This document shows, in pieces, positions 1-64,000 of a stretch of 64,000 nucleotides of DNA. The notes beneath the pieces are model-generated. The model was not told the origin of the DNA. It worked only from the letters and a program-made list of their open reading frames with translations, and ran no database searches. Within the stretch, counting starts at the first letter, position 1, and every line of letters begins with the position of its first letter. This DNA comes from Methanobrevibacter millerae. GTDB lineage: Archaea > Methanobacteriota > Methanobacteria > Methanobacteriales > Methanobacteriaceae. The DNA lies in assembly GCF_001477655.1 (NCBI RefSeq), contig NZ_CP011266.1, forward strand, positions 790,001 through 854,000. Reading direction: 5' to 3'. The position numbers and the translations under genes were made by a program.

Positions 1-75
1 TGATGGGGTAGGGATGTAAGCTTCGAGGTTTTTTTCCGAGTTGTTTAGTCCGCTACTTCCAATTGTTCGCTTGCA
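1..75 (+). rRNA. 23S ribosomal RNA, 3' end (partial)
   Basis: The first ~75 bases match the conserved archaeal large-subunit rRNA 3' end: a GGGTAGGGATGTAAGC block, then a GTTTAGTCCGC block and CTTCCAATTGTTCGC. The rest of the molecule lies before the window. The exact 3' end is uncertain by about 10 bases. A 5S gene follows 140 bases downstream on the same strand, the usual archaeal order. Confidence 0.85.
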
Positions 76-98
76 TTATTTTAATTGTTAGTAGACTT

Positions 99-122
99 AT
101 ACCACTTCTATATTAATGGTAT
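99..122 (+). other. Hairpin in the 23S-5S spacer
   Basis: ATACCA (99-104) and TGGTAT (117-122) form a 6-bp stem with a 12-base loop in the 23S-5S spacer (76-215). It could take part in pre-rRNA processing. No tRNA is present in this spacer. The stem is short, so the call is weak. Confidence 0.25.
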
Positions 123-215
123 GGTGTAGTAGCAATTTGGTTAGGTGTTAACAGTTTGGGTGAAATTTGCGCTGATAATTATTATCATTATTTTTCATTT
201 TCATGTGTGATAGAG

Positions 216-339
<124 letters not shown>

Positions 340-351
340 CTCTATTACATT

Positions 352-382
352 AATTACTATTTTTTTTGATTTGTTTTTTTCT
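352..382 (+). terminator. Oligo-T terminator of the rRNA operon
   Basis: Two T-rich tracts (about 360-367 and 374-380) follow the 5S gene with no strong hairpin, as expected for an archaeal U-tract terminator. The next gene starts at 418, so its promoter probably overlaps this AT-rich stretch. Confidence 0.5.
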
Positions 383-417
383 TATTTATTATTATTTTTA
401 TAATCTTTGGTGATTTT

Positions 418-1887
418 ATGCAGATTAAAGTTTTAGATACAACTTTACGAGATGGAGAACAAACACCAGGTGTTTCATTAACTTCTAAAGAGAAATTAAG
501 AATTGCTTCCAAACTTGATGAGATAGGTTTAGATTATATTGAAGCAGGATCTGCAATTACTTCTGAAGGTGAAAGAGAATCTATTAAGGAAATTACTTCT
601 CAAGGTTTTAATGCTGAGATTTTAAGTTTTTCAAGACCATTAACCAGAGATATTGATTACTGTTTGGATTGTGATGTTGATGCTGTCAATCTTGTTGTTC
701 CCACTTCGGATTTACATATTTTTGATAAATTAAAAATCACTAAGGATGAACTTATTGAAATGTCCAATTCTGCAGTTGATTACTGTAAAGATCATGGGCT
801 TACTGTTGAACTTTCCGCTGAGGATGCATCTAGAAGCAGCATTGATTTTTTAAGGAAAGTATTTTTAAATGCTATTGACCAGGGTGCTGATAGGGTTTGT
901 GTATGTGATACTGTCGGAATATTAACTCCAGATACATCTTTTGAACTTTTCAATAATTTGAGAGATATCAATGCACCTATTTCATGTCATTACCATAATG
1001 ATTTTGGTTTGGCGGTTGCAAATACATTGTCCGCTATTAAGGCAGGTGCATGTGAGTTTCATTCTACAGTAAACGGTATTGGAGAACGTGCAGGAAACAC
1101 TTCTTTTGAGGAATGTGTTGTTGCAATTAATAGATTACTTCCAGATTTTTCTACTGACATTAAAATTCATGAAATTTATAATATCTCTAAATTAGTGGCT
1201 CGTTTAACTGGAGTATATATTCAACCCAATAAGGCAATTGTTGGAGAAAATGCTTTTGCTCATGAATCAGGAATTCATTCTGATGGAATCATCAAAAACT
1301 CTGCAACTTATGAACCTATGACTCCTGAGCTTGTTGGCCGTACCCGCAGGTTTATTGTAGGTAAGCATATGGGTACTCATGGGCTTGATTCCAGATTGAA
1401 GGAGTTGGGCTTGGATGTCGATAAGGTACAGCTTCAGCAAATTTGCGATAACATCAAGGAACTTGCAGATAAGGGAAAAACAGTCACTGATGTTGATTTG
1501 CAGGCAATTGCAGATAATGTTTTGGATATTAATCATGAAGATAGGATTAAACTGGAAGATGTTACTATTGTTTCAGGTAATAGGGTCATGCCTACCGCTT
1601 CAGTAAAACTGAATGTTGATGGTGAAGAAATATTAAATGCGGGTGTTGGTATAGGTCCTGTTGATGCTGCAATAAATGCAATAAAATCTCTTGAAATATT
1701 CGATGACATAGATTTCATAGAATATCATGTAGATGCAATTACTGGGGGTACTGATGCACTTATTGATGTTATTATCAAACTTCAAAAGGGAGATCGCATT
1801 CTTTCCGCTCGCGGTACTGAACCGGATATTATTGATGCCAGTGTTAAAGCATATATTTCAGGAGTTAATAGACTTCTTCAGGAATAG
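418..1887 (+). CDS. cimA: (R)-citramalate synthase
   Basis: The enzyme condenses acetyl-CoA with pyruvate to (R)-citramalate, the entry to the pyruvate route to isoleucine in methanogens. The N-terminal TIM barrel begins with DTTLRDGEQTPG (residues 7-18) and carries the metal-binding HYHND motif and the VNGIGERAGN family signature. The C-terminal ~120 residues look like the LeuA-type allosteric domain, which separates it from the shorter AksA homocitrate synthases. The length of 489 aa and the IEAGSAITSEGERE stretch resemble methanogen CimA more than LeuA, although 2-isopropylmalate synthase is the main alternative. ATG is preceded by GGTGA at 409. It is followed by cgi121 after 8 bases. Confidence 0.8.
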   Translation: MQIKVLDTTLRDGEQTPGVSLTSKEKLRIASKLDEIGLDYIEAGSAITSEGERESIKEITSQGFNAEILSFSRPLTRDIDYCLDCDVDAVNLVVPTSDLHIFDKLKITKDELIEMSNSAVDYCKDHGLTVELSAEDASRSSIDFLRKVFLNAIDQGADRVCVCDTVGILTPDTSFELFNNLRDINAPISCHYHNDFGLAVANTLSAIKAGACEFHSTVNGIGERAGNTSFEECVVAINRLLPDFSTDIKIHEIYNISKLVARLTGVYIQPNKAIVGENAFAHESGIHSDGIIKNSATYEPMTPELVGRTRRFIVGKHMGTHGLDSRLKELGLDVDKVQLQQICDNIKELADKGKTVTDVDLQAIADNVLDINHEDRIKLEDVTIVSGNRVMPTASVKLNVDGEEILNAGVGIGPVDAAINAIKSLEIFDDIDFIEYHVDAITGGTDALIDVIIKLQKGDRILSARGTEPDIIDASVKAYISGVNRLLQE

Positions 1888-1895
1888 GGTTATTT

Positions 1896-2378
1896 ATGAA
1901 TTTACAGGTTTTAGGTTTTAAAGGAGAAATCTCTTCTGTTGGTGATACTTTAAGTCAAATCAATTCCATAAAAAAGGATGATGAAATTATTCAATTGCTC
2001 AATGCTGATGCCGTTGCAGGCAGGCGCCATATTGAACATGGAGTCAATCAGGCATTTTTAGCATTCAGTCGTGGTGAAAATCTTGCAAATGATTTGAGTG
2101 TTGAAATATGTCTAAGATGTTCTGCCCAAAGGCAAATTTCCAAGGCTTTTGATATTCTGGGTTTGAAAGAAGGCCCTATGAATTTATGTGCTGTTTTAAT
2201 TGATTGTGATGATTATGCTGATGATTTATCTTCAGTATTTGAATTGGATGAAAGTGTTTTAATTCCGAATACTGAAAAATTAAAGGGTATTTATTCTATC
2301 AGTGATGATGAGCTGGGTATTATTGATGTTGAAGATATTCTTATTGATCGGATATCTAAACTTGTTGTTGATTATTGA
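1896..2378 (+). CDS. cgi121: KEOPS complex subunit Cgi121
   Basis: Cgi121 binds tRNA as part of the KEOPS complex (Kae1, Bud32, Pcc1, Cgi121), which installs t6A37. The 160-aa protein has the family core: LNADAVAGRRHIEHGVNQA (a tract near residues 38-56) followed by LRCSAQRQISKAF, very like archaeal homologues of about 150 aa. The other KEOPS genes are not in this window. The gene lies 8 bases after cimA, so it is probably co-transcribed, and its last 23 bases overlap the 3' end of the convergent aminotransferase gene. Confidence 0.85.
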   Translation: MNLQVLGFKGEISSVGDTLSQINSIKKDDEIIQLLNADAVAGRRHIEHGVNQAFLAFSRGENLANDLSVEICLRCSAQRQISKAFDILGLKEGPMNLCAVLIDCDDYADDLSSVFELDESVLIPNTEKLKGIYSISDDELGIIDVEDILIDRISKLVVDY

Positions 2379-3321
2379 TTGCTCTAATTATCTCATCCAA
2401 ATATTCTTTTTTAAGGCAGTTATAACTTAAGTTTTTAATTTCTATTGAAACTGCTTTTGTTTTTACTCTATTGTAGTTAGGACATCTGTTTATAAATCCG
2501 CTCTTATTTATGGGTAGTTGTCTTTTCAGTCCCCATGTTTTTTCCTTTGGATTATCATGAGGTATAATTAAATTGACGCCTCTTTTTTTGCTATGTATTG
2601 TTGTTTCTATATGTTTTTTTAAATACTTTGTTGCATTTATTGTATCCTTTAAATTTTCACGAACACATTTAAGTTCTTCATATATACCACTTGATATTAT
2701 TTCATTAGTTTTGCTTAATTTTAATGGAAGTGATGTTTCTTTAAACAGGTTTTCATCTTTTGTCGCGATGAATCCTCCCATTCCAACATTAATTATTTTT
2801 GGCTGTCCTGTAGATGCAATGACAATATTTGAATGATTACAGTTTCCCAATATTCCGTTTTCATCACCAATGCCTGCTGATGCATCTTCAATAGTTAGTA
2901 TTCCATTATTTTTACAGTATTTGGAAATTGATTTAATATCCTGTTCGGCGGTATAGCCTGCAAAACTAGTAAATATTAATGCCGAATCATCTTTGATTTC
3001 TATATTATCCAATTCTTCAGGATTAATGAGTCCCAATTCTGTTTTTATTGTAATGATATTTTTTCCTAAAAATTTAGCAATCTGTTTAAATCCATGCCAT
3101 CCTCCCTGATCGGGAATTATCACATCACCTTTTATGGAACTCAATGCAACAAAAATGCTGTTGTTTCCGCTGGAAGTTATTTTTACATGTTCTCCATTGG
3201 TCAAATCACTGATTTTTTCTTTGCATTTTTCTTCAAAATTGCTGTTTTCTAATTTTCCTGATGCGACATCAGACATTATTTTTAATGTTTCATCTTTTGG
3301 TGTTTTGAATTCGAATTGCAT
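2356..3321 (-). CDS. DegT/DnrJ-type PLP-dependent aminotransferase homologue
   Basis: This 321-aa protein looks like a short member of the DegT/DnrJ/EryC1/StrS aminotransferase family (fold type I). EDASAGIG (145-152) matches the cofactor aspartate region. STGQPKIINVGMGG (170-183) places K175 as the likely PLP lysine. Family members are usually 360-400 aa and act on nucleotide-sugar ketones; this one is about 50 residues shorter and no sugar genes surround it, so the substrate is unknown. It is the last gene of the guaAa...nre operon, starting 4 bases after nre, and its 3' end overlaps cgi121 by 23 bases. Confidence 0.65.
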   Translation of the reverse strand: MQFEFKTPKDETLKIMSDVASGKLENSNFEEKCKEKISDLTNGEHVKITSSGNNSIFVALSSIKGDVIIPDQGGWHGFKQIAKFLGKNIITIKTELGLINPEELDNIEIKDDSALIFTSFAGYTAEQDIKSISKYCKNNGILTIEDASAGIGDENGILGNCNHSNIVIASTGQPKIINVGMGGFIATKDENLFKETSLPLKLSKTNEIISSGIYEELKCVRENLKDTINATKYLKKHIETTIHSKKRGVNLIIPHDNPKEKTWGLKRQLPINKSGFINRCPNYNRVKTKAVSIEIKNLSYNCLKKEYLDEIIRAINNQQQV

Positions 3322-3325
3322 AATA

Positions 3326-4495
3326 TCATTTTTTAAAGTACATGTCTAAAGTAGTCTGTTTTGAATGGAGCATTTCATTTAAGAGTGTACCTTGGTTAAC
3401 AAATTCCTTAATAGGTATTCTAAGTTTTGTCCCGGCATATTTCAAGCAGTCTTCTAATGTTTCAAATTCAAGGTATGGTCTATTCATTGCTTCTTTGATG
3501 TTTTCACGAACATTGAAAACGCCTAATGGAACATAGTTTTCATATGCTTCCCTTAAAATTACCAAACCTGATTGTTTTTTAATTTTTGAAAGGTAATCCA
3601 GAACAACCATTTTTGCAGTGTAATAGCATCCACCCACTCTAGAATATTCTTTTTTACCTCCATTTGTTTCATAATCTGAAAATATTAGTCTTTCATTTTT
3701 TAATATTTTAATAAATGCTTCATACCATTCATACTGCCATTCGCTTGGTGTTAGAATAATGACGTAATAGGTATTCAGTGCGCCAAATTCAAAGACTCTA
3801 TATGTATCTAGCTGTTCGTATTTTCTTACGTCCTTTAAGAATTCATCTGCAAGTGTTGAATCACAAGCAGTAATTGACCATCGCGTTGGAACTAATTTTC
3901 TTTTGTTTTTAGTACCTATAGCTCCAACAGAAAATGCTTTTTGCATTGCAGTAAATGGAACATCCTTGTCATGAAGATTTACAACCGCATCAACTGCTTT
4001 CAGGTCAGTGTCATAAAAAGTTTTTTCAAGTTGCTTATCCCATCTTACAGCATCAATATCAAATTTTTCAATGACTGCGCTTGGACCATGTGGTGTGCTG
4101 TCTTCAGTAAACATGGATCCTGTTGGAGTTTTCCCGAAGGTGGCTTCACTGTCAATTGATTTTGATGCAAGTGAAATGTCTTGCAATTTTTCTACAAAAG
4201 GATTTTCCAAATCATCAATTTTAATCAGCTGCTTTCCGCGAACAAGATTCATTCTATAATTAATAATGTCTTCCTGCTGTTTGTTCTGACCAATCCATGA
4301 TTCCGGCGAATCCATTATTGATGTGTCTCCGGCTTCGCCTACCATCATAGGTCCTGCATAAACCTTAGGATATGACCATCTTCCGATAAAAACTGATGGG
4401 GGTGTGCTTCCTTCAATATTTTTTCCAACTTTAACAGATTTCATTTGAATTTGTTCTGTTAATTTGGCTAAATATGCATTTTTAGTAGTTTTCAT
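3326..4495 (-). CDS. Nre family archaeal DNA repair protein with PCNA-interacting tail
   Basis: Nre proteins are archaea-specific and act in DNA repair; haloarchaeal NreA works in repair of mitomycin C damage through PCNA. The N-terminal Nre domain is recognised by [20 protein letters not shown] (about residues 30-49), and the C-terminal domain follows. The last ten residues, [10 protein letters not shown] (380-389), form a PIP box (Q380, L383, Y386, F387) that should dock on PCNA. I see no N-terminal zinc-binding cysteines, which some family members have. The gene sits 35 bases after guaAb and 4 bases before the aminotransferase, so it is probably in their operon. Confidence 0.82.
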
Positions 4496-4530
4496 AATAA
4501 ATAAAAAAAGTTAAGAGATTAATCTCTTAT

Positions 4531-5460
4531 TTAACAAAATTCTATAGTTGCAGGCGGTTTGTCACTTATGGACAATGCAACATGAGTTACTTCTGAAATT
4601 TCAGAAGTTATTCTTTTTGAGATGGTTTGAACAACTTCCCAAGGTAATTGTGGAACATAAGCAGTCATTGCGTCAACTGAGTTCACGATTCTTACGATAA
4701 CCAGGTATCCAAAGTCTCTTTGATCTCCTTTAACGCCTGTAGCTTTACTGTCAGTCAATACAGCAAAGTATTGCCATACTTCCTCATCAAGGCCTGCCTT
4801 TTCAACTTCATCACAAACAATCTTATTTGCTTTTCTACAGATTTCAACATTTTCTCTTGTTAAATCACCGATGACTCTAACACCAAGCCCTGGTCCTGGG
4901 AAAGGTTGTCTGTAAACAGTGGTTTTTGGTAAATCTAGTTCATCACCAATTTCCCTTACTTCATCTTTGTATAAATCACGGATTGGTTCACATAATTCCA
5001 ATTCCATTCCGCTTGGAAGAGCTAGATTATGGTGTGATTTGATTTTTCCATCACTTTCAATCCAATCAGGTGCAATTGTACCTTGAACTAAAAATTTAGC
5101 TCCTGATTTAATTGCTTCTCTTTCGAACACTTCAATGAAAACTCTTCCTATGATTTTTCTTTTTTCTTCAGGGTCTTCAACTCCTGCAAGCTGATCCATA
5201 AACTCATCTGAAGCATCAATGAATTTAAAGTTTAATCTGTCTTTAAAAGTATTAGTTACTTGTTCAACTTCACCTTCTCTTAAAAGACCATGGTCAACAA
5301 AAACAGCAGTTAAGTTATCGCCGATAGCTTTTTGAACGAGTACTGAACATACTGAACTGTCAACTCCGCCGGAAAGTGCTATTATAGCTTTTTCATCACC
5401 AATCTGATCTTTAATTTTTTGGATTGCATCATCAATAAATTCTTTTGGACTTAACATCAT
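4531..5460 (-). CDS. guaAb: GMP synthase subunit B (ATP pyrophosphatase)
   Basis: This subunit adenylates XMP and transfers ammonia to make GMP; archaea split GMP synthetase into GuaAb and the glutaminase GuaAa. [10 protein letters not shown] near the N-terminus is the PP-loop, and [11 protein letters not shown] is the family signature in the middle. I chose ATG at 5460, which follows a GTGAT ribosome site; a GTG two codons upstream (5466) is also open. The end reads KPPATIEFC, where most GuaA proteins end KPPGTIEWE, so the active C-terminal loop is present but diverged. GuaAa lies upstream, separated by one small gene. Confidence 0.93.
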
Positions 5461-5466
5461 AATCAC

Positions 5467-5724
5467 TTATTCTTCATCTTCTTCTTCATAATCTTCAATA
5501 ATCTGTTTAATCATTGACTCTAAACCATTATCATTACCTGCTTCAATAGCCTCGAATATTTCATCATATTTGACGAATTTTTCTAATTTTACAGATTTAG
5601 CTCCAATTCCAGAAATCCTAAATCCATATTCTTCGTCACCAATTGGTATGTTAACATACTGTTTTTTCAAACCTGCTTTATTGTCTTGTGCTTTTTGTGC
5701 TAAGTCTTCTGCATTGTCAATCAT
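5467..5724 (-). CDS. Conserved-looking small acidic protein inside the guaA operon
   Basis: I do not recognise this 85-aa protein. It starts with MIDNAEDLAQKAQ, has a basic middle, and ends in a strongly acidic tail (EDYEEEDEE). It lies 8 bases after guaAa and directly before guaAb, with an AGGTG ribosome site, so it is co-translated with both halves of GMP synthetase. The position suggests a role linked to subunit assembly, ammonia transfer or regulation, but this is inference only. Confidence 0.7.
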   Translation of the reverse strand: MIDNAEDLAQKAQDNKAGLKKQYVNIPIGDEEYGFRISGIGAKSVKLEKFVKYDEIFEAIEAGNDNGLESMIKQIIEDYEEEDEE

Positions 5725-5732
5725 AATTACAC

Positions 5733-6290
5733 CTATCTTTTACATATTTTATAGAAGTTTTCAAATATCTGTGATCCTTTAGGAGTATGATGTACTTCAG
5801 GGTGGAATTGTATTCCATATACATCTTTATCTTTATGTTTAAAGGATTCAATATCACATAATTTTGAATTGGCTAAAATTTCAAATTCATCGGGAACACT
5901 TTTAACCTCATCTTTGTGTGAAGACCAAACTGCCATTTCTGGAGCTAGGCCTTCAAATAAGTTTTCATCATTTTGAATATTAATTGTAACTTGAGCATAA
6001 CTTTCGGTATTTGATGTAGATACTTCTCCACCATATGTCTTAGCAATTAATTGATGGCCTAAACATATTCCTAAAATTGGTATGTCGAAGTGTTTAATGT
6101 AGTCTTCACTATTGCCTGCTCCTTCAAGTGAAGGACCTCCACCTAAAATTAAACCTGTTGGGTTTTTAGATTCAATTTCATCAATACTTAATGTATTTGA
6201 AACCAGTTCGGATTCAATTTTAAGATACTGCAAACTACGTTGAATTCTATGATTATATTGGCCTTTATTATTAACTACTATAATTGTCAT
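5733..6290 (-). CDS. guaAa: GMP synthase subunit A (class I glutamine amidotransferase)
   Basis: GuaAa hydrolyses glutamine and passes ammonia to GuaAb. GICLGHQ holds the nucleophilic cysteine, and QFHPEVHHT holds the catalytic His-Glu pair. The start was set at ATG 6290 because GGAG lies about 7 bases upstream and archaeal homologues begin in the same way with a short beta strand and NNxGQYxHRI; a TTG four codons upstream is open too. It is the first gene of the minus-strand operon guaAa - 85-aa protein - guaAb - nre - aminotransferase. Confidence 0.92.
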
Positions 6291-6356
6291 ATTATGCTCC
6301 AAAATATTATATTATTATTTTTGGTTTTTTTCATTTATTATGTTTTGTATCAAAAC

Positions 6357-6364
6357 TTTATATA
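6357..6364 (+). promoter_or_regulatory. TATA box for the small membrane protein
   Basis: TTTATATA lies 24 bases before the preferred ATG at 6388. Because archaeal transcription starts about 25 bases after the TATA box, the mRNA would begin at or next to the start codon, that is, leaderless. No ribosome site is visible upstream of this ATG, which agrees. Confidence 0.5.
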
Positions 6365-6387
6365 CTATTGAAAATATAAGATTTTAT

Positions 6388-6537
6388 ATGGAACTTAGAG
6401 ATTTGGCATTCATAATTATTGCGATTTTGGTTGCTGTTGTAATATTTAAGGTATTTATGTGGTTATTGCCACTTATTGTTGTTTTATTGATTGCATTTTT
6501 CATTTATATCTTCTTATCTGAAAGATATAATTATTAA
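6388..6537 (+). CDS. Small integral membrane protein
   Basis: The 49-aa product begins MELRDLAFIII and has two hydrophobic stretches (about residues 6-22 and 24-42), broken by FKVFMW, before a short charged tail (SERYNY). It is probably a membrane peptide with one or two spans. The frame is open 16 codons further upstream, but the TATA position favours ATG 6388 and a leaderless message. I do not recognise the family. It stands alone between divergent guaAa and the EFR1 gene. Confidence 0.55.
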   Translation: MELRDLAFIIIAILVAVVIFKVFMWLLPLIVVLLIAFFIYIFLSERYNY

Positions 6538-6638
6538 TACTTTTTTTATTTATTTTTAATAATGAATTCTTTTTGGTTACATTTTAGTTACAAAATCATT
6601 AAATATATATTTTTTTAACAGTTAAGCAAGGTGATATA

Positions 6639-7403
6639 ATGTTATCATTTGATAAAGTTTCAAAAATATATTTTAGTCCATCTGGAACTACAAAAAGAAT
6701 TGTGGATGAAATAGCTCGTAATTTCAATCTTGATAATGAAAATTATGACTTATTGAGTTTTGATGATGATAAATCATTTGAAAATGAGCTTGTTATTGTA
6801 GGTGTTCCTGTTTTCGACGGCAGAATTCCTGAAATGGCAAAAAACCGTTTGTTGCAAATGAAAGGTAATGGCACTAAGGTGATTGCTATAATTAACTATG
6901 GTAATTTAAGTTATGGAGATGCACTATTGGAATTGGTGGATTTATTAAAAGAAAATAATTTTGATGTTGTTGGAGCAGCTGCTACTGTTAGTAGGCATTC
7001 TTTGTTTAATGAAATTGCTCCGTCACGACCGGATAACTTGGATATGAAAATGATTAATGAGTTTTCACATAAAATTATTGAGAAATTGGAATCTGAAAAT
7101 TCAAATGAAATCTTTGTTGCAGGACAAAAACCTTTCATGGATTATGTAAACCATTCATTTAATGTTAACTGTGATGATGATTTATGCGTTTATTGCAATG
7201 ATTGTGTTTATACATGCCCTACTGATGCAATAGAAGAGGATAATCCGACTGACACAAATTTAGATTTATGTAACAGTTGTAGTTTATGTATTGCTATTTG
7301 TGGTGAAAATGCACGATCTTTTGATGGCATGAATTATTATGATGAAAAGCAGGTTGCATTAGATAATGATATGTCTAGAAAAGAAGTTGAGTTTTTCATG
7401 TAA
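6639..7403 (+). CDS. EFR1 family ferredoxin (flavodoxin-like plus 2[4Fe-4S])
   Basis: The N-terminal ~160 residues are flavodoxin-like: IYFSPSGTTKRIV (about 10-22) is the phosphate-binding loop for FMN. The C-terminal part holds two [4Fe-4S] motifs, CVYCNDCVYTCP and CNSCSLCIAIC followed by GENAR. This order is that of EFR1-type proteins of anaerobes, which probably pass electrons between ferredoxin and flavin. Substrate and partner are unknown. An AGGTGAT ribosome site lies at 6629-6635. It begins a run of redox genes (MarR regulator, peroxidase, thioredoxin reductase) on the same strand. Confidence 0.85.
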   Translation: MLSFDKVSKIYFSPSGTTKRIVDEIARNFNLDNENYDLLSFDDDKSFENELVIVGVPVFDGRIPEMAKNRLLQMKGNGTKVIAIINYGNLSYGDALLELVDLLKENNFDVVGAAATVSRHSLFNEIAPSRPDNLDMKMINEFSHKIIEKLESENSNEIFVAGQKPFMDYVNHSFNVNCDDDLCVYCNDCVYTCPTDAIEEDNPTDTNLDLCNSCSLCIAICGENARSFDGMNYYDEKQVALDNDMSRKEVEFFM

Positions 7404-7419
7404 AAAAAGAGATAATATG

Positions 7420-7448
7420 AGGTGTTTAATTCGCACAGTTAAACACCT
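7420..7448 (+). other. Perfect 10-bp inverted repeat after the EFR1 gene
   Basis: AGGTGTTTAA (7420-7429) and TTAAACACCT (7439-7448) form a perfect 10-bp stem with a 9-base loop, 17 bases after the EFR1 stop. It could be a transcript-stabilising hairpin, a terminator or a regulator site. No oligo-T tract follows directly, so I do not call it a terminator. Confidence 0.4.
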
Positions 7449-7487
7449 TGTACTTTGGAAAATTATTTGGCAGATAATTTTTCCGAG

Positions 7488-7525
7488 ATATTAAATTAGA
7501 AAATTGTGGAAAACTAATTTAATAT
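7488..7525 (+). other. Perfect 12-bp inverted repeat in the EFR1-MarR intergenic region
   Basis: ATATTAAATTAG (7488-7499) and CTAATTTAATAT (7514-7525) are perfectly complementary with a 14-base loop. With the hairpin at 7420-7448 this makes two strong stems in a 312-base gap (7404-7715) without a protein gene. The two could belong to a small RNA or to operators. Confidence 0.4.
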
Positions 7526-7570
7526 GTTTGAAGAGTTATACGGACAATAATGTATATAAGTAATGTGTTT

Positions 7571-7586
7571 TTTAGGTTCTCCTAAA
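7571..7586. promoter_or_regulatory. Palindromic operator 1 upstream of marR
   Basis: TTTAGG-TTCT-CCTAAA is a 16-bp site with perfect 6-bp arms. The same site, with one base changed in the spacer, recurs 71 bases downstream. The pair lies just before a MarR-type gene, so autoregulation by that dimeric repressor is the simplest reading. Confidence 0.6.
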
Positions 7587-7641
7587 CTTTACATCACTAT
7601 TTATAATGTTGTACTTGGTAGTATATAAAGCTTTCTATTTT

Positions 7642-7657
7642 TTTAGGTACTCCTAAA
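7642..7657. promoter_or_regulatory. Palindromic operator 2 upstream of marR
   Basis: TTTAGG-TACT-CCTAAA repeats the site at 7571. It lies 12 bases after the likely TATA box GTATATAAAG (7621-7630), so it would cover the transcription start, a position suited to repression. The MarR start codon is 59 bases downstream. Confidence 0.62.
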
Positions 7658-7715
7658 TTTTAAAAAATTTTAAATATCTGATTTGTTAAACTTTTAATTA
7701 GTTGGGGGTGTTATT

Positions 7716-8168
7716 GTGGTTGAAAAAAATTGGAAAGATGATCGGATTGTTCTAACTCCCATAAATCTCTATATGGAATATATTCTTTTGAGTTATAATA
7801 ATTTTTTAAAAGAAAAACTCGATGATGTTTCCATTACCTATGGTGAGCTAACATATATCTATAATATTAAATATTATCCATCAATTTCTCAGCGGGAGCT
7901 TGCAGAAACGTTATTCGTATCTGAAGCAAATGTTGCAAAAATGATTAAAAAGTTGGTGGATAAAGGTTTGGTAAAAAAACAAAAGGATGAAAACAATAAA
8001 AGCCGAAATATTCTGACATTGACAGATAAAGGTGAGGATGTTTTTGTTAAGATTAATGTTTTAACATGCGGATGGGAACGTAAAATTACCAAAGATTTGT
8101 CTAATGATGATCTTTTTGATTTGAAAGAAAAATTATATCATTTGACTCATGAATCAGCAGATTTGTAA
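7716..8168 (+). CDS. MarR family transcriptional regulator
   Basis: This 150-aa protein has the MarR layout: N-terminal dimerisation helices, then a winged helix at about residues 55-110 with SQRELAETLFVSEANVAKMIKKL as helix-turn-helix (key residues L60s to V70s) and LVKKQKDENNKSRN as the wing. MarR proteins usually bind short palindromes near their own promoters and respond to small ligands or oxidants. Two such palindromes lie upstream. The start is GTG with GGGGGTG 6-12 bases before it. The next genes are a peroxidase and thioredoxin reductase, so an oxidant-sensing role is possible but not shown. Confidence 0.88.
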   Translation: MVEKNWKDDRIVLTPINLYMEYILLSYNNFLKEKLDDVSITYGELTYIYNIKYYPSISQRELAETLFVSEANVAKMIKKLVDKGLVKKQKDENNKSRNILTLTDKGEDVFVKINVLTCGWERKITKDLSNDDLFDLKEKLYHLTHESADL

Positions 8169-8177
8169 AATGGTAAA

Positions 8178-8185
8178 TTTTATAT
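8178..8185 (+). promoter_or_regulatory. TATA box of the peroxidase gene
   Basis: TTTATATA lies just after the marR stop. A start of transcription about 25-30 bases downstream falls on the dyad at 8213-8227. The leader before the peroxidase ATG (8254) would be about 40 bases with an AGGAG site. Confidence 0.5.
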
Positions 8186-8212
8186 ATGCAATTATTTAAT
8201 ATAATAACAAGT

Positions 8213-8227
8213 CTTAACCTGGTTAAG
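8213..8227. promoter_or_regulatory. Dyad operator before the peroxidase gene
   Basis: CTTAACC-T-GGTTAAG is a perfect 15-bp dyad with a single central base. It sits over the predicted transcription start of the peroxidase gene. It differs from the TTTAGG/CCTAAA sites before marR, so the regulator may be another protein. Confidence 0.5.
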
Positions 8228-8253
8228 TCATAAGAAAGTTAGGAGATAAAACT

Positions 8254-8793
8254 ATGTCAATTTATGATTTTGAAGTAAAAGATGGTGAAGGAAACATGGT
8301 TTCCTTAAAAGAATACGAAGGAAAAGTATTGTTGATTGTTAATTCAGCAACAAAATGTGGTTTTACTCCACAATACACGGAATTAAATGAAATTTATGCT
8401 GAATTCAATGAACAGGGTTTTGAAATCTTGGATTTCCCATGCAATCAGTTTGGAAGTCAAGCTCCAGGTTCAACTGAAGAAATCACTGAAGTTTGCCGTA
8501 ACAAATGGTTAGTGCCTTATTCAATCTTTGAAAAAATTGATGTAAATGGTGAAAATGCAGATCCATTATTTGAATATCTTAAAAACGAACAGCCATTTAC
8601 TGAAATTACTGGAAAAGGTGCAACAAAACTTAAATTAGTTTTAAAAGCAATAGACAGACATTATAAAGATAATAACGACATTAAATGGAACTTCACTAAA
8701 TTTTTAGTTGACCGAGAGGGTAATGTTGTTCGAAGATTCGAACCGACTGAAGATTTGGGTGATGTAAAATCATCTATTAAAGATTTATTATAA
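8254..8793 (+). CDS. Glutathione peroxidase-like thiol peroxidase
   Basis: The family reduces hydroperoxides; members with a catalytic cysteine usually draw electrons from thioredoxin rather than glutathione. The peroxidatic site is NSATKCGFTPQ (C35), the second signature LDFPCNQFG (C63) is present, a third cysteine lies near residue 81 at the resolving position, and KWNFTKFLVD carries the conserved Trp-Asn. The length of 179 aa is slightly above the usual 155-165. An AGGAG site lies at 8241. Thioredoxin reductase starts 36 bases downstream, supporting a thioredoxin-dependent peroxidase pathway. Confidence 0.9.
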   Translation: MSIYDFEVKDGEGNMVSLKEYEGKVLLIVNSATKCGFTPQYTELNEIYAEFNEQGFEILDFPCNQFGSQAPGSTEEITEVCRNKWLVPYSIFEKIDVNGENADPLFEYLKNEQPFTEITGKGATKLKLVLKAIDRHYKDNNDIKWNFTKFLVDREGNVVRRFEPTEDLGDVKSSIKDLL

Positions 8794-8829
8794 TTTTTAA
8801 TCTTTTTTTTAATTTCAGGTTATGTTAAT

Positions 8830-9741
8830 ATGGAAAAATATGACATTGTAATTGTAGGTGCAGGACCTGGCGGTTTAACCGCGGGAATTTATGCAGGCCG
8901 TCAGGGCACAAAAAATTTGATAATTGACCGTGATCTTGCAGGAGGAATCGGTCGTGAAGTTCCAGAAATGGAAAACTATCCTGGTTTTGATAATATTTCC
9001 GGTTTGGAACTGATTGAAAAAATGAAGGCACAGGCTGTAAAGAACTGTGAACTTCATGAAAATGAAAATGTCCTTGAAATCATAAAAAACGATGATGAAT
9101 ACAGATTCACAATCAAAACAGATAAAGATTCTTATTTAAGTAAAACTGTAATTCTTGCAACAGGAAGCTCCCATAGGGAACTCAATGCCAAAGGCGAAGA
9201 AGAGTTTAAAGGAAAAGGAGTAAGTTACTGTGCAACCTGTGATGGATTTTTCTTCCAGGGAAGAGATATCATCATGGTTGGCGGAGGTAACAGCGCTCTG
9301 CAGGAAGCATTATACCTGAATAATTTAGGTGCCAATGTTACAGTAGTTCACAGAAGAGATGAATTTAGGGCTCAAAAGCACTTACAAGAACAAATTAATG
9401 AAAAAGGCATAAATATTATTTATAATGCTACTGTTGAAGAGATAAAAGGAGACATGCTTGTCGATACTGTTGTTTTAAAAGACACACAAACCGGCGAGCT
9501 ATCTGAATTGCCTATAAGTGGTATATTTATAAGTGTAGGTTACATTCCACATACTGAACTTGCAGAACAATTGGGCGTTAATTTGGATGAATCAGGACAT
9601 ATAATAATCGATAAAGAACAAAAGACCAATATTGATTATGTATATGCAATCGGTGATGTCTGTGTTGGTCTAAAACAGTGGGTTGTTGCATGTGGCGAAG
9701 GTGCAGTTGCTGCAACTTCTGCATATCATGACTTAAAATAA
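8830..9741 (+). CDS. trxB: Thioredoxin-disulfide reductase
   Basis: TrxB transfers electrons from a nicotinamide or deazaflavin donor through FAD to thioredoxin. GAGPGG (10-15) is the FAD dinucleotide loop, SYCATCDG (132-139) holds the redox pair C134/C137, and GGGNSALQEA is the second nucleotide-binding loop. The C-terminal YAIGDVCVGLKQWVVACGEG closes the FAD site. The length of 303 aa is normal. VHRRDEFRAQKH carries the HRRxxxR motif that in bacterial enzymes favours NADPH. It follows the peroxidase gene and is likely co-transcribed with it. Confidence 0.92.
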   Translation: MEKYDIVIVGAGPGGLTAGIYAGRQGTKNLIIDRDLAGGIGREVPEMENYPGFDNISGLELIEKMKAQAVKNCELHENENVLEIIKNDDEYRFTIKTDKDSYLSKTVILATGSSHRELNAKGEEEFKGKGVSYCATCDGFFFQGRDIIMVGGGNSALQEALYLNNLGANVTVVHRRDEFRAQKHLQEQINEKGINIIYNATVEEIKGDMLVDTVVLKDTQTGELSELPISGIFISVGYIPHTELAEQLGVNLDESGHIIIDKEQKTNIDYVYAIGDVCVGLKQWVVACGEGAVAATSAYHDLK

Positions 9742-9772
9742 AAATAAGATAATAAAACTCTTTAAAAGAGTT

Positions 9773-11638
9773 TTATATTAATTTTTGAATTTCTTCACGA
9801 ACAATTTTGTTAACCATACCACCATCGGCTTTACCTTTAAGTTCTTTCATACACATTCCCATTAAAGGTCCCATAGCTCCCATTTGACGTTCTTTAACCA
9901 TAGATTCATTGTTTTGAACAATTCCTGCAATGATTTCAGCAACATCACTTTCACTAAGCATGGTTAAATTGTTTTTCTCTGCAATTTCTGATATTTTCAT
10001 ATCTGGGGCTTTGATTGTTTCAACAGCTAATTTACGCACACTGTCCTTTGCAATTTTACCTTCAGATAAAAGAGTGAATATTCCCTTAAGGTGATCTATG
10101 GTTAAAACATTGATGTCATATCCTTCTCTTTTGATTTCACGTAAGTCGTATGCAAGAAGTGATGCTACTGGTGTTGCATCTACATCAACATCTGCCAAAA
10201 CAGCTTCAAACATGTCTGCTTCCTGTCTTTTAACAAGTTGTGTTGCTAAATCTCCACTTAAAGAATATTCTTTTATGATTCTTTCCTGTTTCACATCAGG
10301 CAATTCTGGCAAATTGTTCGCTATAGGTTCTATTCTGTCTGATGTAATTTTAAATAATGGAATGTCTGTTTCAAGATACATTCTGTTTGCAGTAGGAAGA
10401 GGTCTCATATATTCTGTGTTACCGTCATCCAATGCCTTACGGGTTTCTTCAACAACTCCTTCTAAACCTAAGTTTGCTCTTCTTTTAACTTCTTCTAAAG
10501 CGGATACTGCAATGTCTTCATCATGAGCTACGATAATGAATGCATCATCTTCGCCAATATTTAAGAATTCGGATACCTTATCAACTTCATCTTGAGTAAT
10601 TCCATAAGCAGGCAATTCATCTGAATGGAAAATACCTGAAACGCCACGTTTTTTAGCATAGCTTGCAATTTCAGTACCGAATCTTCTGCCAGGCTGTACT
10701 TCACGACCAATCAAACCATTGTATCCTTTTAATACAACTGCCTTAATTGTTTCAGCGGATTTTAGGATTTTTGATTCAGTGTCTTCAAATAATTCATCCA
10801 AATCATGGATTTCCTCTAACACTTCAGCATTTCTGTTAATTAATTCTTTTTTAATGTCAATTAAAACTAATTGTCTTTGAACTTCTCTTTCAACAATTTC
10901 TGACATTAAATCCAAGTCCTGAACACCTTTAATTTCGACACGTGCTCCTTCAGCAATAGAAATGTTCAAATCCTGTCTAATAGTTCCAAGACCTCTTTTT
11001 ACATTTGTACTTCTCAATATTTGTCCAAGCATATATGCAACTTCATGGACTTGGGCAGGATCATGCATTGAAGGATCTGTTGTAATTTCGGCTAAAGGAA
11101 TACCTAATCTGTCTAATCTGAATTCTGTAAATCCATTTTTGGTTTCAATTCTTCTTGCAGCGTCTTCCTCTAAACCTAAACTTTCAATAACAACTCTCCC
11201 ATATGGTGTATCCAAGTATCCGTCAGTTGCAACCATACCGGTTCTCTGAAATCCTCCGGTGTTACTTCCATCAATAACCTGTTTTCTCATTGTATGGAAC
11301 TCATCTACAATATGCATATTCATCAAGCATGCAATTGTAATACAAATGTCCAATGCTTCTTCGTTTAAACTGTGTGGTGGTTCATCGTCGTTTTCAACAA
11401 GACATGTATGTTTTTCGAAGTTTTCATATTTGAAGTTAAGTCCTCTTAATGATTCCTGGAGAGCTGCACGGTCAATTTCTCCAAGTTCTGACTGTGTTGG
11501 CCTTAATTTTCTTTGAACTAATTCACTGTAATCATCATCAACAAGTTCTGTTTTACATGGACAGAATAATTTATGCTCACTGTTTAATTGTTGGTGAATT
11601 TCAAGTCCCATTTTTAATCCTAATTTATCATAATCCAT
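9773..11638 (-). CDS. gatE: Glu-tRNA(Gln) amidotransferase subunit E
   Basis: GatE, with GatD, converts Glu-tRNA(Gln) to Gln-tRNA(Gln) in archaea. The protein starts [17 protein letters not shown], has the GatB-like kinase core, an AspRS-type insertion and a C-terminal YqeY-like tail ending with helices rich in Lys/Glu ([22 protein letters not shown]). The length of 621 aa is normal for archaeal GatE. It is the last gene of the XRE-acs-vorCBA-gatD-gatE run, 9 bases after gatD. A tRNA-Gln gene, a natural substrate, is encoded at 58985-59056. Confidence 0.95.
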
Positions 11639-11647
11639 GTTATCACC

Positions 11648-12958
11648 TTAATTCAAGAAATCCTTAATGGAGGATTTTTCTCCAAATTCACCTGCAATGT
11701 TTGTTTGCATAATTTCATTTACTTCTTCACGGCTGTCGCTTTGACCTAATGCCCAGCATAATTTAACATACGCTGTTTCGGGAGTCATGTCTAAAGCAGA
11801 TATTACTCCTGCATCAATGATGTTACGTCCTGTTGAGTAGACATTCATGTTTACTCTTCCGTAGAGACATTGTGATGTCATAACTATTGGGATATTTTCA
11901 TCAGTTGCTCTTTTGAATGAATCAATTAATTCATTTGGAACATGTCCCAAACCGGTTCCTTCAATAACAAGACCTTTATATCCTTTATCAATATGATATT
12001 CAATGAAATCTTTGGAAATTCCGGGGAAACTTTTGATAAATCCGACTTTTTCTTCAATAGCAGTATTCAATTCAAGCTCATTAACTCCTCTTTTGGTGTA
12101 GCTGTAGTCAGGATTAATGCTGACTTTCTTGTTTTGGATTTTAGCTATTGGCTGTGCATTTATGCTTCTGAATGTATCTCTTCTTGAAGTATGCATCTTT
12201 CTTACTTTTGTACCATTATGCAAGTAAGTATATTCATCATTCAGACTTCCATGCATACAGACACAGACTTCAGCAATATCAGATTTTGCAGCAATAACCG
12301 AATCAATTAAATTAATATTAGCATCGCTTGATGGTCTGTCTGAACTTCTTTGAGCTCCGGTAATTATGATTGGTACTGGTGTTTTCAGCATGAAACTGAG
12401 TGCGGCTGAAGTATAGTGCATTGTATCAGTTCCATGAGCTATTACAACTCCATCAGCACCATTGGAAATATCATTAGCTATTTCTTCTGCAGCTTTAACC
12501 CAGTATTCAGGTTTCATGTCTTCACTTAAAATGTTGTATAATGCTTTAACATTATAATTTGCATAATCCAATAATTCAGGATTAGCCTTCACCAAATCAG
12601 ATGCAGTAAATGCAGGGTGAACCGCTCCGGTTCTGTAATCTATAACGGATGATACTGTACCTCCTGTTGAAACAATTGAAATGTTTTGTTTGGATGGATC
12701 AGTTGGAATTTCAGTTTCTCCAAATCCTATTTTTGGTTTTTCTCCTTTCTCAAGAAGTTCTGCTGTGGTATCTTCAATAGCTATACCAATGTTATAACCA
12801 CTGGACAATTTCAAAACCAAATATCCGTCATCAGCATCTTCAGGTCTATCAAGTAAGATTCCTGTGTAGGAGATGTCCTCTTTATTAACTTTGATTTTAT
12901 CTCCTATTCCTAAATTGTAATTTTCTATATATTTTTTTGCATTTTCTTTATATGTCAT
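11648..12958 (-). CDS. gatD: Glu-tRNA(Gln) amidotransferase subunit D
   Basis: GatD is the asparaginase-like subunit that frees ammonia from glutamine for GatE. STGGTVSS and [14 protein letters not shown] hold the two catalytic threonines of the asparaginase fold and the TDT motif. The N-terminal ~75 residues form the small beta-barrel domain typical of GatD and absent from plain asparaginases. The length of 436 aa is normal. The gene lies 9 bases after vorA and 9 before gatE, so it is translated from the same message as the VOR genes. Confidence 0.94.
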
Positions 12959-12967
12959 TAAATCACA

Positions 12968-14416
12968 CTATGAATTGTTTTTAATCCATTCTGCTCCAGC
13001 TTTTAATACTTCAATGTTAACATCTATAACTTTTGGTTTTGATGCAAACATTTCTCGGATAGCATTTTCATAGGATTCACGTTTTAAAACATCACCTAAT
13101 TCTGTTAAAGCACCTAAAAGTGCGGTATTTGCAGTTCTAGCATTTCCATGTTCTTCTGCAATATCCACGCATGGCATTGCAATAACTTTAACGTCCCTAT
13201 CAGTTTCAAAATCACCAATTTTTGCATCGTAAAGTATAACTCCTCCATCTTTAACATCCTGTGAGAATTGTTCTAATGAAGGTTTGTTCAAAGCAATGAG
13301 AATGTCAATATCGTCAACTACGGGAGTTCCTATTGTTTCATTTGAGATTACAACAGAACAATTGGATTTTCCTCCTCTTTGTTCAGGTCCGTAACTAGGA
13401 TACCAGGACACGTGTTTTCCTTCAGCACATGCAGCCTGAGCTATTGTGAGTCCTGCACTTAAAACTCCTTGACCACCAAATCCAGAGACTTTAATGCTTA
13501 CAGGTTCAATCTCATCATCAACATAGCCAGAATCATCCTGCCTATTCACGTTAAATATTTTGTCAAGTGATTCTGTAGTAAAGTCACTTTCGGGTCTTTT
13601 AACAGGATCTTTTTTGTATAAGTTATTTCTGAAGTTTTTAACAGGGAATTCTTTTTCCATCTGGTTTTCAATAAATTCTTGAGCTCTTTTAACGTCTTGT
13701 TTTAGGTTTGTAGGGCAAGGGGATAAAATTTCAACAAAGGAATATCCTTTACCTTCTTTTTGAACGGTTAATGCCTGTTTGATTGCATATTTTGCAAGCC
13801 TAATTTTTAATGGATTGGCAAGAGATACTCTTTCAATAAATACAGGTGCTTTTAATGTATTGATTAATTCACACATGTGGGTAGGATGTCCTGCATAATC
13901 GGGATCTCTTCCAGTCTGACATGTAACTGTTTTTTCACCTATTAGTGTTGTTGGAGCCATTTGTCCACCAGTCATTCCGTAAACTGTATTGTTTACAAAA
14001 AATACTGCTATTTTTTCTCCTCTGTTAGCAGCCTGTAATGTTTCATTCAAACCGATGGATGCTAAATCTCCGTCTCCTTGATAGCTCATTACGATTGCAT
14101 TATCTTCGGCTCTTGAAATACCTGTAGCTACAGCAGGTGCTCTTCCATGAGCAGTTTGGAAGTTTCCACAGTTAAAGTAGAAATATGCATATACTGAACA
14201 TCCGACGGGTGAAATCATAACACATCTCTCCTGGATTCCAAGCTCGTCCATACATTCAGCAATTAATTTATGTATAATTCCATGTCCACAACCGGCACAA
14301 TAATGGGTTGATGTTGTGTTTGTTCCTTTTCTAGGATAATCTTCTAAAAGGGATTGTGGATTTCTACGTATTTGCAATTCATAATCTTTATTGTTTTTTA
14401 AATCTTCAATATTCAT
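12968..14416 (-). CDS. vorA: 2-oxoisovalerate:ferredoxin oxidoreductase, fused TPP and gamma subunit
   Basis: VOR interconverts branched 2-oxoacids and acyl-CoA plus CO2 with ferredoxin. The N-terminal half is the TPP-binding subunit: CAGCGHG (41-47) and [12 protein letters not shown] to [12 protein letters not shown] span the TPP/Mg site. The C-terminal half (about 300-482) is the gamma subunit, with [12 protein letters not shown] and [14 protein letters not shown]. This beta-gamma fusion of about 480 aa is the arrangement of VorA in Methanothermobacter. It sits between vorB (12 bases) and gatD (9 bases). Confidence 0.93.
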
Positions 14417-14428
14417 TTTTCCACATCC

Positions 14429-15544
14429 TTAATCTATTATATTGGGGCTTGCTTTTTCGTCACTTCTTTTAGATGTATCTATTGTTTCATCTTCAAATCC
14501 AGCAATTTCATAAATTTTTGCAAGCACATGCTTTAGCTCAATTAAATTTCCACCCATCCTATTGACGAGGTGTGTGTCTTCTTTTCTTAAAGCTGCAAAC
14601 TGAACATCAGCTAATAATTGGCCGTTACTCATTTCCACGGATATGAAACTAACTCCTTTATCAGCAAGTTCTTTTACTCTTTCTGCTGGGAATGGGGATA
14701 ATGTAATAGGTCTTAAAAGTCCAACTTTTAATCCATTTTCACGGCTTTTGTCAACAGCAGATCTTGCAATTCTACTGCTAATACCATATGATACTAATAC
14801 AATGTCCGCATCTTCAACTTGATACTCATCAACAATAACTTCTTCTGCGTCAATTTTCGCATATTTTTCCTGAAGTTCATAGTTGAAATCTTCCAAATCA
14901 TTAAAGTCATTGAAAATTGAAGTAATAAGATTTTTCATGGTTTTTTTATTCCCTCTAACTGCCCATGATTCATCAATTTCAGGTTTAATAGCTTTTTTTG
15001 GGAATTCTAATGGTTCTGCCATTTGTCCAAGAGTACCGTCTGCTAAAACAACAACAGGGTTTCTCCATTTATCAGCAAGCTCAAATGCTTTCATTGTTAA
15101 ATCACACATTTCCTGAACACTGTTTGGAGCAAGGACAATGTTTTTGTAGTTTCCATGCCCACCACCTTTAACAATCTGGTTGTAATCTCCTTGTTCAGGT
15201 CCGATATTTCCAAGACCCGGTCCAGCTCTCATGATATCAACTATGACTGCAGGTAATTCAGCACCGGCTAAGTAAGTAAAACCCTCTTGCATTAAACTGA
15301 TACCAGGGCCTGATGAAGCAGTCATAACTCGGTGTCCAGTACCTGATGCACCATAAACCATGTTAATTGAAGCTTCTTCACTTTCAGCTTGAACAAAGTT
15401 TCTTCCAACCATTGGGAAATATTTTGATGCTTCGTGCAAGATTTCACTTGCAGGAGTTATCGGGTATCCAAAGAAACAGTCACAGCCAGCATACATTGCA
15501 CCAATGATAACCGCAGTATTTCCTTTAACCATTTGATTTGTCAT
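14429..15544 (-). CDS. vorB: 2-oxoisovalerate:ferredoxin oxidoreductase, alpha-type subunit
   Basis: This 371-aa protein is the pyrimidine-binding subunit of the 2-oxoacid:ferredoxin oxidoreductase family. [19 protein letters not shown] near the N-terminus is the signature in which the YPITP motif contacts substrate and TPP, and [13 protein letters not shown] follows. It begins directly after vorC with no gap and lies 12 bases before vorA, so the three subunits are made together. Branched-chain specificity rests on the vorCBA order rather than on active-site residues. Confidence 0.92.
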
Positions 15545-15832
15545 TTATTTTCCCCCTTTGTTAGCTACTTTAGCTTTAATCATTTTTCCAACTTTATCAT
15601 CAACAACTTTTTTAAATTGATGTACTTCAAGCGCTAATGGTTCTGGGCATGTAAAGTAACAATCTTTACATCCGGTACAACCATATCCACTGTAGTAAGC
15701 ATACTGATATCCTGCATTGTTCATTTCATCACTTAACAGGATTGCATTTTGGGGACATCCAACTATACATCTTTGGCATCCTTTGCATTCTTCTAAGTTA
15801 ATTACAGGAAAAGATATCTCTTCATCTGCCAT
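15545..15832 (-). CDS. vorC: 2-oxoisovalerate:ferredoxin oxidoreductase, ferredoxin subunit
   Basis: The 95-aa delta-type subunit carries two [4Fe-4S] motifs, CKGCQRCIVGCPQNA and CTGCKDCYFTCPEP, and would wire the TPP site to external ferredoxin. AGGAG lies 6 bases before ATG. It follows the acyl-CoA ligase after 9 bases and abuts vorB exactly. Confidence 0.92.
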   Translation of the reverse strand: MADEEISFPVINLEECKGCQRCIVGCPQNAILLSDEMNNAGYQYAYYSGYGCTGCKDCYFTCPEPLALEVHQFKKVVDDKVGKMIKAKVANKGGK

Positions 15833-15841
15833 TTTAATCTC

Positions 15842-17509
15842 CTATTGATTTTTGTCTTTATCTCTTATTTCTACTCTTCTTATTTTACCACTGATTGTTT
15901 CTGGAATTTCATCCACATATTCAATCATTCTTGGGTATTTATAAGGAGCTGTAACACGTTTAACATGATTTTGTATGTCTTTTGTAAGTTCTTCTGAAGG
16001 TTCGAAACCTGGTTGTAATATAATAGTTGCTTTTACAATTTGACCTCTAACTTCATCGGGATATGCTGTAATTGCACAGTTAGAAACTGCTTCATGTGAT
16101 AAAACTGCACTTTCTACTTCATAAGGTCCAATACGATAACCTGATGATTTGATAATGTCATCATTTCTTCCAACAAAGTGAACATATCCATCTTCATCTA
16201 TCCATGCTGTATCTCCGCAGTGGTAATATCCATGATGGATTTGTTTTTTGTATTTTTCTTCATCGTTAACATAATCTTTGAACAATCCTGGATTTGGACC
16301 ATCATTCATTTTAAAACAAAGTTCTCCTTCTTCCCCAATTTCAACTCTGTTGTGATCTTCATCTAGTAATTGTAAATTAAATAATGGGGAAGGTTTTCCG
16401 ATAGAAGCAACTTTTGCATCTAACCAAATGAATGTACCAATGGATAATGTTGTTTCTGTTTGTCCGAATCCTTCTTTAATTCTAAGACCGGATATGTCAT
16501 AAAATCTTTCAGATACTTCTGGTGGGAGTGGTTCACCTGCTGTTGTAACATATTTTAAATTTGAAAGGTCATAACCTTCAATGTTCTCTTTAATTATGAA
16601 TCTGTAAATTGTAGGTGGTGCACAGAAAGTATCTACTTTATATTCAATGATTTTATCAAGTAATTTTATTCCATTGAATCTTTCGTAATCATAAATGAAT
16701 ACTGCGGTTCCGGCAATCCATTGTCCATAAAGGTTTCCCCATACGGCTTTCCCCCAACCTGTATCTGCTGCAGTATGATGAATTCCATCTTCAACAACAT
16801 TATGCCAGTATTTAGCTGTTGGGATATGTCCTAATGAGTAAGTATGTTTATGTGAAACCATTTTTGGAAGTCCGCTGGTTCCTGATGTGAAGTAAATTAA
16901 AAATATTTCTTCCGCATATGTCTTATCTTCTCCAGTTGGCCTTTCAAATACAGGGCTTTGCTCTTCAATTGATTTATTGAAGTTAATCCAACCTTCTCTG
17001 TCAGTTTCAATTACTAATTTTTTCAAATCAATATCTAATTCTTTTTGAGCTTCTTCATAATCAGGGAGCAATGAATCTTCTTCTACAGACACTACCATTT
17101 TCACATTTGCCTGTTTTAGTCTAAAATCAATATCATGAAGTTTTAACATATGAGTTCCGGGAATAGCTATTGCTCCGATTTTGTGCAATGCCACCATACA
17201 GAACCAGAATTCATATCTGTTTTTCAAGGTAAGCATTACACAATCGCCTTTTTTAATTCCTAAACTTTTGAATAGATTTGCGGTTTTATTGGAATATTCT
17301 TTCATTTCTTTGAAAGTGAAAATGTGTTCTTCATTATTGTCATTAGTCCAAATTAAAGCGATTTTGTCCGGATCAATTTCAGCATATTTGTCAACTACGT
17401 CAAACCCAAAATTATATTCTTCATCATATTTGAGTTTAAAATTCTTGTAAAAATCTTCATATGAGTTAAAATCAACTCTTTCAACAAAATCTCCTATTAC
17501 AGATGTCAT
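15842..17509 (-). CDS. Acyl-CoA synthetase (AMP-forming)
   Basis: The enzyme activates a carboxylic acid to acyl-CoA through an acyl-adenylate. Motifs: IYFTSGTSGLPKMVSHKH (P-loop of the ANL superfamily), EGFGQTE, GRNDDIIKSSGYRIGPYEVE (hinge), and SGKIRR with the catalytic lysine near the C-terminus. The length of 555 aa and GWGKAVWGNLYG resemble medium-chain/acetyl-CoA synthetases. The neighbours vorCBA suggest branched short-chain acids (isobutyrate, 2-methylbutyrate) as substrates, which VOR could carboxylate to 2-oxoacids for valine and isoleucine; this is inference from context. Confidence 0.9.
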   Translation of the reverse strand: MTSVIGDFVERVDFNSYEDFYKNFKLKYDEEYNFGFDVVDKYAEIDPDKIALIWTNDNNEEHIFTFKEMKEYSNKTANLFKSLGIKKGDCVMLTLKNRYEFWFCMVALHKIGAIAIPGTHMLKLHDIDFRLKQANVKMVVSVEEDSLLPDYEEAQKELDIDLKKLVIETDREGWINFNKSIEEQSPVFERPTGEDKTYAEEIFLIYFTSGTSGLPKMVSHKHTYSLGHIPTAKYWHNVVEDGIHHTAADTGWGKAVWGNLYGQWIAGTAVFIYDYERFNGIKLLDKIIEYKVDTFCAPPTIYRFIIKENIEGYDLSNLKYVTTAGEPLPPEVSERFYDISGLRIKEGFGQTETTLSIGTFIWLDAKVASIGKPSPLFNLQLLDEDHNRVEIGEEGELCFKMNDGPNPGLFKDYVNDEEKYKKQIHHGYYHCGDTAWIDEDGYVHFVGRNDDIIKSSGYRIGPYEVESAVLSHEAVSNCAITAYPDEVRGQIVKATIILQPGFEPSEELTKDIQNHVKRVTAPYKYPRMIEYVDEIPETISGKIRRVEIRDKDKNQ

Positions 17510-17521
17510 ACTTATTACCTT

Positions 17522-18082
17522 CTACATTAGTACAGCTAAAAATTTAGCGGGTTTGTCATTAAGTGCTACCATTGCATGTCTATGTGTTGAATCAAAAAAT
17601 ATTGAATCACCCTCATTTAAAATAATTTCGTTATTGTGAATGTAAATTTTAACTGTTCCTTCAAGAACATAATTGAATTCTTGTCCTGGATGTGCATTTA
17701 ATGAAGGAATTGGATTTTTTTCAGGATCTACTGTAACTAAAAAAGTTTCTGCTTTTTTGTGAATAAATTTAGAACATAAATTTTCATGATTATATTCTTT
17801 TCTTCTCTCTACTGAAACACCTTTGTTTGCACGTGTGACATCAAAGATGCTCATCCTACTTTCTTCACCAGTTAAAAGTAAACTTAAATCTACTTGGAAT
17901 TTATTAGCAATTTCGTAAATAAAACTTGCAGGAATGTCAACTTCCCCAGTTTCATATTGGGTGTATGTTTTCGCATCAACATTTAATTCTTGTGCGATAT
18001 CTTGTACTGAAATATCAGAAAGTTCTCTTAATTCTTTAATTCTATTTCCAATATCTTTGTTATATTCATTCATGATTAACAC
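17522..18082 (-). CDS. XRE-family regulator with C-terminal cupin domain
   Basis: The 186-aa protein has an N-terminal XRE helix-turn-helix (about 10-65: [19 protein letters not shown] with the [14 protein letters not shown] recognition part) and a cupin barrel (about 110-185: [32 protein letters not shown]). In this family the cupin usually senses a small metabolite. It is the first gene of a seven-gene run and lies 12 bases before the acyl-CoA ligase, so the natural guess is control of acs-vor-gat by a carboxylate or acyl-CoA. The start is ATG. Confidence 0.9.
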
Positions 18083-18090
18083 CTTAAGTC

Positions 18091-18110
18091 TATAACATAT
18101 AATAGTTATA
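18091..18110. promoter_or_regulatory. Inverted repeat before the XRE-acs-vor-gat operon
   Basis: TATAAC-N8-GTTATA lies 8-28 bases upstream of the XRE start codon (minus strand). The arms are perfect but AT-rich, so the site may be an autoregulatory operator or chance. The rest of 18111-18330 is AT-rich promoter space with TATA-like runs. Confidence 0.35.
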
Positions 18111-18340
18111 TATTATATTTTATATAAGTCTTGTTAAAAACGGTTATAATTTACCTAAATTTATTTATTTTTTCCAAAATATGTTTATTTTTATCAAAAA
18201 TTATTTTTTAATGTATGAAAGTAATGTATTTTGAATAAAGGTGTGATGTATTTATTTGTTTTCAGTGTTATAAACTGTCTATAAATGTATCAAAAAGATA
18301 TAAATTAAATACATCTGTTAACTATTCAAATGTGATATTT

Positions 18341-18520
18341 ATGAATGATAAAACAAAACGTGCATTGGAAATTATAATGTTGAATTCTGGCAAAAATTTT
18401 AAAAAAATTGATAAAATATATTATAAACTTTCTGCTGAAGATTGCAAATTAATCAGACAGGAATTAAAAAAGGAATATCCATATTTTGATTTGATTAAAT
18501 GGATGAATAATAACAAATAA
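18341..18520 (+). CDS. Small basic hypothetical protein
   Basis: I do not recognise this 59-aa protein. It begins MNDKTKRALEII and is rich in lysine, with a predicted helical middle (SAEDCKLIRQELKKEY). A GTG three codons upstream (18332) is open, but TGTGAT just before ATG 18341 looks like the ribosome site. Its stop codon abuts the stop of the convergent TPR gene with no gap. Confidence 0.5.
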   Translation: MNDKTKRALEIIMLNSGKNFKKIDKIYYKLSAEDCKLIRQELKKEYPYFDLIKWMNNNK

Positions 18521-19486
18521 CTAATTTAATTTTTTATTATTTTCTTTTATTTTTTCTAAAATCTCTAGTTTATATGGCTTTATATTAATGGAATTTTCTT
18601 CATTTTCTGATAATCTATCAAAGCAATTGAATGATTCCTCTAAATTATTTATTCTTCTTAAAACTAATCCTTTATTAAATAATGCATATTTATAATTTTT
18701 CTTCAATTTTAGGCATTTATTGAAGTAATCTATAGATTCATCGTATTTGCTAAATAAAAATAATGTACATGCTTTGTAATTTAAAGTGCTGACGTCATTT
18801 TGATTAACGTTTAACAGATTATTCATTAATTTCAATGCTTTTTTTGGATTTTCATTAATCGCTAATTCTTTCAATGCTTGAATTTTTAATTTCTCTTTCA
18901 TTGTTTTTTTAGATGTGGGTATTTCAAATATAAATTCATTAAATATAATATTATCTATTTCTTTAATCAATGCACGAACTGAATTTTTGCAACGTTCATC
19001 TTCAACTATTGCTTTTTCAAAAAATGTTAAAGCATCCCAGATTTTATCTTCATTCTTATAATCCAAACCCTTTTTAATACATCTATTAGCTTTTTTAGAA
19101 TAATTATTATGCAAAGTATTAATATCTATAAGTTCAAAAATTTCATTTTTAAAAATAGATACAATTTTATTCATTTCACAGTCCATTCCAATGGCTTTAT
19201 TAAAATAATAAATTGCGTTCTGATAATCCTTTTTATTTTTTAATATTATTCCTTTATTGATTAATGCAGAGGTATTTTCACTAATGGTCAGTGATTTATC
19301 AAAACACTTTTCGGCATCATCAAAATTATTTAATTTTATCAATGCTGATCCTTTACCGTTCAATGCATCGATATTATTAGGTTCATTTTCAAGTATTTCA
19401 TTAAAAATTTTTAATGCTTCTTCACTATTGTTTTGTAATAATAGTATGGCTTTATCAATTTTTTTTTGAATACTTTTGTTAAACAT
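18521..19486 (-). CDS. Tetratricopeptide repeat protein
   Basis: The 321-aa protein is built of TPR units. Clear ones include EALKIFNEILENEPNNIDA, DAEKCFDKSLTISE, NAIYYFNKAIGMD and, near the C-terminus, ESIDYFNKCLKLKKNYKYAL and ESFNCFDRLSENE. Such proteins are scaffolds for protein contacts. There is no signal peptide or membrane segment. It lies just upstream of the FHA-kinase cassette but on the opposite strand, sharing a 333-base AT-rich promoter region with it; a functional link is possible but unproven. Confidence 0.85.
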   Translation of the reverse strand: MFNKSIQKKIDKAILLLQNNSEEALKIFNEILENEPNNIDALNGKGSALIKLNNFDDAEKCFDKSLTISENTSALINKGIILKNKKDYQNAIYYFNKAIGMDCEMNKIVSIFKNEIFELIDINTLHNNYSKKANRCIKKGLDYKNEDKIWDALTFFEKAIVEDERCKNSVRALIKEIDNIIFNEFIFEIPTSKKTMKEKLKIQALKELAINENPKKALKLMNNLLNVNQNDVSTLNYKACTLFLFSKYDESIDYFNKCLKLKKNYKYALFNKGLVLRRINNLEESFNCFDRLSENEENSINIKPYKLEILEKIKENNKKLN

Positions 19487-19819
19487 GTTATCAGTGTTTT
19501 TATTTTTATAACATGTCGTTATTAAATCACATAAAGGAATTTATTGTAAAGTGTTTACTTTATATTTGATTTTTGATTATTGAAAATAATGTATATTATT
19601 TGATATTTTTCTATAAATAAAATTAAATAAAGATTATATATCTATATTTTATTTAATTAATTATTATTTTAATTGAATATATTTTACATATTTTTTTATA
19701 AGAAATTCATTTTTTCTAAAAATAATTGGAAATTATTATATATATTTATCATAAATAGATATTATTGTGTTATTTAATTGAGGATAAATATAATATCTTT
19801 TTTAATATGGGGTTTTAAC
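19487..19819. promoter_or_regulatory. AT-rich divergent promoter region of the TPR gene and the FHA-kinase cassette
   Basis: This 333-base gap has no gene I can support. It is almost pure A/T with several TATA-like runs. TTATATATA at about 19736-19744 would start a transcript near 19770, giving a leader of about 50 bases with GGGG before ATG 19820. A frame in line with the FHA protein is open 14 codons upstream of that ATG but has no ribosome site. Confidence 0.45.
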
Positions 19820-20623
19820 ATGGAAAATTTAGAAGCCGTTAAATCTGCGATATTGGGGTTGGATGATGAAAATAGCACATCTAGTAAAATAGCTGCTGTT
19901 AATAATAAAGTTCGATTGTCAATATTGGAAATTTTAAGAAATTTTTATAATTGTGGTCATTCTGAAAATAATGTCTTTAAAAAAAATCCACTTTATTCAC
20001 GTGAAATCAATTCAATACTTTTGAATAATTATGGTATTAATATCACCCCACAGATGTTGGGCCAACATATAAAACAGCTTATCGAAGCGGATTTAATTGA
20101 AGAAGTCTCTATTAAAAAAGAGGTTCCTAATAAAATTGGTCGAAGAAAGGTGAAAGGATATGTTTTAAAAAATGATGCCTTTGATAATATTTTTTTGGAT
20201 ATAAATTTCCTGTCTGATGAGCTTTTATCATTCTTTGGATTATATAAAATTAATCAAAAATTTAATGATGGTGAACACTGTGTTTTAACAATATTTAATG
20301 GTATGGATAAAGGAAAAACATTTAAAATACATAAAAATGAAACAATTTTAGTTGGACGAAAAGGTGATTTTAAAGAATGTGATTTGGCTTCTTTTACAAT
20401 TCTTTTGGATAATAGTTATAGGAGTGTCTCCAATGTATCCAAACCACATTTAAAACTCTTTTTTAACCATGATTCATGGTGTATTGTGGATAATAATAGT
20501 TCAAATGGAACTTTTCTCAATGATAAACTGGTTAAGAAGGGTATTGTTACAAAATTAGAAAAAAATTCCTTTTTAAAATTATCTAAAGGTGATGGTGGAG
20601 CTGTTATTTATTGTTCCTATTAA
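19820..20623 (+). CDS. Winged-helix protein with C-terminal FHA domain (copy 1)
   Basis: The 267-aa protein has an ArsR-like winged helix at about residues 24-118 (SKIAAVNNKVRLSILEILR; TPQMLGQHIKQLIEADLIEE) and a FHA domain at about 153-262. The FHA phosphothreonine-binding residues are all present: GR (179-180), SKPH (207-210) and NG (229-230). It should therefore read a phosphorylated partner and bind DNA. The start at ATG 19820 follows GGGG. A paralogue of the same length follows, then a Ser/Thr kinase gene, the obvious source of the phosphothreonine. No membrane segment. Confidence 0.88.
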   Translation: MENLEAVKSAILGLDDENSTSSKIAAVNNKVRLSILEILRNFYNCGHSENNVFKKNPLYSREINSILLNNYGINITPQMLGQHIKQLIEADLIEEVSIKKEVPNKIGRRKVKGYVLKNDAFDNIFLDINFLSDELLSFFGLYKINQKFNDGEHCVLTIFNGMDKGKTFKIHKNETILVGRKGDFKECDLASFTILLDNSYRSVSNVSKPHLKLFFNHDSWCIVDNNSSNGTFLNDKLVKKGIVTKLEKNSFLKLSKGDGGAVIYCSY

Positions 20624-20720
20624 TTAAATGTTCATTAACAAAAAAACAGAAAAACTATGTATTTAGATTAATATTAGATTTAACATATCGTGTATATTTT
20701 TTAATGGATGGAGGTTTTAC

Positions 20721-21524
20721 ATGAGTAAATTGGAAAATATTGAAACAGAACTTGTTGATTTAAATGATTCAAAAATAATATCTACTAAATTGGCTGCAGT
20801 AAATAATAATGTTAGATTTTCTATTTTAGAAATTTTACGTGATTTTCAGGTTACATTTAATGAAAAAAATACTAATTTTAAAAAAGAGCCACTTTACTAT
20901 CGTGAAATAAATAGTTATCTTGCAGATAATTATAATATCAATATTACTCCTCAAATGTTGGGTCAACATTTAAAACAGTTGTTAAAAGCAGATTTGATAG
21001 AAGAAGTTAATGTTAAAAAAGAAATTCCTAATAAAGTTGGTCTTAGAACAGTTAAAGCATATAAACTAAAAGAGGATGCATTTGAAGATTTATTTTTGGA
21101 TATAAATTTTTTATCCGATGAATTGTTATACTTTTTTGATTTGTATTGTGTTAATCAAAAGTTTAAAGATGATGAATGTTGTGTTTTAACAATATTTAAT
21201 GGTGTCGATAAAGGTAAATCATTTAAAGTTAATAATGATGAAACTGTTTTAATTGGAAGAAAAGACAACTTTGAAAATAGTGATTTTTCTTCTTTGGTGG
21301 TTCTTTTGGATAATGATTATGTCAGTGTTTCTAGCATTTCAAAGCCTCATTTAAAAATATTTTATGAAGATGATTTTTGGTATGTTTTGGATGAGGCAAG
21401 TACAAATGGAACATTTGTTTCAGGAAAAAAGATTCCGCAAGGTATAGCTACAAAATTAAAAAATAATTCCTTTTTAAAATTATCTCGGGGTAATGGTGGA
21501 GTGGTTATTTATTGTTCCTTTTAA
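20721..21524 (+). CDS. Winged-helix protein with C-terminal FHA domain (copy 2)
   Basis: This is a tandem paralogue of the preceding gene, also exactly 267 aa, with the same layout: winged helix about 24-118 and FHA about 153-262 with GR (179-180), SKPH (207-210) and NG (229-230). Identity is highest around AAVNN.VR.SILEILR, NITPQMLGQH and CVLTIFNG. Differences cluster in the linker before the wing, so DNA targets may differ. GGAGG lies about 10 bases before ATG. The kinase gene starts 29 bases after its stop, so the two are co-transcribed. Confidence 0.88.
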   Translation: MSKLENIETELVDLNDSKIISTKLAAVNNNVRFSILEILRDFQVTFNEKNTNFKKEPLYYREINSYLADNYNINITPQMLGQHLKQLLKADLIEEVNVKKEIPNKVGLRTVKAYKLKEDAFEDLFLDINFLSDELLYFFDLYCVNQKFKDDECCVLTIFNGVDKGKSFKVNNDETVLIGRKDNFENSDFSSLVVLLDNDYVSVSSISKPHLKIFYEDDFWYVLDEASTNGTFVSGKKIPQGIATKLKNNSFLKLSRGNGGVVIYCSF

Positions 21525-21553
21525 TTTTGCACATTATTTATTCGGTGAGTTAA

Positions 21554-24500
21554 TTGGATTTTAATGAATCAAAACTAATGGTAGAAGAATTTTTTAATGG
21601 ACAGTATGAAGTCAAAAAATTCTTGGGAGAAGGATCTTTTGCAGAAGTTTACTTGGTCAAACATGTTTTTTTAGATGACTTACGTGCAATGAAAGTAATT
21701 AAACAGCCATTAAATGAAAATTTTGATAATAAAAATGTTTTTAATGAAGTAATGCTTGCAACTCAGTTAAGGCATCAAAATATTATTAGTATTTATGATG
21801 CAGGAATAATTTCTCAAGATTCTGGAATAAATAAGGCTTATTTTGTAATGGAATATGTTCCTGGGGGAGATTTACAACAGTATCTTAATTCTTTCATAAA
21901 TTCAAATCTTTCATTGTCAGTTCATCGATGCTTAAATTTAATGAAACAAATTCTTCAAGGATTAAATGTATTGCATTCATCAAATCCAGTTATTGTTCAT
22001 AGGGATTTAAAATTAAATAATATTTTATTGAGTTATAACGAATGTGGAGATATTGTAATTAAAATCTCCGATTTGGGTTTTGCAAAAGAAGTAAGTACTG
22101 AAATTTCAGATATTGATGTTGCAGGTACACGGCCATATATGGCTCCAGAGTCATTTAGAAAAGTTATTTCAACAGCAACTGATATTTATGCAGTAGGTGT
22201 TATTTTTTATCAGTTATTAACTAATAATTATCCTTATGATATTGAGAAATTTAGTTTGGAAGAAATTATTCGGGGAAAGCCTTGGAATGTTTCTTTAAAA
22301 GCTCCGAGTGACTATAATGATAATGTTCCTAAGAAATTAGATGAAATTGTCTTTAAATCTTTAGATTCAAATCCTGAAAATAGGTATCAAAATGCATCAG
22401 AATTTTTAGATGATATTGAATTAATCATGACTGAATTTTCAGATGATAAAATCCCAATCATTAAAGAGGATTATGTTGATGAAAATTCTGAATATATTAT
22501 TAATGAAAATCTTAAAAAGGCTTTTAAGCTTGCAAAATGTGAAAATAGATTAAATGATGCTATTGAAATATTGGAAAAGGAAATAATTGGAAATTATGAT
22601 GTTCGTCAGTGTTATGGTGAAACTTTACGGATGTGGAAATCTAAGCGTCCTGACCTTAAATTAATTTCAAAGGCTTTTAGTATAAACTTGAGGGGCGATA
22701 ATTATGTGTTATCGTCTAATCTTTTAAAAGAAGCTATTGCATATAATCCTGGGATGAAGAATAAATATGGTCATTATCTTGAATTGTGGAGAATATTCAT
22801 TGATTTGTCAAAATATGGTAATTTAATAAAAGCAGTAATGTCTCTTGAGGAGCTGATGGATTCAAATAATGAGATTAATGAAGGTTATATTAATATTATT
22901 GATATATTGAAAACATTTTCTATAGATGTAATGGTCAATGAATCGATTCGTTTAGTGAATTTAAACAATCTTGATGATGGAAGTAAATTGATGGAGTTTG
23001 CGATTGTTTGTGATTCAAGGTTAAAATCAAAATATGCTTATAAACTTTCATTATGGAAACAGAATATGAATTTGCATTTCAAGACAATAAATGATTTTAA
23101 TAATTGCAATACGGTTGATTATGCAATTGATTTAGGTACTGTTGATTCTACAGTAGCATATTGTAATAATGGTAATCCAATAATTATAAAAAATTATAAA
23201 ACAGGTAATGAAATTACTCCATCGGCTATTTTAATTGATGAGGAGAATAATCTTAAAGTAGGAGAAATTGCTAGAACTGAAATAATAAATAATTCAAAAA
23301 ATGCCGTATCTGAATTTAAAGGCAATATGGGGTTTTCCATTCCATTTAAATTTGAAAAATCATCAAGGGTTTTGTTTCCAGAAGAGCTATCTGCAGAAGT
23401 TTTAAAAGAATTAAGAGTATCTGTTTTTAATCAATGTCGTGTAAATCTTGAAGATGTTGTTATTTGTTGTCCTGCAAATTCGAATCCTATGAAAACAAAA
23501 GCGATTAATGATGCTATAGACCTTGCGGGTTTTAAATCACATAATCTTATTTTGGAGCCAATTGCCGTAGCTTTTGCATATAATTTAAAATCCTCCCATA
23601 AAGATAATGGAATATGGATGATTTATGATTTAGGTGGTGGTACATTTAATGTATCTCTTATTGAAGACAACGGGGATGAAATTGAAAAACTTGCAACTAC
23701 TGGTTTAGATAATTTGGGTGGAAAAACATTAGATTGGAAAGTTGTAGAAGATATTTTCATACCAAAAATTAGTATGGATTTAAATTTAAATGATTTTAAT
23801 TTGAATAATTCCAAATATTCTGAAATATTTTCAAAACTTAAGACTGCTGCAGAAAAATCTAAAAAAGATTTGTCTATTTCAACAAAATCCAATATATGTA
23901 TAAATAATCTTTTTGATAATTATGATTTCATATTTACTTTAACTAGGGATGACTTTAAGGAAGTAATTTGTCCTTTGATTAAAGTTACATTAGATTTATG
24001 TAAAAACTTATTAAATGAAAAGGATTTTTCAAGCAAGGACATTGATAAAATTATTTTGGTGGGGGGATCTTGTTTAAGTCCTGTTGTTAAGGATTTGATT
24101 AAAGAAGAATTTGATATTCCACTTGAATATAGTATTGACCCATTAACAGTTGTTGCAAAAGGTGCAGCTATTTATGCAGGCACTATAGAGAAAACTATAA
24201 TTGAAACTACTGTAAATGAATTTTCATTGATATTGAACAAAGAAAAAGATATTATTTCGGGCAGAGCATTCGCTTCAGATAATAAATTCTCATTTTTAGG
24301 ATTTGATATAGAATTTTTAAATCAAAAAACGGCGGAATCTTTAAAAATACCTTTAAACATTGATGGGGAGTTTATGGTAAAATTAAAAGAGGGGGATTAT
24401 TCAATAAATATTTATGATTCTGGTGATATCGTAAATATTGATGAAAAATCACCTAATCAATTAATATCTGGTGAAATGTTAATTCCATATTTTAAACATA

Positions 24501-25090
24501 CTTTTAGCTTAAAATATAGTGAAATAACCTATAAGAAATTATTTAAGCAATATATTGAATTATTAAAACAGGTTAATTTTTTAAAAGAAAATGATTCATT
24601 TAATGAAAATGATATTTTGGAATATATTGAAAGGATGTTTGAAATAGCTCAAAAAGATAAAAGAGCGCTTAATCAAGTAGAAATTTATTTAAATTATATC
24701 AAGAAAACATCTTCGGATTTGTTAAATAATCTTAATTTTTCTAATCTTTTGGATAATGTCATTAATAAGATAAATATTGCTAAAAGAGATAGTTTATTTT
24801 ATGTTGATGATTTGAAAGATAAACTTAAATTGGCTGTTGATGATAAAGATATCAATATTTTAAATGATATTCATTATCAATTGATTGAAAGATATGTTTT
24901 GTTAAATAAAAACGATGTAATTAAGGAATGTTTTTTTAATTTAATTTATGATGGTATATACTCCCAATATCCTGATGAATTAATAAAAAGGGCTATTGCT
25001 GCTATTAATGATTCAGATTATAATTTATTGAGTGTTTTGGTCAATGAGTTATATGAACTTGATGGTAGAAATTCTCTGTTGGATAAATAA
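21554..25090 (+). CDS. Ser/Thr protein kinase fused to an Hsp70-type ATPase domain
   Basis: The 1178-aa protein starts at TTG with GGTGAG 6 bases upstream. Residues ~15-295 are a Hanks-type kinase: GEGSFAEV (25-32), K47, HRDLKLNN (149-156, D151), DLG in place of DFG (173-175), GTRPYMAPE (191-199); it looks active. Residues ~310-510 are helical, with three diverged copies of a KYxxxLxLW motif. Residues ~520-870 are an actin/Hsp70 ATPase: IDLGTVDSTVAY (525-536), YDLGGGTFNVS (691-701) and ILVGGSCLSPVV further on. A beta-rich and a helical tail follow (~880-1178). No membrane segment. FHA genes lie upstream and HD-RyR genes downstream on the same strand. Confidence 0.88.
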   Translation: MDFNESKLMVEEFFNGQYEVKKFLGEGSFAEVYLVKHVFLDDLRAMKVIKQPLNENFDNKNVFNEVMLATQLRHQNIISIYDAGIISQDSGINKAYFVMEYVPGGDLQQYLNSFINSNLSLSVHRCLNLMKQILQGLNVLHSSNPVIVHRDLKLNNILLSYNECGDIVIKISDLGFAKEVSTEISDIDVAGTRPYMAPESFRKVISTATDIYAVGVIFYQLLTNNYPYDIEKFSLEEIIRGKPWNVSLKAPSDYNDNVPKKLDEIVFKSLDSNPENRYQNASEFLDDIELIMTEFSDDKIPIIKEDYVDENSEYIINENLKKAFKLAKCENRLNDAIEILEKEIIGNYDVRQCYGETLRMWKSKRPDLKLISKAFSINLRGDNYVLSSNLLKEAIAYNPGMKNKYGHYLELWRIFIDLSKYGNLIKAVMSLEELMDSNNEINEGYINIIDILKTFSIDVMVNESIRLVNLNNLDDGSKLMEFAIVCDSRLKSKYAYKLSLWKQNMNLHFKTINDFNNCNTVDYAIDLGTVDSTVAYCNNGNPIIIKNYKTGNEITPSAILIDEENNLKVGEIARTEIINNSKNAVSEFKGNMGFSIPFKFEKSSRVLFPEELSAEVLKELRVSVFNQCRVNLEDVVICCPANSNPMKTKAINDAIDLAGFKSHNLILEPIAVAFAYNLKSSHKDNGIWMIYDLGGGTFNVSLIEDNGDEIEKLATTGLDNLGGKTLDWKVVEDIFIPKISMDLNLNDFNLNNSKYSEIFSKLKTAAEKSKKDLSISTKSNICINNLFDNYDFIFTLTRDDFKEVICPLIKVTLDLCKNLLNEKDFSSKDIDKIILVGGSCLSPVVKDLIKEEFDIPLEYSIDPLTVVAKGAAIYAGTIEKTIIETTVNEFSLILNKEKDIISGRAFASDNKFSFLGFDIEFLNQKTAESLKIPLNIDGEFMVKLKEGDYSINIYDSGDIVNIDEKSPNQLISGEMLIPYFKHTFSLKYSEITYKKLFKQYIELLKQVNFLKENDSFNENDILEYIERMFEIAQKDKRALNQVEIYLNYIKKTSSDLLNNLNFSNLLDNVINKINIAKRDSLFYVDDLKDKLKLAVDDKDINILNDIHYQLIERYVLLNKNDVIKECFFNLIYDGIYSQYPDELIKRAIAAINDSDYNLLSVLVNELYELDGRNSLLDK

Positions 25091-25137
25091 AAAACTTTAA
25101 TTGACTTATATGTTTTTAAATGGCATATATAGAATAT

Positions 25138-25275
25138 ATGATTATTATGACTAAAAAGGATACAAAATCTACAATAATATTAAACAACATTAAATCAGAT
25201 GATTTTTTAGATTTTAGTTCTTCGTATGATTTAAAACAGATAATTGAAGTATTAAGTAAAATAATGGATGATTGA
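25138..25275 (+). CDS. Possible small protein between the kinase and HD-RyR genes
   Basis: A 45-codon frame (or 42 from the second ATG at 25147) reads MIIMTKKDTKSTIILNN and ends in EVLSKIMDD. Its amino-acid mix (charged helix with DFLDF and DLKQII) looks protein-like, but there is no clear ribosome site; a TATA-like CATATATAG lies about 10 bases upstream. I do not recognise it. It fills most of a 308-base gap in an otherwise same-strand cassette. Confidence 0.35.
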   Translation: MIIMTKKDTKSTIILNNIKSDDFLDFSSSYDLKQIIEVLSKIMDD

Positions 25276-25398
25276 TATTGAATATTATGATAATCTTGGA
25301 ATTATGTAAATATATGATTTTTGAATGAAATAGTGATTTCGTTGCTTTTAGGTGATTTTATTCCAGATATTTAAAAGATTTAATAATTGGTGCTTAAA

Positions 25399-27639
25399 AT
25401 GGATGAGAAAAGTTTAAAAAGTTATGTAAATGATTTTTTTGATGAATTGATTTTATATGATGATTATAATAATAATCATTATTATAAAGATTTGTTAAAG
25501 GCAGGAATCGATGTATTTTTGGATAATGAAAATTCATATAATGCATATGAAATTTATAGGACATTTTTCATGATATATCAAATTACTGCAGAAGATAAAT
25601 CCACTAAAAGCTCAGACAAAATTTCGATTACTAAAGAGCCAAATACTCTTCTTAATTTAGTAAGAATAATGAAAAAATATGAAGAAAATACTGGTGATTT
25701 GGTTGAAAAGCAAAGAGATCATTTTATTCACTCGATTAATGTTTTTCTTTTAGGTTTGGCCATTTATTCTCAAAATAAAAATTATAGAAATTACTTTAAA
25801 CAGTATATTTTGAGAAGTCCATATGAAAAATATTATAAAATAAATGATGAATTTTCTCATGAAGAATTTTTATATCGTTGGGGTATAGCTTCTCTTTTCC
25901 ATGATATAGGTTATCCTGTTGAAATTATTGGAAAACAATTAAGTAAATTTATTAATGGGGGTATTAAGTCTATTTCAAGCAGTTATGGTGTAGATACCGC
26001 AATTGATTTTAAAGATTTCAATGAGTTTAATACTATTATAAAAATAGACCCTGATTTTTCAGATAACTATACTGATGTTTTTCCAAAATCCAAGTTTTTA
26101 AACTTATTTAAGCCTACTGACATCATGGCTCATAAAATTGGGACAGATTTTACGGAAATTGATGTAAATGATGTGGCAAAACATCTTGATTCTTTTGTTG
26201 ATATTATGGGGGAAAACGGATTTTTGGATCATGGGTTTTTCTCATCTATTCTGGTTTTAAACTCATATGGTTATTTAATTCAAAAATATGCTAAAAACCA
26301 TGATTTTTTCTTTTATCCGATTGTAGATAGTGCAACAGCTATTTTATTGCATAATTACTATAGAAATGTGTTGCAGAAAAAACCTTTTAATTTAAAACAG
26401 TTGCATCCTAGTAATTCTCCATTGGCATTCTTATTAATTTTATGTGATGAGCTTCAGGAGTGGAACAGGCAACCATTTGGGGTTATGGATAAAAAGAGAA
26501 GTCATGTTAATGATTTGATTTTAACAATTGATGATAGGGGAATGGATGTGGAATATGTTGTTAGGAGTGGTTCTATTGGACTTGGATTTTCTGAAGATAA
26601 GTTGGAGTTGCTTAAAAATGTTTTATCAATTTCCAGCATTTTTGAATTAGGTTTAAGGATAATTACAGATATTAAACAAGATGATGTTTTAAGAGAAATT
26701 GTTTACTCTGAAGCTGAAGCTCCAGATATTTTGCTTAGAAATGTTGAAAAATTAGCTATTAATATTCATCAGCACTATTTGAACTCTATGGAGGAAGAAT
26801 ATAAACAAAGGGATGCTGATAATAGGCTTGATGATGAATTTCTTAGAAAATATGGAGATTTGTCTTCTTATGATGAATTGTCTCCACAACTTAAAATAGC
26901 TAATATACGGCAGGCAAGGTCAATTCCACTTAAATTAAATATTATTGGATGTGAGCTTGCAGACTTGTCTGATGAAAGACTCGCTATTACTGAGTTTTTA
27001 GAAGATGAAGTGCTTGATTTGGCTATATTTGAACATAATGAATGGTGTAAGGAGAAAATACGTACCGGATGGGTTTATGGTGAGGTGAGGGATGATTCTA
27101 AATTGATTCATGATTGTTTGGTTCCTTGGGAGGATTTAACTCCTGAAATGCAGAAATTGGATATTGATCCAGTTAGGAATATTCCTTCTTTAGTTGATTC
27201 ATTAGGACTTAAGATTGTACGATCAAAACAGAGATTGCTTACCTTTGAAATGCATAAATTTTATACTCAAAAAGATGATTTTGATGAATTGCCTGATTAT
27301 ATAAAATATTCTAACTATAAACAGACTGACTTTTTAGTTAAAATATTGGCTGAACTTGGTTATGAAATGGTTGATACAGCATCTAAAGAAAATGCCATTG
27401 TTTCATTTGATGAAGATGAAATTAATTATTTGGCTAAAAGAGAACATGCTGCTTGGTATAAGCTTAAAATTAATTTAGGTTGGAAATATGGTTCTATTAA
27501 AGATGAAAATGAAAAAACTAATCCTAATTTAATTCAATGGGATGAGTTGGATTATAATATTCAAGAACTGAATAAGAAGACATTTAGGGATTTGCCTGTT
27601 TTATGCCAAAATGTTGGTTTAAAAATTGTTAAAAACTAA
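25399..27639 (+). CDS. HD-domain phosphohydrolase-like protein with two C-terminal RyR domains (copy 1)
   Basis: The 746-aa protein starts at ATG 25399 after GGTG. Its N-terminal half is HD-like: RDHFIHS (106-112), LFHDIGYP (167-174), then DHGFFSS, LLHNYYRN and LLILCDELQEW supply the further His and Asp needed for a metal site, so catalysis on a nucleotide or phosphoester is plausible. Two RyR-type repeats follow at about 541-610 (EHNEWCKEKIRTGWVYG, LVPWEDL, VRNIP) and 678-746 (REHAAWYKLKINLGWKYG, LPVL), each preceded by a SNY/NIRQA helix. RyR domains are thought to bind small ligands. No membrane segment. The ligand and substrate are unknown. Confidence 0.8.
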   Translation: MDEKSLKSYVNDFFDELILYDDYNNNHYYKDLLKAGIDVFLDNENSYNAYEIYRTFFMIYQITAEDKSTKSSDKISITKEPNTLLNLVRIMKKYEENTGDLVEKQRDHFIHSINVFLLGLAIYSQNKNYRNYFKQYILRSPYEKYYKINDEFSHEEFLYRWGIASLFHDIGYPVEIIGKQLSKFINGGIKSISSSYGVDTAIDFKDFNEFNTIIKIDPDFSDNYTDVFPKSKFLNLFKPTDIMAHKIGTDFTEIDVNDVAKHLDSFVDIMGENGFLDHGFFSSILVLNSYGYLIQKYAKNHDFFFYPIVDSATAILLHNYYRNVLQKKPFNLKQLHPSNSPLAFLLILCDELQEWNRQPFGVMDKKRSHVNDLILTIDDRGMDVEYVVRSGSIGLGFSEDKLELLKNVLSISSIFELGLRIITDIKQDDVLREIVYSEAEAPDILLRNVEKLAINIHQHYLNSMEEEYKQRDADNRLDDEFLRKYGDLSSYDELSPQLKIANIRQARSIPLKLNIIGCELADLSDERLAITEFLEDEVLDLAIFEHNEWCKEKIRTGWVYGEVRDDSKLIHDCLVPWEDLTPEMQKLDIDPVRNIPSLVDSLGLKIVRSKQRLLTFEMHKFYTQKDDFDELPDYIKYSNYKQTDFLVKILAELGYEMVDTASKENAIVSFDEDEINYLAKREHAAWYKLKINLGWKYGSIKDENEKTNPNLIQWDELDYNIQELNKKTFRDLPVLCQNVGLKIVKN

Positions 27640-27739
27640 TTTTTTTAATTTATTTTTTATTTTTTATATACTTTTCAATTTTTAATGTAAATTTTATTTA
27701 ATATAATTTGTAAATAGTTTATATAATTGAGGTGGGATT

Positions 27740-30067
27740 ATGAGTATCAAAACAACAAATAATATCAAAGATTATGTTGATGATTTTTTTGATAATTTAG
27801 AATTATATGATGATTATAAAAATAATCATGATTATAAAGGTATTTTAAAATCAAGTATTGATGTATTTCTTAATTATGAAAATGATTATACTGCTAAAGA
27901 GGTTTACCATAATTTTTTCATGATATATCAAATCACTCCTGAAAGGAAATCTAAGGAAAAATATAATGATAATAAACTTGTAAGTGAACCAAATACTCTT
28001 TTGGATTTGGTTGAAACTATGGAAAAATATGAAAAAAATACTGGGATGTTAATTGAAAGGCAAAGGGATCATTTTATTCACTCGGTTAATGTTTTTATTT
28101 TAGGTTTGGCTATTTATTCTCAAAATGAAAATTATCGGGAAGTATTTAAAGAGTATATTGAAACAAGCAAATATGGAAAATATTATAAAACTGAGAGTGG
28201 AGAATTATCTCATGAAGAGTTCTTATATCGTTGGGGTATAGCTTCTTTGTTCCATGATATAGGTTATCCTTTTGAAATTATTGGAAAGCAGTTAAATAAA
28301 TTCATTAATGATGGTGTTAAATCAATTTCTAATGCTTATGATGTAAATGTTACTATTGATTTTGAAGATTTTGATGAATTCAATTCTATTGTAAAATTAT
28401 CTCCTTATTCTTTTGCAGATGATTATCGTGAAGATTATCCTGAATCAAAAGTTTTGGATTTATTCAAGCCTACTGAAATAATGGCTCATAAAATTTCTAG
28501 AGATTTTGATTTTGATAAGGAAAAGTTTAAACTATTATTGTCTCACTTAAACAATTTTGTTACTTATATGAAAAAGAATAATTTCATTGACCATGGATTT
28601 TATTCTTCAATTCTGGTTTTAAACTCTTATGGTAGTTTAATCCAAAAATATGGTAGAAATAATAGTTATTTTTTCTATCCTATTGTGGATAGTGCAACAG
28701 CTATTTTATTGCATAACTATTACAATAAAACATTACAGGAGGAACCTTTTTGTGAAAAAGAATTATCCTGTGAAAAAAATCCTATTGCATATCTATTGAT
28801 TTTATGCGATGAGCTTCAGGAGTGGAACAGGCAACCATTTGGACTTATAGATTTAAAGAAATCTCATGTCAATGATTTGATTATTGAAATTGATGATGAG
28901 ATGATAAAGGTTGAATATAAATTAAATAATGGTTCGATGGGTCTTGGATTTTCAAAAGATAAACAGGAATTCATTGAAAGTGTTTTGGATATGGGTGAAG
29001 ACTCAGTATTTGAAAGAGGAATTTCTATCAAAACTACTGTTAATGATGATGTTGAATTGGCAGTTATGAGGGGCATTGACTTTTCCGATATTGAAACTCC
29101 TGATATGTTGATTAGAAATATTGAGTTGTTAGCAAAGAAAATTAATGAGCAATATAATGTCTCACTCAAAGAGGAATATGAAAGAAAATCTAAGACAAAT
29201 GATGTCGATGAAAATTTACAGAACAGGTATGATGCTTTGTGTGAGTTTAATGAGTTGTCTTCTGATTTAAAATTGTCTAACATCAGACAGGCAAAATCAA
29301 TTCCTATGAAGTTAAATATGATTGGTTGTGAGATTGTTAATAAATCTGATGAACGAGAACCTATTTTAGAATTTTCAGATAAAGAATTAACGGATTTGGC
29401 AATTTTTGAACATAATGAATGGGTAAAAGAAAAAGAGAATACTGGTTGGATTTTGGGTGATAAAAAAGATGAAGAAATGCGCACCACTCCATTTTTAGTT
29501 CCTTGGGAGGATCTTTCTGAGGATGATCAAAAATATGATAAGGATGCTATAAGAAACATCCCTGCTCTTTTAGATTCCATTGGTTTAAAAGCCGTGAATA
29601 GTAAGATTAAAATTCTCACATTTAAAATGCATGAGGAATATCTTAAAAGGCATAACAACAATATTGGCGAAAATATTGATTCAGCAGAATTATTTGATGA
29701 ATTGGATGATTATATTAAATTTTCAAATTATAAACAAGCTAAATTCAATATAAAACTTTTAAATGAACGAGGTTATGATTTGGTTCCTAGAACTGGTGAA
29801 GATTGGGATGATGAAGTTAAAAGTTTCAGTAAACGTGATTTGGAACATTTTGCAAAAAGAGAACACAAAGCATGGTTTAAACTTAAATCCGATTTGGGAT
29901 GGAAATATGGGCCTAAAAGAGATGATGAAAATAAGATCAATCCTAATTTGCGCCCTTGGAAAAAATTGGATAAGAAAGTTCAAAATGATAACATGAAAAC
30001 TTTTGAAGTTCTCCCAAGATTATGTGCTGATCCGGAGGTGAATCTTAAAATAGTAAAAAGTGAGTGA
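27740..30067 (+). CDS. HD-domain phosphohydrolase-like protein with two C-terminal RyR domains (copy 2)
   Basis: This 775-aa paralogue of the preceding gene keeps every HD residue seen there: RQRDHFIHSVN, LFHDIGYPFE, DHGFYSS, LLHNYY and LLILCDELQEWNRQPFG. Its two RyR units read EHNEWVKEKENTGWILG with LVPWEDL, and REHKAWFKLKSDLGWKYG with LRPWKKL. Near-identical blocks (for example around RWGIASLFHDIGYP) alternate with diverged ones, so the copies are related by tandem duplication but have specialised. AGGTGGG precedes the ATG. It is the last intact gene of the cassette; a decayed tnpB follows after about 330 bases. Confidence 0.8.
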   Translation: MSIKTTNNIKDYVDDFFDNLELYDDYKNNHDYKGILKSSIDVFLNYENDYTAKEVYHNFFMIYQITPERKSKEKYNDNKLVSEPNTLLDLVETMEKYEKNTGMLIERQRDHFIHSVNVFILGLAIYSQNENYREVFKEYIETSKYGKYYKTESGELSHEEFLYRWGIASLFHDIGYPFEIIGKQLNKFINDGVKSISNAYDVNVTIDFEDFDEFNSIVKLSPYSFADDYREDYPESKVLDLFKPTEIMAHKISRDFDFDKEKFKLLLSHLNNFVTYMKKNNFIDHGFYSSILVLNSYGSLIQKYGRNNSYFFYPIVDSATAILLHNYYNKTLQEEPFCEKELSCEKNPIAYLLILCDELQEWNRQPFGLIDLKKSHVNDLIIEIDDEMIKVEYKLNNGSMGLGFSKDKQEFIESVLDMGEDSVFERGISIKTTVNDDVELAVMRGIDFSDIETPDMLIRNIELLAKKINEQYNVSLKEEYERKSKTNDVDENLQNRYDALCEFNELSSDLKLSNIRQAKSIPMKLNMIGCEIVNKSDEREPILEFSDKELTDLAIFEHNEWVKEKENTGWILGDKKDEEMRTTPFLVPWEDLSEDDQKYDKDAIRNIPALLDSIGLKAVNSKIKILTFKMHEEYLKRHNNNIGENIDSAELFDELDDYIKFSNYKQAKFNIKLLNERGYDLVPRTGEDWDDEVKSFSKRDLEHFAKREHKAWFKLKSDLGWKYGPKRDDENKINPNLRPWKKLDKKVQNDNMKTFEVLPRLCADPEVNLKIVKSE

Positions 30068-30393
30068 TTAATTTTTACTCATTTTCATTTTTTAATGGAT
30101 TGATTTGTTTTATATATTAAATTTACAATAATTGAGGATATTCATATTTTGATTGTAAAAAATTCTGTATTTTTAAAAAGTTTATTACCATTCCATCATC
30201 TTCATAATATTATAGTATTTTCTTAAAGTTTTTACCATTATTTGTGGCACGGATACTTTTCATTTGCTCTATTTGGTTTTATTTAAATATTTTATTTTGA
30301 TTATATAATTATTGTATTATTTTTTAGGGAATTTTTGTTTTCTAAAATAAATTGATTTAAAAATAAATATCAAAATGGAGCGTAATTTTTTTC
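30068..30393. other. AT-rich gap after the HD-RyR cassette
   Basis: I see no gene here. The stretch is very AT-rich with T-runs just after the stop at 30067 that could end transcription. It ends at the decayed tnpB. Confidence 0.4.
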
Positions 30394-31137
30394 ACGGTTA
30401 ATGTTGTAAATAAAGGTTTAAAAGTGGAAATTCTTCCTGATAAAAATATGGCACAGGTATTAAATCAAAATATTGGTAATTAACTATTTATAGGGAATAA
30501 TATGCTTTCAAGATACAATGATTTATATAAGTTGTTTTCTTGTCATGATTGTCCTTTAAATCTCAATTTAAATGCTATTTTAAAGATGTTAAAACAGGAG
30601 CACACATTTTTATGTGAAGGTGAGTTTACAAGTCAACAACACGTAAAAAAATATCGTAAATTATTAAAATCTTCAAAAATCAACAAATATAACCATTAAA
30701 AAAGAAAACGGAAAATACTATGCCATAATAAAACATTATTACAAGTGGTAATGAATTAAAACACACTGGAAAAAAATATGGGTATTGATTTAGGAATAAA
30801 AAATCTGGCAACACTATCCAACGGCCAAGAAATGGCCAATCTCGACCTAAAACACAAAAATCAGATGATAAAAAAATACCAAAAAAACTATCCAGACAAA
30901 AATACATGGGAAAAACTATCAAAAAACACTAAAAAAATACCATGAATAGCTAAACAGAAAAAACAACAAAACACAAAATGCATGACATCAACGCCACAAA
31001 AAACATCTTAAAAGAAGGATTAAGAATACAAAAAAACCATACAACTGTGTGAAAAAAATATTTTTCACTGAACCAGTAAGTCAATGGGAGATAGCTTGGT
31101 AAATCTTAATACACAAGTATTAACAGTCCAAGAATAA
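30394..31137 (+). pseudogene. tnpB: Decayed IS200/IS605-family tnpB (RNA-guided nuclease-like transposon protein)
   Basis: Fragments of TnpB appear in order: VNVVNKGLKVEILPDKN from ACG 30394 (a likely mutated ATG), an in-frame TAA at 30481, LSRYNDLYKLF from 30502, then a jump from TSQQ to KKYRKLLKSSKIN that implies an internal deletion of some 60 codons. After frameshifts come KKENGKYYA, MGIDLGIKNLATLSNGQ (RuvC-I, from 30778), DINATKNILKEGLRI and SLVNLNTQ-type end ending at 31135-31137. The remaining 744 bases compare with about 1.2 kb for intact copies. The tnpA partner is absent. It lies directly after the FHA-kinase-RyR cassette. Confidence 0.85.
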
Positions 31138-31254
31138 TTTTACAAAAATGGTACAAGCATTACGTAAAAGATTATATAGGATAAATTTGCATAAACATTA
31201 TATAAGATAAAAAACTAACTTTAAGTAATTAAAATATTATGGGGGATAATCATT

Positions 31255-31626
31255 ATGTCAGCATCAGATATTGGTAATAATGTTATTTTCAAAAAACAAT
31301 TAGGATTAAATTATGAAATTGACCAAAAATATGTTGGTTTAAAAATGAAAGAGAATAATATTTTATCTGTTAATTTCAGAATTCCTGGAGATTTGAAAGA
31401 TGAAGTGGAAGGGTACTTTAAAAGGTTTAAAATGGGTGAACCAATTTTAGTTGATATCGGTGGAACTGGTGATATCAGATGTGATTTTAAAGGAATTTCT
31501 CCAGTGTTAAAAAACAAAAATGAATTGGATCAATATTTCATTTCCGTAACTTTGCAGGAAGACAAAACATATGACCCTATTGAAGAGGAAAAGTGTGAAA
31601 CCTGCAGTGGATGCGGTTTCCATTAA
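31255..31626 (+). CDS. Hypothetical protein with Cys-rich C-terminal tail
   Basis: I do not recognise this 123-aa protein. It starts MSASDIGNNVIFKKQLG after GGGGGAT, has a predicted beta-rich body (KENNILSVNFRIP, GEPILVDIGGTGDIRCDF) and ends with CETCSGCGFH, a CxxCxxC plus His group that could bind a metal or cluster. It stands alone, its stop overlapping the 3' end of the convergent epimerase gene by 4 bases. Confidence 0.65.
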   Translation: MSASDIGNNVIFKKQLGLNYEIDQKYVGLKMKENNILSVNFRIPGDLKDEVEGYFKRFKMGEPILVDIGGTGDIRCDFKGISPVLKNKNELDQYFISVTLQEDKTYDPIEEEKCETCSGCGFH

Positions 31627-32561
31627 TCATTTAACTCTTTTTTAAACCAATTTATTGTTTCTTTTAGTTGATTTTCAAAGTTTTCACTATCAACTTCATA
31701 GTTTATTTTTTTCATTTCGCTTACATCAGCAAGTGAGTGTTTAATATCGCCTTGACGTTCAGGCAGGTATTTGGCTTCAATATCTGTTCCTAATGTTTTT
31801 TTGATAATGTTGTACAGTTTATTTATCGTAATTTTTTTGCCTGAAGCCACATTGACTATTCCATTATATTCGCATTTGCATGATTTGATGTTGGCCTTTA
31901 CAACATCTTTTACATAGATGAAATCTCTTGTTTGCTCACCGTCACCGTAGATTTCCGGCGGGATACCTTCAAGCAGGTCACTTATGAAATTGGGTATTAC
32001 TGCTGCATATTGTGAATTCTTGTCTTGTCTTGGTCCGAATACATTGAAATATCTTAAGCTAACATAACTTAGGTCGTAGGCTTCGTGATATGTTTTCAGA
32101 TATAGCTCGCAGCTTGCCTTTGATGCTGCATATGGTGATTTTGGTTGAGGATATTCGTTTTCTTTTAGTGGTATGTTTTCATTGTCCCCATATACTGATG
32201 AAGATGAGGAAAATATGATTTTTTTAACATTATTGGCTTTGCATGCATCCAATAGTTTTATTGTTCCAATTAAGTTGTCTCTTGTACATTTTTCAGGATT
32301 ATCAATACTTAAGGGAACGCTTGCCATAGCCGCAAGGTGAAAGACATAGTCAACATTTTTCAACACTTCATTTAAGTTGACATCATTAATGTCTTTTTCG
32401 ATAATGGTTAGGTTTTTGTGGTCAGGATTTTCTAAATTATTAACTTTTCCAGAAGACTTGTTGTCTATAATAATAACTTTATTTTCATTGATTAACTCAT
32501 CTGCAATATGAGAACCGATAAATCCTAGTCCTCCGGTTATTAATACATTTTTATCTTTCAT
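31623..32561 (-). CDS. NAD-dependent nucleotide-sugar epimerase/dehydratase (GalE-like)
   Basis: The 312-aa protein is an extended short-chain dehydrogenase. GGLGFIGSHI (10-19) binds NAD, FSSSSSVYGD and the YxxxK pair in SPYAASKASCELYL form the catalytic triad, and RYFNVFGPRQ follows. UDP-glucose 4-epimerase-type activity for surface sugars is the most likely role, but related 4,6-dehydratases share these motifs. It is a single-gene unit transcribed away from ehaA, with about 137 bases between the two starts. Confidence 0.85.
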   Translation of the reverse strand: MKDKNVLITGGLGFIGSHIADELINENKVIIIDNKSSGKVNNLENPDHKNLTIIEKDINDVNLNEVLKNVDYVFHLAAMASVPLSIDNPEKCTRDNLIGTIKLLDACKANNVKKIIFSSSSSVYGDNENIPLKENEYPQPKSPYAASKASCELYLKTYHEAYDLSYVSLRYFNVFGPRQDKNSQYAAVIPNFISDLLEGIPPEIYGDGEQTRDFIYVKDVVKANIKSCKCEYNGIVNVASGKKITINKLYNIIKKTLGTDIEAKYLPERQGDIKHSLADVSEMKKINYEVDSENFENQLKETINWFKKELND

Positions 32562-32656
32562 AAGACCACAAAAAATTTTATTTTTTTAATTGACTATTAA
32601 TTTTGTATTTATTTATTATTTTTAAGTAATAACATTTATATATTTTTTTGATTATA

Positions 32657-32690
32657 AATTTATATATTATATTATAATATAAAAGAGGGA
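32657..32690 (+). promoter_or_regulatory. Promoter and ribosome site of the eha operon
   Basis: A TATA-like AATTTATATATT lies at about 32657-32668 and the strong ribosome site AGAGGGAG at 32684-32691, nine bases before ATG 32700 region. Several TATA-like runs overlap here, so the exact start of transcription is uncertain. This would be the only promoter for some 14 kb of same-strand genes. Confidence 0.4.
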
Positions 32691-32698
32691 GTCTTAAT

Positions 32699-33073
32699 AT
32701 GTTGAATTTAGTTCATTTTACTGTAAACGCATTGGCGGCCGCTAACGTTTATGGTCTTGCTAATATAACAATCGGGTATTCTGATATAATCTTAGCTTAT
32801 ATTGTAGCTATTGTTGTATCCATCATTGTTGCATTGCTTTTAAGAGTTCCGTTATTGCCATCGGATAGGTATTCCTTTGATGTTAGTGCAATTTATCCAA
32901 CTCCAATTTTTGCAATAGGCATATTGTCATTGTTTTTGGTTTTGAATTACACTTTTGCATTTAACGGACTTTTACTTGCTGCAATAATTGGTGTTTGTTC
33001 TGGTTTGTTCGTAAAATATTTATTTTATTATATATTCCCGTCTCCATCACAGGATGGTGATATGAATGAATGA
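32699..33073 (+). CDS. ehaA: Energy-converting hydrogenase A subunit A
   Basis: Eha is a membrane [NiFe] hydrogenase that uses ion flow to drive H2-dependent ferredoxin reduction; in methanogens it serves mainly to refill the methanogenic cycle. EhaA is a 124-aa membrane subunit with about three spans (about 27-50, 66-88, 90-112). It is identified by size and by its place as first gene of the complete eha series. Its last 8 bases overlap ehaB. Confidence 0.85.
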
Positions 33074-33563
33074 AGTGTTGGGAGTAATACTTGCAGCAAT
33101 TATCTGTTGGTTGAATTTTGTAATTGTTGATACTTATTTCGGACTTCCTGAACAGCCGGGAGTTAAAGGGGCTCGTATTATAGGTGAATCAATTAAGAAA
33201 AGAAATGGAGATATTGCTGGTGGATTTTTCCAAGGAAATATTTTATGTTCTCCGGATGCATCTGCCGGTACATTGTTGGCATCTGTTGGATATTTGGTTT
33301 TAGGTATTCCTGGAGGTATCATTGCGGCATTTTTTGTTTTAATTGGAAATAGATTATGTGCTGATCCGGGTTATGCAGGAACTGTTGGTTCATTAACCAC
33401 TACACTACTTATTTTCATATTTTCATTTGTCGGATTGACTCCGGAAATGTTTATTGTAGGTATGGTTATTGCAATCTTAACTGTCCAAGGTATTGATCAA
33501 GTTAGGGCATCTATCATTCTTGGTAAGATAGCTGAAAAATTTAATAGACATGCTAAAGAGTGA
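33066..33563 (+). CDS. ehaB: Energy-converting hydrogenase A subunit B
   Basis: A 165-aa membrane subunit with an N-terminal span, a polar loop ([18 protein letters not shown]) and further spans that are rich in Gly and Ile. The start overlaps the ehaA stop (ATGAATGA). It is known only from Eha complexes and has no assigned catalytic role; the call rests on order and size. Confidence 0.85.
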
Positions 33564-33569
33564 TATTTT

Positions 33570-33818
33570 ATGTATGTGGAAATTATTGGTGTAATTTTAA
33601 TATTTGTTTCTTTAAGAGCATTGATAACAAAAAATAGGGCAGAAAGATTATTATATCTGAATGTCATCGGATTTGGTGTATCCGCACTAATTGCTCTTGT
33701 AATCAACACACCATTTGCTCTTATAGTTGCAGCAGCATTCTTTATTTGTTCTACAATCAGTGCAAATGCAATTGCATACACCTTAAAAAAATTGGATGAG
33801 GAAATCATTTTGGATTGA
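33570..33818 (+). CDS. ehaC: Energy-converting hydrogenase A subunit C
   Basis: An 82-aa membrane subunit with two to three spans (VEIIGVILIFVSLRAL at the start, and a long central hydrophobic stretch). In Eha the small subunits C-E resemble Mrp antiporter/Nuo accessory subunits. It starts 6 bases after ehaB. Confidence 0.82.
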   Translation: MYVEIIGVILIFVSLRALITKNRAERLLYLNVIGFGVSALIALVINTPFALIVAAAFFICSTISANAIAYTLKKLDEEIILD

Positions 33819-33827
33819 GGGGATTGT

Positions 33828-34097
33828 ATGGAGTTTGTAGTATCTATAATTGCAATTGCATTAATGATTATTGGTGCTTTAGGTATCATTTTGCTTAAAA
33901 AACCTATGGACAAGGTAATAATGTTTTCAATCCTTGATGCAGGTTTTTTATTGACTGTAGTTTTATTCAAATATTTGGATGTAGCTTTATTTATCGCATT
34001 GTCTGGTCCTTTATCAACATTAGTATTTATAATGGCTATTGTTAAGATAAAAGAAATCAGGTCTAAAAAAGTAGAAAGTGGTGAGATACATGATTAG
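33828..34097 (+). CDS. ehaD: Energy-converting hydrogenase A subunit D
   Basis: An 89-aa membrane subunit with three spans, of the NuoK/MnhC-like size class: [17 protein letters not shown] and [24 protein letters not shown] are visible. GAGGGGAT precedes the ATG. Its 3' end overlaps the start of ehaE by 8 bases. Confidence 0.83.
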
Positions 34098-34350
34098 TGT
34101 TCAGTTATTTTTCTATTTTGGAATATTTTTAGCTATTGTTGGTAGTTTAGCTACTGCATGGGGTCCTGGCGTTAAAGACCCTATAGTAAGAACATTCAAT
34201 ACTGAAGTGGCATCCATCGGTGTCTGTCTGGTATTGTTATCATATAATCATGTTTTAGCTTTATTAACATTAGTTGCAACAACAGTTGTCATTACTTTAA
34301 TATTATTTAGAGCTATCATTCGTTTAGAAGAAATGGGGGCAGATGTATGA
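34090..34350 (+). CDS. ehaE: Energy-converting hydrogenase A subunit E
   Basis: An 86-aa membrane subunit. ATG 34090 is preferred because GGTGAG lies 5 bases upstream; a GTG at 34078 is also open. It has an N-terminal span, the segment [24 protein letters not shown], and a C-terminal span with RLEEMGADV. Its stop overlaps the ehaF ATG (ATGA). Confidence 0.83.
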
Positions 34351-34928
34351 GAATAGGTAAGATTTGGAATAAATTAGCTGATCCGAAAAATGTTCCTCGT
34401 TTGTTCGCATTCTGTTTAGGAATCATTTTGGTTGTTGGTTTTGTTGTTCCTATGGCTTTAAATCCTGACCAGTTATACACAAGACCTGCACCTCAAGTTC
34501 AGGTTGATGAAGGTCTTGCAATAGCGCCTTATGACAGAGGTGGAGAAGTATTGAGTGAACCTGGAAATATAAAGCCACAATATCCTGACAATTCCAAAGA
34601 ATTGGGTATGATTACAGGTTATATGTCTCCTCTGGCTGAGTGGATTTCTTCAATATCTCCATATTTCGGTACTTCAATTTATTCATCTCCTGGTGGACTT
34701 ATTGATGAAGTATTGTATTATACCAGAGGTTTTGATACCATTTTGGAATCTTCCATATTGATGATGGCATTTATCATTGCTTCATGGTTGGCTATTAACT
34801 ATACGATGAACAGAAGAGACATTGAAAAAGACCTTAAAAAGGCAGCTAACGATTCAGCTAACGTTGCTCGTGAAGTAAAGATTAATGATGAAAAAGCCAG
34901 GTCTAAACAGTTAAGGAGGGATAACTGA
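34347..34928 (+). CDS. ehaF: Energy-converting hydrogenase A subunit F
   Basis: A 193-aa membrane subunit with an N-terminal span (about 19-38), a long extracytoplasmic-type loop rich in Pro and Tyr, a second span (about 140-157) and a charged cytoplasmic tail. It overlaps ehaE by 4 bases and ehaG by one base (TGATG). Confidence 0.83.
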
Positions 34929-35623
34929 TGGTATTCATACCGTCCTATGTTCCGGCTGAATTCTTATCAATGTATTTGCCGGCTATTTATGCAGGTTTAA
35001 TCGTTGGTTTCATCGGGTCAATGGCAATAGCAATGAGAAGAGAAGAAATTCATATTCTTATCTTAACTGACTTGATAGGCCTTGCAATGATTTTTGTCGT
35101 ATCTGCAGTTGGTACTGACTTGGCAGAAGCATTGATTTTGCCTGGTTTGGTTGTTGAACTGGCTGAAACTTTAGCAATTTCTGAAATATTGCTTTCAAGA
35201 GAAATGCATAAGATTGATGCAGATCCGCGCAGGAACTTGACAAAGGCGACTTCACTGTTTCCTCAGCCATTTGCGTTGGACATGGAAATCATGACTACTG
35301 CTCCTAATTTCATAGCATTGGTATTAATTGCTTATGGAATATTCTTGACCGGATTTACTGGTGGGGCAGTTGCCGGTGGAGGAATAGTATTATATGCATT
35401 ATCTAAAAAGGCAAGAGGACTTCCTGTTTTAATACTGGATGGAATTGCTGGTGTTTCAGGTATTGCATGGTGTTTATGGATTATCGGATTTGTATTATTC
35501 TTTGTTGCTCCAAACATGTGGGTACTTAGTTTATTCTTGGCAGCTTGTGGATTATTATTAAAAGTAGCTTCAAAAGTTGGTTTAATTGGACTACTTATGA
35601 GAGAGGACATTGATAAGGAGTAG
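34928..35623 (+). CDS. ehaG: Energy-converting hydrogenase A subunit G
   Basis: A 231-aa polytopic membrane subunit. It has [19 protein letters not shown] near the start, a loop with [16 protein letters not shown], and several spans thereafter. It is joined to ehaF by TGATG, and the ehaH start follows 7 bases after its stop. Confidence 0.83.
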
Positions 35624-35630
35624 TGGTAAA

Positions 35631-36302
35631 ATGGATTTTGTTACACTTGGAGGAAATTTATTAGGAACAATACCATTAGGAGACATTGTATTATATGTCA
35701 CACCACTTAACCTGTTCCTGTTTGCAGTAATGCTTGTATTTACATTGCTTATTGCAATCAGTAAAACTGAAACACAGGTAGAAGCTACATTTATGAAGCT
35801 TAATAATACTGATGTTAAAGTTGGTAAAAAGGAATTCAAACAAAGAAGATTTTTGGCAGTTATCTGTGGTATTGCTTCTGCAGGAGCAATGATTACTGGT
35901 GATTTGTTTAACTTCACATTATTCATGGCATTAATTGGTATTTTAAATATTGGTATCGTATCAGCTGTAAAGCAAACCAGTGTTTTAAACTCAGCATATC
36001 AATATGGTTTGATTGCTATGATGTGCAGTTTACCTTTATTTGGAGGAGCATCTATTATTCTTGCATCCGCAGGAACCTTAAGTCTTGCAGTGTTGTCACA
36101 AATGCCTGCAACTCCAATGGTTGTATTTGGTGCAGTTTTGATGTTGCTCGGTATATTGGGTGAAAGTGGAGTAGCACCTTTCTTTGCAAGTAAGGCAGAG
36201 ATGTTCAGGACACCGGGTTCTCCATTTATTGTAATTATTCACTTAAGTTCTTTGTTTATTATTGTAAGGGCTGTTGAAATATTATTATTGGTATTATGGT
36301 AG
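35631..36302 (+). CDS. ehaH: Energy-converting hydrogenase A subunit H (antiporter-like)
   Basis: A 223-aa polytopic protein resembling part of the NuoL/M/N and MrpD ion-channel family, thought to carry H+ or Na+ flow: [20 protein letters not shown] and [23 protein letters not shown] are typical helix and loop pieces. ATG 35631 follows GGAGTAGTGG; a TTG 7 codons upstream is open but overlaps ehaG. Confidence 0.84.
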
Positions 36303-36309
36303 TGAGAGT

Positions 36310-36522
36310 ATGGTAAATAAAACTTTATGTAGTATATTATTAATTATATCAACAATAGCTATTCTTGCTTGCTTGGTTATAAACTTTGAAGCTTGGATTG
36401 TTTATTTGGTAGCTATTATTGGTATTCCTTTTTGGGTTTTATCTATTGGTTTACTTACCATGGCAAAACCTAGACCGGAAGATGAAGAAGAAAGGGTGAA
36501 AGAACCGTTTACTGGATATTAG
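36310..36522 (+). CDS. ehaI: Energy-converting hydrogenase A subunit I
   Basis: A 70-aa membrane subunit with two spans and a charged C-terminus ([16 protein letters not shown]). ATG 36310 lies 7 bases after the ehaH stop and has GTGAGAG upstream; an open TTG 12 codons earlier would overlap ehaH and is less likely. Confidence 0.82.
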
Positions 36523-36529
36523 TGGTATT

Positions 36530-37390
36530 ATGAATTTGATGGCAGATATTTTAATTAATGTAATTGTAGCATTCCTTGCAGGTAGTTTGCTTTTAGGACT
36601 GCACAGAAAAGTAATGGCACGTGTTCAGAAAAGGCCAGGTCCGCCAATCATACAGCATCTGTTGCATTCTTTAAAATTCTTTTTTAAAGAAACATCTTTT
36701 CCAAAAACTGTTTCAATGCCATTTTATATTGGTATAGTATTCATTTTGGCTGCAGTTTGGGTTGTTGGTGTTATTGTAGGTCCGGTTGCTCATGATTCCT
36801 TATTGATTTTATTCGGTGTTTATGCAGTATATAAAATTGTGGAACATAATTCAGGGTCTAGTTCTGGTTCACCTTATGGGAAAGCAAGTTGTGTAAGGGC
36901 TGTTTTGTCAGCAGCTACTGAACTACCGTTATTTGCAGCAATTGTGCTTGTTTATTTAAAAACAGGGTCAATGAATATAGGAGAAATTATTAGTTATCAG
37001 GCGGTTAATGGTCCATTGGCATTTTCAATACCTCTTGCGGCTATAATGTTTTTCTTGTTATTATTATCAAAATCTCCATACTCTCCATTTGGAATAACAA
37101 AAGACAAAGCATTAATATCAGGTTTTGAAACAGAACACTTTGGATTTTTAAGAGGATTTATAATGTTTTCAGAATCCATCTCATGGTATGTGATGTTATG
37201 GGTTTTCTTAACTATATTCTTCGGACCGTTAAATGCTGTAGGCTATGTTATTGGAATGATTGTAATAACATTCATAACAGGATTTATAAATTCAACGACT
37301 CCAATTTTAAATCCGAATCATTCTGTAATGAGTCAGATAACTATGGGAGCAGTATGTTTTATTGGAACAGTTATAATGGTGTTAATTTAA
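36530..37390 (+). CDS. ehaJ: Energy-converting hydrogenase A subunit J (NuoH-like)
   Basis: A 286-aa polytopic subunit of the NuoH/HycD family, which links the hydrogenase module to the ion pathway. [27 protein letters not shown] (about residues 28-54) includes the RxGP loop seen in this family; [26 protein letters not shown] is the second conserved loop. Either ATG 36530 or ATG 36542 may be used. It is the most family-typical membrane subunit of Eha. Confidence 0.88.
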
Positions 37391-37403
37391 GGATGGGGAT
37401 AAT

Positions 37404-37661
37404 ATGAGTTCACAGAAAGTAATTGTATATTTAACTTCATTGGTTGCAATAGGTATTGTTGTTGTTGGATTACTTGCAACAGTTCTCCATTCCACAATGT
37501 TGGCTCCAATCCCAGTTTTGGGCTTGATTTTAGCTGTTCTTGTATTGCTAACTAATAAAGGTCATTTTGCACATACAGTCGAAAATATAGAAAAAGCAAT
37601 GTTTTTCATAACATTTATAGTAATCATATGTTCATTCATATTGCTTTACAAACCGATTTAA
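37404..37661 (+). CDS. ehaK: Energy-converting hydrogenase A subunit K
   Basis: An 85-aa membrane subunit with about three spans and a central loop (NKGHFAHTVENIEKA). GGGGAT precedes the ATG. Identified by place in the eha series. Confidence 0.82.
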   Translation: MSSQKVIVYLTSLVAIGIVVVGLLATVLHSTMLAPIPVLGLILAVLVLLTNKGHFAHTVENIEKAMFFITFIVIICSFILLYKPI

Positions 37662-37670
37662 GGTGATATC

Positions 37671-37973
37671 ATGTTAAATTATTTAGTTTATTTACTTACA
37701 TTTGTTATTGGTTCCATTTTAGGATTATTGTATAGCTATAAGTTGCATGGTGAACCTTATGTCGCTGATAGCAGTATAGATACAAAAACCTGCATAATGT
37801 CAATTGTAGGCTGGACATTGGGTATAAATTCAGGAACAATTATCCTTGGAGGAATTGGATTTCTCCTTGCAGGTTTCGTATTGAATGAAAGGCCTGGATA
37901 TGGAAGAAAGGAAACTGCCATTGGTTTGGCTATAGCTATAATTGTTTATATATTATTACACTTGACAATGTGA
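37671..37973 (+). CDS. ehaL: Energy-converting hydrogenase A subunit L
   Basis: A 100-aa membrane subunit with an N-terminal span, a polar loop (HGEPYVADSSIDTKT) and two further spans. AGGTGAT precedes ATG. It is the last membrane subunit before the soluble ones. Confidence 0.82.
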   Translation: MLNYLVYLLTFVIGSILGLLYSYKLHGEPYVADSSIDTKTCIMSIVGWTLGINSGTIILGGIGFLLAGFVLNERPGYGRKETAIGLAIAIIVYILLHLTM

Positions 37974-37983
37974 TGTGATTTCA

Positions 37984-38370
37984 ATGGATGATGAAGCAAA
38001 ATTAGAATTAATGAAAGATCGTATAGTTAAAACCTATGTTTGTCAAAAGGATATTATAAAACCTTTATCCAAGGATTTTGATTGTACACCCGAAGAATTG
38101 GAGCATATCTTTTTTGAGAAATTGGACATGTCCCAATTATTAGCATTTCATGCTACCTTTGAAACTTCACAATATGAATGTTTAATTAATAAGTTACATG
38201 CTGATTTAAGGCTTTGTTGGTTTATAGGCACTCTTGAACTGGTTTCTAAAGATGATGCAGATGAACTTAAAGTAAAATTGGCACAAAAAATAATGGATGG
38301 TCAAGATTATTCTGATGTTTTAAAAGAAGGTCAAAAAGAATTATTCGAATTGATAAAAAATTCTAAATAA
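37984..38370 (+). CDS. ehaM: Energy-converting hydrogenase A subunit M
   Basis: A 128-aa soluble, helical, acidic protein ([16 protein letters not shown]). ATG 37984 has TGTGAT just upstream; a GTG three codons earlier (37975) is open. EhaM is specific to Eha complexes (DUF1959 type) and has no known catalytic function. Confidence 0.83.
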
Positions 38371-38381
38371 AGAGGGAGAAA

Positions 38382-38831
38382 ATGTTAGATTCAATTAAGG
38401 ATGTTGTGAGAAAAAGTTCAATTCACGTCTGCATTGTAAATTGTGGAGGATGTAATGGATGTGATGTTGAATGTGTTGCATTATTATCTCCTAGATATGA
38501 TTTGGAGCAATATGGTATTTATGTTCATAACAATCCTCGTGAGGCTGATGTTCTATTGTTGACTGGTGCTGTTACAGAACAATGGAGAGAAAATTTAAAA
38601 AGAGTTTATGATAAAGCTCCTGAACCAAAAATTGTAGTAGCTATTGGAAACTGCCCTCAATCAGGAGATGTATTTAATCAGGAAGGAGGTCATGTTTATG
38701 CTCCTGCTTCTGATTTTGTCCCTGTTGATGCTGCAGTTTCAGGATGTCCTCCAAGGCCTAGTGAAATTTTAGAGGCTATTCTGGCTGTTGGTCCTCAAGC
38801 TATTGCTGATCGTGGGAGGGAAAAGAGATGA
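38382..38831 (+). CDS. ehaN: Energy-converting hydrogenase A small subunit
   Basis: This 149-aa NuoB-like subunit holds the proximal [4Fe-4S] cluster next to the NiFe site. [12 protein letters not shown] supplies the first cysteines, GNCPQSG and SGCPPRP the others. GAGGGAG precedes the ATG. It overlaps ehaO by 4 bases. Confidence 0.93.
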
Positions 38832-39952
38832 TATTGCCTATTGGTCCTATTCACCCTGCTTTAAAAGAACCTATAAGACTCAAACTTCAAACTGAAGGAG
38901 AGAAAGTAGTTAAGGCAGAAATTGAATATGGTTATGTGCATAGAGGTATTGAAAAGATTATTGAAGGTCAAACTTGGCAGAGAGGTATTTATTTATCTGA
39001 AAGGGTTTGTGGAATCTGTTCATATGAACATACTCAGACTTTTGCAGAAACAATAGAGAATATTTGCGGTGTTCAAGCTCCGCCTAGAGCACAATTTTTA
39101 AGAGTAATCACTAATGAATTGGATAGAATTCAAAGTCATTTCCTTGGAAACTCAACCTTTTTCAAATCCATGGATCATGAAACTCTATTTATGCATGTGT
39201 TGGAATTAAGGGAATATGCGATGGATTCCATAGAATTGTTAACTGGAAACAGGGTAAATATGGGTTGGAATGTTGTTGGTGGAGTTAGAATGGATGCAGA
39301 TGAACGTCATTTCAAACCTATTTTGGAGAATCTTGAAAAAATTGAAGAAGGCTTTGAAAGGTCAAGAGAAATCTATGCTGAAGGTCCAGCTTTAGGTCTT
39401 CGTTCCAAAGGTGTTGGGGTGATGACCAAAAAAGAAGCTATAAAAGGAAGAGCAGTCGGACCCATAGGCAGGGGTTCCGGAATTAAACATGATTATCGTG
39501 AAGACCACTATACTTATAAGGATTATTTTGATTTCAAAACCATTTGGAGAAAAGAGGGAGACAATTATGCAAGGACATTGAACAGGTTTGATGAAATTCC
39601 TGAATCCATTAGTTTAATCAGACAAGCTATTGATAATATTCCTAAAGGAGATGTCCGTGTTCCTGTTGAACTTAAATCAGGTTATGCCCAATGGAGAAAT
39701 GAGGCTCCTCGTGGTGAAGTAACATATACTATTGAAACTAATGGTAATCTGATAAAACATATTTCAATTAGAACTCCAAGTATTGCTAATATGGATTCAT
39801 GTGCGAAATACATGATTAGAGATGTGCCTTCTGTTTCTGATGCTGTTTCTACTTATGCTTCATGTGATCCTTGTGTTGCATGTGCAGAAAGAGTTGCAGT
39901 TACAAATGAATATGGAGAAACTTATTTAACTGATATTGGTGGGGTAAGGTAA
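38828..39952 (+). CDS. ehaO: Energy-converting hydrogenase A large subunit ([NiFe] site)
   Basis: The 374-aa catalytic subunit. RVCGIC (C61, C64) and DPCVAC (C349, C352) give all four cysteine ligands of the NiFe centre. The protein ends soon after the second motif (22 residues later), as in NuoD-like energy-converting hydrogenases, so a maturation cleavage site of the classical type is not evident. It starts within the ehaN stop overlap. Confidence 0.95.
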
Positions 39953-39953
39953 A

Positions 39954-40982
39954 ATGTCTTCTTTAATGTGGTATATTTATGATTTTGCAAGAAAAGCATG
40001 GGCAGATGCTTTTACCAATGCTCAAAGTTTACCTGAACTTGCTGAAAAGCCTCAGAGGTTTAGGGATTTTCCAAAAGTAAATAAGGAATACTGTATTGGT
40101 TGTGGGGCTTGTACGGTTTCATGCCCTTCACCAAATGCAATTAAGATTGTTCGTGAAAAAGATGATGAAACCGGTGAAGGTTTGACTTATCCTGAAATTT
40201 TCCCTGGCGCTTGTATCCGCTGCGGTTTTTGTGCTGAAGTATGTCCTACAGATCCGAAGACATTGGAATGTGGTGAAAACCATTTAATAATGCCTGAATT
40301 CAATATCATTCCATCCAAAAGACAATACATCGTTGATGATTACTTATGCATCAAATGTAAAAAATGTATGAAAAAATGTCCTGTAAATGCAATATCTCTT
40401 GTAAACGATAAATTGCAGGTTGACCAGCTTAATTGTATTGCCTGTGGGGAATGTGTTGATGTCTGCCCGGTTAACGGTGCAATGAAAGGAGTATTTGTTG
40501 AAAACCTACAAGACCAAAAAGACCTGATTCTTTTAACCGTTAATTATCTTGAAGATTATATTAACTCTAAAGAATGTGATTTAAGGGCACTTGAAAAAGA
40601 CCGTCTGCTTCAGTATGACGTTCCTTTGGATGAAATTTGGGATGAGGCTCTTAAGATTATTCCTGATGATGAAGTAAGTTTTGAAATTATTTCCAATGCA
40701 GTCAATAGACTTAAAATCAGAATTATCGATTGGGATAAAAGTAAATGTGAAAAATGTCAGTTGTGTATTCCTGAATGTCCGACAGGATGTATTTCTTTTG
40801 ATGAAGAGAATGATACAATTGTCAGAGATAAAGATAGATGTTTAAGATGCAGTATATGTTACCAAACATGTCCTTTCTCAGTAATTAAATATTTCATTGC
40901 TAAATTTTCACTGGAAGATGATAGGATTATCCACACTACTGTGAAGGCATCTAATTTAAATGAGGAGATTTTAATGGAGTGA
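39954..40982 (+). CDS. ehaP: Energy-converting hydrogenase A polyferredoxin P (6[4Fe-4S])
   Basis: The 342-aa protein has six CxxCxxCxxxC-type motifs, starting CIGCGACTVSCP, CIRCGFCAEVCP, CIKCKKCMKKCP and CIACGECVDVCP, then after a ~100-residue linker CEKCQLCIPECP and CLRCSICYQTCP. It would conduct electrons from EhaNO. Six clusters agree with the 6[4Fe-4S] polyferredoxin described for Eha of Methanothermobacter. Confidence 0.92.
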   Translation: MSSLMWYIYDFARKAWADAFTNAQSLPELAEKPQRFRDFPKVNKEYCIGCGACTVSCPSPNAIKIVREKDDETGEGLTYPEIFPGACIRCGFCAEVCPTDPKTLECGENHLIMPEFNIIPSKRQYIVDDYLCIKCKKCMKKCPVNAISLVNDKLQVDQLNCIACGECVDVCPVNGAMKGVFVENLQDQKDLILLTVNYLEDYINSKECDLRALEKDRLLQYDVPLDEIWDEALKIIPDDEVSFEIISNAVNRLKIRIIDWDKSKCEKCQLCIPECPTGCISFDEENDTIVRDKDRCLRCSICYQTCPFSVIKYFIAKFSLEDDRIIHTTVKASNLNEEILME

Positions 40983-40987
40983 GTGTT

Positions 40988-42346
40988 ATGATTGACAGTT
41001 ATACTAAGACTCCAAGGCCATTGAGACATGTAGATGTTGATTACTTGATTAATCAGACAAAATGTCAGGATTGTGATGATAAGCCTTGTCTTAACTCATG
41101 TCCTATTGATGCAATTTATATGGATGATGTTGATGGTCTTGTAAAAATTAAAAATACTTGCTTTGGTTGTGTTTTATGTCGTAATGCATGCCCTTATGAT
41201 GCAATTTCATTAGATGTTCAAATGGATCCTCCAATTAAGGAAGAAGTTCCGAATATTAATATTAAATTATGTAAAGCCTGTGGAGCATGTGTGCAGGCAT
41301 GTAAAAACGGTTCCATTCATATTAAAAGCGATGGAAAAAATCCTCCACATAGTGAAATAGATAAGGATACCTGCATTCGTTGTGGTTTCTGTTTTAGGGT
41401 ATGTCCTACGGATGCAATCAAATACGGTCAGTTGCTTCCTAAAACAGTTAAAGGAGGTAAGGCGATTGTCGTCAACCAGGATAAGTGTATTGGCTGTATG
41501 ACCTGTACAAGGGTTTGTCCTTCTACCGGTGCAATCAATGTTGGAAGAACTAATAAATTGCCTTATATCAATCCAGGATACTGTGCAAGGTGTGAGGAAT
41601 GTATGCATTCATGTCCTTCAACGGCAATCAAGTACTCTTCACGTAAAAAAGCCTATAAAATGTACAGTGAAATCAAATCATATGATATCGTATCAGGTAT
41701 TGTAGACAATGACATGAAAAGGCTTTCCCTTGATTTGATAAGTTTGAACTCTGTTTTAAAAAGGGTTGCCAATTCCATATCTTTGGAATTTGACGATTCA
41801 AACTTTGAAAACTTTATTGAATGTAAGGTTAATGACCATATGGAAAAAGAGTTGCGTGTCGTTCTGGATTCAAGTATTGATGTTAATAACTTTGATAAAT
41901 TATTCGGTTCTTATCTGATGGACAGAAACATTGAAGTCTATACCAAAAAGTGCATTGCCTGTGGTGAATGCTACAATGTATGTCCTGTTGATGCAATAGA
42001 GCTCAATGGCCCAAATCCAATTTCAATTAATGATAATTGTGTTTTCTGTGGAAAATGTGTTGAACAATGTCAATTTGATGCTATTGGGGCTTATGATGAT
42101 TATTACTATAGCAAGAACACGGATTTATATTATGCACGTTCCTACTTGTATAAGCAAAGGGAAGGGGATTTCTCACTATCTTCCACAAAATGTCAGGCTT
42201 GTGCAATTTGTGTGAGAAACTGTCCGACTGATGCTTTGATCTTAAAGGATGATCATGTTGAATTTGTTGAAGACAACTGTCTTTACTGCAGAACTTGTGA
42301 AGCGATTTGTCCTATTGATGCAATAAGGATTATTAACTTTAGGTGA
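40988..42346 (+). CDS. ehaQ: Energy-converting hydrogenase A polyferredoxin Q (10[4Fe-4S])
   Basis: The 452-aa protein (from ATG 40988, with GGAGTGAG upstream; a GTG at 40979 is open) carries ten ferredoxin motifs: six before and four after a cysteine-free linker of about 100 residues. CQDCDDKPCLNSCP is the first and CLYCRTCEAICP the last; the third, CKACGACVQACKNG, lacks the usual proline. It matches the 10[4Fe-4S] polyferredoxin of Eha and would be the electron outlet to ferredoxin-dependent partners. Confidence 0.92.
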   Translation: MIDSYTKTPRPLRHVDVDYLINQTKCQDCDDKPCLNSCPIDAIYMDDVDGLVKIKNTCFGCVLCRNACPYDAISLDVQMDPPIKEEVPNINIKLCKACGACVQACKNGSIHIKSDGKNPPHSEIDKDTCIRCGFCFRVCPTDAIKYGQLLPKTVKGGKAIVVNQDKCIGCMTCTRVCPSTGAINVGRTNKLPYINPGYCARCEECMHSCPSTAIKYSSRKKAYKMYSEIKSYDIVSGIVDNDMKRLSLDLISLNSVLKRVANSISLEFDDSNFENFIECKVNDHMEKELRVVLDSSIDVNNFDKLFGSYLMDRNIEVYTKKCIACGECYNVCPVDAIELNGPNPISINDNCVFCGKCVEQCQFDAIGAYDDYYYSKNTDLYYARSYLYKQREGDFSLSSTKCQACAICVRNCPTDALILKDDHVEFVEDNCLYCRTCEAICPIDAIRIINFR

Positions 42347-42350
42347 ATTG

Positions 42351-43397
42351 ATGTTTGAAAAATCTTTTATTACGGACTGTGAAGGCCCACTTACGCTCAA
42401 TGATAATGCATTTGAATTATGTGAACATTTCATTGATGATGGTGATAAATTATTTAAGATTTTAAGTCTGTATGATGATTACTTGGTAGATATAGTTAAA
42501 AAAGAAGGTTATAAAGCAGGTAATACTTTAAAGTTAATTTTGCCTTTCTTTGTACTTGAAAAACTTACAAATGATGATTTGATTGATTTTTCAAAAAATC
42601 ATATTTATGCAGTAAGGGATTCAAAATTCCTTTTAAAATACTTGAAGGAAACTATGAATACTTATATAGTCAGCACTAGTTATGGTCAATATATTGAGGC
42701 ACTGTCCAATTATATGGAATTTCCATTTGAAAATACATATTATACAAAAGTTGATGTGGATGCCTTGTCTTTAAATGAAGATGAATTGTCAAAAATTTCA
42801 CAATTCAAAGTTCAGATACTGGAAAATCCTGAAGACTATGAATTGTTTGATGAAATTTTCTTTTCTCAAATTCCTGGGATGGGCATTTATGAAACTATCA
42901 AAAAAATTGATGTCATAGGTGGTTTGGGAAAAAAATTAGCCATTGATGATATAATTGAAAATGATAAAATCGATATTAAACAGATGCTCTATATCGGAGA
43001 CAGCATTACAGATGTGGAACCATTGGCATTTGCTCGTGACAATGATGGGATATCCATATCCTTTAATGGTAATGAATATCCTCTAAACGTGGCTGAAATA
43101 GCTATTGTATCTCCAAGCGCAGTAACTACTGCAGTAATTGCTAATGTTTATGCAGACAATGATAAAAATAAAGTTTTACAGTTCATTGAAGAATATAACT
43201 CCAGTGATGATTTGGAAAAATTATTCAAAGACTATGAAGTTAATCAAGACATTAATGATAAATTCTTTGAAGTCTTTGATAAGGATGAATATCCTATTAT
43301 TAAAATAATTACTCAAGAAAACTATGATGAAATACTTAAAAAAAGTGTAGATATGCGAAATAATATTCGTGGGGATGACATAGGAGGACTTGGATAA
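42351..43397 (+). CDS. ehaR: EhaR, HAD-like protein of the eha operon
   Basis: The 348-aa protein starts [18 protein letters not shown], a HAD-like first motif in which DCEG takes the place of DxDG, and later has [17 protein letters not shown], which fits the last HAD acidic motif. An active phosphatase is therefore possible. It is known from Methanobacteriales eha operons but absent from the methanococcal ones; its role is not known. ATG 42351 follows AGGTGA. Confidence 0.82.
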
Positions 43398-43398
43398 A

Positions 43399-44289
43399 AT
43401 GAATTATGATAAAGTTGAAGATACCTTTTTTGAAGCTTTTGAAGGCAAATATGTAAGAGCTTTAATTACTGGCCCGACCGAAAAGATTGTTAAAAGGGCA
43501 GCATATGACTCTACTTCAACCCCTAGTGCGGTTATCGGTAGGGTAGAAGGTGGTGTTGAAGGATTTTTAGGTAAAGATGAAACCCCTGATGGACGTTTTG
43601 GTGCTGTTGTTCAGTATTGGTTAGGTGGTGACGATAAGGAAAAATTTGCCTTTGAATTATCTTATCGTTTAAGGCAGGATGTATTGGTCAAGCCGTTTAC
43701 ACGCATATTTGACTATTCTGATAGTGAAAGTGATGACTACATTGAAATGATGGATATTGTCGGCCATTGTGGGGATGGCTGGGAATGGATTGTAGAGGAA
43801 TATGGTCGTCGTATGATTAATGTGCCTATTGCAGTTCCTGATTTTCAAATTGAAGAAAAATTCAGAATTAATGATGGAATAATGGGAGGAAACTTCTGGT
43901 ACTTATGTGAAACTCCTGAAGCGGTATTAACTGCAGGAGATGCTATTATTGATGCCATTATGGAAGTTGAAGGTGCTACTGCACCATTTGATGTTTGTTC
44001 AGCAGCTTCAAAACCTGAAACAAATTATCCGGAAATCGGACCTACTACAAATCATTACTACTGCCCTTCATTAAAAGAGCGTCTAGGTGACGAGTCCAAA
44101 GTTCAGGATAATGTAAATTATATTCCTGAAATTGTTATCAATGCTACAAATACTGATGCGATGTTTAAAGCTTTAAAGGCAGGTATTGATGCAGCTATTG
44201 ATGTTGATGGTGTTATTGGAATATCTGCAGGTAATTTTGATGGTAAACTTGGAGATAAAATTTATAATTTATTGGATATATTGAAATAA
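43399..44289 (+). CDS. Formylmethanofuran:H4MPT formyltransferase homologue in the eha operon
   Basis: Ftr moves the formyl group from methanofuran to tetrahydromethanopterin in CO2 reduction. This 296-aa protein has Ftr features: [25 protein letters not shown] and the C-terminal INATN...[27 protein letters not shown]. Methanobacteriales carry such a second Ftr in the eha operon beside the main ftr elsewhere. Whether it is an active transferase cannot be told from the sequence. ATG 43399 follows GGAGGACTTGG. Confidence 0.85.
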
Positions 44290-44298
44290 GGTTTTAGC

Positions 44299-45234
44299 AT
44301 GGAAATATTTGATGATGATTTGAATGCAGAAGTTATAGGGTTTGGAGCTCTGAATGTTGATAAGCTGTACTCTGTAGAAAATATTGCGGGAGCAGATGAA
44401 GAAAGTTTTATTAAAACTAGTCAGGATACTCCTGGCGGATCTGCGGCCAATACGATTGTAGGATTATCTAAATTGGGAGTATCCACTTCAATTATCGGTA
44501 AGATTGCTGAAGATGATGATGGTGATTTAATTGAATACAATTTGGCAATGAATGGGGTTTTCTCAAATAATCTGATTTATGCCGATAGTGGAAGTACCGG
44601 CAAATGCTTAGGCTTCGTTGACTCTGAAGGAAATAGGTGTCTTTATGTTGATCCGGGAGTTAATGATGAAATTGTCATTGATGAAATTAATACATTAAAC
44701 ATTATGAGATGTAAGATAATGCATTATACTTCATTCGTCGGTGATTCATTTAAAACTCAAATTGATTTGCTTGATAATTTGAATAAAAACGTTGTTTTGA
44801 GTTTTGATCCGGGAATGTTATATGTTCAAAAGGGAATGGATGAAATTAAACCTATTTTGGATAGATGCGATATTTTACTTATAAATGAATCAGAATTAAG
44901 ATTATTGTTTAACGATGAGGAATCTCCATATCAGCAATTGGCTAAAAGTCTTTTGGATGATGGAATTGGTACAGTTGTTGTTAAAAGAGGTTCTGATGGT
45001 GTTTATGCTTGCAATAATAATGAAGAGTGTGATGTTGGTGTATTTGAATGTGATGTTGTTGATACTACGGGAGCTGGTGACAGTTTCAACAGCGGATTCT
45101 TATACTCATATCTAAAAGATTATACTTTAGAAAAATCATGTGAAATTGGTAATTGGGTAGCTAGTAAAGCTATAGAAGGTTTTGGGATGGATAAATTCCC
45201 TACGTTAAATGAATTAAATGAATTTATTGGATAA
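44299..45234 (+). CDS. PfkB-family carbohydrate/nucleoside kinase in the eha operon
   Basis: The 311-aa protein has both PfkB signatures: PGGSAANTIVGLSKLG near residue 48 and DTTGAGDSFNSGFLYS near 254-269, where the Asp is the catalytic base. The substrate is unknown. It follows the Ftr homologue by 9 bases and belongs to the eha extension found in Methanobacteriales; why a sugar-type kinase is there is not known. Confidence 0.88.
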   Translation: MEIFDDDLNAEVIGFGALNVDKLYSVENIAGADEESFIKTSQDTPGGSAANTIVGLSKLGVSTSIIGKIAEDDDGDLIEYNLAMNGVFSNNLIYADSGSTGKCLGFVDSEGNRCLYVDPGVNDEIVIDEINTLNIMRCKIMHYTSFVGDSFKTQIDLLDNLNKNVVLSFDPGMLYVQKGMDEIKPILDRCDILLINESELRLLFNDEESPYQQLAKSLLDDGIGTVVVKRGSDGVYACNNNEECDVGVFECDVVDTTGAGDSFNSGFLYSYLKDYTLEKSCEIGNWVASKAIEGFGMDKFPTLNELNEFIG

Positions 45235-45259
45235 AAAAGTTACATAGGTTGGTATAAAA

Positions 45260-46087
45260 ATGAATGTGTCGTTTATAAAGCAGATGAAGAATTTGGAGCG
45301 TGAAGTTCTTTTAAAATCTGTTGAATTAGATGATGATGGCGATGATTTCCAATTTGAATTAGACAGTTTTAATGCGGAGGAAGAAATTATTGCTGTTGCA
45401 CCAAAATGTGTAAGATGTAATACGTGTGTTGGAACATGTCCGGTAGGTGCTATTGAACCGGCTAATATTTTTAGATTAGCTAAAATTACAGATAAATGTG
45501 TCAAATGTGAAATATGTGTTCAAACTTGTCCTGTTGCTGCAATTAAGTTAATTAAAAATACTGTTGCTTATGAAGGAGAAGGTGAAGATGCCTATATGGA
45601 GTACAGTTTGAATAATGTTAGTTGTCCTCATAGGGTAGTCAGGATGAATGAAATTGAAATTGATTATTCTCAGGATAACAACTGGCAGGACTGTGCTGAT
45701 TTATGTCCAACCAATGCATTTACTTTGGAATTTAAAGAATTTTTTGAAAATTTGGGCTTTGATGTGGGTATTGACTTGGATGAAGATACATTATATCCTC
45801 ATATTAATAAGAAATTATGTATTGGATGCAGTGCCTGTGTTGAAATTTCAAAAAATGAAAATGCTATTGCATTAGATAGAATAATTGGTCCTATAGTTCA
45901 TTCAAGGAAAATAGATGTTAACCATGATTTATGTGTTAACTGTTACTTGTGTGAAGAGAATTGTCCTGTAGAGGCCATATGGCTAGAAGATGGAGAAGTT
46001 GTCTTAGATGATGAAAAGTGTATTCGCTGTGTAGAATGTACTAATCATTGTCCAGTTGGAGCACTACAACGTGTAGAAATTGAATAG
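45260..46087 (+). CDS. Polyferredoxin of the eha operon extension
   Basis: The 275-aa protein has four standard [4Fe-4S] motifs (CVRCNTCVGTCP, CVKCEICVQTCP, CVNCYLCEENCP, CIRCVECTNHCP). A further motif in the middle, CIGCSACVEISKNENA, has lost the fourth cysteine, and an isolated CADLCPTNA precedes it, so cluster number may be four to six. Probably an electron carrier for Eha. Confidence 0.86.
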   Translation: MNVSFIKQMKNLEREVLLKSVELDDDGDDFQFELDSFNAEEEIIAVAPKCVRCNTCVGTCPVGAIEPANIFRLAKITDKCVKCEICVQTCPVAAIKLIKNTVAYEGEGEDAYMEYSLNNVSCPHRVVRMNEIEIDYSQDNNWQDCADLCPTNAFTLEFKEFFENLGFDVGIDLDEDTLYPHINKKLCIGCSACVEISKNENAIALDRIIGPIVHSRKIDVNHDLCVNCYLCEENCPVEAIWLEDGEVVLDDEKCIRCVECTNHCPVGALQRVEIE

Positions 46088-46098
46088 GAGGGTTTGTT

Positions 46099-46734
46099 TT
46101 GAAAGCTAAAGAGTTAATGGATAAAGAATTTGTTTATTTAAACTGTGATGATAATGTTGTTGAAGTTTCTAAAGTTATGGAGGAGATAAGGAGATTTACA
46201 TGTCCTGTTGTCAATGATAACAAACAGTTGGTTGGATGGATAACTTCTTTTGATATAACAAAAGGTTTAAGAGAAGGAAATGAAAAAATCAAAGAGATTA
46301 TGAGCTCTTATGAAGAAATTACTACTATTCATGAAGATGCTCCTGCAAGACTTGCTGTCGTTTTAACTGCAAATAATAAGTTTGTTACCGTTCCGGTCAT
46401 CAATGATGACAATCAGGTCATTGGTATGATCCGTTCCTGTGATATTGTTGAATTATTGTCAGAGCTTTATGATATTAAAGTATACAAATTGTATGAAGCA
46501 ATGCAACATCAATTAAAAGGAGTTACATGGGAAGAATTGATGTCCGCTTCAGCTTTGGTATCTAAAAAGACAACAGGTGTAAAAATATCTCCTGAAGATT
46601 ATGAAGCAAATATCATGAATGCTACATTTGGTGAAGCCATATGGGCAACTGGAGGATTAGAAAAATTCTTTGCAGGCCTTATTTCTGTTGGTGAAATGGT
46701 AATTGCTCGTAAAGTTGGTAAAGCTAGAAGATAA
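46099..46734 (+). CDS. CBS-domain protein at the end of the eha operon
   Basis: The 211-aa protein has two CBS domains (about 5-60 and 68-125: ELMDKEFVYLNCDDNVVEVSK, RRFTCPVVNDNKQLVGWIT; DAPARLAVVLTANNKFVTVPVIND, VIGMIRSCDIV) and a C-terminal domain of about 80 residues. CBS pairs usually bind adenine nucleotides, so it may sense cell energy. The start is TTG with AGGAGGG 7 bases upstream. It lies 11 bases after the polyferredoxin. Confidence 0.87.
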   Translation: MKAKELMDKEFVYLNCDDNVVEVSKVMEEIRRFTCPVVNDNKQLVGWITSFDITKGLREGNEKIKEIMSSYEEITTIHEDAPARLAVVLTANNKFVTVPVINDDNQVIGMIRSCDIVELLSELYDIKVYKLYEAMQHQLKGVTWEELMSASALVSKKTTGVKISPEDYEANIMNATFGEAIWATGGLEKFFAGLISVGEMVIARKVGKARR

Positions 46735-46762
46735 TTTATATTTATCCAAATTATTAGTTTAA

Positions 46763-46789
46763 AGTTGTTCATATTAGTTATGGACAACT
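46763..46789. promoter_or_regulatory. Near-perfect palindrome before the monooxygenase-like gene
   Basis: AGTTGTTCATA (46763-46773) and TATGGACAACT (46779-46789) are inverted copies with a single mismatch and a 5-base centre. A TATA-like TTTATATTT at 46736 would start transcription near 46763-46765, so a bound regulator would cover the start. Confidence 0.42.
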
Positions 46790-46808
46790 GTATTTAATAT
46801 ATGGTAGC

Positions 46809-47105
46809 ATGATAATTGTTTTGGCTAAAGCATTTCCGAAAGATGACAATGCAAAAAATCAAATAATTGAATTTTCAAAATATTTAATAGAAAACTCCAA
46901 ACTTGAAGAAGGAAATATTGATTATAATTTGCTTGTGGATACTTCCGATGATTTTTTAATGTTTGTTGAAAAATGGGAATCTGTTGAAACTCTACAGAAA
47001 CACATGCAAACCAAGCATTTCATTGAGTTTGGTGAAAATATTGGAAATTTAGTTTCTGGTGATCTTGAAATTGATGTTTTCGATTCAAAAAAGCTTGAAT
47101 TTTAA
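46809..47105 (+). CDS. Antibiotic biosynthesis monooxygenase (ABM/YgiN-like) domain protein
   Basis: The 98-aa protein has the ABM ferredoxin-like dimer fold: IIVLAKAFPKDDNAKNQIIEF, LVDTSDDFLMFVEKWESVETLQKHMQTKHF, where EKWES and the HMxxxHF region are the family marks. Members are small monooxygenases or quinone/haem-related enzymes, often without known substrate. It stands alone with a palindrome over its likely promoter. Confidence 0.82.
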   Translation: MIIVLAKAFPKDDNAKNQIIEFSKYLIENSKLEEGNIDYNLLVDTSDDFLMFVEKWESVETLQKHMQTKHFIEFGENIGNLVSGDLEIDVFDSKKLEF

Positions 47106-47129
47106 GTTTTTTTATTTAATTAGATTTTT

Positions 47130-47202
47130 GCTACTGTAACACAATTGGCAGTGTGCCGCCCTCGTAAGGCGGAGGTTGCGGGTTCAAGTCCCGTCAGTAG
47201 CT
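47130..47202 (+). tRNA. tRNA-Thr (anticodon CGT)
   Basis: The 73-base sequence folds as a cloverleaf: acceptor GCTACTG/CAGTAGC, anticodon stem CCGCC/GGCGG with loop CTCGTAA giving anticodon CGT (Thr, codon ACG), and T arm CGGGTTCAAGTCCCG. No CCA is encoded and no intron is visible. Confidence 0.93.
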
Positions 47203-47259
47203 TTCACTATGCAAAAGTTTATTAATATGTATTTGTAAAATTGAATAGGAGGTTGAAAT

Positions 47260-47613
47260 ATGAAAATGGAAAATACTATTATTATAATATTGATTATCGT
47301 AATTATTTTCGCTACTGGATTTGTTGCTTTGATGAATATGGGTAATTTTTCTATTTCACACCAGGATAATGGAACTAATACAACTAATACACATCCAAAT
47401 GTGTCTACAAATACTGATAATTCCCATCCTACTCAAAGTACAGATTCTGGAAGTTCTTCTTCTAGTTCTCAAAGTTCAGGCAGTTCTTCTTCTAGTTCTG
47501 GAAGTTCTTCTTCTGGTTCAGGTAGTTCATCTTCCGGATCAGGTAGTTCATCACAAGATAGTTTCACACCAGGTCAAGCACCGGGAACTGCAAATAAGGG
47601 AGATTTCGATTAA
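47260..47613 (+). CDS. Membrane-anchored Ser/Gly-rich protein
   Basis: The 117-aa protein has an N-terminal hydrophobic segment (about 5-26, IIIILIIVIIFATGFVALM), then a Thr/Asn-rich part and a low-complexity Ser/Gly region (about 66-98) of SSSSGS-type units, ending TPGQAPGTANKGDFD. It is probably anchored by its N-terminus with the tail outside, possibly glycosylated on Ser/Thr. AGGAGGT lies 7 bases before ATG. I do not recognise a family. Confidence 0.7.
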   Translation: MKMENTIIIILIIVIIFATGFVALMNMGNFSISHQDNGTNTTNTHPNVSTNTDNSHPTQSTDSGSSSSSSQSSGSSSSSSGSSSSGSGSSSSGSGSSSQDSFTPGQAPGTANKGDFD

Positions 47614-47709
47614 TCTCTTTTTTTAAATTTTTATATTTTTTTTAATATTGGATAAAAACCTTATTTTTATTATATAATTCGATTGTTTTCATTTTTAATA
47701 TTTGAAAAT

Positions 47710-47853
47710 ATGGCTTTTTTTGTAATTTTCTATTTAATAATGTTTTTTATTACTGTTTATTGTGTAATTGTTGACCGTGAATTGAATGATAATGGTTATA
47801 TTATGTCAGGTCTTGGGGATGGGGAGATAGAATTCAGGGAATTAAATAATTAA
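47710..47853 (+). CDS. Possible small membrane peptide
   Basis: A 47-codon frame reads MAFFVIFYLIMFFITVYCVIV, one hydrophobic span, followed by a polar tail (DRELNDNGYIM...EIEFRELNN). This hydrophobic-then-charged pattern is protein-like. No clear ribosome site is seen. It lies in the 362-base gap between the Ser-rich protein and the MFS exporter; the rest of that gap is T-rich. Confidence 0.4.
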   Translation: MAFFVIFYLIMFFITVYCVIVDRELNDNGYIMSGLGDGEIEFRELNN

Positions 47854-47975
47854 TTTTTCTTCTTTTTTTTAATTAATTTTATATATTATTAAATCATAAA
47901 TTTAATTATTACAAGTACTTGTAAGAAATTTTTTTAAGATTAAATATTATTTTAAAATAATATCATGGGATTTTT

Positions 47976-49355
47976 ATGGAAAGAAAAGAAACAGTAACGT
48001 TAATCATATTTATTATAGCAACAACTCTTTTAAGTACTGCTCAAAGTATTGTTACAACGGGGCTGGCCGGAATAATGGCTGATTTTCATGTATCTTCCAC
48101 TACTGCTCAATGGGTATACTCATCATTTTTACTTGTTTTGGGAGTAATGATTCCGACTTCAGCCTTTATTGCTCGTAGATTCAATATCCGGACAATTATC
48201 GTGTCCTGTTTGGGATTATTTTTGGTAGGTTCTATTTTGGCATATATTGCACCTACAATTGAAGTATTGATTTTTGCAAGGGTAATTCAGGCTGTCGGAT
48301 CAGGCATATTGTTGCCGATAACTCAAATTGTGCTTCTTAAAATCATTCCTGTTGAAAAATGGCAAGTGTATATGGGATTATTCGGATTTATCATTGGAAT
48401 CGCTCCTGCTTTAGCGCCAACTGTCGGTGGAGTCATCATAGACTCTGTAGGTTGGAGAGAAATTTTCCTATTGTTTGCAGTCATAACCTTTGTATTGATG
48501 GTAATATCTGCAATAGGAGTTAAATTGGAATTTGAAACTTCAGATTATTCTTTGGATATCTCTTCACTGTTTCTCTGTGTAGTTGCATGTGTTGGAATAA
48601 TGCTAGGATTTTCAAATATTGCAGCAAACGGATTTGACTTGATATATGTTATCCTGCCGATTGTCATTGGTTTTATAGCATTAGTCATATTCTCACATCG
48701 CCAGTTCAATATAAAATATCCTCTTTTGGACTTGAGAATATTAAAGCACAAGTATTTCTTCTTCGGAACATTATTTTCCGCAATATTGTATTTCACAATG
48801 TGTGGTTTGAATGTTATAATGCCTTTATTTGTTCAAAATGTTGCCTATCACTCTGCAACAGAATCTGGATTGGTATTGCTTCCTGCAACGATTATAATGA
48901 TTGTCTTTAATTTCATTGGTCCTGTTTTGGCAAATAGAATTGGTGTTAGAAAAGTATTGATTGCTTCATGTATATTTTCAATTGTCGGTTATTTGGTAAT
49001 GATGACCTATGATGTTAATTCAAGCATCAACTATATGATACTCACTCAGGTACTGAGGGCTATTGGTGCAGGTTTAGGTTTAATGCCTGCTGTAACATGG
49101 ACTATCAGTGTCGTGTCCGGTAACGTTGAGGATGCTACTGCCATTAACAATACCGTAAGACAAATCATTGGTGCAATAGGTTCTGCACTTGCGGTTGTAT
49201 TGATGGCTGTATTTGCCGGAGGAAATGTTGACCACAATGCAATATCCGTTACTGCATTTGGCGAAACATCTATTGTCATGTCAATTTTGGCTGTTGTGAT
49301 GTTGGTCATAGTCATTTTATTTGTGCATGACGACGTTGAAAAAGTGGAAGTTTAA
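47976..49355 (+). CDS. MFS drug-exporter-type transporter (EmrB/QacA-like)
   Basis: The 459-aa polytopic protein has about 12-14 spans. Motif C, GIAPALAPTVGGVIIDSVGWREIF, and WVYSSFLLVLGVMIPTSAF are typical of the DHA2 drug:H+ antiporter family. It would export small toxic compounds. It is a single-gene unit with no regulator beside it. Confidence 0.9.
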   Translation: MERKETVTLIIFIIATTLLSTAQSIVTTGLAGIMADFHVSSTTAQWVYSSFLLVLGVMIPTSAFIARRFNIRTIIVSCLGLFLVGSILAYIAPTIEVLIFARVIQAVGSGILLPITQIVLLKIIPVEKWQVYMGLFGFIIGIAPALAPTVGGVIIDSVGWREIFLLFAVITFVLMVISAIGVKLEFETSDYSLDISSLFLCVVACVGIMLGFSNIAANGFDLIYVILPIVIGFIALVIFSHRQFNIKYPLLDLRILKHKYFFFGTLFSAILYFTMCGLNVIMPLFVQNVAYHSATESGLVLLPATIIMIVFNFIGPVLANRIGVRKVLIASCIFSIVGYLVMMTYDVNSSINYMILTQVLRAIGAGLGLMPAVTWTISVVSGNVEDATAINNTVRQIIGAIGSALAVVLMAVFAGGNVDHNAISVTAFGETSIVMSILAVVMLVIVILFVHDDVEKVEV

Positions 49356-49607
49356 CAAATTTCCATTTTTTATTTTTTTAATATATATTCTATTTTATTG
49401 ATAATGTGATTTTCACTTCTTTTTCAATTATTTTGTTTTCAGGATAAATATTTATTATAGTCAACATATAATGTTTCATTTTTTTTAAGCATTATTTTAA
49501 GTATTCAGTACCTTAATTTTTGGTGAGATTTTGTTTTTTTAAATCAAATAATAACTTATTTATTATATTTTTAATATATAAAATATTATCTCACTGGAGG
49601 ATTTTTA

Positions 49608-50723
49608 ATGAACAAGAGTGATTTAGAAAGAGATTACTATATGCTTAAAGGACCACTCGCAAAGAAAGGTTATGACTGGTGGTGGCATTCTTTAACTGCA
49701 TATAATAAGGAAACTGGGGAAGCAAAACCATTTTTCATTGAATATTTTGTATGCAACCCTGCATTGGCTGAGGATGAACCTACTTTAGGTCAGGATCCTG
49801 AAAATCAAAGATTAGGTAAAAGGCCTTCTTATTTCATGATGAAGGTCGGAACATGGGGTAAAAATCCAAAACAGATACATAATTTTTACTCAATGAAACA
49901 GTTCCAGTGTCCTGATGATAAATTGGATATCCGTGTAGGAGACTGCGCATTGACTGAAACCCATATGAAAGGGTCATGTACAGTAACTGAGGAAGATGCT
50001 AAAAATCACCCAGAATATATGTCTGATGCAGGAGACATGAGATGGGATTTGGATATCGATAAGCAGATTACATTTAATGTAGGTTATGGTGCAAACAAGT
50101 TATTCAGAAAATTAAACTCATTTGAAATGTTTTGGCATGCTGAAGGAATCAAGACCCAATATAGCGGTACTATCTGGTTGGATGGAGTTGAATATGAAGT
50201 TATTCCTGAAAAATCCTATGGATATGCCGATAAGAATTGGGGAGGAGACTTTACCTCACCATGGCTTTGGATTTCATCATGTAACATAACCAGTCTTAAA
50301 ACAGGCAAGAAATTAAATAACTCTGCTTTTGAAGCGGGTGGTGGAAGGCCAAAAGCATTTGGTATTGAAATTCCGCGTAAGTTATTGATTGGTTTTTATT
50401 ATGAAGGAACAATGTATGAATATAACTTTGCCAGATTCTGGAATCTTGTCAAAATTGATTTTGACTTTGAAGAAGGTGATGATGTCCATACATGGCATAT
50501 TAATGCATCAAATAAGAATTCACGAATGGAACTTGTATTGTACTGCAAACGTGAAGAAATGATGCTGTTCAATTATGAAGCGCCTGACGGCCAAAAACGT
50601 CACAACCGCTTATGGAATGGTGGAAACGGTTGGGGTGAAATCAAGCTTTATAAAAAAGATGGTACCTTAATTGACCATGTGAAAATCGAAAATGCGGGCT
50701 GTGAATATGGAGAGTATTGCTGA
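49608..50723 (+). CDS. Tocopherol cyclase-like protein
   Basis: The 371-aa protein resembles the tocopherol cyclase (VTE1)/AttH lipocalin-like family: KSYGYADKNWGGDFTSPWLW (about residues 203-222) corresponds to the YxEKNWGxxFPxxWxW signature, preceded by SGTIWLDGVEYEVIPE and followed by a Gly-rich turn (AGGGRP). No signal peptide. Methanogens make no tocopherol, so the substrate is unknown; prenyl lipids are the obvious guess. GGAGG precedes the ATG. Its stop overlaps the start of a polyprenol-kinase-like gene (TGATG), so the two are translationally coupled. Confidence 0.72.
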   Translation: MNKSDLERDYYMLKGPLAKKGYDWWWHSLTAYNKETGEAKPFFIEYFVCNPALAEDEPTLGQDPENQRLGKRPSYFMMKVGTWGKNPKQIHNFYSMKQFQCPDDKLDIRVGDCALTETHMKGSCTVTEEDAKNHPEYMSDAGDMRWDLDIDKQITFNVGYGANKLFRKLNSFEMFWHAEGIKTQYSGTIWLDGVEYEVIPEKSYGYADKNWGGDFTSPWLWISSCNITSLKTGKKLNNSAFEAGGGRPKAFGIEIPRKLLIGFYYEGTMYEYNFARFWNLVKIDFDFEEGDDVHTWHINASNKNSRMELVLYCKREEMMLFNYEAPDGQKRHNRLWNGGNGWGEIKLYKKDGTLIDHVKIENAGCEYGEYC

Positions 50724-51397
50724 TGATATTCTCTGATATTGTAGCTTTAATTATTGTTTATGCTTATGTTGCAGTAATATTTGTTGTAGCTGAAAAAGTT
50801 TTAAAAACAAAACCTGAGGTTTCACGTAAATTTCTGCATATTATGGTAGGTAATATGATTTTTGCCATGCCATTTTTCTCAGATCCTTGGGTTATGGTTT
50901 GGTTTTTAACTTTGCCGATTACAGTAGTGCTGTTCTTCCTTACTGAATATTCACCTATTAAAATTGATAATAGCGTAACCGAATCAGGTCATGCATTGGG
51001 ATTGTTCTTCTATGCGGGAATCTGGACAGTATTGATTGCAGTATTTTCAAACTACTTGTGGATTGTTGCTTTGGCTATTGTTCCTATGGTTTATGGTGAT
51101 GGATTTGCAGCTTTAATTGGTCAAAAGTTCGGCAGAATAAAATACAAAGTATTCGGAGGTACAAAATCTCTTGAAGGATCACTTACAATGTTTGTTGTTA
51201 CAACTGTTATGAGTGTGTTCGTATGGATGGTTTTTACAACTATCGGTTATCCAATGCCAAATTTTAATTTACTAGCTATTTTAGGTATTTCTGCTATTGC
51301 TACAATCTGTGAAGCTTTAAGTTATGGTGGAATTGATAATTTAACGGTTCCTGCCTTGACTGCAATTTTATATTATTTGGTAACTATCACATTATAG
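50723..51397 (+). CDS. Phytol/dolichol kinase-like membrane protein
   Basis: The 224-aa polytopic protein has the CTP-dependent polyprenol kinase marks: SRKFLHIMVGN near the N-terminus and VYGDGFAALIGQKFGRIKYK with GGTKSLEGSL, the latter also seen in CdsA-like enzymes. Members phosphorylate phytol, geranylgeraniol or dolichol. It begins at ATG 50723 inside the stop of the tocopherol-cyclase-like gene, suggesting that both act on the same prenyl compound. A non-ATG start two codons earlier is open. Confidence 0.82.
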   Translation: MIFSDIVALIIVYAYVAVIFVVAEKVLKTKPEVSRKFLHIMVGNMIFAMPFFSDPWVMVWFLTLPITVVLFFLTEYSPIKIDNSVTESGHALGLFFYAGIWTVLIAVFSNYLWIVALAIVPMVYGDGFAALIGQKFGRIKYKVFGGTKSLEGSLTMFVVTTVMSVFVWMVFTTIGYPMPNFNLLAILGISAIATICEALSYGGIDNLTVPALTAILYYLVTITL

Positions 51398-51521
51398 TTA
51401 CTTTCACTTTCTATTTTTTGCATTTTGATTTATTGTTTTTGCACTTCATCAACTTCGATAATTATCTCTTTATAAGTAATTAATCTTACTATTATTAACG
51501 AAAGTTACAGAGGTAATTAAA

Positions 51522-51788
51522 ATGAATGATTATGATAGGGCAGCAGAAAGAGTTGATAAAAAAATTAAATTTTACAATGAACTTAAGGCTTATGTAGTCG
51601 TCAATGCTGTATTGGCGATAATAAACTTTTTTGTATCACCGTTCTTCTGGTGGGTATTGTTTCCGGTATTTTTCTGGGGAATAGGTATTTTGGTTGATTT
51701 TTTCAAAGCATTTATATTTGTTGACAATTATAGTGAAGAATATAGAAAAAGAAAAATAACCGAAGAAATGGAGAAAATGAAATTATGA
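51522..51788 (+). CDS. 2TM-domain protein
   Basis: The 88-aa protein has the 2TM layout: a polar N-terminus (RAAERVDKKIKFYNELKAY), two spans (about 31-48 and 53-70) and a charged tail ending KITEEMEKMKL. Such proteins often sit beside or within LytTR or histidine-kinase genes in bacteria. Its stop overlaps the ATG of the LytTR gene (ATGA). AGAGGT precedes the start. Confidence 0.8.
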   Translation: MNDYDRAAERVDKKIKFYNELKAYVVVNAVLAIINFFVSPFFWWVLFPVFFWGIGILVDFFKAFIFVDNYSEEYRKRKITEEMEKMKL

Positions 51789-52225
51789 GGGTAGATTTAT
51801 TTTTTTCAAGAGACATAACTGAGCCGCATGCTGAAATTCATACAAATGAATTAACTGAAAATATTCAGCATGCAATTAATCTTTTGGAGGATGACTCAAA
51901 AAGCAATATGCTTGCTGTTAAAAAAGGCAAGGACATTACCTTTTTGGATTTTGATGAAATATTCATGATTCGTGTTGAAGACAAGCAAGTGAAGGTTTAC
52001 ACAGAAAATAATGAATATCAAGTGAAAAAAGCATTATATCAGGTTGAAGAATCCTTAAATCAAAATTTTGTTCGAATTTCAAAAACAACCCTTGTCAATA
52101 TTAAAAAAATTGACCGTGTTGCACCTTCACTTAAGGGGATGATGTTCATAATGCTAAAAAACGGTTTGAAGGATAATATTTCAAGAAAATATTTGCCTGA
52201 TTTTAAAAGGACTTTGGATTTGTGA
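51785..52225 (+). CDS. LytTR-family DNA-binding regulator
   Basis: The 146-aa protein has an N-terminal ~45-residue part and a LytTR domain (about 47-146): KKGKDITFLDFDEIFMIRVEDKQVKVYTENNEYQVKKALYQVEE, and FVRISKTTLVNIKKIDRV, the family signature. This domain is common in Firmicutes and rare in archaea. It lies between a 2TM gene and a DUF3021 gene, the same trio found in Firmicutes, where the membrane protein modulates the LytTR factor. Confidence 0.88.
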   Translation: MRVDLFFSRDITEPHAEIHTNELTENIQHAINLLEDDSKSNMLAVKKGKDITFLDFDEIFMIRVEDKQVKVYTENNEYQVKKALYQVEESLNQNFVRISKTTLVNIKKIDRVAPSLKGMMFIMLKNGLKDNISRKYLPDFKRTLDL

Positions 52226-52234
52226 GGTGTTAAT

Positions 52235-52654
52235 ATGCAAATTTCAAATTTGATTGAAAGAATTGCTTTAGGAGCTTTTGTAGGTTGTTTTATTGTCAGT
52301 TTGGTTGAAGTATTGATTGCTCTTCAGTCAGGACCACAAAATGTTAGTTTTTCAGGCTATGATGTCATCAATGCATTTTTAGGATCAATTGTTATTGGAT
52401 GGGGATTTTCATTAAGTGGATTCATATATGAAAATGACTGGCCGTTGCCTGCTCAGGTTCTATTCCAGATGGGGATTGGTTTTGCAGTGTTGTTCTCTGT
52501 TGCAATATACTTGACATGGCTTCCAATAACTTTGGGCGTTGGTGTAATCATAGAATGGGTAACTATTGCAGTTATTTTTGCAGTTATGTTCTGGTTAGGA
52601 TTTTATATATATTATTATTTGCAAGCTCGTGATATAAATAAAAAATTAGATTAA
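52235..52654 (+). CDS. DUF3021 membrane protein
   Basis: The 139-aa protein has four hydrophobic spans and the DUF3021 style IGWGFSLSGFIYENDWPLPAQVLFQMGIGF (the Trp-Pro-Leu-Pro loop and the following helix). DUF3021 proteins usually accompany LytTR regulators. GAGGTG precedes ATG, 9 bases after the LytTR stop. Confidence 0.84.
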   Translation: MQISNLIERIALGAFVGCFIVSLVEVLIALQSGPQNVSFSGYDVINAFLGSIVIGWGFSLSGFIYENDWPLPAQVLFQMGIGFAVLFSVAIYLTWLPITLGVGVIIEWVTIAVIFAVMFWLGFYIYYYLQARDINKKLD

Positions 52655-52744
52655 TAGAGAGGTTATAGGGGAATTAATCCCCTTATCTCTTTAATATATA
52701 CAAATGGGTGAGTAATATGAATTGTTAAATTCATTGTGAATTTA

Positions 52745-52783
52745 ATAACAATAGTTAATATTCACAATTAAGACTATTGTTAT
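52745..52783. terminator. Hairpin between convergent DUF3021 and DUF3795 genes
   Basis: ATAACAATAGT (52745-52755) and ACTATTGTTAT (52773-52783) form a perfect 11-bp stem. It lies in the 138-base gap between two convergent genes and may act as a terminator in both directions. Confidence 0.45.
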
Positions 52784-52792
52784 ATTAATTAT

Positions 52793-53197
52793 TTAAATAT
52801 TTTGCTTGAATCCACATTCACTGCAGACTTTCGTTTGAAAATGAATTACTCCACCACATTCAGGACACACCCATTTTTCCCTATCTTGCATCATCATTTT
52901 TCCAATACCTGTGGTTTTAATTCTTTTTGCACTATTTAATGTGTTTAAATCATGTCTTTTGACATACTTTTTTGAATGCTTTTTCATTAACGGACATGGA
53001 AACTCACTGCATCGTCCACAGTAGCTGAAGTTTTTAGTATCAAAACAAGTTTTGATTTTACATTTTAAACTAGCTTTATTTTTACCATCGTCTCCAATTA
53101 AACAACCGACACAGGGGTTTTGATATCTCTCACAACTAATACAGTTAACTCCGCATGGAGCAAATAATTTTGAATCAATAGTATCTGGCATTTTCAT
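52793..53197 (-). CDS. DUF3795 protein with C-terminal zinc ribbon
   Basis: The 134-aa protein has the Cys-rich DUF3795 part (APCGVNCISCERYQNPCVGCLIGD, then FSYCGRCSEFPCPLMKKHSKKY) and a zinc ribbon at the C-terminus (CPECGG ... CSECGF). It probably binds metals. The family is common in anaerobes and methanogens and has no known function. Confidence 0.82.
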   Translation of the reverse strand: MKMPDTIDSKLFAPCGVNCISCERYQNPCVGCLIGDDGKNKASLKCKIKTCFDTKNFSYCGRCSEFPCPLMKKHSKKYVKRHDLNTLNSAKRIKTTGIGKMMMQDREKWVCPECGGVIHFQTKVCSECGFKQNI

Positions 53198-53275
53198 AGT
53201 TTCTACTCTCTTTACAAAAATTATATTAATTTAAAAATAAATATTTTTTTATACAAAAGGTTAAAACTGATTTAG

Positions 53276-54016
53276 ATGTCATTGATTATTCATCCAGAAG
53301 TAAATAAACTGAAAGAGCAATTAACCCAGAGGATTTATGAATATGATAATTTGGTTAATCATGTATGTCCTGAAATTGAAAGAAGATATGTTCTGGAATT
53401 TGGCCTGCATGAGTATAAACTCTATTCTCTAGAGCTTGAAATAGACAAATTAAGAAGAAAACTTCATTTGATACAAATAGAAATCAATCATGAAAATGAA
53501 ATTAATATGGATGTGATTGATAAAATCATTGCAAAAGAGTTTGAGGAATATGACAAACAGGTGCAGGCTCAGATTGATGAGATCAATTTCATAAATGAAA
53601 ATAACCCTGAAAAGTTATCTGAAAGCGATTCCAAAAAACTGAAAAAGATTTATCGCTGTCTTGTTAAAAGATTGCATCCTGATTTAAATCCTAATCAGTC
53701 ACTCTTTGAATTGGGTTTGTTTTATAAGGCAGTAAAGTCATTTCAACAGGGTGATTTAAGGGGATTGGAATCTGTTGTAGCTATACTTCCTGATGAAAAT
53801 GCTGAAGAAGCATGTGAAATTGACAATCTTAAAAAGTTAATTAATGACTATGAAGAATTGATTGATAAAGTTAAGAAGGATTATCCGTACAATAAAAAGA
53901 ATCTTCTTGATAACAGAGAGGACCATGACAAATATATGTCAATGCTTCTGGAACTGATTCGCGATAGGGAAAATGATATTGAAAAACTTGAAAATAATAT
54001 TAATGGCTTGATTTAA
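53276..54016 (+). CDS. Coiled-coil protein with a J-domain-like HPD motif
   Basis: The 246-aa protein is mostly helical and charged. Residues ~117-165 resemble the core of a J domain: SKKLKKIYRCLVKRLHPD (119-136), with HPD at 134-136, then helix III. Long coiled coils flank it (about 45-110 and 180-246). A J domain would stimulate an Hsp70, such as DnaK or the kinase-Hsp70 fusion in this window, but the latter is speculation. TATA-like TTTATAC lies about 25-28 bases upstream, so the message may be leaderless. The HIRAN gene begins at the next base after its stop. Confidence 0.7.
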   Translation: MSLIIHPEVNKLKEQLTQRIYEYDNLVNHVCPEIERRYVLEFGLHEYKLYSLELEIDKLRRKLHLIQIEINHENEINMDVIDKIIAKEFEEYDKQVQAQIDEINFINENNPEKLSESDSKKLKKIYRCLVKRLHPDLNPNQSLFELGLFYKAVKSFQQGDLRGLESVVAILPDENAEEACEIDNLKKLINDYEELIDKVKKDYPYNKKNLLDNREDHDKYMSMLLELIRDRENDIEKLENNINGLI

Positions 54017-54424
54017 ATGTCAAACATTCAAAAGCCCGATTCGGACATTACAAATTTCGTTGGTTTTATCCAAAAAGGAGGTAAACTCAAATCTTTTGGT
54101 AAAGACATATTTTTAATTGAAGTACATGTTGCCGGCCTTGACTATATTGATGATATCGATGAGATTTTCAATGAATTGGAGGTCAATGCCAGATTAGAGT
54201 TATTCCGCGAAGCTAAAAATGAATATGACAAACATGCAATTCTAGTCAAGTACAACGGTCAAAAAATTGGTTATGTGCCAAGAAAGGATAATTATGTTCT
54301 CTCAAAGTTGATGGATGGTGGAAAGCAGCTGTATGGTGTTGTTGAAAGCTTTGGCATTGATGAAGTTTATGAAGGATATCCATTTAAATTTGTAAATTTC
54401 AAAATCTTTCTTAAAGACCATTAA
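54017..54424 (+). CDS. HIRAN-domain protein
   Basis: The 135-aa protein is almost entirely a HIRAN domain: FVGFIQKG at the start, LELFREAKNEYDKHAILVKY and GQKIGYVPRKDNYVLSKLMDGG are the family blocks. HIRAN domains bind DNA ends or unusual DNA in eukaryotic HLTF and occur alone in bacteria. It follows the J-domain-like gene without a gap (stop then ATG), so the two are coupled. Confidence 0.85.
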   Translation: MSNIQKPDSDITNFVGFIQKGGKLKSFGKDIFLIEVHVAGLDYIDDIDEIFNELEVNARLELFREAKNEYDKHAILVKYNGQKIGYVPRKDNYVLSKLMDGGKQLYGVVESFGIDEVYEGYPFKFVNFKIFLKDH

Positions 54425-54551
54425 AAACATTAACTTTATATGTATATAAAACAAATATTTTATTACTGTTAAAATTTTAGCAGTTTACTTTTTTTGGGAT
54501 AATTCCCATTGGATGTGGCTTTTATAGCTGAACAAAAAAAAGGTGAAATTT

Positions 54552-55109
54552 ATGTATAAATATATTAGAGATGCTTGGAAAAACCCAGATGAGTCCTACG
54601 TGCGTGAACTCATGTGGCAAAGAGCTCCAAAATGGAGACGTCAAAAAGTAGTACAAAGAATCGACAGACCTACAAGGTTAGACAGAGCTAGAAGCTTAGG
54701 TTACAGAGCTAAAAAAGGTTTCGTTTTAGTAAGAACCAGAGTAAGACGTGGTGGAAGAAGGAAATCACGTTTCAAAGGCGGTCGTAAACCTAAAAGAATG
54801 GGTGTAAACAAAATCACTCAAGCAAAATCTATTCAAAGAATCGCTGAAGAAAGAGTAGGTAAAAAATACCCTAACTTAGAAGTATTGAACTCCTACTGGG
54901 TATGGTCTGACGGAAAATACAAATACTACGAAGTTATCTTAGTAGATCCACAAAGTCCTTCTATCATTAACGATAAAAAAATCAATTGGATTTGTTCTAA
55001 AAAACACACTAACAGAGCTTTAAGAGGCTTAACCAGTGCTGGTAACAAAGGACGTGGAATAAAATCTAAAGGAAAAGGTAGTGAACAAGCAAGAAGAAGA
55101 GATTTATAA
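54552..55109 (+). CDS. rpl15e: Ribosomal protein L15e
   Basis: The archaeal/eukaryotic large-subunit protein L15e, 185 aa and very basic. The start at ATG 54552 gives [12 protein letters not shown], the conserved N-terminus; a GTG three codons upstream is open. AGGTGA lies 6 bases before the ATG. Blocks [20 protein letters not shown] and [11 protein letters not shown] are highly conserved. Codon use is more C/A-rich than its neighbours, as for a highly expressed gene. Confidence 0.96.
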
Positions 55110-55142
55110 TCTCTCTTTTTTTACTACTCTTTTTTGATTTTC

Positions 55143-55565
55143 ATGATACATAACATTAAATTCAGAGTCTTCGTTTACGAAAATGAAGATGTTGATGAAT
55201 TATCTCAAGCTATTTTGAACATTTTACCCGAAGCTGAAATAGAAGCTGAAGAGGCTGAAGGTTTGACTGAAGATAAAATAATAATTTTATCAGGCACTGT
55301 TTCTAAAAAAAGATATACTAAAGAATTTTTCAACTTGCTTTTGGAATCCGTTGATTTGGATAAATTAAATGATGATTTAGAGAGAAAAATGGATGAAAAG
55401 GGGAACTGGTTTTTAAGATTTGACAAGGAAGATGCCATTGATGAAAAGATGACCATCAAGGATTCCGGAGATTCCATTCACTTGAAAATTAAAATAGCAG
55501 CATATCCTGCTAAAAAGGAGATTGCAGTTGATAAAGTTCGTGAAGCTATTTTTGATAAAAATTAA
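55143..55565 (+). CDS. RNA-binding protein, COG1325 type
   Basis: The 140-aa protein has the COG1325 layout, a predicted RNA-binding protein with a dsRBD-like fold often found beside rpl15e and exosome or RNase P genes in archaea: [11 protein letters not shown] at the start and [19 protein letters not shown] with [12 protein letters not shown]. It lies 33 bases after rpl15e and is likely co-transcribed. ATG 55143 is preferred over an upstream TTG. Its 3' end overlaps the convergent acetyltransferase gene by 4 bases. Confidence 0.78.
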
Positions 55566-56131
55566 TCTATTTTTTTAATGAATTTTGCGGGAACACCACC
55601 GACAACTGTTTTTTCCTCAACATCTTTTGTTACAACGGCTCCTGCTGCAATGATTGCACCATCTCCAATAGTGATTCCTGGCAATATTGTTGCATTTGAT
55701 CCAATCCAAACCTTGTCTCCTATTTTTATTGATGAAGGACATAGGTTTCCTCTCTTTTCAGGGTCTTCTTCATGATTAAGCGTTGCCAGAACAACATTGT
55801 GTCCAATAAGCACATCATCACCTATGTATATGCCTCCCTGATCCTGGAATTTGCAGTCAGAGTTGATGAAAACATTTTTTCCTAAATGAATATTTTTACC
55901 AAAATCTGTATAAAATGGTGGAAAAACTCTGAATTCATCATCAACTTCTTTCCCAATCAATTTTGAGAATAGTTTTTTTGTTTCTTCAAATTCATGGTAT
56001 TGATAATTTATTTCACATGTTATCTTTTGTGCTTCTCTTGAATAATAATTGCATGCTTCAGCAGCTTCTTCATCCATTTCTAATGTTTCGCCAGCATTGA
56101 AAATTTTTAGTAATTCTTCTAGTTCTAACAT
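55562..56131 (-). CDS. Sugar O-acetyltransferase (maltose/galactoside type)
   Basis: The 189-aa protein has the N-terminal Mac helix domain and a left-handed beta helix built of hexapeptide repeats: [42 protein letters not shown] (catalytic His near residue 120) and [23 protein letters not shown]. It transfers acetyl from acetyl-CoA to a sugar or similar acceptor. It is a lone gene, perhaps for cell-wall or surface sugars. Confidence 0.9.
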
Positions 56132-56219
56132 ATTAATTATTTTTTTAATTTGAAATATAATAATTTTTACATTTAAATAAAAAAAGAGAATAACTTAAAT
56201 AGAGAGTTATTCCTACTGT

Positions 56220-56495
56220 TGATTTTGTTTGTCACGTTTTCGGTGAATTCATTTTTGCAAATGAATCGTCGGTTGGGAGTATCATGTTGAATTCATGGAT
56301 TTCATCAATTTGACCTGATTCACTAAAATTTGTGAAATTTAAAACATAACTTCCTTTTGTTTTATCATCAGACAGAAAATGAGGATGCCAAACAGGCATG
56401 TTCAATTCATTCATGTATTTTGGAAAGTATGCTGTTACTATTGTTCCTGTTTGGTCTGTGTGGTTGAATACCTTTGGTTTACTGCAGCAACTTCA
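56220..56495 (-). pseudogene. C-terminal remnant of acetolactate decarboxylase
   Basis: The minus-strand frame reads VFNHTDQTGTIVTAYFPKYM, then MPVWHPHFLSDDKTKGSYVLNF and IDEIHEFNMILPTD. This matches the end of bacterial-type alpha-acetolactate decarboxylase, where a GTxVGFWxPxY segment precedes GxHLHFLSDDrxxGGHVLDF and a final LP helix. The metal-binding His pair survives as HPH rather than HLH. A TGA closes the frame just upstream, there is no start codon, and the N-terminal two thirds are missing, so the gene is broken. Confidence 0.72.
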
Positions 56496-56632
56496 GTGAA
56501 TTATTTATAGGGTTTTCTTCTGATTGAATAGTGTAACTAATGAGGAATTGTGGCCTATGGCACTCCTGCTAAAATAGCTACTATGACAACTTCAAGCCAT
56601 ATATTATATGTTTAATTAAACAGAATATTATT

Positions 56633-57970
56633 ATGGCAGATAATGTAGATTTTATTTCAAATCCTAAAAATGCTTTCTGGCAGTTTACCACGCCACTGCT
56701 TTTGCTTACTCTTTTTGAAGCGGGTTACTCATTTGTTGATGTTTTTTGGGTGTCTCAGATGAATCCTGAATCATTTTTCGCAATAGGGGTGACAGTTCCA
56801 ATACTCACGCTTATTGTAAGTTTTGGAAGGTCTCTGGGTATCGGAACCAATTCTATAATGTCAAGAGAAATGGGAGATAATAATTTAATTGGTTCTTATA
56901 ATTCAATTTTGCATGGTATTGTGGCATGTTTGGTGAGCTGTGTTATCATTATGATGTCCATATTCTTTTTAATGGATATTTTAACATTTGTTGGCGCAGA
57001 TTCTTCAATGGATTTGTCAATGCAGTATCTGAGTCCTATGATTTTATGTCCGTTTGTTTTTATCTTTTCTAATTTTTTTGCAAACACTCTTCAGGCTGAA
57101 GGAAACTCAAAAATTCCCACAATATTGCTTATCTCAACTAATGTCTTGAATTTGGTTTTAGATCCGATTTTCATTTTTGTTTTAGACTGGGGCGTTAGCG
57201 GTGCTTCATATGCTACAATATTATCTTCAGGATTTAGTGCTCTTTATTTATTATATTGGTATTTGAGTGGAAAATCAGAAGTTCCTATAAATTTTAGGTA
57301 TTTCAAGCCAGGAATAGTTTATGATATATTTACTGTAGCTTTTCCAAACTTTTTAATGGACAGTTTATGGTGTATTTTAATACTATTCTTCAATAAGATA
57401 TTAATCGAACAGCTTGGTCAAATTGGTGTGCTGCTTTACTCATCTGCTTCAAAAATTCAATCCGTAATTATTTCTCATCAAAAGGCATTCAGTAGAGGAT
57501 TGGTTAGTATTTGCGGACATTTGTTTGGTGCAAATAAAATTGATGAACTGAAAGATTTATATCATTATGTGCTTAAAATAACTATTTTGATTTCAGTAAT
57601 ATCAACTGTAATATTCTTCTTCATTAGAGATTATGGTTTTGCATTGTTTTCAGTTACTGGCGTACCCGAATCAGTATTTTATATTGCACTTGCGGGTATT
57701 ATAATTGTCCCATTCCGTGGTATTACAGCAGTCACGGAAAAAATGCTGGATGGGATGGGAAAGAGTTTTTATGAACTGCTTTTAACATTGGGCAGTATCA
57801 TTTATGAAATTTCAATTGTATATTTATTGGCACCTATATTCAAGCAGGGTGTTTGTGTCTTACTGGGAATACTGGTTGGGGAAGTTACATTGGCTATTTT
57901 GTATTATATCATGCTAAAATATTTCCTTAAAAAATCTGAAAATGAAATCCATCATGCTGCAGGCGCTTAG
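56633..57970 (+). CDS. MATE family efflux transporter
   Basis: The 445-aa protein has 12 hydrophobic spans and the MATE pattern with two related halves: LFEAGYSFVDVFWVSQM near the N-terminus and AFSRGLVSICGHLFGANKIDEL in the second half. It would export cationic or drug-like compounds with Na+ or H+. It lies about 3.7 kb before an NRPS gene, so peptide export is possible, but other genes intervene. Confidence 0.9.
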   Translation: MADNVDFISNPKNAFWQFTTPLLLLTLFEAGYSFVDVFWVSQMNPESFFAIGVTVPILTLIVSFGRSLGIGTNSIMSREMGDNNLIGSYNSILHGIVACLVSCVIIMMSIFFLMDILTFVGADSSMDLSMQYLSPMILCPFVFIFSNFFANTLQAEGNSKIPTILLISTNVLNLVLDPIFIFVLDWGVSGASYATILSSGFSALYLLYWYLSGKSEVPINFRYFKPGIVYDIFTVAFPNFLMDSLWCILILFFNKILIEQLGQIGVLLYSSASKIQSVIISHQKAFSRGLVSICGHLFGANKIDELKDLYHYVLKITILISVISTVIFFFIRDYGFALFSVTGVPESVFYIALAGIIIVPFRGITAVTEKMLDGMGKSFYELLLTLGSIIYEISIVYLLAPIFKQGVCVLLGILVGEVTLAILYYIMLKYFLKKSENEIHHAAGA

Positions 57971-58009
57971 ATGTATAATAATGGTATTGCTGGTTTGTTC
58001 TGTTAGAGA

Positions 58010-58250
58010 TTTAAATAGGTCTTTCAAAGATGGATTTAAATTTGAAGCTAAATTAATGGATGGTCAGTAAAGCATTTGCTAACCAAATAATTACCTTCAA
58101 CATTAATGGAGTATTTTATGATAGAACTACTGATAATGAGGATATTGCTAGATTAAACATCAATTTAATGGCTGGTAAATACAATTATTACTTCAATGTA
58201 TTCCAACGGTGATACAATATCTAATCATAGGGTAACTTGATTTAGAAAAT
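58010..58250 (+). pseudogene. Remnant of an adhesin-like protein (Ig-like repeat)
   Basis: Two reading frames joined by a frameshift at about 58068 read FKDGFKFEAKLMDGQ and then KAFANQIITFNINGVFYDRTT followed by ARLNINLMAGKYNYYF. This is the repeat unit of the large adhesin-like surface proteins of Methanobrevibacter, in which a polymer-type Ig fold reads GKPLANxxVxFNINGxxYxRTT...ARLNINLxxGxY. Stops follow and there is no signal peptide or anchor, so only one decayed repeat remains in the 338-base gap after the MATE gene. Confidence 0.65.
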
Positions 58251-58308
58251 GCCAATTTAATGATAATATTTAAATATTTACGAATTAAAAAGATTATATG
58301 GTGATAAT

Positions 58309-58599
58309 TTGTTAGAAGCGTATCTACCTTTTATAGGTTTAATAATTTTTGGAAACATCGAAAACTTGATTCTAGCATCACAGGGTGTTGTTCAGGGTGT
58401 GGATGTTAAAATATTAAGTATACTAAGTATAATTGCTGTTATAATATGGTTGGTTATTGGAACTGTGGCTACTGAATTTGCAATCCAATATGCAAACTAT
58501 ATCACATTTATTGGTGGTCTTGCAATCGTTATACTAGGTATTCAAGCTATTTATGAAGCTGTTAAAAATATTCGTGCAAAAAAAATAGAGAGGGTTTAA
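58309..58599 (+). CDS. Three-span membrane protein, tandem copy 1
   Basis: The 96-aa protein has three spans (about 7-25, 36-54, 63-82) and begins at TTG with GGTGAT 4-9 bases upstream. Its first span holds FGNIENLILASQG, repeated base for base in the next gene. The layout resembles one half of small cation/amino-acid exporter families (CadD/LysE/TerC-like, where an acidic or Asn motif sits in the first span), but I cannot assign one. The next gene starts directly after its stop (TAAATG). Confidence 0.65.
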   Translation: MLEAYLPFIGLIIFGNIENLILASQGVVQGVDVKILSILSIIAVIIWLVIGTVATEFAIQYANYITFIGGLAIVILGIQAIYEAVKNIRAKKIERV

Positions 58600-58881
58600 A
58601 TGGTTAATTTAAAAGATTATGCGCCATTTACTGGTTTGCTTATTTTTGGAAACATCGAAAACTTGATTCTAGCATCACAAGGTGCTGTTGCACATGTTGA
58701 TCCATTTATATTGGGTGGATTAAGTTTAATTGCAGTGGTTATTTGGCTATTGCTTGGAGCTTACGGAACAAAAGTGGCTATTAAATATGCTGATTATATT
58801 GAAATTTTCGGAGGGGTAGCTATTATAGTTTTAGGTATCCAGTCAATGATTGAAGCTATGGGTGTAACTCTTTTCCCATAA
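58600..58881 (+). CDS. Three-span membrane protein, tandem copy 2
   Basis: The 93-aa paralogue of the preceding gene has the same three spans and the same FGNIENLILASQG block, whose DNA is nearly identical between copies. Its tail is shorter and lacks the basic end (KKIERV) of copy 1. As the two lie end to end, they are likely to form a heterodimer with six spans. Confidence 0.65.
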   Translation: MVNLKDYAPFTGLLIFGNIENLILASQGAVAHVDPFILGGLSLIAVVIWLLLGAYGTKVAIKYADYIEIFGGVAIIVLGIQSMIEAMGVTLFP

Positions 58882-58984
58882 TTTTTCTTTTTTTCTTTTT
58901 TTCGTATAAATTTTCACTATTTATAATTTATCAAAATCTTTGAAAATCATTACTAAAAATATTCGGCCAAAAAAAATAAGAAAG

Positions 58985-59056
58985 TAGTCCTATCCGGAGT
59001 CGAACCGGAGTCACAAGTTCCAGAGACTCGTATGATTGCCATTACACCATAGGACT
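58985..59056 (-). tRNA. tRNA-Gln (anticodon CTG)
   Basis: Read on the minus strand the 72-base gene starts AGTCCTATGGTGTAATGGC and ends with a T arm GACTCCGGTTCGACTCCGGA-type sequence closing on TAGGACT. The acceptor AGTCCTA/TAGGACT pairs fully. The anticodon stem CGAGT/ACTTG with loop CTCTGGA gives anticodon CTG (Gln, CAG). In archaea this tRNA is first charged with Glu and then amidated by GatDE, encoded at 9773-12958. Confidence 0.9.
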
Positions 59057-59235
59057 ATAAATTGCATCAATTTAATATTCTATTAATTTCTATATTATTT
59101 CTTCGATATAAAATTTTTCTATTTTTCTTAAAATCGTTAGGTTTATAAATATCAGTTTAATTAAATCAAAGAATTTTTCACAATAATTTTTAATTAGATT
59201 AGAAATAGATACTAATATTGAAAATGTAAATTAAT

Positions 59236-59805
59236 ATGGATGATAAAATGGCTATGGATTTGACAGATATTGGAATTGAAGAATGACAGAAATATGGAGG
59301 GATTTACACTACCATGAGCAAGGACGGTGTAAAAAATGCAGCTCCAATAGGAATTGTATGCAAAGGCAAAAATAAACTTGGATGCAGGTTATTTGTCGGT
59401 ACCAAAACTCTGAAAAACATCATGGAAACAAGGAAATATGTTGTAAATATTATTTTTAATCTTATAAATTTTGTAAAGTCAACCATCGGAAACCTGGATA
59501 CTGAAGAGTTTACAGATGATGAAAATATTGCAATATTAAAAAATGCAGAAGCATATATCATTTGCGATGTCACAGACATTAGAAAAATGGATCTCATTAA
59601 AGACCATGTAACATCAAATGGTGAGGCTTATATCATAAGCAGTGATGTTGTAAAAATCGTCAAAAACAATCCATGTGCAAAGGCTTTAAACCGAGGAGTT
59701 TTTGCGCTTCTCGAATGCCTTACAAACTATACTCGACTTGACCTTGTAATATTGGGTGCAAAGGCCAATATAAAATTCCACATGTTTCAGATGGCGGTTC
59801 ATTAA
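59236..59805 (+). pseudogene. DUF447 (flavin-reductase-like) gene with in-frame stop
   Basis: The frame from ATG 59236 reads MDDKMAMDLTDIGIEE, then TGA at 59284-59286, and continues without shift into QKYGGIYTTMSKDGVKNAAPIGIVC and a 163-codon frame to 59805. The part after the stop matches DUF447/COG2457 proteins: NAAPIGIV, GCRLFVGTKTLKNI, VVNI and LNRGVFALLECLTNYTRLDLV. The N-terminal part before the stop also fits the family. The C-terminus is shorter than usual and diverges after LGAKAN. A shorter product from ATG 59314 is possible but would lack the first strand. Confidence 0.65.
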
Positions 59806-60312
59806 GTTTAATTGTTCATAATGATAAGGGTCTGACTTAAATATTTTATAATTATCTTTATTTTTTTAAATTAATAATTATGTGGTCTTTTTAAATGTGA
59901 CTGTCAATTTGTCTGTTGGTGAAACAACAAGAAATTAAATTTTTTTTATTTATCTTTTGTTTATTATTTAATGAATAAATAATGATTAATTTCAATAATT
60001 AATACTTAATTATTATTTTTTCATAGGTTAATCATTTATTATTTGTTTTTTTATTTTTTTATTTATTTTTTATCGAAAGATTTATACTGAAATTGGATTT
60101 TTGATAATTTTTTTCTTTTTATTGTGATTATTTTTATTATTTGATGATGATATTTAGTTATTTTTTTGATTTATATATAATATTTTTATTTATTTAATTT
60201 TTTATATATATTTATTAGTTATTTTTTGAAAAAAAGAATGGTTAAATTTATATATTTAGAAAGACTCATTTAATATTATGTTACTCAAAAAACAAGCCTT
60301 TCCTATTAAAGA
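59806..60312. other. T-rich gap between two broken genes
   Basis: No gene is supported in this 507-base stretch. It is extremely T-rich on the plus strand with long TTTTTATTT-type runs. A short frame near 59895 (VTVNLSVGETTRN, then stop) could be another scrap of an adhesin-like protein, but it is too short to call. Confidence 0.35.
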
Positions 60313-61254
60313 ATGTCTGAATATCAATTAATATTTTGTGGTTTTGATGATCCAGAACCTGTGTGTGATGATATTCCTGATGAAAAAATATCATCAAAGT
60401 CATCTGATATCCAGTTAAAATTGGATTTAGATGATTATACATATTTCGCGGTGATTAATAATCCTACTTTAAATGATGAATTTGTTATAAATGAAAAAAG
60501 TATAATTAGATATGTTAAACCTTTTTGTAAACATTGTTATTCACGTAATGTGGTTAAATGGAATTACACGACTCGTGATTGGATAAATGATGATTTTAAG
60601 GGAACTGTTAAAGTACAAAGGTATAAATGTATAAAATGTGGTAGGATATCCTAAACTGAATTTAAAGGACAATATGAACAGTACTTCAATATTTCTGAAG
60701 ATTTAAAGGAAAAAAGCAATAAAAACTAAAGAATTAAACTGGTTTTCGCTCAGAGACATTGAAGAATACTAGAATTTATTTAATAATCTCAAATTATCTC
60801 ATGAAACAGTTCGAAAATCATTAATAGTGATTAAAGATAATTATATTTGCTATGATATTCCTAAATTGAGTGGATACTATGGATATGATGCGCAATGGAT
60901 AAAAATAGAAAAAATATGGTATTTTAGGCATGTTCTATTTGATATATATCACCATATACCAATTGTAGAATTATTCACTGATGAAGAGAAAATTCTCATT
61001 GTTCGTGAGTTTATCAAAGAAAATACCAAACAAAAAGATAGAATGGCAATTGTTACAGATCTAAAAATAGGTTACGAAGATATAATGGAAGAATTAGAAT
61101 TTAAAAGACAATAATTATGCATATTTTATCTTAAATTAAATATTAACAAACTTATTAAAAGTGAAATCAGAAAATTAAAAGTTAAAGAGAGATTTGGAAA
61201 ATTTGAAGAGAATGTGTACTTGAAATTTGATAATTATTTGAATTCAAATAGTTA
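60313..61254 (+). pseudogene. Decayed transposase (ISM1-like)
   Basis: The first frame (113 codons) holds a zinc-finger-like N-terminus, CKHCYSRNVVKWNYT and YKCIKCGR. After TAA at 60652 the same frame goes on as TEFKGQYEQYFNISEDLKEK, then a one-base shift leads to KELNWFSLRDIEEY, a TAG, and LSHETVRKSLIVIKDNYICYD into a 95-codon frame with TDLKIGYEDIMEEL, which may hold a catalytic Asp. A further stop follows KRQ, then LKLNINKLIKSEI, and the sequence ends early. At least three stops and one frameshift make it inactive. It resembles the transposase of Methanobrevibacter elements such as ISM1; that name is from memory. Confidence 0.75.
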
Positions 61255-61289
61255 AATGATGCATATCATTTCTATCTAATTGGCTGAAT

Positions 61290-61589
61290 TCACTCTATAT
61301 TCAAAATTTTATCAAACCCAGACATTCTGAATATTTCTCCCACAGATTCATTAACATTTTTAATGATGAACGGAATATTGTCTGGTTTTAATTTCTTTTG
61401 AGTTGCAATCAGAACTCTGAGACCTGCACTTGAAATGTATTCCATATTGGTAAAATCCATAATTAATGAATCAAATTTTCCCATTTCATTTTTAATTTCA
61501 TTGTCAAGGTCTTGTGAAGTAATTGTATCTATACGCCCTTCAACAAAAATTGTTAATTCTTGTCCATTGTAATCTTTATTAATATTCAT
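61290..61589 (-). CDS. STAS-domain protein (anti-sigma factor antagonist-like)
   Basis: The 99-aa protein is a single STAS domain: LTIFVEGRIDTITSQDLDNEI and MDFTNMEYISSAGLRVLI, where the second Ser of SSAG is the site phosphorylated by anti-sigma kinases in bacteria. Archaea have no sigma factors, so the partner must differ. It is divergent from the NRPS gene with only 79 bases between the starts; a similar STAS-NRPS neighbourhood is known to me from Methanobrevibacter ruminantium. Confidence 0.9.
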   Translation of the reverse strand: MNINKDYNGQELTIFVEGRIDTITSQDLDNEIKNEMGKFDSLIMDFTNMEYISSAGLRVLIATQKKLKPDNIPFIIKNVNESVGEIFRMSGFDKILNIE

Positions 61590-61668
61590 AGTAATTTATT
61601 TGTTAATATTTAATTTTAAATATTTTGTTTTACATAATTTTAGTATAGTTAAATTTAGGAGAATAAAT

Positions 61669-64000
61669 ATGAATTTCTTTAAATTATCCTCAGCTCAGAA
61701 AATGCTTTTATTTTCAGAGATAAATAATCCTCATAATGATTCATTTTATCTTAAATTTAGAAAAGATTATGATTTGGAGGATTTGGGGTATGTTAAAAAA
61801 GCAATTAAAATAATATCTGCCCAATATTTGAATTTACAAATTAAAAATGATGATACCGGTAATTTCAAGCAGTATTATATAGATATTGATGTAAATATTG
61901 ATTCATTTGATGTTTCAAATGAAAATCTAAATGATTTTATAAAAGATTATCTTGATAAACCTTTTGATGATGTATTTGACTCTCCGTTATATAAATGGGC
62001 AGTTTTAAAAACAGAATCTTCCGCTGTTTTGATAGGTGTTGTCCAGCATATTTTGCTTGATGGGACTTCTTTATTTTCAATTATTCCTCATGAAATGGAT
62101 AAGTGCATCGAATCTATTAAAAACAATAGTGAATATGTCCCAATTGATTATTCCTATGAAACTTATGTTGATGAAGAATTAAAATATTTAAAATCTGATG
62201 AAGCAAAAAGTGATAAAAAATACTGGTTAAATACTTTAAAGGATTATTCCGGAGACTGGTATTCATTTGATAATTCGGAACTTGGGTATTTTGAAGTTCT
62301 TTTAGATCAGACTTCAGATTTTAATTATTCGCCATTTGTAACATCTCTTGCATTAACCTTCTTGTATTTGGCAAAATTAAAACGTGGCAATAACTTATTC
62401 AAAGATCTGGTTTTAAACACTTCAGTCCATGGCAGATACTTTGGACAAGATGATGCACTGGGAATGTTTGTAAACACTATTCCATTAAGATTAACCTATG
62501 ATGAATATTTAACATTTGATGATTTGCTTGCATACTCTAAAAGCGTTTTAAAAGAGGGTTTGGCTCATGCGAAACTGCAGTTCAGCGAGTACACAACTGA
62601 TTTGAGAAATGCGGGAATTGATCCTGATTGTATTTCTACTATTTCCATCGTGTCAAATTCTACAAATCATGATTCTAAATTCCTGACATATCAAAAGGAC
62701 ATTAAATTCCCGCTTCACTTCAGAATAAATAAAAATTTCTCCGATAAAAATGGTTTGCATTCTATTTTCATTGAATATGATAAAGCATGTTTCCATAAAA
62801 GTGAAATCGAATCAATCGGTCAAGGTTTAAAAGATCTATTAAAAGAGGTTAGCATAGATTCATCAAAAAAATGTCGGGATTACAATGTGGATGAAGTGGA
62901 ATTTTTCAGGGCAGAAAATTATTATAATAATCTGATAAATTCATTTGATAATCCAACATCAATTTCACCGGATGTTAGTGGTGATAAGGTTAAATTTACA
63001 CAGATTTCTAAAGCAATTGATGAGGATAAGTTACAAAATTTGTCTAACCAGTATAAACTGCCTAAGGAAAAGCTATTGCTCGCAGTTTTCCTATATGATT
63101 TAACCAAATTTTCATTTTCAAAAGATATTTTAATTGCTTATAATCGTGTTGCTGCAGGATATCATTTTGACACTGATTTAAGCGTTGAAGAATACTTAAA
63201 TGATTTTAAAAATTCATTTAAAGAATTCAATAAATATCCCCTTTTAAACAATCAGAAATTAAACTTTGAAAGTGAAATATTATTTTTCATTGATGAATTT
63301 GACACTAAAGACTACAAACTTGTCTTTAATTATGAAAGTGGAAAAATCAATATCAGTTATGACGAATCATTCTATTCAAAAGAATTAATGGACGTATTTT
63401 TGGAGTCCATTGATGTATTATTGGATAAATTTACCATAAATGAGACATTACTTAATTCTATTTCAATAAGACGTGAAATTGAACTTGATGAGGACTTTGA
63501 AATTGATCTGGCTAATGAAGGCGTAATAAATAATATATTTGAAAAGATATCTTTGGAAAATCCGGATAAAACAATACTTTATACAGAGGATGGCGAGTTA
63601 ACATATGATGAATTAAACAGAAAAGCAAATAAAATAGCCAACAGTTTAATTAAAAATGGGGTTGAAGTTGAAGATAAAGTAATGTTTATGATGAGGAGAA
63701 ACAGTGATTTGATAGCGGCTGTTTTAGGTATTGTCAAAGCGGGTGCCGCATTTATTCCGATTGATCCGAACTATCCGAAAAACAGGATTGACCAGATATT
63801 GGAAGACAGCGATTCAAAATTTGTCATTACTTCTGAGGATATCGAATACGATGGTGAAAACAGATTTGATGTTGGAAAATTACTTGAAGAAAGCGATGAT
63901 TCAAATCCGAATGTAGAATTAACTCCTGACAATTTATGTTTCTTAATTTATACTTCAGGGTCAACCGGAAAACCTAAGGGGGTAATGATTACTCATAGGG
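61669..64000 (+). CDS. Non-ribosomal peptide synthetase (partial, runs off the window)
   Basis: From ATG 61669 (TTAGGAG upstream) the frame is open for 777 codons to the window end. The N-terminal ~430 residues are a condensation domain with QHILLDG (126-132), the active-site HxxxDG with Gln in the place of the first His, then a conserved DDALGMFVNT-type block. From about residue 615 an adenylation domain begins: LTYDELNRKANKIA, AGAAFIPIDPNYP, and IYTSGSTGKPKG (about 759-770). An N-terminal condensation domain suggests acylation of the first amino acid or an intermodular role. The specificity pocket lies mostly beyond the window. Confidence 0.92.
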   Translation, partial: MNFFKLSSAQKMLLFSEINNPHNDSFYLKFRKDYDLEDLGYVKKAIKIISAQYLNLQIKNDDTGNFKQYYIDIDVNIDSFDVSNENLNDFIKDYLDKPFDDVFDSPLYKWAVLKTESSAVLIGVVQHILLDGTSLFSIIPHEMDKCIESIKNNSEYVPIDYSYETYVDEELKYLKSDEAKSDKKYWLNTLKDYSGDWYSFDNSELGYFEVLLDQTSDFNYSPFVTSLALTFLYLAKLKRGNNLFKDLVLNTSVHGRYFGQDDALGMFVNTIPLRLTYDEYLTFDDLLAYSKSVLKEGLAHAKLQFSEYTTDLRNAGIDPDCISTISIVSNSTNHDSKFLTYQKDIKFPLHFRINKNFSDKNGLHSIFIEYDKACFHKSEIESIGQGLKDLLKEVSIDSSKKCRDYNVDEVEFFRAENYYNNLINSFDNPTSISPDVSGDKVKFTQISKAIDEDKLQNLSNQYKLPKEKLLLAVFLYDLTKFSFSKDILIAYNRVAAGYHFDTDLSVEEYLNDFKNSFKEFNKYPLLNNQKLNFESEILFFIDEFDTKDYKLVFNYESGKINISYDESFYSKELMDVFLESIDVLLDKFTINETLLNSISIRREIELDEDFEIDLANEGVINNIFEKISLENPDKTILYTEDGELTYDELNRKANKIANSLIKNGVEVEDKVMFMMRRNSDLIAAVLGIVKAGAAFIPIDPNYPKNRIDQILEDSDSKFVITSEDIEYDGENRFDVGKLLEESDDSNPNVELTPDNLCFLIYTSGSTGKPKGVMITHR

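What the first reader, a model, noticed from the sequence alone, without database searches (positions are those of the whole stretch)
19820..30067. A 10-kb cassette of FHA-winged-helix proteins, a kinase-Hsp70 fusion and HD-RyR enzymes
Five large genes on one strand: two HTH-FHA proteins, one Ser/Thr kinase-Hsp70 fusion, two HD proteins with double RyR domains. The parts are complementary: the kinase can make phosphothreonine, FHA reads it, HTH turns it into transcription, Hsp70 gives ATP-driven remodelling, HD may cut a nucleotide, and RyR may sense a small ligand. Both flanking families are duplicated in tandem while the kinase is single. I know of no described system with this gene set. A signalling or defence (conflict) role is inference; the domains are seen.
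Basis: partly seen in the sequence, partly recalled or inferred. Interest (0 to 1): 0.88.

Follow-up and report, generated by a model that had tools for sequence, protein, structure and literature searches.

The report
Archaeal kinase-Hsp70 cassette with HD-RyR enzymes
A gut methane-producing archaeon carries a conserved, patchily distributed gene cassette that joins a protein-phosphorylation and chaperone switch to enzymes whose sensor domain is related to the ligand pocket of animal ryanodine receptors and to phage proteins that bind immune signals made from NAD, so it looks like an undescribed stress or virus-defence system.

Summary
In a Methanobrevibacter chromosome, 19820-30067 encodes two HTH-FHA proteins, a Ser/Thr kinase-Hsp70 fusion and two HD-(RyR)2 proteins.

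It is a conserved unit. Within the genus the kinase-Hsp70 fusion co-occurs with HTH-FHA (21/21 genomes) and HD-RyR (20/21), in fixed order, often with an RtcB-type RNA ligase, a SIS protein and a calcineurin-like phosphoesterase not found at this strain's cassette. Another genus carries RtcB-SIS-HTH-FHA with separate kinase and Hsp70 genes and no HD-RyR, so the cassette is a signalling module plus a payload.

The payload's origin is the main finding. Outside Methanobrevibacter, HD-RyR genes sit next to TIR genes (19 of 37 loci within two genes), DUF4062-NTPases or RyR-bearing TrkA channels. Three HD-only relatives sit beside Thoeris-type ThsB genes. TIR-TIR-HD-RyR fusions exist in this family. 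RyR repeat 1 keeps the key residues of the phage cADPR glycosidase RyDEP; repeat 2 has lost the Asp.

Best reading: chaperone/kinase-controlled expression of an ADP-ribose-nucleotide-gated HD hydrolase in a stress or antiviral response. The linkage is shown; the mechanism and any defence role are inferred. No described system with this gene set was found.

The parts
18521..19486 (-). TPR-repeat protein, divergent from the cassette; probable accessory member
   Evidence: Pfam TPR E=2e-26. A relative lies near the HTH-FHA gene in many relatives and just upstream of it on the same strand in G065 (L108), G058 (L131) and G068 (L223).
19820..20623 (+). HTH-FHA protein 1 (267 aa from ATG 19820)
   Evidence: FHA E=7e-10; 61% identical to protein 2 over the full length from this ATG
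20721..21524 (+). HTH-FHA protein 2 (267 aa), about 30 bp upstream of the kinase-Hsp70 gene
   Evidence: FHA E=3e-9. A homologue directly precedes the kinase-Hsp70 gene in relatives; 21 of 21 fusion-bearing genomes have one.
21554..25090 (+). Ser/Thr kinase - helical region - Hsp70 fusion (1178 aa; TTG start)
   Evidence: Pkinase 18-279 E=1e-49, HSP70 525-881 E=4e-65. HRD, D(L/F)G, APE, K47, E65 and Hsp70 phosphate loops invariant or nearly so. Foldseek of the model hits full-length DnaK, E~5e-25, alignments of 500-660 columns.
25387..27639 (+). HD-(RyR)2 protein 1 (750 aa; likely real start ATG 25399)
   Evidence: RyR x2 E=9e-28. HD ligands H115, H172, D173, H282, H322, D354 conserved. RyR1 H550/W553/H575/D592 match the RyDEP H75/W78/H100/D117 spacing. 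Model pLDDT 83.6; Foldseek finds human RyR3 Repeat12.
27740..30067 (+). HD-(RyR)2 protein 2 (775 aa)
   Evidence: RyR x2 E=2e-23; 56% identical to protein 1
30480..31060 (+). Decayed transposon-like (TnpB-like) remnant at the 3' edge of the cassette; context, not a member
   Evidence: Broken frame with GIDLGIKNLATLSNGQEMANLDLKHKNQM visible on direct translation; family assignment by eye

Best explanation
A chromosomal accessory cassette that couples a chaperone-gated phospho-signalling switch to a nucleotide-gated hydrolase. Proposed order of events: (1) the Hsp70 half of the fusion binds a misfolded or foreign protein under stress or infection. (2) This turns on the attached kinase, which phosphorylates threonines on itself or a partner. 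(3) The FHA domain of the HTH-FHA protein reads the phosphothreonine, and its winged helix changes transcription of the cassette. (4) The expressed HD-RyR protein stays off until its tandem RyR module binds an ADP-ribose-type nucleotide, such as a cyclic ADPR isomer made by a TIR or other NAD-using enzyme. (5) The bound state activates the metal-dependent HD domain, which hydrolyses a nucleotide and slows growth or blocks a virus. (6) RyR repeat 1, which keeps the His-Asp dyad, may also cleave the signal slowly and so act as a timer. Shown: the parts, their catalytic or binding residues, the conserved linkage, and the TIR linkage of HD-RyR elsewhere. Inferred: every step from (1) to (6).
For: Conserved order [RtcB-SIS]-HTH-FHA-kinase/Hsp70-[phosphoesterase]-HD-RyR(xN) in the genus with strong co-occurrence. 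A split kinase plus Hsp70 pair in other genera suggests that the two halves of the fusion work together. Kinase and Hsp70 active-site residues invariant or nearly so. The Hsp70 part models as nucleotide-binding plus substrate-binding-like domain. HD-RyR genes elsewhere lie next to TIR genes (18 of 37 loci within two genes by our profile, plus L193 by Pfam), with DUF4062-NTPases in about 7 and RyR-TrkA channels in 2. Three HD-only relatives lie beside a ThsB-type TIR gene (Pfam E 2e-11 to 7e-14; PADLOC ThsB E=2e-14 for L195). TIR-TIR-HD-RyR fusions within Methanobacteriaceae. RyR fused to a channel argues that RyR is a sensor, not only an eraser. Six of eight tested phage RyR homologues bound 2'/3'cADPR, and RyDEP itself cleaves it (PMC13232231). 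RyR1 keeps H (39/39), W (39/39) and D (36/39); RyR2 has Asn at the Asp position (37/39).
Against: No TIR gene was found next to the cassette in this window, so the source of any nucleotide signal in this strain is unknown. The catalytic Glu of NAD-cleaving TIRs is not uniformly conserved in the partner TIRs (by eye). HD-RyR can occur without the kinase-Hsp70 gene (7 of 27 genomes in the genus) and the kinase module without HD-RyR (G186). The HD substrate is unknown. There is no expression or infection data. Neither the FHA target nor DNA binding was tested.
Confidence: 0.4

Rival explanations
1. HD-RyR is an off-switch rather than an effector: RyR1 cleaves cyclic ADPR signals and HD degrades the product, clearing immune or stress signals, like ring nucleases in type III CRISPR systems.
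For: The RyDEP His-Asp dyad is kept in RyR1 and RyDEP is a real 2'/3'cADPR glycosidase (PMC13232231). The HD motif has two extra His between HD and D, as in the dinuclear Ap4A diphosphatase YqeK (PMC8177086). The gene sits next to TIR genes in bacteria.
Against: The other RyDEP homologues tested did not cleave (PMC13232231). The second RyR repeat has lost the Asp. RyR is also fused to TrkA-type channels, where a sensor role is more natural. HD-only relatives beside ThsB lack RyR and occupy the place where Thoeris has its effector.
Confidence: 0.25
2. A proteostasis and RNA-repair stress regulon without an antiviral role: the Hsp70-kinase senses protein damage, HTH-FHA induces the operon, RtcB reseals broken RNA and HD-RyR tunes nucleotide pools.
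For: This RtcB type is present only in genomes with the kinase-Hsp70 gene (10/10, p=7e-7), apart from diverged copies in G040 and G116 and a relative in G186 and G198 beside the split genes. The sister operon contains a ClpB-type AAA+ ATPase, an Hsp70, a kinase and a phosphoesterase.
Against: Patchy presence at variable sites and AT-rich composition suit an accessory rather than a housekeeping function. HD-RyR partners elsewhere are TIR, ThsB and NTPase genes typical of conflict systems. This strain lacks the RtcB of the cassette.
Confidence: 0.25
3. The neighbourhood is a hotspot in which unrelated accessory genes collect, and there is no joint function.
For: SIS and an ion-channel-like gene pair flank the site even in genomes without the cassette. 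HD-RyR and kinase modules each occur alone.
Against: Fixed gene order and very strong co-occurrence; conservation at two different chromosomal settings (L112 and the window against L110, L128, L129); kinase-Hsp70 fusion against split genes; RtcB-SIS-HTH-FHA-kinase-Hsp70 kept in another genus.
Confidence: 0.07

Closest known systems
Thoeris (ThsB TIR plus ThsA effector-sensor)
   Same: In relatives, a TIR gene beside a gene for an enzyme joined to a likely ADPR-nucleotide-binding domain; three HD-only relatives lie beside ThsB-type TIR genes
   Different: Effector would be HD and sensor RyR (not SIR2-SLOG or TM-Macro). In this archaeon no adjacent TIR gene, and control appears to lie with a kinase-Hsp70-FHA module.
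RyDEP / phage RyR-domain (Repeat12, PF02026) proteins
   Same: RyR repeat 1 has the same residue spacing (H 0, W +3, H or T +25, D +42) as RyDEP H75/W78/H100/D117 (PMC13232231)
   Different: Cellular, not phage; two repeats in one chain with the second degenerate; fused to an HD domain
Animal ryanodine receptor Repeat12 (tandem RyR domains)
   Same: Best fold match of the model is human RyR3 Repeat12; both have two tandem repeats
   Different: Not a channel; fused to HD in a predicted soluble protein
NTP-dependent conflict systems with HSP70/GrpE and kinase-phosphatase themes (PMC7159879)
   Same: Hsp70, kinase, phosphoesterase, TPR and TIR parts used together
   Different: No DO-GTPase, GAP1, MoxR or vWA core; kinase fused to Hsp70; HTH-FHA reader; no RtcB or ryanodine mention in that text
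Clover (HD-type dNTPase CloA regulated by nucleotide signals; PMC12265719)
   Same: HD-superfamily enzyme under control of nucleotide ligands
   Different: No RyR, TIR, kinase or Hsp70; CloA was not compared here by sequence
MAD6 / PD-T4-6 defence kinases
   Same: Kinase domain similarity (PADLOC E=3e-60 and 7e-54)
   Different: Only the kinase half matches; no Hsp70 fusion, FHA or HD-RyR

Membership tests
Thoeris | TIR (ThsB) gene adjacent to the effector-sensor gene | tested here: not met
   No TIR hit in the cassette or its scanned flanking genes in the window. Met only for distant HD or HD-RyR relatives.
Thoeris | ThsA effector with SIR2-SLOG or equivalent known ADPR-signal sensor | tested here: not met
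   No SIR2, SLOG or Macro Pfam hit in the five proteins; an HD plus RyR arrangement stands in its place
RyR Repeat12 (PF02026) | Pfam domain above gathering score and Repeat12 fold | tested here: met
   Scores 96.7 and 82.8 against cut-off 27.4; Foldseek RyR3 Repeat12 E=7e-7
RyDEP-type cADPR glycosidase | Catalytic His-Asp dyad plus Trp and phosphate-binding His | tested here: met
   RyR1 of protein 1 has H550, W553, H575, D592; RyR1 of protein 2 has T in place of the third. RyR2 has N at the Asp position in both. RyDEP itself was not aligned; positions compared by spacing.
RyDEP-type cADPR glycosidase | Hydrolysis of 2'/3'cADPR | not testable with these tools
   Needs biochemistry; the other RyDEP homologues tested did not cleave (PMC13232231)
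HD-superfamily metallohydrolase | H...HD...D metal ligands | tested here: met
   H115, H172, D173, D354 in 33/33 relatives of the broader set and 46-47/47 of the main Methanobrevibacter set
HD-superfamily metallohydrolase | Recognised by HD profile or solved HD structure | tested here: inconclusive
   No Pfam or PDB sequence hit for the window proteins; weak Pfam HD hit (E=0.043) in L198; Foldseek list dominated by RyR
HD-GYP / HD phosphodiesterase | H...HD...H...HH...D motif (PMC8177086) | tested here: not met
   Position after H322 is Asn (rarely Ser or Lys), not His; pattern is H...HD...H...H...D as in dinuclear YqeK
Hsp70 | ATPase domain with intact phosphate loops, plus substrate-binding domain | tested here: met
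   HSP70 E=4e-65 for the ATPase domain; D526-L-G, K589, E668, D692LGGGT conserved. The C-terminal part aligns with full-length DnaK in a model of moderate confidence (pLDDT 69).
Active Ser/Thr (Hanks-type) kinase | VAIK Lys, HRD Asp, DFG Asp | tested here: met
   K47, H149-R150-D151, D173 invariant in 13 sequences
Phosphothreonine-reading FHA | GR...S..H...NG core | tested here: met
   GRK, SKPH, SNGTF or TNGTF present in both proteins; binding not tested
MoxR-vWA or DO-GTPase conflict systems | MoxR AAA+ with vWA, or DO-GTPase with GAP1 | tested here: not met
   None among the cassette genes or the conserved neighbours scanned
Known PADLOC defence systems | Complete gene set of a catalogued system | tested here: not met
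   Only the kinase half scores strongly; HD-RyR and RtcB have no convincing hit; database dates from 2023

The most novel reading that the evidence does not exclude
HD-RyR proteins are a widespread, undescribed class of ADP-ribose-signal-gated hydrolases that partner TIR, ThsB and NTPase sensors in anaerobic bacteria and archaea (a Thoeris-like defence). In Methanobrevibacter they were placed under a kinase-Hsp70-FHA switch that makes the response depend on protein damage. The tandem RyR repeat of animal ryanodine receptors would then be related to an immune nucleotide sensor of prokaryotes.
Probability: 0.38. Interest if true: 0.9.

Novelty: new variant of a known kind. Interest (0 to 1): 0.74.

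Why it matters
In the literature searched, RyR domains of prokaryotic cells have no described role; in 2026 phage RyR proteins were shown to bind or cleave TIR-made cADPR signals. Finding cellular HD-RyR proteins beside TIR genes, and in TIR fusions, gives those phage proteins a likely host counterpart and suggests a new effector type. The archaeal cassette would also be a phospho-signalling and chaperone-controlled system in methanogens, a group whose defences are poorly known. Both claims can be tested with purified proteins.

Tried and rejected
Channel-like gene pair (C3) and SIS as system members: both also occur at the same site without the cassette, so the channel pair was dropped and SIS kept only as a frequent companion.

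Remnant of the phosphoesterase gene in the 25.1-25.4 kb gap: blastx found none.

Kinase-Hsp70 fusion in the HD-RyR hosts outside Methanobrevibacter: only Hsp70-like matches, no fusion, in 28 genomes.

Pfam, PDB-sequence and Foldseek identification of the HD domain: no useful hit.

Viral contigs with HD-RyR: one weak HD-like hit only.

Promoter and terminator scan: not informative for an archaeon.

Literature: no paper found that pairs RyR with HD, kinase-Hsp70 or RtcB; the library lacks most subscription journals.

An early notebook entry that the kinase gene of G059 carries an internal stop is withdrawn: the 1166-aa ORF is intact (L102).
Full report
OBSERVATION. The window is part of a 2.54-Mb single-contig genome (window = bases 790001-854000). 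The closest relatives in named records are Methanobrevibacter. Five intact + strand genes lie at 19820-30067. Pfam gives FHA for the first two, Pkinase plus HSP70 in one chain for the third, and two RyR stretches in each of the last two. The HD part is not recognised by Pfam or by PDB sequences. It is supported by an H...HD...D motif kept in all 33 relatives of the broader set and in 46-47 of 47 from the main Methanobrevibacter set. The cassette has 27% G+C against 34-35% in the flanks.

CONSERVED UNIT. Searches of 150 related genomes found HD-RyR in 29, kinase-Hsp70 fusions in 21 of one genus, and HTH-FHA in 27. Among 67 genomes of the genus, kinase-Hsp70 and HTH-FHA co-occur 21/21 (Fisher p=1e-13), and kinase-Hsp70 and HD-RyR 20/21 (p=3e-10). 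These tests ignore shared ancestry, so the p-values are upper estimates of the strength. In 16 of 21 genomes the kinase and HD-RyR genes are contiguous in fixed order; in four, HD-RyR is on another draft contig; in G059 it is absent. Typical order: adhesin-like genes, RtcB, SIS, HTH-FHA, kinase-Hsp70, calcineurin-like phosphoesterase, one to four HD-RyR genes. RtcB of this type occurs in 10 genomes of the genus, all with the fusion (p=7e-7); a diverged copy occurs in G040. The window strain lacks this RtcB (only a distant RtcB at 413 kb). No SIS or phosphoesterase gene is at its cassette (the rest of the genome was not searched for them), and its HTH-FHA gene is duplicated.

TWO MODULES. In other genera of the family the kinase and Hsp70 are separate genes. 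The single-contig genome G186 has RtcB, SIS, HTH-FHA, kinase and Hsp70 in a row without HD-RyR there. A sister operon carries a ClpB-type AAA+ protein, kinase, two unknowns, Hsp70, phosphoesterase and TPR-M78. Conversely, seven genomes of the genus carry HD-RyR without the fusion. Hence a chaperone/kinase/FHA module and an HD-RyR payload have been combined. A TPR protein (18521-19486 in the window) accompanies HTH-FHA in many loci and lies directly upstream of it on the same strand in some.

WHERE HD-RyR COMES FROM. A scan of 84,980 species genomes found relatives in Clostridia, Chloroflexi, Actinomycetota, Omnitrophota and other archaea. Of 37 loci outside the main Methanobrevibacter set, 16 have a TIR gene immediately adjacent to the HD gene and 18 within two genes by our profile, plus L193 by Pfam. 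Two of the 37 had their HD ORF hidden by the ORF filter. Others have DUF4062-NTPase genes, several with WD40 or TPR repeats (L166, L168, L170, L171, L174, L183, L194; L166 and L168 by position and size only), a TrkA-domain channel-like protein carrying RyR (L167, L172), or a SLATT protein (L198). Three HD-only relatives without RyR sit beside a 141-145-aa ThsB-type TIR gene. In Methanobacteriaceae, TIR-TIR-HD-RyR single-chain fusions exist. So HD-RyR belongs to the world of TIR/ADPR-nucleotide conflict systems.

THE RyR MODULE. PMC13232231 (bioRxiv, May 2026) shows that phage RyR proteins bind 2'/3'cADPR, that RyDEP cleaves it using H75 and D117 with W78 and H100 as ligand contacts, and that the fold matches animal RyR Repeat12. 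In 39 HD-RyR proteins, repeat 1 has H (39/39), W (39/39) and D (36/39) at exactly those spacings, with H, T, N, S or Q in place of H100. Repeat 2 has H (39/39) and W (38/39) but Asn in place of Asp (37/39). Single-repeat members mostly keep H, W and D. The AlphaFold model (pLDDT 83.6) matches human RyR3 Repeat12. Prediction: repeat 1 binds and possibly cleaves, repeat 2 binds only. The Asp alone does not prove catalysis, because the other phage homologues tested did not cleave.

THE SWITCH. Kinase motifs (K47, E65, HRD151, D173, APE) and Hsp70 ATPase residues are invariant or nearly so. The C-terminal third models as strands followed by helices, and Foldseek aligns it with full-length DnaK, although model confidence is moderate. 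Both FHA domains keep the phosphothreonine-binding core. These facts make a phospho-relay plausible; the order of events is inferred.

MECHANISM. The best account is: Hsp70 senses damaged or foreign protein, the kinase signals, HTH-FHA regulates, and HD-RyR acts when an ADPR-type nucleotide is bound. That RyR is fused to channel-like proteins elsewhere favours a sensor role; that it keeps the dyad leaves room for a timer or eraser role. Six conserved HD ligands (H115, H172, D173, H282, H322, D354) follow the H...HD...H...H...D pattern that PMC8177086 describes for the dinuclear diphosphatase YqeK, not the phosphodiesterase pattern. A pyrophosphate-bearing nucleotide is therefore a reasonable first substrate guess, no more.

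NOVELTY. PADLOC (2023) recognises only the kinase half. Ten literature searches found no description of the gene set or of HD-RyR, with the caveat that many journals are not held. PMC7159879 describes Hsp70 and kinase themes in other conflict systems with different cores. The finding is filed as a new variant of a known kind, namely nucleotide-signal and chaperone-regulated conflict systems.

Noticed in passing
window 30480-31060: Decayed transposon-like (TnpB-like) reading frame with many stops directly 3' of the cassette.
   Followed up: partly
L110:30-827 and 830-1606 (and G000:C1:1910808-1913282): Tandem membrane proteins with a pore-loop-like motif (TSNGYAVLG) between helices, no Pfam hit; common in the genus, often beside HD-RyR but also without it. 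Possibly a new ion channel family.
   Followed up: partly
L172:6937-8775, L167:6839-8458: Predicted TrkA-type channels with a C-terminal RyR domain, adjacent to HD-RyR genes in Chloroflexota: candidate nucleotide-gated channels.
   Followed up: partly
L093:4239-18113, L101, L103: Sister operon: ClpB-type AAA+, kinase, CarboxypepD_reg protein, small protein in a GrpE-like position, Hsp70, phosphoesterase, TPR-M78; in L103, L105 and L106 a TIR gene lies beside it.
   Followed up: partly
L195:5904-6338, L197:2147-2581, L200:2897-3319: ThsB-type TIR gene paired with an HD-only gene and no recognised ThsA: possible undescribed Thoeris type.
   Followed up: partly
L202:541-2805: Bathyarchaeal HD-RyR with a C-terminal extension that resembles a SLOG domain by eye; Pfam did not confirm it.
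   Followed up: partly
L170:13142-13813: Ser/Thr kinase gene (cut by the contig end) a few genes downstream of a bacterial HD-RyR gene.
   Followed up: no
L111:6419-18847: Proteins that resemble the C-terminal part of RNA polymerase subunit A'' (by eye) near an Hsp70/ClpB operon in another genus.
   Followed up: no
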